32,308 nucleotides of DNA, taken from contig CAISKQ010000045.1 in assembly GCA_903885965.1 (NCBI GenBank), forward strand, positions 1 through 32,308, read 5' to 3'. The notes below the pieces were generated by a model that did no database searches, had not been told where the DNA came from, and worked only from the letters and a program-made list of their open reading frames with translations. Made by a program: the position numbers and the translations under genes. Positions 1 to 32,308 of the stretch are shown here, in pieces; within the stretch, counting starts at the first letter, position 1; the number at the start of each line of letters is the position of its first letter. The stretch is from an uncultured bacterium (GTDB taxonomy: Bacteria; Patescibacteriota; Minisyncoccia; Moranbacterales; GWC2-37-73).

Positions 1-298
1 CGGTCGGTCTCCATAGTGATTTTCATACACCACTATTGTAGACATTATCCGCAATCTAAGCGAGTGACCCTCTTTCGGGGGTCATTCTGCGTTAGAAACC
101 GAAACCCATTTGAGGGGTCATTCTGTATTGGACAAGACTTGGGTTTGACATTTTCTTGAATTACTGCTATTCTATCGGGAGTTAAATAATCATAAGACAT
201 ACAACATACAACATATAACAAATAGCTTAAACACACGAAACTTGCCATTTGATTCGTGACCTGTGCTATGTGCTACATGCTTAATGTTACATGAAAAA

Positions 299-961
299 AT
301 GAGCAAATTAATAACGCTTAAAGCGGATATTCGAGATATAGTTGGAAAAAAAGTTGCTAAATTTAGGAAGGAAAATAAGGTTCCTGCTGTCATTTATGGA
401 AACAAAATTGCTGCGCAAAATTTGTGGATTAATGATCTTGAATTCTCTCGAGTGCATAGCAAGGCTGGAGAAAGCGCTTTGATTGAATTGGAAGTTGGCG
501 GAAAAAAACTTAGCGTGCTTATTCATGAACTTCAGCATGATCACAGAAGTGGGAAAGTTTCTCATATTGATTTCTTCCAAGTCAATATGAAAGAAGAAGT
601 TGAAACTGAAATTCCACTAGAGTTTATTGGAGAATCGGAAGCTGTCAAAGCTCACGGCGGAGTTTTGATTAAAAACATGGATGCAGTTTCTGTTAAATGT
701 TTGCCAGCAAATCTTCCAGAAAAATTCGTGATCGACTTGTCAAAACTTACAACTTTTGAAGACCACATCACAATTGCTGATTTAAAAACTTCAGAATTGG
801 TGGAAATTTTGCTTGAAGATGACGCGGTGATTGCTCTTGTGGCTGCTCCGCGCACTGAAGCTGAAATGGATGGACTCAATAATAAAGTGGAAGAAGATGT
901 CACCAAAGTTGCCGGCGTAGTTAAAGAAGTTGCGCCTGCTGTTGAAGAAAAGAAGAAATAA
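299..961 (+). CDS. rplY: 50S ribosomal protein L25/general stress protein Ctc
   Basis: MSKLITLKADIRDIVGKKVAKFRKENKVPAVIYG... plus the long CTC-type C-terminal domain; the in-frame ATG at 299 is a better start than the ORF-track start at 263. Confidence 0.93.
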   Translation: MSKLITLKADIRDIVGKKVAKFRKENKVPAVIYGNKIAAQNLWINDLEFSRVHSKAGESALIELEVGGKKLSVLIHELQHDHRSGKVSHIDFFQVNMKEEVETEIPLEFIGESEAVKAHGGVLIKNMDAVSVKCLPANLPEKFVIDLSKLTTFEDHITIADLKTSELVEILLEDDAVIALVAAPRTEAEMDGLNNKVEEDVTKVAGVVKEVAPAVEEKKK

Positions 962-982
962 TATTGTGAAAATTTGAATTTC

Positions 983-1014
983 AAAAAAACGAGGATTTTT
1001 TCCTTGTTTTTTTT
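983..1014 (+). terminator. Putative intrinsic terminator after rplY
   Basis: AAAAAACgAGGA-ttttt-TCCTtGTTTTTTTT hairpin and T-tract just after the stop codon. Confidence 0.55.
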
Positions 1015-1063
1015 GTGCAGCAACTTGTCTGTGGATAACTTTCATTTTGTTGCATTCTGTTTT

Positions 1064-1074
1064 TGTGGTATTAT
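1064..1074 (+). promoter_or_regulatory. Putative extended -10 promoter for the secreted Cys-rich protein
   Basis: TGTGGTATTATAAAAA (TGn-TATTAT) about 50 bp upstream of the ATG at 1124. Confidence 0.35.
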
Positions 1075-1123
1075 AAAAACATGAAAAGGGAATTAAACTT
1101 TTAAAAAAATAAACAAAAAAATT

Positions 1124-2710
1124 ATGCGTGCTGAAAAGATTGTTAAATTTTGTTTAATAATGTCATTGTTTTTGGTGGGCGTATTTTTTTCAGTGTTGCC
1201 CGGTGAAAATATTGCTCAGGCGGCTTCAACTGGAAGTATGACTATTGCTCCAGTTTCTGGAACAGATCTCCTTTGTGGTCTTGAAGATGTTGAAGATTAT
1301 ACGGCTGATAGTTCTGAACCTTCTGAATTATGTTCCGTTGAAGGTTCTGGAAAACCGGTAAATTTAAGCTGGAATGTTCCTGGCGCGATTTCATGTAGTG
1401 GCAAAATAACAAATGCTAATACTGCAGTTGAATACGCTTCACATCCATGGAAAGGGTCAAAAGGCACTAATGGGTCTCAAACAATTAATCTTCCCGGGAC
1501 TGAGCGTGTAATTATAGAATTAGATTGTGCTGGTGGAACGATGCTTTATTTTGATGTTGAAAATAACATCTTGCCACATACTGAGCTTTCGGCTACTCAG
1601 GGATTATGCGTCCCTGTTTATACTTGTGGTTTTTCTTGTTCCCAGCCAATGTGTGTGGTTAATGGTTCTTCGCCATCTTCAATTAGTATTCCCAGTGGAT
1701 CAAGTGTAACGCTTGCATGGAATAATTTGTATGCCACCTCCTGTGTTGCCTCTGGTGATTGGAGCGGAATCAAGCAGGAAGAGGGACCAAAGAAGGATTT
1801 TACTGAATCAACTGGTCCCCTGACATCATCAAAAACATACACACTTACTTGTAGCGGGTATGGAGATTCAAGCTCAAAGACTGTCAATGTGAATGTTTTT
1901 GTTGATGGGGATTGGTCTAGTTGGAGCACTTGCAGTAAAACCTGTGGAGGCGGAGTTCAAGCAAGAACTTGCACGAACCCAGCTCCTGCTGGTGGGGGAG
2001 CCTCCTGCTCTGGTCCATCTTCACAAGCTTGCAATACTCAGTCCTGTTATAACAATTGTGCTGCTGGTACCTGCACCACTACAACTTGCGATAATGGCCT
2101 TGAAAATGTTCCAGGAACAAAAAATTGTGTTCCTGATAACTCTTGCGCAGCTTTAACTTGTAGCACTACAACCTGTGCCAATAATCTCGGTGACTGGATT
2201 CCCGGTACTTTGATTTGTGCCGATAATCACTGCGCTGACAACACCTGCACTACTAAAACCTGCCACAACAGCCTTGCTTGGGTTCCTGGCGCTATGAGCT
2301 GTGACCCTAATTGCGCAGCAAGCACTTGCACTACTGATACTTGTGACAATGGCACTTCTATAGTCCCTGGCACAAAAAATTGTACTTGTAACACAGCTGA
2401 TATTTGTAAAGCTAGCGACAATGGCTCTCCAACAACTTGCCATGGCGCCCCGGGAACAAAGCTCGCAAATTTTTCCACAACCGATACTTGCGATAAAGTA
2501 GACAGATTTTGCACAGCATCTGAATGCGGAAGAACCATCCCATCAGTAAAAGCTTCCTGTACCAGACAAGACTTGAGTGGTTGTTTCAATCCGAAGGCCT
2601 GCCCAACAATCAACACTTGTCGCGTAACACCATTGCCAACCGAAACTCGAAAATGTCCTGGTTGTCCGATTGGAGCTACTCTGGGTGGAACTATCGAAAC
2701 TAAGCCATAA
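1124..2710 (+). CDS. Secreted cysteine-rich protein with a thrombospondin type-1 domain and Cys-rich tandem repeats
   Basis: N-terminal signal-peptide-like hydrophobic segment; DWSSWSTCSKTCGGGVQARTCTNP...SCSGPSSQACNTQSC matches the TSP1 pattern; four C-A-x-TCTTxTCDN...VPGTKNC-like repeats. Confidence 0.8.
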   Translation: MRAEKIVKFCLIMSLFLVGVFFSVLPGENIAQAASTGSMTIAPVSGTDLLCGLEDVEDYTADSSEPSELCSVEGSGKPVNLSWNVPGAISCSGKITNANTAVEYASHPWKGSKGTNGSQTINLPGTERVIIELDCAGGTMLYFDVENNILPHTELSATQGLCVPVYTCGFSCSQPMCVVNGSSPSSISIPSGSSVTLAWNNLYATSCVASGDWSGIKQEEGPKKDFTESTGPLTSSKTYTLTCSGYGDSSSKTVNVNVFVDGDWSSWSTCSKTCGGGVQARTCTNPAPAGGGASCSGPSSQACNTQSCYNNCAAGTCTTTTCDNGLENVPGTKNCVPDNSCAALTCSTTTCANNLGDWIPGTLICADNHCADNTCTTKTCHNSLAWVPGAMSCDPNCAASTCTTDTCDNGTSIVPGTKNCTCNTADICKASDNGSPTTCHGAPGTKLANFSTTDTCDKVDRFCTASECGRTIPSVKASCTRQDLSGCFNPKACPTINTCRVTPLPTETRKCPGCPIGATLGGTIETKP

Positions 2711-2712
2711 GA

Positions 2713-2741
2713 TAAATAAATAAATAAATAAATAAATAAAA
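2713..2741. repeat. (TAAA)n tetranucleotide microsatellite
   Basis: gataaataaataaataaataaataaaatc directly after the stop codon of the 1124-2710 gene. Confidence 0.9.
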
Positions 2742-2743
2742 TC

Positions 2744-2771
2744 TTAACTTGCGTAAATTATCGCAAGTTAA
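2744..2771. promoter_or_regulatory. Perfect hairpin upstream of the membrane-anchored protein
   Basis: TTAACTTGCG-taaattat-CGCAAGTTAA, 10-bp stem, 12 bp before the ATG at 2784. Confidence 0.6.
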
Positions 2772-2783
2772 CAATACAAAAAA

Positions 2784-3188
2784 ATGAATCAAAAAAACAA
2801 ACTAATTGCTCTAATTGCAATCATTGCTGTAATCATAATCATCGGAGCCTATCTTGTTAAACAAAGTCAACCAACAGCTGTAGCTCCACAACCGGTAGCT
2901 CCTATTAATACTGAAGCTGTCAAACAAGTAGCAACAACTCCAGTTGCCACAACAGCAGTTCCTCAAGTTCCACCGCAGGTAATAGCAGGGAAAGTTCGCT
3001 CCATAAATGAAAAACAAGTTTACATTGAACTTGCTGATGGCAAAGGTGCCGCTGTTAACATCAATGCAGCTACTCCAGTTAAAAGTGTTGATGGTAAAAT
3101 GGGAAACCTTAGTATTTTAAAAACAGGGGCTGCAGTTAGTATCACAGTTAACAAAAATACTGACGCACTTGAAATTTCAATCAAGTAG
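2784..3188 (+). CDS. Small membrane-anchored protein (N-terminal TM, DUF5666-like C-terminus)
   Basis: MNQKNKLIALIAIIAVIIIIGAYLVKQ TM anchor; C-terminal GKVRSINEKQVYIELADGKGAAVNINAATPVKS... resembles DUF5666-type domains. Confidence 0.65.
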   Translation: MNQKNKLIALIAIIAVIIIIGAYLVKQSQPTAVAPQPVAPINTEAVKQVATTPVATTAVPQVPPQVIAGKVRSINEKQVYIELADGKGAAVNINAATPVKSVDGKMGNLSILKTGAAVSITVNKNTDALEISIK

Positions 3189-3212
3189 TTTTTCAAAAAA
3201 ACAAACTATTTT

Positions 3213-3244
3213 CAAAAAGACAAGGAGAAATCCTTGTCTTTTTG
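3213..3244 (+). terminator. Intrinsic terminator
   Basis: CAAAAAGACAAGGA-gaaa-TCCTTGTCTTTTTG, perfect stem with T-tract. Confidence 0.88.
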
Positions 3245-3264
3245 TTGCTCTGAAATTTTAAGTC

Positions 3265-3292
3265 TTGCATATACGGCTCTGCGTGCTAGAAT
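3265..3292 (+). promoter_or_regulatory. Putative sigma70-type promoter for 3322-4716
   Basis: TTGCAT - 16 bp - TAGAAT with TGC extended -10, about 30 bp before the ATG. Confidence 0.55.
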
Positions 3293-3321
3293 TAACATAG
3301 GTGAATAAAAAATCAAGATAA

Positions 3322-4716
3322 ATGAACAAAAAAATATCAAAATTAGCGTTTATTTTAGTTTGGGCATTTGTTGCTCCTGCTTTTATTGCGGGTCAGGTTT
3401 CATCTTGGAGTTTGAGCGTTGGCGCAAAAACACTTACACCTGATCAACAGGTAGCAGCTGACAAGGCTGCTGCAGATGCGGCTGCCAAGCAAGCTGAAAT
3501 TGATGCTGCCAAGCAGGATACTATAAAGAATATGTCGGATTTGCAGAAAAAAATAGACAAAGCAAACAAGGCAAAGGCAGATTTGCAAAAAAGTCTTGGT
3601 CAAATTCAGCAGTCGGTTGGGGTGGTTCAGAAAAAAATTACCACTACAAAGTCAGTGATAACAGAGACTGCGACAAATATTTCTCGCAAAGAAGAGGAGA
3701 TAAAAAACCTTAATGATCACATTGCGCTTCAGCAGGAAATGTTGAAAAATTTTATTCAACAAACATACTACATTCAAAATAAACCAATTTTGAGTATGCT
3801 GCTTTCGGATGGAAATTTCTCTGAGTTAATGAGTGGGGATGAACATTTTGGCACCTTGGATGAAAAAATCGTTGGCCTTATTGATGACATAAATTCTAAA
3901 AAAACTCAAGTTGATCAAGACAAGGCACAACTCGCAGAGGCTAAGCATAAAAATGAACAGGTTTTGAACGCAACCGTTGTTCAACAGAAAGGTTTAATTG
4001 CTGATCAAGTTAACGTTCAAGGGGATATCGCTGAAAAAGAAGCAACCATAGCTGAATTGAAACAAAAATTAACAGAATTACAAAATGATCTTAATACCGT
4101 AACTGGTGAGTCATATAATGCAAAAGATATTAAGGACGCTATCGAATATGCAAATAAAAAAACAGGTGTTCCTAACGGGATTTTGTTTGCATTTCTTACG
4201 CAAGAGTCTGGTCGTGGCAAGAATGTTGGGCAATGTACATATAAAGATGTCGAAAAAGTCTCAGTTGCTGGATATAAAAAGTATGGAAAGAAATATCAAG
4301 TTTCTATAGTCACATTGTATAAGCGTTGGGATTTGTTCAAAAAAATTGTACAAGATTTAAATTATAGTGAAAGTAAAAAAGTTTCATGTACCATTCCTTT
4401 TTCCAAGGCTGGACCAAATCAAGGAGGCGCAATGGGAGCTGCCCAGTTTATGTCTGACACTTGGAATAGTTATAAATCTCAAGTTGCCGCCAATACCGGA
4501 CACTCAAATCCTGATCCATGGAATCTAACCGATGGAGCTATGGCACTCGCAATCAAAGTGAAAAATGCTGGAGGAACATCAACCAATTCTTCTTCGATAA
4601 AAAAAATGGTAACCAAATATTATGGCGCATCTCCTGACAATGACGCCACTGCAAAAAACTATTATAATAACATCCTTTATTTTGTAAAGAATTATGATAA
4701 ATTAATCAGTAATTGA
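3322..4716 (+). CDS. Coiled-coil peptidoglycan hydrolase/lytic transglycosylase-like protein
   Basis: Signal peptide, long PcsB/CwlO-like coiled coil, C-terminal SLT/lysozyme-like motifs (GILFAFLTQESG...QGGAMGAAQFMSDTW). Confidence 0.75.
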   Translation: MNKKISKLAFILVWAFVAPAFIAGQVSSWSLSVGAKTLTPDQQVAADKAAADAAAKQAEIDAAKQDTIKNMSDLQKKIDKANKAKADLQKSLGQIQQSVGVVQKKITTTKSVITETATNISRKEEEIKNLNDHIALQQEMLKNFIQQTYYIQNKPILSMLLSDGNFSELMSGDEHFGTLDEKIVGLIDDINSKKTQVDQDKAQLAEAKHKNEQVLNATVVQQKGLIADQVNVQGDIAEKEATIAELKQKLTELQNDLNTVTGESYNAKDIKDAIEYANKKTGVPNGILFAFLTQESGRGKNVGQCTYKDVEKVSVAGYKKYGKKYQVSIVTLYKRWDLFKKIVQDLNYSESKKVSCTIPFSKAGPNQGGAMGAAQFMSDTWNSYKSQVAANTGHSNPDPWNLTDGAMALAIKVKNAGGTSTNSSSIKKMVTKYYGASPDNDATAKNYYNNILYFVKNYDKLISN

Positions 4717-4759
4717 GTAGCTATTAAGTCGCTTAAGTAGCTCAAGAAGCTTAAACGAA

Positions 4760-6178
4760 ATGGATAAATTTTACATCACCACAACCCTACCATATGTAAA
4801 TGCTCAGCCGCACGCTGGTTTTGCAATGGAGATAATTGAAGCTGACGTGTTGGCGCGTTTTAATCGTCAACTCGGAAAAGAAGTTTTTTTTAACACCGGA
4901 ACTGATGAACATGGTTTGAAGCTCTATCGCAAAGCGCAGGAGCTAAAAATAGATGTGCAGGATTACGTTACGCAGCAAGCCGAAAATTTCAAAAAAATGA
5001 AAGAGATTCTAGATCTTAGCTGGGATAATTTTATTCGTACCACTGACCAGCATCACGTCTTGGCTGCACAAGAATTTTGGAAAAGATGCGAAGCGTCAGG
5101 CGACATTTACACTAAAGCCTATAAAGTAAAATACTGTGTCGGATGTGAATTGGAAAAAACTGATTCTGAATTGATAGAAGGAAAATGTCCACTTCATCCA
5201 AATGCGCAATTGGAAATCATTGAAGAAGAAAATCATTTCTTTAGATTTTCGAAATATCAACAACAGCTTTTGGATTTGTATGAAAAAAAACCTGATTTTG
5301 TTTTGCCAAAAAATCGTTTGAAGGAGATTAGAAATTTTGTCGCTGGCGGTTTGGAGGATTTTTCAATTTCACGTTTGAAAGAAAAAATGCCGTGGGGAAT
5401 TGAGGTTCCAGGTAGCCCGGATCATGTGATGTATGTCTGGTTTGATGCATTGGTAAATTATGTCAGTGCGATTGGTTGGCCAACTGATATGGAAAAATTC
5501 AATGGAATTTGGCCGGTTGTGCAATTGGCCGGGAAGGATAACCTTCGCCAACAATCTGCGATGTGGCAATCAATGCTGCTGTCTGCTGGCATTGAGCCTT
5601 CAAGACAAATTTTCATCAATGGCTTCATTACAGTTGATGGGCAAAAGATGAGCAAAAGTGTTGGCAATGTAATCAGTCCGGTTGAGATGGTGGAAAAATT
5701 CGGTATTGATGGCACTCGCTATCTTTTGCTTAGTGGTGGAAATTTTGGCGAAGATATGGATATCACTTGGGAGCGTCTGACTGAAAAATACAACGCCGAT
5801 TTGGCCAATGGGTTGGGAAATCTTGTTTCAAGAATCATCAAGCTTAGTAACAGCCTGCAAGGCAATGAAAATCCTCAGTCAGCAGCAAATCCATTGGCTG
5901 TTGATTTTTCTGACTTTACAAACAAGATGGAATTTGGCAAAGCTTTGGAATGTGTTTGGAATATTGTTCGGCAGGATAATAAATTTATTGAAGATAACAA
6001 ACCTTGGGAACTTGCAAAATCTGATCAAAAAAAATTTGCCGAAGTCATGGAGAAATTACTGGCAGACCTTACTTTGATTGCTGAATTGCTCGCTGCATTT
6101 TTACCAAAAACTGCTTACAAGATAAAAACCGCTCTCGAAACCAAAACTATTGAATCACTTTTTCAACGAATAAAATAA
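4760..6178 (+). CDS. metG: Methionyl-tRNA synthetase (short form without a C-terminal tRNA-binding domain)
   Basis: YITTTLPYVNAQPHAGFAMEIIEADVLAR, GTDEHG, GQKMSKSVGNVI (KMSKS). Confidence 0.95.
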   Translation: MDKFYITTTLPYVNAQPHAGFAMEIIEADVLARFNRQLGKEVFFNTGTDEHGLKLYRKAQELKIDVQDYVTQQAENFKKMKEILDLSWDNFIRTTDQHHVLAAQEFWKRCEASGDIYTKAYKVKYCVGCELEKTDSELIEGKCPLHPNAQLEIIEEENHFFRFSKYQQQLLDLYEKKPDFVLPKNRLKEIRNFVAGGLEDFSISRLKEKMPWGIEVPGSPDHVMYVWFDALVNYVSAIGWPTDMEKFNGIWPVVQLAGKDNLRQQSAMWQSMLLSAGIEPSRQIFINGFITVDGQKMSKSVGNVISPVEMVEKFGIDGTRYLLLSGGNFGEDMDITWERLTEKYNADLANGLGNLVSRIIKLSNSLQGNENPQSAANPLAVDFSDFTNKMEFGKALECVWNIVRQDNKFIEDNKPWELAKSDQKKFAEVMEKLLADLTLIAELLAAFLPKTAYKIKTALETKTIESLFQRIK

Positions 6179-6257
6179 GCGCAAAACGTGCAACGCAAAA
6201 CGCATAACGTGGAATTCGAAACACGCTCCAAGTTTTACGTTCCACGTTCCACGTCTA

Positions 6258-7169
6258 ATGTTTTTCGACACCCACGCCCACGTTAATTTCAATGCTTTTA
6301 AAGACGACGGAGAAGAAGTTCTGCGTCGCTCGCTTGAAAATGGAATGAATGTGGTTAATGTCGGTTCGCAGTATTCCACTAGCAAAAGGGCAGTGGAATA
6401 TGCGCACAAATTTGAAAACTTGGGGACTAAGTCCCCACTTGGGGACTTAGTCCCCAAGTTTTCAGCCGGAGGAGTCTACGCAGCTATCGGAATTCATCCT
6501 GTGCACTTGAAAAAAGGCAGTTTCACTCACCAAGACCCATGGGAAATTGATGAAGAAGATGAGTCCGCCTCTTCGGCGGGCAGGGAAATTCCAACGGTTG
6601 GAGAAACTTTTGACTATGCAAAATATCTTGATTTGGCGCGCGATGAAAAAACGATAGCAATTGGCGAGGTCGGTTTGGATTATCATCATTTTGAAGAAGG
6701 GGACGATATTGATTTTTTGAAAAATTTGCAGAAAGAAACTTTACTAAAATTTATTCAGCTTGCAAATGAGGTGCAAAAGCCGATGATGTTTCACTGCTGG
6801 GACGCATATGCGGATTTGTTAGAAATACTAACTAATTTTCCAGTTACCAAGAAAGGAATTGTGCATAGCTTTATTGGTTCTTATAAAACCGCTAACAAAT
6901 TTATTGCGCTTGGTTACAATCTTGGACTCAATGGGATTATTACCTATGGCGATGGCTATGATCGCTTGATTAAGGAAGTTGATTTGAAAAACATCGTGCT
7001 GGAAACTGATTGCCCCTATCTGACTCCGCGTCCTCTTGAAAAAGGAACTCGCAATGAGCCGCTTTTTGTCAATCACGTTGCGCAAAAAATCGCCGACGTC
7101 AAAGGCATTTCAATTGAAGAAGTTGCAAAAATAACTTCGCAAAATGCCAAAGAAATTCTTGGTTTGTAA
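6258..7169 (+). CDS. tatD: TatD family hydrolase
   Basis: FFDTHAHVNF, YAAIGIHPVH, AIGEVGLDYHH, FHCWDA, ETDCPYLTPRP motifs. Confidence 0.92.
   Translation: MFFDTHAHVNFNAFKDDGEEVLRRSLENGMNVVNVGSQYSTSKRAVEYAHKFENLGTKSPLGDLVPKFSAGGVYAAIGIHPVHLKKGSFTHQDPWEIDEEDESASSAGREIPTVGETFDYAKYLDLARDEKTIAIGEVGLDYHHFEEGDDIDFLKNLQKETLLKFIQLANEVQKPMMFHCWDAYADLLEILTNFPVTKKGIVHSFIGSYKTANKFIALGYNLGLNGIITYGDGYDRLIKEVDLKNIVLETDCPYLTPRPLEKGTRNEPLFVNHVAQKIADVKGISIEEVAKITSQNAKEILGL
6413..6464. repeat. ~50-bp near-perfect palindromic element inserted in frame in tatD
   Basis: tGAAAACTTGGGGACTAAGTCCCCACTTGGGGACTTAGTCCCCAAGTTTTCa; homologous to 14337-14386 in atpG; encodes NLGTKSPLGDLVPK. Confidence 0.93.
6565..6579. repeat. 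Small GC-rich palindrome within tatD
   Basis: CCGCC-tcttc-GGCGG; similar to TCTGCC-tcatc-GGCAGA in atpD (15678-15694); both encode SASSA. Confidence 0.6.
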
Positions 7170-7235
7170 ATTTCGAAAAAATAAAAAAGTCGCACTCTTT
7201 CGGGGGCAACTTGTTTTTTTGACATTTAAAAGTGG

Positions 7236-7309
7236 AAAGAAGGGCTAAGAGCGGTTGGTGGAAAATAAATGCGTTGAGAATTTTTCCACTTCTACTCTTG
7301 CCCTTCTTT
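7236..7309. repeat. Nested inverted repeat (candidate RNA stem)
   Basis: AAAGAAGGGC(t)AAGAG pairs with CTCTTGCCCTTCTTT; inner GTGGAAAA (7258-7265) pairs with TTTTCCAC (7282-7289). Confidence 0.75.
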
Positions 7310-7319
7310 TAATAGTGCC

Positions 7320-7382
7320 TGTTCTGGTAAACTCCCGTTGTACTAATCCGTTGATTAGTCGAAAGTTCTTGGAAAAGAACAG
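7320..7382. repeat. Nested inverted repeat
   Basis: Outer CTGTTCT/AGAACAG enclosing ACTAATC-CGTT-GATTAGT (7342-7359). Confidence 0.65.
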
Positions 7383-7486
7383 ACATATTGCTAATTTCAT
7401 TCTAACACCTTATTTTTTCTTGGCAAGTTTCATTTTTACAATGTTATTTTTCTATTTTTTAAGTATCTTTTGCCTTTTAACCTTTG

Positions 7487-7528
7487 TGACATTCACTTTG
7501 ATACTTTCGAGTATCAAAGTGAATGTCA
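7487..7528. repeat. Perfect 19-bp hairpin with TTCG loop
   Basis: TGACATTCACTTTGATACT-TTCG-AGTATCAAAGTGAATGTCA. Confidence 0.95.
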
Positions 7529-7824
7529 GATTTGGTTGGGGAGAAAATTATGAAAAAATTAGGGTTTGTTGCAAATCTGACTTAGCTTTTTTCTGCCATT
7601 CGACTATATATGGTAGAGGGAACTCATTGAAAGAAATATCAAATTGGTTAATTTAATGAAAATTAATTTTTACCATACAACTACATATGGTAGTGCTGGG
7701 TTGCTGAACATTTTATGTTGCAAGAAATGTAAAAAAATTTTTTTCGCAAGAAAAAACCGCCATGATTTCGTTGGCGGGTTTGGTGGTGGTGGGCTTGAAA
7801 AGAGAAAAATATTTTTGGATAAAA

Positions 7825-7866
7825 AGAAGAGGGCACAGCAAAATGTTGATGCTATGCCCTCTTTAG
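7825..7866 (-). terminator. Intrinsic terminator of the minus-strand gene 7878-8204
   Basis: Stem AAGAGGGCA/TGCCCTCTT; minus strand continues into CTTCTTTTTATCC. Confidence 0.65.
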
Positions 7867-7877
7867 AACAAATGCTC

Positions 7878-8204
7878 TTATGAATTTAGCTTTCCCTGCA
7901 AATATGCGAGATAGTCAAAGCTCGATTTCATAAGCATGTTGGCAATTATCATTCTTGCCATTTCGTCAACCCAGATGAAACCTCCTTCGGCTATCGGGAT
8001 AGTTACTTGCCCTTGGTAAGTGAATAGTGCGGCTATTCTTGGAACATCTTTTTCTTCAGCAATGAGTTCAATGACATTATCCGCAATTGGAGCGGGGTTA
8101 TTCTTTGGATCGTATATATACTTTCCAAATTCATCATTAAACTGAAAAAAAGTACCCGTTATTTTTTTGGTTGCAGGGTTTAATGATTTGACTACGAGGC
8201 TCAT
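7878..8204 (-). CDS. Hypothetical protein (108 aa)
   Basis: Strong RBS (AAGGAGctatcaATG) on the minus strand and a 3' terminator; no family recognised. Confidence 0.7.
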   Translation of the reverse strand: MSLVVKSLNPATKKITGTFFQFNDEFGKYIYDPKNNPAPIADNVIELIAEEKDVPRIAALFTYQGQVTIPIAEGGFIWVDEMARMIIANMLMKSSFDYLAYLQGKLNS

Positions 8205-8526
8205 TGATAGCTCCTTATTGATTAACTTTTCGAAAAATAAAAAATAAAACTACATCCATCATCAAACCGACAAGTTCTTTTTCGGCTTAACGCTGGATGC
8301 AATTTTCAAAAACAAGGAGATTTTGTCAATGCGACGACGTTTAAGTGTAGAACATTTCGGACAAAAAGTCAATAGCTGGAACTTAATACCGATTTTTGCT
8401 TGACGTAAAGCCAATTTCGCGAGATAATGGATAAAGTTTAAAGCCGATGCGAAACTACGAATGAAATACGAATCTACGAACAAGGGAGCCAATGCGAATT
8501 TACGAAAGTTTAAAAAATAGTGAATT

Positions 8527-8781
8527 ATGGCTATTGAAAACAAATCAAAAGCCGCGTGGTGGCAACCCGGGGTGGAATTGTTTCTGAAACTGAGTGGTTG
8601 GATTGGTGGCCCGATTATCATTGCGGTCTTCGTGGGAAAATGGTTGGATCGAAAATATCACAGTGAGCCCTGGCTTTTTCTGCTCAGCACCACTGTGGCA
8701 TTTGTAATTTCCATGGGAGCCTTGATTGTTATTGGAAACAAAGAATTTAAGAAAATTGAAAACGATAACAGGAAATCCTAA
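8527..8781 (+). CDS. ATP synthase-associated AtpZ/AtpI-like protein
   Basis: Two TM helices (GWIGGPIIIAVFVGKWLDRK...LLSTTVAFVISMGALIVIG), immediately upstream of atpB. Confidence 0.75.
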   Translation: MAIENKSKAAWWQPGVELFLKLSGWIGGPIIIAVFVGKWLDRKYHSEPWLFLLSTTVAFVISMGALIVIGNKEFKKIENDNRKS

Positions 8782-8893
8782 ATCTAAATTTCCAATGACT
8801 AATGAAATCTAAAATACAAATGTCAAAAACTAGGATTTAGGATTTAGAATTTTGAACTTTATTGGAAATTGGAAATTAGGATTTAGGATTTAA
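8777..8893. repeat. Intergenic palindromic repeat, AATTTCCAATGACTAATG family
   Basis: tcctaaatctaaatttccaatgactaatg...tattggaaattggaaattaggatttaggattt; related to 18127-18256. Confidence 0.7.
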
Positions 8894-8929
8894 ATCGTAT
8901 TTGTATAAATTAGCTTCTTAAATAAGAGA

Positions 8930-9787
8930 ATGTCTACAGAAAATACTAACAACCTAGAAATAAGCCACGAGTCCACTCTTTTCGCCGAACCGATTTTGCA
9001 TGTGGGAAATTTCACCATCACCAATTCGCTCATCATGAGTTGGATCACGGTAGTTATTTTGGTGACTTTTTTTGTGTTGGTTGGCAAAGCTGCTAAGCAG
9101 AAAAAGCGCAAGAAGGCCAAGCATGTTGCACCGACAGGCATTGTGAATTTTTTTGAAATTATTCTTGAGCAAGCTTTGAATATGGCCGACTCTGTCACTG
9201 GTGACCGCAAAAAAACTTTGAAACTCTTTCCAATTGTTTTTGCCTTGTTTCTTTTTATTTTGGTCAGCAATTGGATGGGACTTTTCCCGGGCGTAGGTAC
9301 AATTGGTTTCGTGGAAGCCGGCGAGCATGGAAAAGTTTTTGTGCCACTTTTGCGTGGGGCGACGGCAGATCTCAACACCACCTTGGCCATTGGACTTTTT
9401 GCAGTTGTAATGTCGCATGTTGTTGGCGTGGTCACAGTTGGCGCTTGGAATCATTTCAACAAGTTTATTAACCTAAAAGCGATTTTGGAAATTCCCAAAA
9501 AGATCAAACAAGATCCTATGATTCTCATGATCAACCCAATCAAAATATTCGTGGGACTGATAGAGGTGATTGGGGAAGTTGCCAAGGTGGCATCACTCAG
9601 TCTTCGACTTTTTGGCAATGTTTTTGCGGGAGAAGTTTTAATTGCTTCAATGATGGCACTTTCTGCTTTTATTCTGCCGCTGCCGTTTATGTTTTTGGAA
9701 TTGATCGTGGGAATTGTTCAAGCATTGGTATTTGCGATTTTGACGCTGGCATTTATGAGTATTGCGACGATTGCGGAAGAACATTGA
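8930..9787 (+). CDS. atpB: F0F1 ATP synthase subunit a
   Basis: LSLRLFGNVFAGEVLI with the conserved Arg; position in atp operon. Terminates with TGA. Confidence 0.96.
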   Translation: MSTENTNNLEISHESTLFAEPILHVGNFTITNSLIMSWITVVILVTFFVLVGKAAKQKKRKKAKHVAPTGIVNFFEIILEQALNMADSVTGDRKKTLKLFPIVFALFLFILVSNWMGLFPGVGTIGFVEAGEHGKVFVPLLRGATADLNTTLAIGLFAVVMSHVVGVVTVGAWNHFNKFINLKAILEIPKKIKQDPMILMINPIKIFVGLIEVIGEVAKVASLSLRLFGNVFAGEVLIASMMALSAFILPLPFMFLELIVGIVQALVFAILTLAFMSIATIAEEH

Positions 9788-9860
9788 TACATTGTTATAT
9801 TGATACATTGATACATTGCTAAATTTATTAACAATTTAACAATGTAACCATGTGACAATT
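9786..9860. repeat. ACATTGTTA/TAACAATGT palindromic repeat, copy 1
   Basis: gatacattgttatattgatacattgatacattg...aacaatttaacaatgtaaccatgtgacaa. Confidence 0.75.
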
Positions 9861-9919
9861 AATTAATAATTTAGGTATACACTATTCATCCTCCCCACAG
9901 AGAGAGAAAGTATGAATAA

Positions 9920-10150
<231 letters not shown>

Positions 10151-10223
10151 AGTTTCTTCTTGGCATTTCATTTTTAATTATGGGGTGCCAGAATAGAAAC
10201 TTTATAGTACAAGAAAGTAAAAT

Positions 10224-10309
10224 TGTTACATTGTTATATTGCTACATTGTTAGTGTGTTGCAGTATTGCATTTTAACAATGTAACCATGTAACAATATAA
10301 CAGTGTAAA
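10224..10309. repeat. ACATTGTTA/TAACAATGT palindromic repeat, copy 2
   Basis: gttacattgttatattgctacattgttag...ttaacaatgtaaccatgtaacaatataacagtg, ending 3 bp before atpF. Confidence 0.78.
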
Positions 10310-10312
10310 ATT

Positions 10313-10804
10313 ATGGAAGAACTTATCAAAACTTTTCACATCGACCTTAAACTTATCATTGCGCAGTTGGTTAACTTCGGCATTGTGCTGTTTGTGCTGA
10401 AGCGCTATGCTTATGGTCCGGTGCTGAAAATGATGCAGGAACGTACGGACAAAATTGAAAAAGGCATGGCGGATGCGGAAAGCGCTGGCAAAAAGATTTT
10501 GGAAATTGCGGAAAAAGAAAAGCAGGTTTTGATTGAGGCGCGCAAGCAAGCTCAGGAAATCGTTACCAAAGCCGAAGAGATTGCCAAGAAAAACAAGGAG
10601 GAAATCATTACCGAAGCGAAGAATCAATCCGAAAAAATTCTGTCAGATTCGGCCAAGAAAATCGAGCAAGAAAAAAATCAGATGATGCAGGAAGTCAAAG
10701 GTCAAATCGCCGAGTTGGTGATTGCCGCGACCGGGAAAGTGATTGGAGAGAAGATGGATGAAGAAAAAGATGCGCAACTCATTAAAAATGCGATTGAAAA
10801 ATAA
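10313..10804 (+). CDS. atpF: F0F1 ATP synthase subunit b
   Basis: N-terminal TM followed by charged coiled coil; operon position. Confidence 0.93.
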   Translation: MEELIKTFHIDLKLIIAQLVNFGIVLFVLKRYAYGPVLKMMQERTDKIEKGMADAESAGKKILEIAEKEKQVLIEARKQAQEIVTKAEEIAKKNKEEIITEAKNQSEKILSDSAKKIEQEKNQMMQEVKGQIAELVIAATGKVIGEKMDEEKDAQLIKNAIEK

Positions 10805-10831
10805 TTTTATATGTCGCCTCGAATTTAAATG

Positions 10832-10918
10832 TGTCATCCTGAACTTGTTTCAGGATCTCGCACGCAGCAAATTAACTGAAATAAAGAAAGCAGATTCTGA
10901 AACAAGTTCAGAATGACA
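10832..10918. repeat. 87-bp CTGAACTTGTTTCAG inverted repeat, copy A
   Basis: TGTCATCCTGAACTTGTTTCAGGATCT ... AGATTCTGAAACAAGTTCAGAATGACA. Confidence 0.93.
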
Positions 10919-10924
10919 GAACTT

Positions 10925-11326
10925 ATGAAAATTTCAACCCTACAATATGCCAGCACACTTTTTGATCTTACAGAGAATAAATCTCAAGAAGAAGTTTTGG
11001 ATGTGGTTTCAAAATTTGCCGAGCAGCTCAAAAAAGATGGGCAACTCAAAAACGCTGACAAGATTATGGAAAAATTTTCTGATTTGTATAATAGTAAAAA
11101 TGGAATAGTTGTGACAGAAGTCTGCGTTCGCAGAGATGTGTCACAAGATGTTTTGAAAGAAATCGAAGATTTTGTGCAAAGAAAATATGGTGCGAAAAAG
11201 GTTGAACTGAAAATTGTGACGGATGAAAACATTAAAGGCGGCATTGTGATCAGAGTCGGAGACGAAGTTATGGATGCGAGTGTGGGAGGACAGTTGGAGA
11301 AGTTGAGAAAGGTTTTAGTAAAATAA
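10925..11326 (+). CDS. atpH: F0F1 ATP synthase subunit delta
   Basis: MKISTLQYASTLFDL...; C-terminal DENIKGGIVIRVGDEVMDASVGGQLEKLR. An alternative start at 10913 lies inside repeat copy A. Confidence 0.93.
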   Translation: MKISTLQYASTLFDLTENKSQEEVLDVVSKFAEQLKKDGQLKNADKIMEKFSDLYNSKNGIVVTEVCVRRDVSQDVLKEIEDFVQRKYGAKKVELKIVTDENIKGGIVIRVGDEVMDASVGGQLEKLRKVLVK

Positions 11327-11392
11327 TCAGAACCACTGATTATCACCTGATTTTTATGATTACACTAAGATAAAAAAGAAAATATGTCATGC

Positions 11393-11479
11393 TGTCATGC
11401 TGAACTTGTTTCAGCATCTCTATTGCAGGCAGTATTATGAGACAAAGAAAGTAGATTCTGAAACAAGTTCAGAATGACA
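11393..11479. repeat. 87-bp CTGAACTTGTTTCAG inverted repeat, copy B
   Basis: TGTCATGCTGAACTTGTTTCAGCATCT ... AGATTCTGAAACAAGTTCAGAATGACA. Confidence 0.93.
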
Positions 11480-11561
11480 CAAGAGAGAAATTCAAATACG
11501 CAATTCAGCTTTCAATTTGAAAAAATTAAATGCTGATAGCAGATTTGAAAAAATGGGTGGA

Positions 11562-11603
11562 TAAAAAAACATCCAACTATTCCCCAAAAGGATAATTGGA
11601 TGT
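11562..11603 (-). terminator. Intrinsic terminator for the antisense gene 11621-11863
   Basis: ACATCCAA...TTGGATGT stem; on the minus strand it is followed by TTTTTTAT. Confidence 0.7.
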
Positions 11604-11620
11604 AATGCATGTCGTTTAGG

Positions 11621-11863
11621 CTATGCATTAATGCGAATCACATCTTCATTAGATATTTTACCTAATGGGACTCTAGTTCCAAGGGTACCAGATTTGACAG
11701 TTTGAATTGCAATTAAAGGATAGTCGTCTGCCGAGACTCTTTCAAAAGATTCTTTAACCCAGAGCATTCGATAAAGAGGTGCTGGTTCCTTTTGTTTGAC
11801 GTCTTTAGTAAAGATAAAAAAATCACCATGTTGTAACTCTTGTATTTTGACATTGTTTTCCAT
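11621..11863 (-). CDS. Hypothetical 80-aa protein, antisense within the atp operon
   Basis: ORF with its own terminator; MENNVKIQELQHGDFFIFTKDVKQKEPAPLYRM...; no recognised family. Confidence 0.6.
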   Translation of the reverse strand: MENNVKIQELQHGDFFIFTKDVKQKEPAPLYRMLWVKESFERVSADDYPLIAIQTVKSGTLGTRVPLGKISNEDVIRINA

Positions 11864-12077
11864 AGTGGCCCCCGTTCGTTGTCAAGGTTGATGTTTACTG
11901 AAATTCGTTGATTTTTACTAACTTTAAATTGTACTCCCAAAACCCAATTTTGTCAAGCACCCACCCGAAGTGGAATATCGTAGCGGAGAGGATATCGAAA
12001 TTCTTGCTCTGTTCATGGCCCAGGAAAGCCACGGATGGAGGAGGAGGTTCGAAAAAAATTGTCACAATAAAAAAATA

Positions 12078-12164
12078 TTTCATGCTGAACTTGTTTCAGC
12101 ATCTCGGTTACGAGCAGTGTTGTGAGACAAAGAAAGTAGATTCTGAAATAAATTCAGAATGACA
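12078..12164. repeat. CTGAACTTGTTTCAG inverted repeat, copy C
   Basis: TTCATGCTGAACTTGTTTCAGCATCTCGG...AGATTCTGAAATAAATTCAGAATGACA. Confidence 0.9.
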
Positions 12165-12256
12165 AGCTCCCATTTATAGATTTGTAGCAGATTTGTATAT
12201 TTGTGGGGATAATTAGTATATTTGTAAAGGATTAGTAATTTAGTGGGGAATAAAAG
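12165..12256. repeat. Leader segment duplicated upstream of atpA (matches 15473-15557)
   Basis: agctcccattta/gtagatttgtagcagatttgtatatttgtgggg.taattagtatat.. shared almost verbatim. Confidence 0.92.
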
Positions 12257-12287
12257 AAATAAATTTAACTAAACTTAAATAAACATT

Positions 12288-13835
12288 ATGAATAAAGATT
12301 TTATCGTCGAGCAATTGAAAAAACAAATTGAAGGTTTCAAGAATGAAGTGTCAACTGAAAAAGTTGGCAAGGTGATTGAGGTGGGAGATGGGATTGCCAG
12401 AATTTCTGGACTGTCCGATTTGATGGCCAGCGAAATGGTTGAATTTCAAACATCACAGAAAAACACAGAAGGCGACGGAACGACACAGAAAAACGGAAGC
12501 GTTTTTGGGGTTGCACTTAATTTGGAGGAGGATAGAATCGGAGCGATGATCCTTGGCGACTATACAGGAATCAAGGAAAGCGATGAAGTGCGGGCCACCG
12601 GCAAAGTTTTGTCGATTCCGGTTTCAGACAAAATGATTGGCCGTGTGATTAATCCTTTGGGAATTCCAGTCGATGGCAAAGGTGACATTTTGGCTGAGAA
12701 ATTTTATCCTGTCGAAAAAATTGCGCCAGGTGTGATCACACGAAAATCAGTGCATCAACCAGTGCAAACTGGCATTAAAGCGATTGACGCGATGATTCCG
12801 ATTGGACGCGGACAGCGTGAACTGATTATTGGTGACCGCCAAACTGGCAAGACTGCCATTGCGGTGGACACTATCATCAACCAAAAAGGTCAGAACATGA
12901 AATGCATCTATGTTGCGATTGGTCAAAAGGAAAGCAAGATTGCTCGCATCGTGGGCGAACTTGAAAAGAAAGGCGCCATGGAATACACCACCATCATTGT
13001 GGCTGGAGCCTCAGACAGTGCGGCACTTTCTTTTATTGCCCCATATTCAGGTTGCGCTTTGGGAGAATATTTCATGGACAAAGGAGAAGATGTGTTGGTG
13101 GTTTTTGATGACCTTTCTCGTCATGCTTGGGCTTATCGTCAGGTCTCTTTGATTTTAAAACGACCACCAGGACGTGAAGCTTATCCTGGGGATGTTTTCT
13201 ATTTACATTCTCGACTATTGGAAAGAAGTGCTAAACTCAATGAAGATTTCGGCGGCGGCTCAATGACGGCTTTGCCGATTATTGAAACTCAGGCTGGCGA
13301 CGTTTCAGCCTACATTCCAACTAACGTGATTTCCATCACTGATGGCCAAATCTTTTTGGAATCAGATTTGTTCTACAAAGGCATTCGTCCAGCGGTGAAC
13401 GTGGGACTTTCCGTTTCTCGCGTGGGGGGCTCAGCGCAAATTAAAGCGATGAAAAAAGTGGCTGGCAAAATTCGTTTGGAATTGGCGCAGTTTCGTGAGC
13501 TTGAAGCCTTTGCCCAATTCGGCTCAGACCTGGATGAAAAAACTCGCGCTCAAATCGAACGTGGAAGAAGATCAGTGGAAATTCTCAAACAAGGACAATA
13601 CCAGCCAATGGCAGTTGAGCATCAAGTTGCGATTTTGTATGCTTTGACTAATGGCTATGTGGACGACGTGGAAGTTTCCGAGGTTCGCAATTGGGAAAAA
13701 GATTTTCACAAATATCTCGATTCATCCGCCAAAGAAGTTGTCACTCTGATTGCCGAAAAGAAAGAATTGTCAGATGAAGTGGTGGCAGCGTTGGAGAAAG
13801 CAATTCTTGATTATAAAGATATCTATGCTAAATAA
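12288..13835 (+). CDS. atpA: F0F1 ATP synthase subunit alpha
   Basis: GDRQTGKT Walker [52 protein letters not shown]. Confidence 0.98.
12447..12503. repeat. In-frame CACAGA-type repeat insertion in atpA
   Basis: caaacatcacagaaaaacacagaaggcgacggaacgacacagaaaaacgg encodes [18 protein letters not shown] between EMVEF and [10 protein letters not shown]. Confidence 0.7.
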
Positions 13836-13870
13836 GTTTGTTTTGTTTGCTTAAGGTAATCTCAAACTGA

Positions 13871-13966
13871 TGAACGCGGATGATTGACGGATAAACACTA
13901 ATCACGGATGATTCTTAATAATAAATCCGTGATCCGTGAAAATCAGTAATAAATTCGTGTAAATCT
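13871..13966. repeat. Intergenic ATCCGTG/CACGGAT palindromic repeat upstream of atpG
   Basis: gatgaacgcggatgattgacggataaacactaatcacggatgatt...aaatccgtgatccgtgaaaatcagtaataaattcgtgtaaatctg. Confidence 0.8.
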
Positions 13967-13976
13967 GTAAATATAT

Positions 13977-14969
13977 ATGGCCTCCTCTCTAGACATCAAA
14001 CGTAGAATCAGATCGATAAATTCCACCAAAAAAATCACCAAAGCAATGGAGATGGTTTCGGCTGCCAAAATGCGCCGAGCTGTTTCGAGTGTGCTAGCAA
14101 TCAGGCCCTATGCTCATGCAGCGTGGAGCGTGCTGACAAATTTGTCCAAAGCCTTCGAAGAATTTTCAGGGCATGGTTTTTTGGAAATTCGGCCCGTGAA
14201 AAACGTGTTGATGATTGTGGTGACTTCAAACCGCGGACTTTGCGGATCATTTAACACTCAAATTGCCAAAAAAATCAGAGAAGAAATTGCTAACCCGGAA
14301 AAATTAACAATTAATAGGATCGGTGTAAGGAAAATCGAATCCTTGGGGACTAAATCCCCAATTGGGGACTTAGTCCCCAAGGATTCTCGCGACCTAAAAA
14401 TCGATTTTATTACGATTGGGAAAAAAGGTGAGGCGATGGTGAGAAAATTAAACAAAGAAATTATTGCTACCTTTCCGGACGGGGCTGATTTTTCAGTTGC
14501 CAATGACATCAAGCCTCTTTCAAAAATTGTGATGGATGCGTATTTGGCCAAAAAATATGACAAAGTTGTGGTGATTTATACTGACTATGTCAGCGCCGTG
14601 ACGCAGCAAACTCGGATTCGTCAAATTTTGCCGATTTCGAAAATCGACATTGAAAAACAAATTGCCGAAATGGATGTGGTGGCCAAAGAATATGGACTCG
14701 TCGAACCAAAAGTGGAATATAAGATTGAGCCAAGTCCGCAGGAAGTTTTGGAATTCATTTTTCCGCGTCTGATTGAGATGCAACTTTTCCATGGCGTGTT
14801 GGAATCAGCTGCTTCTGAACACAGCGCTCGCATGGTGGCCATGAAAAGCGCCACTGATGCTGCCGGCGAAATGTCCGAAGATTTGACGTTGGCATACAAT
14901 CAAATCAGACAAGGAAAGATCACACAAGAAATTGCTGAGATTAGTGCGGGACGGGCAGCGTTGGAATAA
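13977..14969 (+). CDS. atpG: F0F1 ATP synthase subunit gamma
   Basis: DIKRRIRSINSTKKITKAMEMVSAAKMRRA; C-terminal AYNQIRQGKITQEIAEISAGRAAL. Confidence 0.97.
   Translation: MASSLDIKRRIRSINSTKKITKAMEMVSAAKMRRAVSSVLAIRPYAHAAWSVLTNLSKAFEEFSGHGFLEIRPVKNVLMIVVTSNRGLCGSFNTQIAKKIREEIANPEKLTINRIGVRKIESLGTKSPIGDLVPKDSRDLKIDFITIGKKGEAMVRKLNKEIIATFPDGADFSVANDIKPLSKIVMDAYLAKKYDKVVVIYTDYVSAVTQQTRIRQILPISKIDIEKQIAEMDVVAKEYGLVEPKVEYKIEPSPQEVLEFIFPRLIEMQLFHGVLESAASEHSARMVAMKSATDAAGEMSEDLTLAYNQIRQGKITQEIAEISAGRAALE
14337..14386. repeat. 50-bp near-perfect palindromic element inserted in frame in atpG
   Basis: GAATCCTTGGGGACTAAATCCCCAATTGGGGACTTAGTCCCCAAGGATTC; encodes SLGTKSPIGDLVPKDS. Confidence 0.94.
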
Positions 14970-14977
14970 AATAAGGA

Positions 14978-15071
14978 TGTCATCCTGAATTTATTTCAGG
15001 AATCTTGGTTACTGGTAGTATTTTGTGAGGCTAAGGAATCAGATGCTGAAACAAGTTCAGCAAGCATGACA
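14978..15071. repeat. CTGAACTTGTTTCAG-family inverted repeat, copy D
   Basis: TGTCATCCTGAATTTATTTCAGGAATCT...AGATGCTGAAACAAGTTCAGCAAGCATGACA. Confidence 0.9.
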
Positions 15072-15082
15072 AGAAAAAAAAT

Positions 15083-15379
15083 ATGAAACAGTATTGTGTT
15101 TATATTACGACAAACAGAGAAAACAAAGTTTTATATATTGGAGTGACGAGTAATTTGTCAAAAAGAATTTATGAACACAAGAATAAACTAGTTGAGGGTT
15201 TTACTGAGAAATATAATGTTGATAAGTTGGTTTATTTCGAACAAACTGAAAATGTGCAAAGCGCTTTGAGGAGAGAAAAACAATTGAAAAATTGGCACAG
15301 AAATTGGAAGATAAATTTAATAAACAGTTTTAATCCACAATGGAAAGAATTGACCGGTACTTTATTGGACAGTGAATAA
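15083..15379 (+). CDS. GIY-YIG nuclease superfamily protein
   Basis: CVYITTNRENKVLYIGVTSNLSKRIYEHKNKLVEGFTEKYNVDKLVYFEQ...REKQLKNWHRNWKINLI: single-domain GIY-YIG. Confidence 0.9.
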   Translation: MKQYCVYITTNRENKVLYIGVTSNLSKRIYEHKNKLVEGFTEKYNVDKLVYFEQTENVQSALRREKQLKNWHRNWKINLINSFNPQWKELTGTLLDSE

Positions 15380-15385
15380 AAATTT

Positions 15386-15472
15386 TGTCATCCTGAACTT
15401 GTTTCAGGATCTCGGTTACGGGCAGCATTGTTAACCAAAGAAAGTAGATTCTGAAACAAGTTCAGAATGACA
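15386..15472. repeat. 87-bp CTGAACTTGTTTCAG inverted repeat, copy E
   Basis: TGTCATCCTGAACTTGTTTCAGGATCTCGG...AGATTCTGAAACAAGTTCAGAATGACA. Confidence 0.93.
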
Positions 15473-17107
<1,635 letters not shown>

Positions 17108-17164
17108 GCAATAAGAATGTGGAAAAAGTTTTGAGTAATAAAAAAATAAAAATAAAATTAATTT

Positions 17165-17593
17165 ATGGAAAGCGCAGGGAAAGAATTTTTGTATAAAGAA
17201 TTGAGTTATAAGATAGTTGGTCTTTGTATGGAAATTCAAAAAGAATATGGAAATTTTCACCGGGAAAGTATTTACCATAATGTGTTAAAAGAAAAGCTCG
17301 AAAAAGAAAATATTATTCACCTGTCAAAGCCTATGGTAAAAGTTTTTTCCAAGGAAACTGGTAATAAGCTAGGTTATTATGTGCCTGATTTTCTTGTTGA
17401 AAATCAAATCATGGTTGAATTAAAAGCTAAGCCGGTGGTTTTCAAATGTGATGAGATTCAACTTTCTGAATATATAAAGACTACGCAATACGAAGTTGGT
17501 TATTTGATTAATTTTGGTGTGATGCCACTTTATTTTAAAAGAATTATTTACACTAACGATAAAAAAAATTTATTATTAAGCGCCAAAAATTAA
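17165..17593 (+). CDS. GxxExxY-like protein (PD-(D/E)XK nuclease-like fold)
   Basis: LSYKIVGLCMEIQKEYGNFHRESIYHNVLKEKLEKE...GYYVPDFLVENQIMVELKAK: PD...ExK-like core. Confidence 0.85.
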   Translation: MESAGKEFLYKELSYKIVGLCMEIQKEYGNFHRESIYHNVLKEKLEKENIIHLSKPMVKVFSKETGNKLGYYVPDFLVENQIMVELKAKPVVFKCDEIQLSEYIKTTQYEVGYLINFGVMPLYFKRIIYTNDKKNLLLSAKN

Positions 17594-17647
17594 CAGTATT
17601 TTTCTGTGTTTCTGTGTCGTTCTGTTAATTTCTGTGTTTATCTGTTT
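17594..17647. repeat. CACAGAT-type repeat, inverted orientation, right of the GxxExxY gene
   Basis: cagtatttttctgtgtttctgtgtcgttctgttaatttctgtgtttatctgttt. Confidence 0.75.
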
Positions 17648-18082
17648 ATGCAAAAAATAAAGTTCAAGATTGTTACTCCCGAAAAAACTCTTTTTGAGCA
17701 GGAGATTGAGCAAATCACACTGCCGGTTTCGGATGGGCAAGTGACCATTCTGCCTGGTCATCGTAGCTATATTGCATCCCTGAAACCAGGTGAAATCATG
17801 TTTAAAACTGATGACAAAGAAACTGCCATGGCAACTTCAGGCGGCTTTATTGAATTTAACAACAATGAATTGGTGGTGTTGGCTGACACAGCGGAAGCAG
17901 CTGGAGAAATTGATTTGCAAAGAGCGGAGCAGGCAGTCAAAAGAGCGCAAGAGTTGAAGAATGAAAAAGTTTCTCTGAGTGAGCAAGAATATGCTCGCGT
18001 GGCGGCGGCTATCGAAAGAGAGTCAGCCCGCATCCGCGTGGCCAAGAAACATCATAATAAACATAATATTAAAATAGACTAA
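17648..18082 (+). CDS. atpC: F0F1 ATP synthase subunit epsilon
   Basis: MQKIKFKIVTPEKTLFEQEIEQITLPVSDGQVTILPGH; the ATG at 17648 is preferred to 17606, which reads through the repeat. Confidence 0.95.
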   Translation: MQKIKFKIVTPEKTLFEQEIEQITLPVSDGQVTILPGHRSYIASLKPGEIMFKTDDKETAMATSGGFIEFNNNELVVLADTAEAAGEIDLQRAEQAVKRAQELKNEKVSLSEQEYARVAAAIERESARIRVAKKHHNKHNIKID

Positions 18083-18126
18083 GTTTTATTCTATTTTTCT
18101 TAAAAGTATTATTTAATTTAATGATT

Positions 18127-18256
18127 TGGATTTAGCTTTTAATTTCTAATGACTAAGTCCTAATGACTAATAAATAACTTAAATCAAAATCTTCAAACTT
18201 TGAGTTTGAGATTTGGGATTTTATTGGATATTGGAAATTTGACATTAGGATTTTAT
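18127..18256. repeat. Intergenic palindromic repeat, AATTTCTAATGACTAA family
   Basis: tttaatttctaatgactaagtcctaatgactaat...gattttattggatattggaaatttgacattaggatttta; related to 8777-8893. Confidence 0.65.
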
Positions 18257-18358
18257 GGCGACCTCTTGCCAAAAATTAAAATATCAATCAGAATGAAAGC
18301 TATGTGATTTTGGTGCATTATAAATAACTATAAATATCAAGTTTAACTATCATATTTT

Positions 18359-18901
18359 ATGAAATCTCTTCAATTGCTAAAAATCTTGTTTTTTGGACCT
18401 AGGGTTACAGAGGATGCTAAAAAAATGAGAGAATTTGCCGAGGATGCTACTTTTGAAGAGGTTGGCAAGGAAGTTGCAGCTATCGTGAAGAAGCTGTACG
18501 GTGGCAAATCACTGCGTATTCGAGCGGTTGATGGTGGCTCGAGTAATGCTGAGGAAATTGAATTGACAGCCCTAAATAATGCTTATTATGATATTGACCG
18601 TTTTGGTCTTTCTTTTGTGGCATCTCCACGACATGCGGATATGCTTTTTGTGACTGGACCGATTACGCGAAACTTGGAAACTGCTGTGCGCACAACTTAT
18701 GAAGCTGCTCCACGACCTTGCATTGTTGTGGCAGTTGGGGATGGTGCTTGTGACGGCGGAATCTGGAAAGATTCATATGCGATTGTTGGCGGTGTTGAGA
18801 AGGTGATTCCGGTTGATATAAAAATCCCAGGAGATCCTCCGACGCCTACGGAAATTTTACGTGGTATTTTGCACGCCCTTAAACAGCAAGAAATTAAATA
18901 A
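18359..18901 (+). CDS. NuoB/group-4 [NiFe] hydrogenase small-subunit-like protein lacking [4Fe-4S] ligand cysteines
   Basis: GLSFVASPRHADMLFVTGPITRNLETAVRTTYEAAP...DSYAIVGGVEKVIPVDIKIPGDPPTPTEIL is diagnostic; ligand positions substituted. Confidence 0.9.
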   Translation: MKSLQLLKILFFGPRVTEDAKKMREFAEDATFEEVGKEVAAIVKKLYGGKSLRIRAVDGGSSNAEEIELTALNNAYYDIDRFGLSFVASPRHADMLFVTGPITRNLETAVRTTYEAAPRPCIVVAVGDGACDGGIWKDSYAIVGGVEKVIPVDIKIPGDPPTPTEILRGILHALKQQEIK

Positions 18902-18906
18902 ATCTT

Positions 18907-20910
18907 ATGACAATAAATTTTATAGCTTACGGAGTTTTTGCTTATTTTTTGGGACTAGTTTTTTCAGGTTGTTTTGCGTTAATAGGAGGTCAATGGAAAA
19001 AATCAGTGCAACTTTTTGTGCTTTCAAATGTGATTGGTTTTGCTACTGGTGTCTTTTTCTTGTCTGGCTTTGCATCAAAACAGCTGGTGTTGGCAAATGT
19101 AGATTGGTTCTTTCAATTTTCGCCAACTCTTAATTTGCTTTCGGCAATCTTCTTTACGTTTATTAGTCTTGTTTCTGCTTTGGTTGGCGTGTATAGTTTG
19201 AGGTACCTGGAATTATATAAAGAAACTTATAGTCCTGCGGTGACGCAATTTTTGATAACAGTATTTGTTTTCGGAATGCAGGGCGTCCTTTTTGCGAATA
19301 ATACTTTTTCGTTTTTATTTTTGTGGGAAATAATGTCTATCTCATCATTTTTCTTGGTTTTTGCTGATAGAAAAGAGGAATCTCTGAAGGCGGCTTTCTT
19401 TTATTTTGTAATGACTCACCTTGGCGCGTCGGCAATCTTGGGCGGCTTTTTGATTTTAGGCAATGGGTCGCTGCTATTTAATTTTTCAAATATCGCAACA
19501 GCTTCGCAAAATCTTTCGCCAACTTTGGAGGCGACAGCTTTTCTTTTATTTTTGTTTGGTTTTGGCAGCAAGGCGGGACTGGTTCCATTTCATGTTTGGC
19601 TTCCAGAAGCTCATCCTGAAGCGCCAAGCAATGTTTCCGCTTTGATGTCTGGATTGATGCTTAAGGTCGCCGTGTATGGTTTTATTAAAATAGTATTTGC
19701 TTTTGCTGGACTTCCGAGTTGGGCAGGACTAACTGTCATTGTGCTTGGTTTGTTGTCTGGAGTTGTGGGAGCTTTGCATGCTGTGATTGAGCGAGATATT
19801 AAGCGCGCTTTTGCTTTCAGTAGTATTGAGAATATTGGAATTATTTTCACAATGTTGGGAACATCGCTTTATCTTTTTGAGCAAAGCAATGCTGCAGGCT
19901 CTTTGGCAATTGCCAATATAATCTTGGTCTTTGCAATTTTTCATGCTGGCAGTCACGCGTTTTTCAAAACGGCACTTTTCTTGAGCAGTGGCGTCGTGAT
20001 TAATCGTTTTCATAGTCGAAGTCTTGAGACCATGGGAGGTCTTGCGAAAATTATGCCTGTTTTTTCATTCGCATTTTTGCTAGCCATTATTGGTTCGTTG
20101 CCGCTTCCGCCCTTTGGAACTTTCTATGGGGAATGGGGATTTATTCAGAATGTTGTTACAATTTTGCATAATTCAAATCTAGGAACCAACGTGGCAATTG
20201 TGATGGTGGTAACTCTTTCATTTGCGGGACTCATTAGCGGTTTGGCGATTTTTGCGATGGTGAAGGTTTTTGGGATTTCAATGTTGGGGCTTGCTCGCAA
20301 TAAACACGTTGACAATAGTGGTGAGAAAAAAGATTTCTTGCTTAGCTTGCCGATAATGACGCTTGCCTTGGGAACCTTGCTTTTGGGAGTTTTTGCAAGA
20401 AATATTATTAGTTTCTTAAATTCAAATGCAAGTCTTCTGACGGGTAATTTTACTGATGGCAATTATTTTGCAGGGAGTCGACTTTCTTCGGTGGCAGTGT
20501 TTGTTTTCCCAATAGTTGTTCTTGCTGGTCTGTATTTGCTGTATAGTTATTTTAAAAAGGATGTTTCAGAAAGAGTATATCGAACGTGGGATTGCGGACA
20601 GCCTATTGATGAAACAATGGAATATAGCGCCACGGCTTTTTCGGCGCCGATTCGTTTTTTCTTTTTGCAATTAATCAAGCGCAATAAAAAGTTACAATCT
20701 GCACCAGTTGTCGAAACTAATCCTTGGATTCGCAAGTATGCCTTTTCTTTGTCTTTTGATTCGATTTGGAAGGAGAAATTGTATCAGCCAATTATTTTTA
20801 TTTTGGAATTTATTGCTGAGAGAGTGAAGGTGATTCAGGGTGGTCGCATTCAATATTATTTGCTTTTCGTGCTTGGCACTTTAATTGTTACATTAATCAT
20901 ATTTTTATAA
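18907..20910 (+). CDS. hyfB: HyfB/NuoL-like antiporter-type membrane subunit
   Basis: FLWEIMSISSFFLVF, GFGSKAGLVPFHVWLPEAHPEAPSNVSALMSGLMLKVAVYG, HAGSHAFFKTALFLSSG, C-terminal YRTWDCGQ. Confidence 0.88.
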   Translation: MTINFIAYGVFAYFLGLVFSGCFALIGGQWKKSVQLFVLSNVIGFATGVFFLSGFASKQLVLANVDWFFQFSPTLNLLSAIFFTFISLVSALVGVYSLRYLELYKETYSPAVTQFLITVFVFGMQGVLFANNTFSFLFLWEIMSISSFFLVFADRKEESLKAAFFYFVMTHLGASAILGGFLILGNGSLLFNFSNIATASQNLSPTLEATAFLLFLFGFGSKAGLVPFHVWLPEAHPEAPSNVSALMSGLMLKVAVYGFIKIVFAFAGLPSWAGLTVIVLGLLSGVVGALHAVIERDIKRAFAFSSIENIGIIFTMLGTSLYLFEQSNAAGSLAIANIILVFAIFHAGSHAFFKTALFLSSGVVINRFHSRSLETMGGLAKIMPVFSFAFLLAIIGSLPLPPFGTFYGEWGFIQNVVTILHNSNLGTNVAIVMVVTLSFAGLISGLAIFAMVKVFGISMLGLARNKHVDNSGEKKDFLLSLPIMTLALGTLLLGVFARNIISFLNSNASLLTGNFTDGNYFAGSRLSSVAVFVFPIVVLAGLYLLYSYFKKDVSERVYRTWDCGQPIDETMEYSATAFSAPIRFFFLQLIKRNKKLQSAPVVETNPWIRKYAFSLSFDSIWKEKLYQPIIFILEFIAERVKVIQGGRIQYYLLFVLGTLIVTLIIFL

Positions 20911-20959
20911 TTTGCGCATTTCACGTTTTCTTGAGTTAAATGCGTAACTCCTGATTTTT

Positions 20960-22555
20960 ATGAGTCCAATATTAGCAACATTATTACAAGCTATCTTTAT
21001 TCTTGCTATTGCGCCATTAGCAACCGGCATAGTTAAGTTTTGCAAAGCTCGTCTTCAGGGTCGCCACGGAGCTTCACCTTTTTTACCTTATTACACTTTT
21101 GCAACTTTACTAAAAAAGGAGATGGTGATTTCGGATGTTACTTCTTGGGTTTTCCGAGTGGTTCCATTTGTTGTGCTTGCAAGTTCTGTAATTTTAGCGT
21201 TTGTGTTGCCACTTCTTTTTGTGGGAGGAAAACTTGCAAGTCTTAGTGATTTTCTTTTCGTAGCTGGGATTTTAACAATTGGTTCAATTTTTCTTGTTTT
21301 GGGTGGACTTGATACGGGCAGCGCTTTCGGTGGTATGGGTTCTAGTCGGGAAATGACTATTGCTGCTCTTATTGAGCCGACTATTATTATGGTTTTTGCT
21401 GCAATAAGTTTTGTGAGTGGCACATTTGCAATTGATGGAATGGTTAGCCAGTCACTGATCTTTGCTCATCCATATTTGGTTCTTTCAATTTTTGCTTTTT
21501 TCTTGGTTACCTTAGCTGAGAATGCGCGCTATCCAGTTGATAACCCAGCAACACATCTTGAATTAACCATGGTTCATGAAGCGATGATTTTAGAATACTC
21601 TGGTCCATATTTGGCGATGCTTGAATACGCCAGCGCGATTAAACTGACAGTTTTTGCAATCTTGCTGGTAAATCTTATTTTTCCCACGACTATTTTGACG
21701 GTTGTTGGTTTTGGTTTTTTTGCTGCGGTAGTTTCAATTATCTTTGGGGGCCTGAAGGTTGTCGTCATGATGGGACTGCTAGCTCTTTTAGAGTCAACTG
21801 TCGTTAAGATGCGATTTTATCGTATGCAGGAATATATGTCGATTGCTTTTTTCACTGCTCTGGCTGGAATGCTGATTGCGCTTTTTTCTTCTTTTCTTAA
21901 AGTTAATATTGAATACCATACGATTTTTGGAGCACTTGCGGTTTTCTTCGTAGTGCTGCTCTTTGGTCGTGCTCGAAGTTATGCGATGGTGCGGTATTAC
22001 GCCCTTTCCTCGCTTTCAATTGCTGGCATTGCTCTTGGCCTATCTTTTCTACCTGGGGCAGAAAAAGAGCACTTGTGGATTTTTGCAGCAGTAATGGTTT
22101 TAATTAAAGTGATAATGGTTCCATCGGTAATCAGGTATGCACAAAAAAAACATAAGGATTTGATTAGTGCTCCGTCATTTTTGAAACCAGCCTCGAGTTA
22201 TTTTGTGATCGTAGCTATTCTTGGCGTGACATTCTTCATTATGCAGCACACTCCGATTGTGGGTATTGTTGAGTTTGACACCTTACTGTACGTTTCAATT
22301 GCGCTTATTGGAATTGGACTGGCTACGATGATTGTGCATCGAAATATTTTGTCGCAAATCCTGGGATTGTTGACCATGGAAAATGGGGTTACGGTGTTTA
22401 CCTTAGTCACCGTTAAATCATTGCCGCTCGTGATTGAGCTTGGCGTGTTTGTTATTATCATTGTAAGCTCGTTTATTTTGTCGATTTTAGGGGCAAGAAT
22501 TCGAGAATTTTATGGTTCGTCTGATACGGAAGAACTTCGCAGTTTAACTGAATAG
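20960..22555 (+). CDS. HyfC(NuoH-like)-HyfE(NuoK-like) fusion membrane subunit
   Basis: N-terminal ENARYPVDNPATHLELTMVHEAMILEYSG (HyfC/NuoH); C-terminal SQILGLLTMENGVTVFTLVTVKSLPLVIELGVFV (HyfE). Confidence 0.85.
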   Translation: MSPILATLLQAIFILAIAPLATGIVKFCKARLQGRHGASPFLPYYTFATLLKKEMVISDVTSWVFRVVPFVVLASSVILAFVLPLLFVGGKLASLSDFLFVAGILTIGSIFLVLGGLDTGSAFGGMGSSREMTIAALIEPTIIMVFAAISFVSGTFAIDGMVSQSLIFAHPYLVLSIFAFFLVTLAENARYPVDNPATHLELTMVHEAMILEYSGPYLAMLEYASAIKLTVFAILLVNLIFPTTILTVVGFGFFAAVVSIIFGGLKVVVMMGLLALLESTVVKMRFYRMQEYMSIAFFTALAGMLIALFSSFLKVNIEYHTIFGALAVFFVVLLFGRARSYAMVRYYALSSLSIAGIALGLSFLPGAEKEHLWIFAAVMVLIKVIMVPSVIRYAQKKHKDLISAPSFLKPASSYFVIVAILGVTFFIMQHTPIVGIVEFDTLLYVSIALIGIGLATMIVHRNILSQILGLLTMENGVTVFTLVTVKSLPLVIELGVFVIIIVSSFILSILGARIREFYGSSDTEELRSLTE

Positions 22556-22609
22556 GGTGTTCAGAACTTTTTACTTCGCTCGTCTTCTTTTAATTTTAGA
22601 AAAAAATTT

Positions 22610-24085
22610 ATGACTCCAATTATTACAATTATCTTTACTCTTGCAGGTTCAGCTGGCGCAATTTTTTTGAAAAAAGAAAAACATATTTTGCTTAGCACGT
22701 GGATATTTGCGCTGCTGGGCAGTCTTTCGGTTTTTGCAATTTCATTTCCGGTTTTACTTAACGTTGCGGGGAGTTGGCATGATTCAATTTGGCTTCTGGA
22801 TGGCTTTTCAGCCTTGATGGCAACATTAGTGGCCTTTGTGTATTTGATGGCGACACTTGTTAGTGTGCGTTACATCGGGCATGAATATAAGGAAAAAATC
22901 ATTACATTGGCTGATTTAAAATTGTATTTTTCACTACTGCATCTTTTTGCACTTTGCATGGTTATTACTGTCTTGGCTAATAATTCATTGCTTTTATGGA
23001 TGGCTTTTGAGGGCACAACTCTTTCTTCAACATTTTTGGTCGGACTTTATCGCAAGAAAACTTCGGTTGAAGCAGCTTGGAAATATATCATTATTTGTTC
23101 AACAGGAATAAGCTTGGGGCTCTTGGGAATTTTGCTTTTTAGTTATGGAACATCTATTGGCGGACTCAAGGGGGAAGGCATCTTTACTTTGACCTCACTT
23201 TTTCAAAACGCGCATCTGATTTCGCCTGAAATCGTGAAATGGGCTTTTGTATTCTTGTTTATTGGTTTTGGCGCAAAGCTTGGCTTGGTGCCAATGCATA
23301 TTTGGTTGCCAGATGCACACAGTAATGCGCCTTCACCGATTTCCGGTTTGTTTTCTGGAATCCTGCTAAACATTGCGCTTTATGGTATTATTCGTTTTCG
23401 TTTTATCACTGACCTGGCACTTGGCAGCAGCACTTGGACTGGGCGGCTTTTTCTATTTTTTGGTTTCGTTTCAATTTTAGTGCCAGCACTAATGATGCTT
23501 GTGCAGACAAATTATAAGCGCATGTTGGCATATTCAAGTGTTGAACACATGGGTTTGATAAATTTTGCATTGGCACTTTCACCTTTTGGAATTTTAGCTG
23601 CAGTTATTCATATGATTGGGCACACACTAACCAAGTCGATGTTATTTTTTGGCGCAGGAGAAATTTTGATTAACTATAAAACCACGCAAACGCAGCAAGT
23701 GAAAGGATTACTCAAAAAAGCCCCTTACACGGCAGTCCTTTTTATGCTTGGCATTCTGGCAATCGTTGCGCTGCCGCCTTCAATTTTGTTTGTGAGTGAG
23801 TATACGATCTTTACGGCGGCTTTTGTGCTTCATCCGGTTTTGGCTCTTTGTGTTTTTCTGGCTTTGAGTGTCATTGCTTATGCAATGCTTCGCTCAACTG
23901 TTGATATGTTTTTTGCTCCAGCTGAAAATGAATCAGAGCTTAAAAAAGAAAAATGGAACGTCACGCACTGGGTGATGACTTTGCAGTTGGTTTTGATTGT
24001 GGGTCTGACTTTCTTTTTTTCTTCGAGCAACGGCTTTGCTTTTATTGATTCAATTGCTAAAAATACGATTTATATAAGTAGGTAA
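22610..24085 (+). CDS. hyfF: HyfF/NuoN-like antiporter-type membrane subunit
   Basis: LLLWMAFEGTTLSSTFLVGLYRKKTSVEAAWKYIIICSTGISLGLLGILLF; GFGAKLGLVPMHIWLPDAHSNAPSPISGLFSG. Confidence 0.88.
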   Translation: MTPIITIIFTLAGSAGAIFLKKEKHILLSTWIFALLGSLSVFAISFPVLLNVAGSWHDSIWLLDGFSALMATLVAFVYLMATLVSVRYIGHEYKEKIITLADLKLYFSLLHLFALCMVITVLANNSLLLWMAFEGTTLSSTFLVGLYRKKTSVEAAWKYIIICSTGISLGLLGILLFSYGTSIGGLKGEGIFTLTSLFQNAHLISPEIVKWAFVFLFIGFGAKLGLVPMHIWLPDAHSNAPSPISGLFSGILLNIALYGIIRFRFITDLALGSSTWTGRLFLFFGFVSILVPALMMLVQTNYKRMLAYSSVEHMGLINFALALSPFGILAAVIHMIGHTLTKSMLFFGAGEILINYKTTQTQQVKGLLKKAPYTAVLFMLGILAIVALPPSILFVSEYTIFTAAFVLHPVLALCVFLALSVIAYAMLRSTVDMFFAPAENESELKKEKWNVTHWVMTLQLVLIVGLTFFFSSSNGFAFIDSIAKNTIYISR

Positions 24086-24108
24086 ATATTGGTCATATAT
24101 AAATTAGG

Positions 24109-24273
24109 GTTTTCAGAAACTAAGTCAGCAATTTTTACTTCGCTTGTTTACTTTTTAGGACACACTCTTGGTTAGGAACTATAACCAATCGCTCAGAATT
24201 CGCTGTCGCTCATAATGGTCTAAAAAGCAAACAAGCTCGTAAAAATTTAGAAGTAGTCTTTAGTTGAAACCAT
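24109..24273. repeat. Large imperfect inverted repeat between hyfF and the large-subunit gene
   Basis: TTTTTACttcGCTTGTTTacTTTTTAG ... TCTAAAAAgcAAACAAGCtcGTAAAAATTTAG. Confidence 0.7.
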
Positions 24274-24282
24274 AAATTACAT

Positions 24283-25863
24283 ATGAACTATAAAAATATA
24301 ATTATGAACATTATTGATATTCTCAAAAATTTTTCGCAGATTCAAGTGATTGATCAAAAAGGTGACACTGTTTTCGCTTCGGTCCAGCGGGAAAACTTGG
24401 CCTATGTGACAACGATTTTAGTCAGTGAATATGGGCTTAGTCTGTCATCGCTTTTTGGCAGTGACAATCGAAAGGAAAATCAAACTTTCGGTGTACATGT
24501 GATTTTTGGCAATGACTCAGCGCAGCAATGGCTCAAACTTTCAACCTCAGTTCCCGCTAGTGATCCGCAATATCCCTCAATCACTAAAACCGTCATGGCC
24601 GCTCATTGGTATGAACGCTATTTGCAAGACATGTTTGGCGTGGTTGCCAAAGGGCATCCAGATCCAAGACGCTTAGTCAATCATGAAAACATTCCAGTGG
24701 GAACTTTTCCTTTGCGGAAAGATTTTGCACTGAACGCAAAACTTGAAAAAGCCAGTGTTCCTTATCCAATGCATCATGTGGCAGGAGAAGGAATTTTTGA
24801 AATTCCGGTTGGGCCGATTCATGCTGGCATCATTGAGCCGGGACATTTTCGTTTCAATGTGGCTGGCGAAAGAATTTTGACTTTGGAGGGGAAACTTTTT
24901 TTCACCCACAAGGGAGTGGAAAAATTGCTGGAAGGAAAAACGGTTGAGCAAGCGTTGCCATTTATTGAGCGACTTTCAGGCGATATGGCTGCAGCGCACG
25001 GCCTGGCTTTTGCGCAAGCGGCTGAAAAAATTGCGGCTTGCCAAGTTTCATCGCGCGCCGAGCATTTGCGAACCTTGGTTTGCGAACTGGAAAGAATCAC
25101 TATGCATATTCATGACCTGGCTAATATTGGCGGGATGGGAACTGGGTATTCTTTCATTGCAGCTAATGGTTTTCGCATCAAAGAGCGAATGATGCGACTT
25201 TCCGGTATCATTTTTGGTAATCGTTTTTGGCGAGGTTTTGTTATTCCTGGCGGGGTTTCATTTGATATTGATAATCATAAGTTGGAAAAAATTCTTTTGA
25301 TTTCCAAAGATGCTTGCGATGAGATGCAAAAAATTGTCGCTCAAGCCTTGGCTTCGGATGGATTTTTGGATCGCTTGCAAACCACGGGAGTGCTGCCCTT
25401 GGAAGCAGCTAAGGCTTTTGGCGCCCTTGGCATCGCAGCGCGCGGTTCCGGACTTGATCGCGACATTCGCCGAGATCATCCGCACGGCGCTTACAAGGAA
25501 TATCCAATCGAAGTTGCCAGCGAGAGCAAGGGCGACGTCCACTCAAGATATTTAGTGAGAATTCAAGAGCTGAAAACTTCCCTGGCCTTGATTGAAAAAA
25601 TTGTCAAAAATATTCCCGCGGGAGAAATCAAAACTGCTTTTGAAATTAAGGATGGTTTTGCTTTGGGTGCGGTTGAATCTTGGCGCGGAGAAATTTTGTG
25701 CGCGCTGGAAATCAAAAACGGAGTGATTGAGAGATGTTTTCCTCGCGATCCGTCTTTTTGCAATTGGGCACTTTTTGGAATCATGGGACCGGGTAACATT
25801 GTGCCGGATTTCCCCCTTATTAATAAATCTTTGAATCTAAGTTACTCGGGAACAGATCTTTAA
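24283..25863 (+). CDS. NuoCD/group-4 hydrogenase large-subunit-like protein lacking [NiFe] ligand cysteines
   Basis: N-terminal 30-kDa-like domain (AAHWYERYLQDMFGVVAKGHPDPRRLV); PVGPIHAGIIEPGHFRF; RLSGDMAAAHGLAFAQAAE; C-terminal NLSYSGTDL. Start may be 24304. Confidence 0.88.
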   Translation: MNYKNIIMNIIDILKNFSQIQVIDQKGDTVFASVQRENLAYVTTILVSEYGLSLSSLFGSDNRKENQTFGVHVIFGNDSAQQWLKLSTSVPASDPQYPSITKTVMAAHWYERYLQDMFGVVAKGHPDPRRLVNHENIPVGTFPLRKDFALNAKLEKASVPYPMHHVAGEGIFEIPVGPIHAGIIEPGHFRFNVAGERILTLEGKLFFTHKGVEKLLEGKTVEQALPFIERLSGDMAAAHGLAFAQAAEKIAACQVSSRAEHLRTLVCELERITMHIHDLANIGGMGTGYSFIAANGFRIKERMMRLSGIIFGNRFWRGFVIPGGVSFDIDNHKLEKILLISKDACDEMQKIVAQALASDGFLDRLQTTGVLPLEAAKAFGALGIAARGSGLDRDIRRDHPHGAYKEYPIEVASESKGDVHSRYLVRIQELKTSLALIEKIVKNIPAGEIKTAFEIKDGFALGAVESWRGEILCALEIKNGVIERCFPRDPSFCNWALFGIMGPGNIVPDFPLINKSLNLSYSGTDL

Positions 25864-26074
25864 TAGCTTATAGTTGCGTTAGCTCTTAGCTTTTAGATAA
25901 AATACGGGGATTAATTCATAGACTTGCTAACTTTTAGAAAAATGCGTGAAAATGTTTCCAGTTTTTTTAAGGGAATATGTATAAATATATTTTAATATTT
26001 AAGGTGTCTCAAGTTATTACCTAAAAACTAATGAAGCTATAAGCTAAAAGCTAAATAGTTATCCACTTTTTCTC

Positions 26075-26106
26075 AAAAAAGATCCGTCAACTAGTGGGTC
26101 TTTTTT
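26075..26106 (+). terminator. Putative intrinsic terminator
   Basis: AAAAAAGAtCC-gtcaactagt-GGgTCTTTTTT. Confidence 0.6.
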
Positions 26107-26282
26107 GGCTAAAAATGGCTTAAAATAGGCATGAAAAGCGTCTTTAAAATATCTCTTTATTTAGCGAAAAATGTATTGACAAAGATGGCTTGAGAGAGTA
26201 GCATTTATAGTTGTATAACTGTACAATAAATTTTTTCAGGAGTGGTTTTTTAAAAAAAGAATAAAAAAAGGAACGGTATAAA

Positions 26283-27236
26283 ATGAGTAAAATAAAAAAA
26301 CTCCCAAGGGCGCTGGATGGTAAAATTATTGGTCCAGCTCACCACTTCGCTTTCAAAGACGTACACACCTGTAGCTCGATAGTGGCCATGCCTCCAAATT
26401 TTCAGTTTACAAAAGTAATTTTGCATTTTGTAGAAATGTGTTTTGGTCTTATAGCTTATGATGCTTTTGCTATTCCTTCTTTTTCCGAAAAACTTGAACA
26501 ACAAAGTGAAACTGTTTTTCAAACCTTAAACATTGCTGATAAGAGTCATGAAATAGAAAAAATTTTCATCTTTCAAACTAGTAACGCACATGAGGCAGAT
26601 AGGAAAATGAGTTTTAGTGATATGGCTACTCAGGACAGTTATCATATCAGAGGGCTGTTGAAATCCTATGAGCTGATAGCGGCAAGATATCCTCGTATGA
26701 AAGTTTTTTTGTTTTATATCACTCTTTCGGAAGATCTTGAGAATTTAATTATAACTGAAATTATTCCCGGAAAGCCAAGTCAAGTTCGTTTGTTTGCAAA
26801 CTATATGTTTAAGGGTATATACAGTTGCGAGACTGCATTAGTGAGATGTATTGAATTCAGGACTCGAAAAGCAGACAAATCCTTGGTGCGTAATTATTTT
26901 GGTTTTGATACCTTCGGACTCATAGGCCTTCCTGGAGCGTCAAAGAGATTCCTGGAAGGAAGTGAATCAGCCTGGCAGTCTATAAGATCTGCTTGCAACA
27001 CTGATGGATGCAAAGAGCTGATAGTAGTGCATCATTCTGATTGCGGGGCTTATAAAGGTGTCGCAAATTTTAATGGTGACCAAGTCGAAGAGGAGATTAT
27101 GCATAGGAAGGAAATGGAAAAATTTGCGGATTTAGTTTATTCGAGATATCCAAAAATTAAAGTAATTCCAGTCTATGCAAGAATTGATTTTGAAGAAGCA
27201 ACGATTGAGTATGTTTTAATTGATCGTTTCAATTGA
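26283..27236 (+). CDS. Tandem-duplicated beta-carbonic-anhydrase-like protein; only the C-terminal half keeps Zn-ligand motifs
   Basis: C-half CIEFRTR...FDTFGLIGLPGA...IVVHHSDCGAYKG; N-half has parallel FGLIAYDAFAIPSFSEKL...IFIFQTSNAHEAD...ARYPRMKVFLFYITLSED. Confidence 0.65.
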   Translation: MSKIKKLPRALDGKIIGPAHHFAFKDVHTCSSIVAMPPNFQFTKVILHFVEMCFGLIAYDAFAIPSFSEKLEQQSETVFQTLNIADKSHEIEKIFIFQTSNAHEADRKMSFSDMATQDSYHIRGLLKSYELIAARYPRMKVFLFYITLSEDLENLIITEIIPGKPSQVRLFANYMFKGIYSCETALVRCIEFRTRKADKSLVRNYFGFDTFGLIGLPGASKRFLEGSESAWQSIRSACNTDGCKELIVVHHSDCGAYKGVANFNGDQVEEEIMHRKEMEKFADLVYSRYPKIKVIPVYARIDFEEATIEYVLIDRFN

Positions 27237-27274
27237 TCAGTTGTTTCTTTTGAGTTTTTATTTTCTTTAAAACT

Positions 27275-27309
27275 GGCACTGTTGTGTAATTTAACAACAG
27301 TGCCTTTTT
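27275..27309 (+). terminator. Intrinsic terminator
   Basis: GGCACTGTTGT-gtaattta-ACAACAGTGCC-TTTTT. Confidence 0.93.
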
Positions 27310-27324
27310 CCTTTTCCAAAAAAG

Positions 27325-27333
27325 TGGTATAAT
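27325..27333 (+). promoter_or_regulatory. Extended -10 promoter element for the DUF4349-like gene
   Basis: TGGTATAAT (TGn-TATAAT) about 35 bp before the ATG at 27368. Confidence 0.5.
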
Positions 27334-27367
27334 GTTTGTAGGTAAAAAACTTTTTAAAAAAAATAAA

Positions 27368-28363
27368 ATGAACACAAAAGACATCATCGCCAAAGGCGAA
27401 AAAAAGATTGAAACAAAAAGCGATTTGATTCACGTCAAAAGAAAAAAAACAATTTTGCTTTTTCTGCTTTTGGCTGCCGTGCTTTTCTCAGGGCTTATTG
27501 TGGTGGCTAAATTTTCCCAGCGAAAATCAGTTGCAAACAGTTCAGTGGCAATTGGCAATTATGGTGCCGGCGTTTCCGCAGGGGTTTCGAGCGCTAGCTA
27601 TCCAACTCCAGCTCCACCAATTGATAATTCAGATCAGTTTTATGCTCCTGGGGATGCAGCTGAAAATGGTGAGCTTTCCTTGGCAGTTTCGGATTTGAGT
27701 CAGGCGCAAAAAAATGTCAGCACTATTGCCCAGAAAAGTGGTGGTAGTGTTTATTCAACCCATATCACTTATGGTTCAAACAGCCCTAAGAAAGGTGTTA
27801 TCGTTGTGCAGGTTCCAGCTCAACAATTTGCAAAAACTTTTGAGGCGCTCAAGCTGACTGCAACCAAAATTTTTCAAGAATCAACTCAAAAAATTGAATT
27901 GAGAAATAATATTATTTATCCGATGTCAGCAACTCAGGGATCCTCAGCTGAAACTCCAAAGGCAGCTACTGACAGTGCAAATGCAAATAATGTTGATAGT
28001 AAATCAGTTGCAAACAGCGAAACAACCTCAACTTCAGCCGCAATGCCATCGATTGCTATTGCACCGGTTTATTATCCGCAAACAGTTCAAGACAAAGGTT
28101 ATATCAAGGTGACTTTTGTGGATGACAGTAAAAGTGTTTCTACTGCCAGGCAGGGCATTAATAATAATTTGTGGATCGCCTTCTTTCTTAAAATGCTTTT
28201 TGTGATGCTGCTGTTGGCGTGCTTGATTTTGCTGGTTGCGAAAAGCTTTAAGCTTTCTCGTTGCGCTAACGCAGAAAAGAAAAACAAAACCGTGAATGCG
28301 CCAGTTGTCACTCGCCAGCTTTCAAAAAGCCGAAAGAAGATTGTGAAATTCAAGAAAAAATAA
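27368..28363 (+). CDS. DUF4349-like membrane-associated protein
   Basis: N-terminal TM, QAQKNVSTIAQKSGGSVYSTHITYGSNSPKKGVIVVQVPAQQFAKTFEALK, C-terminal TM. Confidence 0.7.
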   Translation: MNTKDIIAKGEKKIETKSDLIHVKRKKTILLFLLLAAVLFSGLIVVAKFSQRKSVANSSVAIGNYGAGVSAGVSSASYPTPAPPIDNSDQFYAPGDAAENGELSLAVSDLSQAQKNVSTIAQKSGGSVYSTHITYGSNSPKKGVIVVQVPAQQFAKTFEALKLTATKIFQESTQKIELRNNIIYPMSATQGSSAETPKAATDSANANNVDSKSVANSETTSTSAAMPSIAIAPVYYPQTVQDKGYIKVTFVDDSKSVSTARQGINNNLWIAFFLKMLFVMLLLACLILLVAKSFKLSRCANAEKKNKTVNAPVVTRQLSKSRKKIVKFKKK

Positions 28364-28381
28364 TTTTGCTTGCGAAAATAT

Positions 28382-28409
28382 AAAAAAACCTCAGCAATGA
28401 GGTTTTTTT
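28382..28409. terminator. Bidirectional intrinsic terminator
   Basis: AAAAAAACCTCA-gcaa-TGAGGTTTTTTT. Confidence 0.92.
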
Positions 28410-28413
28410 AATG

Positions 28414-28500
28414 TGGTGCCCGGGGGGAGACTCGAACTCCCACGACATTACTGCCACACGATTTTGAGTCGCGCATGAATACCAATTCCATCACCCGGGC
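28414..28500 (-). tRNA. tRNA-Leu (anticodon CAA), CCA encoded
   Basis: Minus strand GCCCGGGTGATGGAATTGGTATTCATGCGCGACTCAAAATCGTG...GGTTCGAGT-type T arm...CCCGGGCACCA; anticodon stem CGCGA/TCGTG, loop ctCAAaa; long variable arm. Confidence 0.93.
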
Positions 28501-28549
28501 CTATTTTATAACTATTCTATGATAGCCATTTGAAAGTCATTTGTCAATG

Positions 28550-28664
28550 TGCTATTATTACATTGTTACACTGTTTCATTGTCACATTGTTTTGTTACTG
28601 TTTGTGGCTTTGCATTCTGTAGAATTTTTAGCAATGTAACAATATAACAATATAGCAATGTAAA
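28550..28664. repeat. ACATTGTTA/TAACAATGT palindromic repeat, copy 3
   Basis: gctattattacattgttacactgtttcattgtcacattg...gcaatgtaacaatataacaatatagcaatgta. Confidence 0.8.
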
Positions 28665-28666
28665 AG

Positions 28667-29446
28667 ATGGCTAAAATAATCTCACTGATAAATCAAAAAG
28701 GCGGCGTTGGCAAAACGACAACCGCTATCAATCTTGCAACCTATTTGGCTGATTCCAATAAAAGGGTTCTTCTGGTTGATTTAGATCCGCAAGGTAATGC
28801 TTCGTCTGGATTGGGAATTGATATTCGCAATCTTGAGCAAGGGTTGTATCACACTTTGGTTGGTGGTCTTCATCCTAGTAAAGTCATCATGCGGCTGGAT
28901 AGTGCGAAACATGATTTGATGCCATCTTCGCAGGACTTGGCTGGGGCGGGAGTTGAAATGGTGCATTTGGACAATCGAGAATTTAAATTGTATGACGTTT
29001 TGCGTCAGGTTCGCAGCGACTATGACTATATCATCATTGATAGTCCGCCAAGCTTGGGATTGCTCACGATTAATGGACTAGTTGCTAGTGATGAGGTTTT
29101 GATCCCTGTTCAGACCGAATATTATGCCCTGGAAGGCCTTAGCCAGCTTCTACAGACCATTGAGCTAGTACAAACCCATCTGCAGCCCAAATTGAAGATT
29201 ATGGGGGCAATTTTGACGATGTACGATCGTCGCAATCGACTTTCAAGGCAAGTTGTGAAGGAAATGCGAAATCATTTTCCAGGGCATGTTTTTGATAGTG
29301 TGATTCCGCGCAGTGTGCGTTTAGCGGAAGCCCCGAGTTATGGCAAGTCAATTTTGAGTTTCGATAGTCTTTCCAAGGGCGCTCGTTCCTACAAATCCTT
29401 GGCCCGAGAAATTATCGCAAAGGACGAAGCAGCAGCAAAGCAATAA
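28667..29446 (+). CDS. parA: Chromosome partitioning ATPase ParA/Soj
   Basis: QKGGVGKTTTAINLATYLA, DLDPQGNASSGLG, DYIIIDSPPSLGLLTINGL. Confidence 0.96.
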   Translation: MAKIISLINQKGGVGKTTTAINLATYLADSNKRVLLVDLDPQGNASSGLGIDIRNLEQGLYHTLVGGLHPSKVIMRLDSAKHDLMPSSQDLAGAGVEMVHLDNREFKLYDVLRQVRSDYDYIIIDSPPSLGLLTINGLVASDEVLIPVQTEYYALEGLSQLLQTIELVQTHLQPKLKIMGAILTMYDRRNRLSRQVVKEMRNHFPGHVFDSVIPRSVRLAEAPSYGKSILSFDSLSKGARSYKSLAREIIAKDEAAAKQ

Positions 29447-29469
29447 CTGAAAAATTTAAGCTTAAATGG

Positions 29470-29535
29470 CTATATTGTTATATTGATATATTGCTAGTAA
29501 AAAACAATATAACAATTTAGCAATTTAGCAATATG
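29470..29535. repeat. ACATTGTTA-family palindromic repeat, copy 4
   Basis: ctatattgttatattgatatattgctag...caatataacaatttagcaatttagcaatatg. Confidence 0.75.
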
Positions 29536-30459
29536 ACAAATATGAGTCAACAATTCGGATTAGGCAGGGGATTGTCCTCGCTTATTCCAAACAAACAAGG
29601 TGTTCCGGAACCGACACAGAGTTCGGACTCTTTTGCGCAAAAAACAACAGCCACTTCCAGTGAAGAATCGATTCGTGGTGACAAATATATCATTGAAGTT
29701 GATGTTAACTATATCGTGGCCAATCCTCATCAACCGCGGCATTTTTTTGATGAGGAAAAATTGCAAAATTTGGCCGATTCAATCAAGAATCATGGGATCA
29801 TCCAACCATTAGTAGTCAGTAAAAATGGCAATCAATATGAGTTGATTGCTGGTGAGCGCCGGTTTCAAGCCGCCAAGCTGGCGGGACTCAAAAAAGTTCC
29901 CGTGATTGTCAAGGATGTCAATGAACTTGAAAAATTGGAGTTGGCGATCATTGAAAACATTCAAAGACATGATTTGAATCCAATTGAAGAGGGCAGGGCT
30001 TATCAAACTTTGGCTGAGCAGCATCAAATGAGTCAGGAAGAAATTGCAGCCAAGATGGGCAAGAGTCGAAGTCTAGTGGCCAACAAAATTCGCCTTTTGA
30101 ATTTGCCAATTGAAGTTCAAAAGGGACTTATTGATGGGAAAATAACTGAAGGTCACGCTAAAACTATTTTGTCCTTGGATAATCCAGAAAAACAGCGCGC
30201 ACTTTATGAGCTTATTTTGAAAAGTAATTTAACTGTTAGGCAGGCAGAAGACAAAACTAAGGAAGTTTCTGTGCGATCATATCATCGCTCAATCAGTGTT
30301 GATCCGGAGCTTAAACGAGTTGAAGATGAGCTGGTCAATTTGCTTGGCACTAAAGTCAGAGTTTCAAAATCCGGCGACGGCGGAAAAATTTTGATTGAAT
30401 ATTATTCCCATGAAGATCTGGAGTCATTGATTGAAAAAATTTCAAGCAATAATCAATGA
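29533..30459 (+). CDS. parB: Chromosome partitioning protein ParB/Spo0J
   Basis: FGLGRGLSSLIP, NPHQPRHFFDEEKLQNLADSIKNHGIIQPLVV, GERRFQAAKLAG. Start may be 29542. Confidence 0.95.
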   Translation: MTNMSQQFGLGRGLSSLIPNKQGVPEPTQSSDSFAQKTTATSSEESIRGDKYIIEVDVNYIVANPHQPRHFFDEEKLQNLADSIKNHGIIQPLVVSKNGNQYELIAGERRFQAAKLAGLKKVPVIVKDVNELEKLELAIIENIQRHDLNPIEEGRAYQTLAEQHQMSQEEIAAKMGKSRSLVANKIRLLNLPIEVQKGLIDGKITEGHAKTILSLDNPEKQRALYELILKSNLTVRQAEDKTKEVSVRSYHRSISVDPELKRVEDELVNLLGTKVRVSKSGDGGKILIEYYSHEDLESLIEKISSNNQ

Positions 30460-30478
30460 AAAGTGATCAATGAAAAAT

Positions 30479-30514
30479 AAAAAATACTTCACATAATTTC
30501 GTGAAGTATTTTTT
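30479..30514. terminator. Bidirectional terminator between parB and relA/spoT
   Basis: AAAAAATACTTCAC-ataatttc-GTGAAGTATTTTTTA. Confidence 0.88.
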
Positions 30515-30564
30515 ATCGCTTGAATTTTAATACCTAAAAAGCTACGGCCTAAGAAGCTGAAAAG

Positions 30565-32058
30565 CTACTTAATTAGGCCTTCTTTCCTTAACTCCCTTTT
30601 GATATGCGATTTGGCAGCAGAAGTTTTGACGAATTTAAGCCAATCCTGATTTGGTCCCTTGCGGTCTTTGGAGGTCAGAATGTCAACAACTTCACCATTT
30701 TTAATGTGATGATCAAGGGAAACCATCTTGTTGTTGATTTTGGCTCCCACGGCGTGATTGCCGATTTCACCATGAATGGCGTAGGCAAAATCAATTGGTG
30801 TGGCTTCTTCAGGCAAGTCAATTATGTCACCCAAGGGCGTGAAGGCAAAAATGTGATTTTTGAAGAAATCAATATTGAGACTTTCAATGAACTCTTCATC
30901 GTCTCGACCAATCTCGGTTTGCCATTCTCGCAGTTGTTTGACCCATTCAATTTCTTTGACTGGCTCACTTTTTTGGGCGGTTCTAAAAATATAATCTTTC
31001 CATTTTTTCTTTTTACTTTCACTATAAATCCAATGAGCGGCGATTCCAAATTCAGCTTCTGAATGCATTTTCTTGGTTCGAATTTGAACTTCAATAATCC
31101 TACCATCTGGTCCAAAGACAGTCGTGTGAATTGACTGATAGCCGTTTGGCTTCGGTAGGGAAACATAATCCTTGATTCGTCCAATCATTGGTCGATATTT
31201 TTTGTGCACAATACCAAGTGTTTCATAGCAGTCAGCAACTTCAGAAACAATAATTCGCACTGCTGCAAGATCATAAACACGATTAATGTCCATGTCGTGT
31301 TTTTTCATTTTAAGGAAAAGGCTGTAAACACTTTTTGCTCGACCACTGGTTTCAAGAACTGCAACTCCGGCTTTTTTCATTTCAGTTTCGAGCTCCTTGA
31401 TTGCCTGAAGAACGTATTTTTCTTTTTCTTTGTAATGCTTTTCCTCCAAATCTTTGACGAGTTCGAAATTTTCTTGGTCGAGATATTTGAAAGATAGGTC
31501 TTGAAGTTGCGATTTCATTTCTCCCATACCAAGTCGGTTTGCAATTGGTGCAAAAACTTCCATGGTTTCGCGTGCAATGCGGATTTGCTTGTCTGGTGGG
31601 TTGTGCTCAAGTGTTCGCATGTTGTGAAGACGATCAGCAAGCTTTATTATGACAACCCTGATGTCAGTCGCCATTGCGAGTAGCATTTTTCGAAGATTTT
31701 CCAAATAGTATTCTTCATGTGAACCACGCAGTTTTATTTTTCCAAGTTTAGTAACGCCATCAACCAGGCTGGCAATTTCTTTTCCGAATTGTTTTTCAAC
31801 TTCAGCCAATGGGATTGGTGTGTCTTCTGGAACGTCATGCAGGAGTCCAGCCGAGATTGTCTTTCCACCCATGCCGAGACCTGCTAAAATTATTGCTACT
31901 GCGATGGGGTGCTGGACATAGTCCTCTCCGCTGCGCCTTTTTTGTCCCTCGTGCGCCTTAACTGCCAGTTCATAGGCCCTGGAGATTACTTTTTTCCTCT
32001 CATCTGAAGGTGGCGTGCGAAAGGCATTGAGAATATCTTGTAAGGTCAAATTGTTCAT
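30565..32058 (-). CDS. RelA/SpoT-family (p)ppGpp synthetase/hydrolase, truncated architecture (HD-SYNTH-TGS, no ACT)
   Basis: LLHDVPEDT; RIKDYVSLPKPNGYQSIHTTVFGPDGRIIEVQIRTKKMHSEAEFGIAAHW; TGS IFAFTPLGDIIDLPEEATPIDFAYAIH. Confidence 0.94.
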   Translation of the reverse strand: MNNLTLQDILNAFRTPPSDERKKVISRAYELAVKAHEGQKRRSGEDYVQHPIAVAIILAGLGMGGKTISAGLLHDVPEDTPIPLAEVEKQFGKEIASLVDGVTKLGKIKLRGSHEEYYLENLRKMLLAMATDIRVVIIKLADRLHNMRTLEHNPPDKQIRIARETMEVFAPIANRLGMGEMKSQLQDLSFKYLDQENFELVKDLEEKHYKEKEKYVLQAIKELETEMKKAGVAVLETSGRAKSVYSLFLKMKKHDMDINRVYDLAAVRIIVSEVADCYETLGIVHKKYRPMIGRIKDYVSLPKPNGYQSIHTTVFGPDGRIIEVQIRTKKMHSEAEFGIAAHWIYSESKKKKWKDYIFRTAQKSEPVKEIEWVKQLREWQTEIGRDDEEFIESLNIDFFKNHIFAFTPLGDIIDLPEEATPIDFAYAIHGEIGNHAVGAKINNKMVSLDHHIKNGEVVDILTSKDRKGPNQDWLKFVKTSAAKSHIKRELRKEGLIK

Positions 32059-32220
32059 AATCTTAAATTTATCTTAAGCGGAACTTTAGTTGACTTAAGT
32101 ATAGGTTAGCAGGGGAAATGAGGCAAGAATGAAAAATAGTAATCAGTAACTAGTAACTAGTAATCAGTAGACCTGTTGCTTAATAGTAACTTAAATTAAA
32201 TAGAATTCCCCTAGGGATTC

Positions 32221-32255
32221 TGGAATTAACACTTTACTGATAAGTGGTAATTCCA
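32221..32255. repeat. Near-perfect hairpin upstream of relA/spoT
   Basis: TGGAATTAaCACTT-tactgat-AAGTGgTAATTCCA. Confidence 0.8.
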
Positions 32256-32308
32256 GAGTCCACAGGAAATGTTCATAACCTTGTCGTCAAAGTTTACTTT
32301 TTTGTTGC

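What the first reader, a model, noticed from the sequence alone, without database searches (positions are those of the whole stretch)
6413..6464. ~50-bp palindrome in frame inside tatD, shared with atpG
tGAAAACTTGGGGACTAAGTCCCCA/CTTGGGGACTTAGTCCCCAAGTTTTCa is nearly perfectly self-complementary and inserts NLGTKSPLGDLVPKF just before the conserved YAAIGIHP strand of TatD. In the other two forward frames the element carries TAA or TAG, so only the used frame is open. This recalls Rickettsia palindromic elements that invade coding genes.
Basis: partly seen in the sequence, partly recalled or inferred. Interest (0 to 1): 0.8.

Follow-up and report, generated by a model that had tools for sequence, protein, structure and literature searches.

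The report
In-frame palindromes tied to a transposase
A 52-letter mirror-image DNA element sits inside two working genes of this Moranbacteria genome without breaking them, and relatives show it to be a mobile repeat whose likely mover is a small transposase gene that carries the same repeat in its own coding sequence.

Summary
Window 6413-6464 is a palindrome (24-bp perfect arms) read in frame as LGTKSPLGDLVPK inside tatD; a second copy lies in atpG (14336-14386). The genome (Candidatus Moranbacteria lineage) holds 13 paired copies, 7 in frame in six genes. All six genomes held for the genus carry 6-14 copies. Orthologues lack the insert in atpG, atpD, ligA, miaB and others, so it is a mobile insertion. 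Across the order, 23 of 30 such transposase loci hold an in-frame palindrome, mostly with a private stem; in 17 of 23 the same sequence flanks the gene, against 2.6% for flanks of other loci. Related families (F2, F3) occupy the same protein loops in orthologues. Most likely a REPIN/RAYT-type system whose repeats tolerate coding sequence. In-frame REPs inside tnpA-REP genes are already described (subclass 2.4, PMC6006769), so this is a new variant, not a new kind. Mobilisation itself is inferred; canonical REPIN membership fails on the GTAG foot.

The parts
6413..6464 (.). Palindromic element (family F1) in frame in tatD; 24-bp arms, 4-nt centre; peptide LGTKSPLGDLVPK
6422..6436 (+). First REP-like unit GGGGACTAAGTCCCC
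6441..6455 (+). Second, inverted REP-like unit GGGGACTTAGTCCCC, 19 bp from the first
6414..6419 (+). Left outer arm GAAAAC; matches the tatD sequence of relatives without this element (KFEN)
6458..6463 (+). Right outer arm GTTTTC; inverted copy of the left arm, absent from empty sites
6258..7169 (+). tatD (TatD-family nuclease), host gene of the insert; insert lies in a low-confidence loop of the predicted fold
14336..14386 (.). Second F1 copy, in frame in atpG; peptide LGTKSPIGDLVPK
13977..14969 (+). atpG (ATP synthase gamma), host gene of the second copy; 17 of 19 family genomes lack the insert

Best explanation
The tatD palindrome is one copy of a small non-autonomous mobile element (F1). 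It is a REPIN-like double hairpin that inserts into intergenic DNA and, when the reading phase fits, into surface loops of essential proteins, where it is translated as LGTKSPxGDLVPK. Shown: repetition, paired inverted units, in-frame open reading, empty sites in relatives, the same palindrome inside and beside a RAYT-like Y1/HUH transposase gene, and private palindrome-transposase pairing across the order. Inferred: (1) this transposase binds the single-stranded hairpin and moves it, as TnpA-REP and IS200/IS605 enzymes do; (2) only insertions in the open phase and in tolerant loops survive, so the same loops recur; (3) outer arms and stems are kept complementary at DNA level, probably by template switching in the hairpin; (4) because the repeat also sits in its own transposase gene, selection keeps it readable in one frame, which suits it to coding sequence.
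For: 13 paired copies in the genome, control 0; 6-14 in each of six same-genus genomes, 1 of 13 other family genomes. In 85,462 genomes, exact hits lie in the Moranbacteria lineage plus one Portnoybacteria MAG and one Geobacteraceae contig that looks mis-binned. Empty sites: AtpG, TatD, AtpD, LigA, MiaB, YfcE-like phosphoesterase, O-antigen ligase; host genes confirmed by Pfam. Y1 transposases (PF01797, over the cut-off) carry F1 in frame before the HuH motif, half an F1 after the catalytic Tyr, and an F1 just downstream. F2 flanks and enters the G018 transposase; F3 and a fourth family do so in others. In 23 of 30 order-wide loci a palindrome is in frame in the gene; own-flank match of 12 bp or more in 17 of 23 against 2.6% across loci; median match 20 against 7 bp. 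Outer arms: 97.4% paired over 22 copies, 46 double changes, covariation 0.79 against 0.23 shuffled.
Against: No transposition event was seen. G002, G004 and G005 carry 9-14 F1 copies, yet no F1-type transposase was found in them (draft MAGs). The GT[AG]G foot that defines REPs is absent. The NCBIfam REP transposase model reaches 21.6 bits for one copy against a cut-off of 80, and does not match the other two. Copy number is 6-14, not hundreds. The F1 transposase is not flanked by F1 on its upstream side. The arm covariation set was chosen mostly for complementarity, which inflates it.
Confidence: 0.72

Rival explanations
1. A Rickettsia-style coding palindrome that spreads by an unknown route. 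The transposase gene is just another host gene that took an insertion.
For: F1 sits in a dozen unrelated proteins, and three genomes with many copies lack a detected F1-type transposase.
Against: Most order-wide transposases carry their own palindrome, at a few shared loops, matching their own flanks in 17 of 23 loci against 2.6% across loci. A random victim would not show private pairing.
Confidence: 0.15
2. A structured RNA or protein motif kept for function, such as an mRNA hairpin regulating the operons or a binding peptide.
For: Stable hairpin and strongly covarying arms; the same loops are reused.
Against: Presence flips between sister species; host genes are unrelated; the insert is a low-confidence loop in the TatD model; other palindromes with other peptides replace it at the same site.
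Confidence: 0.06
3. The insert is present in DNA but skipped by the ribosome, as reported for palindromic elements in Magnusiomyces mitochondria (cited in PMC6649704).
For: Hairpin-rich inserts in essential genes can be tolerated that way (PMC6649704).
Against: Every coding copy found is open in frame; a skipped element would need neither an open phase nor a length that keeps the frame.
Confidence: 0.03
4. On one step of the mechanism only: the outer arms are not copied by template switching; the element simply prefers targets that are already palindromic, as reported for IS1272 (PMC5678879).
For: In the glycosyltransferase gene the empty G004 allele already reads AAC-C-GTT at the site.
Against: In tatD and atpG only the left arm is found in relatives without the element. 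Orthologous and paralogous copies differ by compensating changes after insertion.
Confidence: 0.3

Closest known systems
REPIN / RAYT (REPtron) systems, e.g. Pseudomonas, E. coli, Stenotrophomonas (PMC3116915, PMC2817692)
   Same: Two inverted REP units forming one hairpin; compensating changes in the stem; private pairing with a Y1 transposase flanked by the same palindrome.
   Different: No GT[AG]G foot; about half of the copies are intragenic and in frame; 6-14 copies per genome; transposase below the NCBIfam REP model cut-off.
TnpA-REP subclass 2.4 (RAYT group 4), Cyanobacteria and Bacteroidetes (PMC6006769)
   Same: REPs flank the transposase gene and also sit inside it without breaking the frame; that paper also notes REP insertions in unrelated genes.
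   Different: There the insert lies between the HuH and Tyr motifs; here it lies before HuH and after Tyr. Motifs NHFH and FQ resemble subclass 2.1. The text of that paper does not mention Patescibacteria.
Rickettsia palindromic elements (RPE), Rickettsia and Wolbachia (PMC2229807)
   Same: Palindromic repeats inserted in frame in conserved genes and also between genes.
   Different: RPE are 105-146 bp. Here the insert is about 46-52 bp and paired with a candidate transposase.
Coding palindromes of Nematomorpha mitochondria (PMC6649704)
   Same: Perfect inverted repeats inside protein genes; arm identity kept, with template switching proposed.
   Different: Those are long, gene-specific and not a repeated mobile family.

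Membership tests
REPIN (canonical) | Two inverted REP units that fold into one hairpin | tested here: met
REPIN (canonical) | GT[AG]G tetranucleotide at the hairpin foot | tested here: not met
   Foot is CTTA, CCTA, CTTG or CCTG
REPIN (canonical) | Largely extragenic, high copy number | tested here: not met
   7 of 13 copies in ORFs; 6-14 copies per genome
REPIN (canonical) | Paired with a cognate transposase; REP and transposase co-vary | tested here: met
   17 of 23 loci against 2.6% across loci
RAYT transposase | Y1/IS200-like domain PF01797 with HuH and Tyr | tested here: met
RAYT transposase | NCBIfam REP_Tyr_transpos above cut-off | tested here: not met
   21.6 bits against 80 for one copy, none for two
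RAYT transposase | Gene flanked by two inverted REPs | tested here: inconclusive
   Both sides in several loci (L271, L277, L283, L294, L299), one side for the F1 gene
TnpA-REP subclass 2.4 | In-frame REP between HuH and Tyr motifs | tested here: not met
   Inserts at residues 61 and 158; HuH at 88, Tyr at 149
RPE (Rickettsia) | In-frame palindrome in conserved protein genes | tested here: met
RPE (Rickettsia) | 105-146 bp length | tested here: not met
   46-52 bp
RPE (Rickettsia) | Sequence relationship to a named RPE family | not tested
   No RPE sequences were fetched
Mobile by TnpA (any) | Excision or insertion observed | not testable with these tools
   Needs experiment or population reads

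The most novel reading that the evidence does not exclude
Protein-coding palindromes in general could be RAYT-driven REPINs that became readable because they live inside their own transposase gene. Once inserted, their four stem arms could then be rewritten together by hairpin-templated copying: one O-antigen ligase site carries F1 in G001 and F2 in G002, with the same rare centre AACT and near-identical outer arms but eight coordinated stem changes.
Probability: 0.25. Interest if true: 0.82.

Novelty: new variant of a known kind. Interest (0 to 1): 0.64.

Why it matters
Coding palindromes in Rickettsia have been known since 2000; to my knowledge no mover has been established for them. This lineage offers a candidate mover, many transposase-repeat pairs to test, and repeated natural insertions in essential enzymes with matched empty alleles. 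It would show a reduced-genome bacterium in which REP-type elements lengthen proteins in frame, at the same loops again and again.

Tried and rejected
Chance: rejected by shuffles and the reversed control. Ancestral protein sequence: rejected by orthologues. General abundance of coding palindromes: in 312 kb of contigs chosen without regard to the element, no other near-perfect palindrome with arms of 15 bp or more lay inside an ORF (24 intergenic, 2 at an edge). Viral carriage: no exact pair in the viral contigs. PDB search with the transposase gave only weak, meaningless toxin-repeat matches. Ogata 2002 is not held in the library. Source of the 'unrelated genes' reference in PMC6006769 not recovered. 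Apparent long ORFs over F1 in L120, L122 and L129 were set aside as spurious or upstream of the likely start.

Full report
CHECK. The palindrome at 6413-6464 is exactly as described: 24-bp perfect arms around 4 nt, in frame in tatD. Folded as DNA it is 9 standard deviations more stable than shuffles. Because it is almost its own reverse complement, both strands read LGTKSPxGDLVPK in one phase and meet stops in the others. The atpG copy is at 14336-14386.

GENOME-WIDE. The paired unit GGGACTWAGTCCC-N6-GGGACTWAGTCCC occurs 13 times in the 1.27-Mb genome, with zero for the reversed control. Seven copies lie in frame in six genes: tatD, atpG, a Wzy-type O-antigen ligase (two sites), a glycosyltransferase and two Y1 transposases. 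Six copies lie in no long ORF. I did not check whether any of those six interrupts a decayed gene. All six genomes of the genus carry 6-14 copies; one of 13 other family members has one; 11 of 131 genomes of the order have any; a phylum sample of 380 shows only the window's own genome. Exact scanning of 85,462 genomes finds the freshwater genus, other Candidatus Moranbacteria, one Portnoybacteria MAG and one Geobacteraceae contig. That last contig carries the Moranbacteria host repeat and is probably mis-binned.

EMPTY SITES. AtpG carries the insert only in G000 and G003; 17 other family genomes lack it, and the net gain is about 11 residues. TatD carries F1 only in G000; several relatives read KFEN/KFES followed directly by GIYAAVG. 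AtpD carries F1 in four genus members and not in G000 or G004. LigA, MiaB, a YfcE-like phosphoesterase, the glycosyltransferase and the O-antigen ligase give the same picture. Outside the genus F1 is in frame in RlmN, LigA, MiaB, AtpD and, in another phase, a glycosyltransferase, and in ThrRS of Portnoybacteria. The AtpD and MiaB sites are the same loops as in the genus.

RELATED FAMILIES. At the same protein loops, orthologues carry other palindromes of the same build: F2 (GAGGCTWAGCCTC) in the glycosyltransferase and O-antigen ligase, F3 (GAAGGYTNARCCTTC) in TatD, MiaB and YfcE. F2 has 1-8 copies per genome in the genus and 5 in G018. At O-antigen ligase site 1, G001 (F1) and G002 (F2) share the rare centre AACT and near-identical outer arms but differ at eight stem positions that all preserve pairing. 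This points to one insertion whose stem was later rewritten.

THE TRANSPOSASE. The G000 genome holds Y1 transposase genes (PF01797, over the cut-off) with F1 in frame at residue 61, half an F1 at residue 158 and another F1 just downstream. The HuH motif is at 88 and the Tyr at 149, so the inserts bracket the catalytic core. In G018 the F2 palindrome sits in both loops and on both sides of the gene; F3 and a fourth family do so in G003 and G011. A search of 124 genomes of the order finds such transposases in 53. Of 30 loci examined, 23 have a near-perfect palindrome in frame inside the gene. In 17 of these 23 the gene's own flanks share at least 12 bp with it, against 2.6% of comparisons with other loci; median longest match 20 against 7 bp. 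That is the private REP-transposase pairing that defines REPtrons.

ARMS. Extension of complementarity beyond the core is bimodal: mostly 0-3 bp or 6-10 bp. In 22 long-arm copies seven outer pairs vary, yet 97.4% of cells pair, with 46 double changes. The set was selected mostly for complementarity, so the absence of G-U pairs is weak evidence. Independent support comes from orthologous or paralogous copies: in C26/C76, the two transposases, the glycosyltransferase and the two O-antigen ligase sites I count six compensated and three single changes by eye from the sequences. In tatD and atpG the left arm is ancestral gene sequence and the right arm its inverted copy, which suggests templated copying; the glycosyltransferase site instead suggests a palindromic target.

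STRUCTURE. An AlphaFold model of TatD (mean pLDDT 81) places most of the insert (segments 57-62 and 64-69, pLDDT below 50) between helix 39-51 and strand 73-77, outside the confident core. This fits a tolerated surface loop.

PRIOR ART. REPINs and RAYTs are described in PMC3116915 and PMC2817692. PMC6006769 already reports in-frame REP insertions within tnpA-REP genes of subclass 2.4, between HuH and Tyr, and mentions REPs in unrelated genes. RPE are summarised in PMC2229807. I found no paper on such elements in Patescibacteria, within an open-access library only.

VERDICT. Real, mobile in evolutionary terms, and best read as a REPIN/RAYT-like system living partly inside coding sequence. Mobilisation by the transposase is the main untested step.

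Noticed in passing
L036:2450-2560, L037:2550-2650, L110, L113, L125, L133, L142: A longer intergenic palindrome of roughly 130 bp (arms taataccgaattaactaaattagtgctacttcacgc...) carries F1 at its centre without F1's long arms.
   Followed up: partly
window 10832-10921, 11393-11482, 12078-12167, 15386-15475: Four copies of a ~90-nt palindrome TGTCATCCTGAACTTGTTTCAGGATCT...AGATTCTGAAACAAGTTCAGAATGACA around the atp genes; its translation CHSGLDPESRI...KQVQDD also occurs in frame in the glycosyltransferase of L035.
   Followed up: no
L066 and L073 (TatD of G004 and G005): The same TatD loop also holds low-complexity NPLNPLNPL repeats, up to about 75 residues in G004.
   Followed up: no
L107, L102, L114: Other in-frame repeat-like stretches (VISHQSL, LLVTDY, LPTGQAGKP, CHPERN...FARNDN) sit in LigA, glycosyltransferase and MiaB, so several repeat types seem to enter proteins here.
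   Followed up: no
L257 (CAIMXI010000384.1): A contig filed as Geobacteraceae carries F1 inside the Moranbacteria-type repeat; probably mis-binned.
   Followed up: partly
L217:4681-6241 (G000:C64): A truncated Y1 transposase beside three F2 copies, two of them in frame in a 495-aa ORF; a possible decayed F2 source.
   Followed up: partly
window 18359-25863: A run of genes that look like membrane-bound hydrogenase or complex-I-type subunits next to the ATP synthase operon.
   Followed up: no

Follow-up and report, generated by a model that had tools for sequence, protein, structure and literature searches.

What does a complex-I-like operon do once the cysteines that hold the proximal [4Fe-4S] cluster are gone from its small subunit? 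The link between the redox chemistry of complex I and ion pumping is a long-standing question, and a natural relative that keeps the checked channel and E-channel residues without redox centres would offer one half of complex I without the other, open to direct study. The window, by which we mean the whole 32,308-nucleotide stretch of DNA analysed, corresponds to contig C45 of a genome 1.27 Mb in size and 99.5% complete, with Moranbacteria, Uhrbacteria and other Parcubacteria as its named close relatives. On the + strand, an F1Fo-ATP synthase cluster is followed by a five-gene complex-I-like operon (in sequence: small subunit, HyfB, a HyfC+HyfE fusion, HyfF and HyfG/NuoCD) and then by a carbonic-anhydrase (CA)-like gene:

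8930–18082, +, F1Fo-ATP synthase gene cluster, atpB to atpC, directly upstream of the operon
9932–10150, +, atpE (c subunit), H+-type by its motifs
18359–18901, +, small subunit, NuoB/MbhJ/HyfI-like (PF01058), without the cluster cysteines
18542–18544, +, Ser62, ligand position 1
18551–18553, +, Glu65, ligand position 2 (Cys in one-Cys relatives)
18743–18745, +, Gly129, ligand position 3 (Asp in one-Cys relatives)
18767–18769, +, Lys137 (mostly Lys/Arg in ligand-poor relatives, mostly Gly in four-Cys relatives)
18833–18835, +, Asp159, ligand position 4 (D/N/E in every ligand-poor relative)
18907–20910, +, HyfB/NuoL-like antiporter subunit, channel residues conserved
20960–22555, +, HyfC/NuoH-like and HyfE/NuoK-like fused subunit, E-channel residues nearly invariant
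22610–24085, +, HyfF/NuoM-like antiporter subunit
24283–25863, +, HyfG/NuoCD-like large subunit without the NiFe CxxC motifs (ERLSGDMAAAHG, LSYSGTD)
26283–27236, +, beta-CA-like protein (Pro_CA_2, PF20393; CxExR ... HxxC), a possible partner, 420 bp from the operon

The ATP synthase cluster is interrupted by two small unrelated-looking ORFs (15083–15379 and 17165–17593), one of them GIY-YIG-nuclease-like by eye. A promoter and terminator scan returned sites no commoner than in shuffled sequence.

Ligand positions of the small subunit

The small subunit matches PF01058 (90 bits) and reads GS-S62-NA-E65-EIE ... GD-G129-A-C131-DGGI ... PG-D159-PPTPTE. A first-pass annotation of the window had proposed that all four proximal [4Fe-4S] ligand positions were lost, and profile alignment bears this out. 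The four cluster cysteines of MbhJ (6cfw_J, E=4e-36) fall exactly on S62, E65, G129 and D159, and those of FHL HycG (7z0s_G, E=5e-34) and of the aligned complex I subunits occupy the same columns; by these alignments the protein lacks both the N2 cluster ligands of complex I NuoB and the proximal [4Fe-4S] ligands of group 4 [NiFe] hydrogenase. No other cysteine of the subunit lies on any ligand column. The cysteine that the annotation had pointed out two residues past ligand 3 is present (Cys131), but it is Ile in sister genus g7 and C or I elsewhere; it is not conserved and so is no replacement ligand. The only other cysteine, C121, sits off the ligand positions. An assembly error as the source of the substitutions was ruled out, since the identical state recurs in independently assembled genomes.

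Among ligand-poor relatives the replacement residues vary (S/T/D/A, E/C/A/V/P/T, G/D and D/N/E at ligands 1–4), which argues against a conserved metal site; ligand 4 is acidic or amide in all of them. An alternative metal or nucleotide site, which the annotation had raised, may still exist but gained no support. Position 137 is often Lys/Arg in ligand-poor proteins but seldom so in four-Cys ones, which suggests that a salt bridge may form where the cluster was. The AlphaFold2 model (pLDDT 92.6) retains the NuoB/MbhJ fold, matching MbhJ with TMt 0.89 and rmsd 2.0 Å, in agreement with the earlier statement that the fold was kept.

Distribution and history of ligand loss

The small-subunit gene is carried by 33/131 genomes of the order. 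Ligands 1, 3 and 4 are absent in 30/30 aligned sequences of the order, and a few divergent ones have Cys at position 2. A scan of one genome per species yielded 571 confirmed relatives. Among the best 80 of these 571, together with other loci, only three states were seen: four Cys, one Cys (ligand 2) and none. The absence of two- and three-Cys intermediates from this set is suggestive only, and the state frequencies carry no meaning, given that the best 80 of 571 were sampled and one search pattern was biased towards the ligand-poor motif. Four-Cys members (GSCNGCELE...GDCA...PGCPP) belong to Proteobacteria, Nitrospira, Verrucomicrobia, Acidobacteria, Ignavibacteria and others; the ligand-poor members sampled are nearly all CPR, the loss being common to related CPR/Patescibacteria genomes. 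In a small-subunit tree of 130 columns, with the four ligand columns left out, 75 of 75 ligand-poor rows formed one group (SH-aLRT 91, not starred) within the four-Cys Ehr radiation.

The large subunits of ligand-poor and four-Cys Ehr both lack the NiFe ligands and carry replacement motifs common to the two classes. The simplest history is therefore one in which a hydrogenase gave rise to an Ehr without NiFe, and this in turn to a CPR Ehr without the proximal cluster.

For the small subunit, species pairs with usable dS give a dN/dS of 0.05–0.16, resembling ATP synthase subunits; across all subunits of the complex the range is ~0.04–0.20. The small-subunit gene is under purifying selection. 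The first-pass suggestion of selection for a cofactor-free role gains support from this strong constraint, from a single deep loss that persists throughout the CPR lineages sampled, from the intact predicted fold and from the fixation of an acidic or amide residue at ligand 4.

Several individual records deserve mention. Compared with genome G003 (L031), the large-subunit gene of the window (24283–25863) is 99% identical (dS 0.09) and the small subunit 90% (dS 0.96), which suggests recombination within the operon. A Cryobacterium isolate contig with 59% G+C (L096) bears a ligand-poor operon that groups with Parcubacteria, through contamination or transfer. A basal copy of the ligand-poor kind (D, A, D, N), in which the small-subunit gene closes the operon, occurs on an Aenigmatarchaeota-labelled contig (L062). 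Plasmid records include relatives at ~50% identity among the best matches listed; by host these appear to be of the four-Cys kind, with culturable Cupriavidus and Rhizobium among the candidates.

Membrane arm and proposed function

The first-pass annotation captured only part of the picture: the large subunit is also ligand-free, the operon contains no FeS relay or NADH module, and the channels are kept. The large subunit of the window lacks both NiFe CxxC motifs that a group 4 [NiFe] hydrogenase requires. Its AlphaFold2 model (pLDDT 86.9; loop 164–205 of low confidence) matches FHL HycE with TM 0.87. The operon lacks genes for NuoI- and NuoF-like subunits; NuoF (PF01512), and with it the NADH-module trait of complex I, is absent from the window genome, as is COX1, and no protein with two ferredoxin motifs is labelled in any retrieved locus. 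Antiporter-like HyfB and HyfF, which match Mrp and MbhH subunits, stand together with a NuoH-like membrane subunit in one operon. Across ~50 ligand-poor operons the channel residues of HyfB (E141, K222, H229, K253, H350, K354, E409) and HyfF (E134, K223, H230, K342) and the NuoH-like E-channel (R130, E131, E139, E187, D194, E201, E207, E222) are invariant or nearly so. Judged from its sequences, the whole complex, not the small subunit alone, looks redox-inert and without recognisable redox cofactors, although an electron route may run through an unlinked protein or another cofactor.

We therefore favour, with modest confidence, the reading that this Ehr-type relative of complex I is a redox-free ion-translocating machine coupled to the proton motive force: since the channel residues survive and no recognisable redox centre does, ion translocation driven by a gradient or a coupled non-redox reaction appears likeliest. 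The proposed path of H+ runs through HyfB, HyfF and the NuoH-like E-channel, with NuoB/NuoCD, free of cofactors, as a structural and coupling cap. An ion gradient or a coupled reaction (CO2 hydration, for example) would supply the energy in place of electron flow. The supports are ligand loss in both subunits, the missing redox modules, the channels, selection, the single clade, the folds, the ATP synthase linkage and the lack of other PF00361 proteins and of PF00999 exchangers in the window genome. The cavity residues of the large subunit and the exchangers found elsewhere in the order, both discussed below, weigh against it. Since metal sites are lost, the fold and the checked channel residues are kept, and ATP synthase and CA-like genes often adjoin, the complex of these tiny Patescibacteria probably moves ions without electrons.

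Among loci with enough flank, ATP synthase genes occur in 17/35 ligand-poor and 0/24 four-Cys loci (Fisher p=2e-5, a value that ignores kinship, the counts being non-independent through shared ancestry). At L080 the complex operon lies inside the ATP synthase operon. Gln and Ser-Thr are the motifs of Na+ c-rings. The c subunit of the window lacks both, so its ring is probably of the H+ type.

Two more specific versions of the redox-free ion machine can be distinguished. One, which we regard as possible but on the unlikely side, is a CO2/bicarbonate device in which proton flux would drive or tap CO2 hydration by a partner beta-CA, perhaps by analogy with DAB (a vectorial carbonic anhydrase driven by the proton motive force) or with the CO2-hydrating NDH-1 of cyanobacteria. 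DAB2 offers a precedent, pairing a NuoL-like with a beta-CA-like subunit (PMC13144422). Two beta-CA-like families, between which no homology was detected, recur beside the operon: Pro_CA_2 in five genomes (window, L032, L035, L042, L061) and a CsoSCA-related family at L031, L034, L037, L038, L042, L052 and L070. The CsoSCA-related family has an invariant C-D-R ... H ... C, matches CsoSCA structures (E=5e-13) and co-occurs with the complex across the order (11/18 carriers, p=5e-4). Its gene adjoins the complex in at least seven genomes and in several orientations, lying 114–198 bp upstream of the small subunit in G032, G105, G107 and G115 and downstream of the operon in others. Either family may occupy the same downstream slot in different species of two genera; in G032 and G112 the complex is distant from ATP synthase and a CA still adjoins it. 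No CA-motif ORF was found among 246 flanking ORFs of four-Cys loci.

Against this version, neither CA is fused to or placed inside the operon (the gap in the window is 420 bp), and the presence of Pro_CA_2 is uncorrelated with the complex across the order (p=0.8). Pro_CA_2 as a dedicated partner is weakened further by its short forms, which follow ATP synthase in many complex-free genomes, so that its link may be to ATP synthase. Co-occurrence tips the balance a little towards the CO2/bicarbonate device and away from a cation/proton antiporter, yet most ligand-poor loci have no adjacent CA. A fuller proposal, that a complex-I-like machine was rewired in CPR so that proton motive force and CO2 hydration by dedicated beta-CAs are coupled through the old redox arm and the E-channel, is more speculative still.

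Some features of the CA-like genes are recorded here in their own right. At L154–L183, Pro_CA_2 genes after the ATP synthase operon in genomes without the complex are mostly ~150 aa long; those beside the complex, including 26283–27236 of the window, are ~310 aa with an extra N-terminal half. CPR genes related to the carboxysome-shell CA lie at L042:7838–8893, L037:162–1199, L031:17149–18336 and L034:16474–17526. A 357-aa ORF near ATP synthase genes (L063:5561–6631) has a beta-CA-like CVDGR...HVGC and no Pfam carbonic anhydrase match; its membership in the CsoSCA-like family is unsupported beyond the motif.

The other version, likewise possible but on the unlikely side, is a monovalent cation/proton antiporter, Mrp-like with a cofactor-free cap, in which the proton gradient of ATP synthase would be converted into Na+/K+ export, or the reverse. 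It is consistent with the Mrp and MbhH matches and the kept channel residues of HyfB and HyfF, even though HyfB-type subunits serve H+-only complexes as well. The window genome has no PF00999 exchanger and just two PF00361 proteins, both in the operon, and in one clade (G073, G075, G079) the complex is directly preceded by a PF00999 Na+/H+ exchanger and a DedA-like gene. Across the order, however, PF00999 exchangers co-occur with the complex (14 shared) instead of alternating with it; the complex is not simply the cell's only antiporter, and its role as a functional replacement of Na+/H+ exchangers was rejected at that level. Nor was an MrpE/F/G-like part recognised, the search of the genome for Mrp-type subunits having covered PF00361 proteins.

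That the complex is still a redox enzyme, through an alternative metal, flavin or quinone site or by direct electron entry to the large subunit, is improbable. Acidic residues do occupy ligand positions, and the large-subunit cavity residues H180, E185, H188 and D234 (window numbering) are invariant or nearly so in both four-Cys and cluster-less Ehr, because of which small-molecule chemistry could persist in the cavity. The replacement residues nevertheless differ between relatives, and neither an FeS relay nor an NADH module is linked to the operon. A decaying relic or an assembly error is scarcely credible: loss of catalytic residues is typical of decay, but the low dN/dS, the full-length frames and the shared state of independent assemblies speak against both.

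As a redox-free ion machine, the complex would be a candidate partner in the membrane for the ATP synthase of Patescibacteria, in which electron transport chains are said to be missing (PMC7507113). Annotation by homology would call these genes NADH dehydrogenase or hydrogenase, and impossible respiration or H2 metabolism would be read from them.

Comparison with known systems

By homology and large-subunit traits, the complex is filed under Ehr, although it lacks the small-subunit cluster found in the other Ehr examined. It shares with four-Cys Ehr the homologous subunits B, C, E, F, G and S, similar channel residues, and the loss of NiFe ligands with the same replacement motifs (ISGD...LSYSGND). 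Four-Cys Ehr, by contrast, retain all four cluster cysteines, have mostly the order B-C-E-F-G-S where ligand-poor operons have S-B-C-E-F-G, and showed no ATP synthase or CA neighbour. In one four-Cys operon, from Ignavibacteriales, the genes for the large and small subunits flank that of a SulP-family transporter bearing STAS and PTS EIIA domains (L088:6320–8530); its presence in this single four-Cys operon led us to reject it as a general partner.

The CPR Ehr clade of Jaffe et al. 2020 (PMC7304191) almost certainly comprises the same complexes. That study, in passages on the large subunit and on H2, describes CPR Ehr large subunits as monophyletic and devoid of the metal-binding cysteines, and this half of the loss is therefore already known. 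To those passages the present analysis adds the loss in the small subunit, the one-Cys and zero-Cys states, the conserved channels and the neighbourhood of ATP synthase and CA genes. No description of small-subunit ligand loss was found in the literature searched, from which subscription journals were largely absent.

Among group 4 [NiFe] hydrogenases (FHL, hydrogenase 4, Mbh), HycE and MbhJ are the closest solved folds; the ligand-poor complex differs in having no NiFe site, proximal cluster or ferredoxin-like subunit. With DAB (DabA-DabB) it has in common NuoL-like proton-conducting subunits and beta-CA-like proteins encoded nearby. It differs in that the operon holds no DabA (PF10070; the CA-like neighbour at L070 matches this family at E=0.022 only), the CA-like genes belong to families of their own, and the complex retains its NuoH, NuoCD and NuoB parts.
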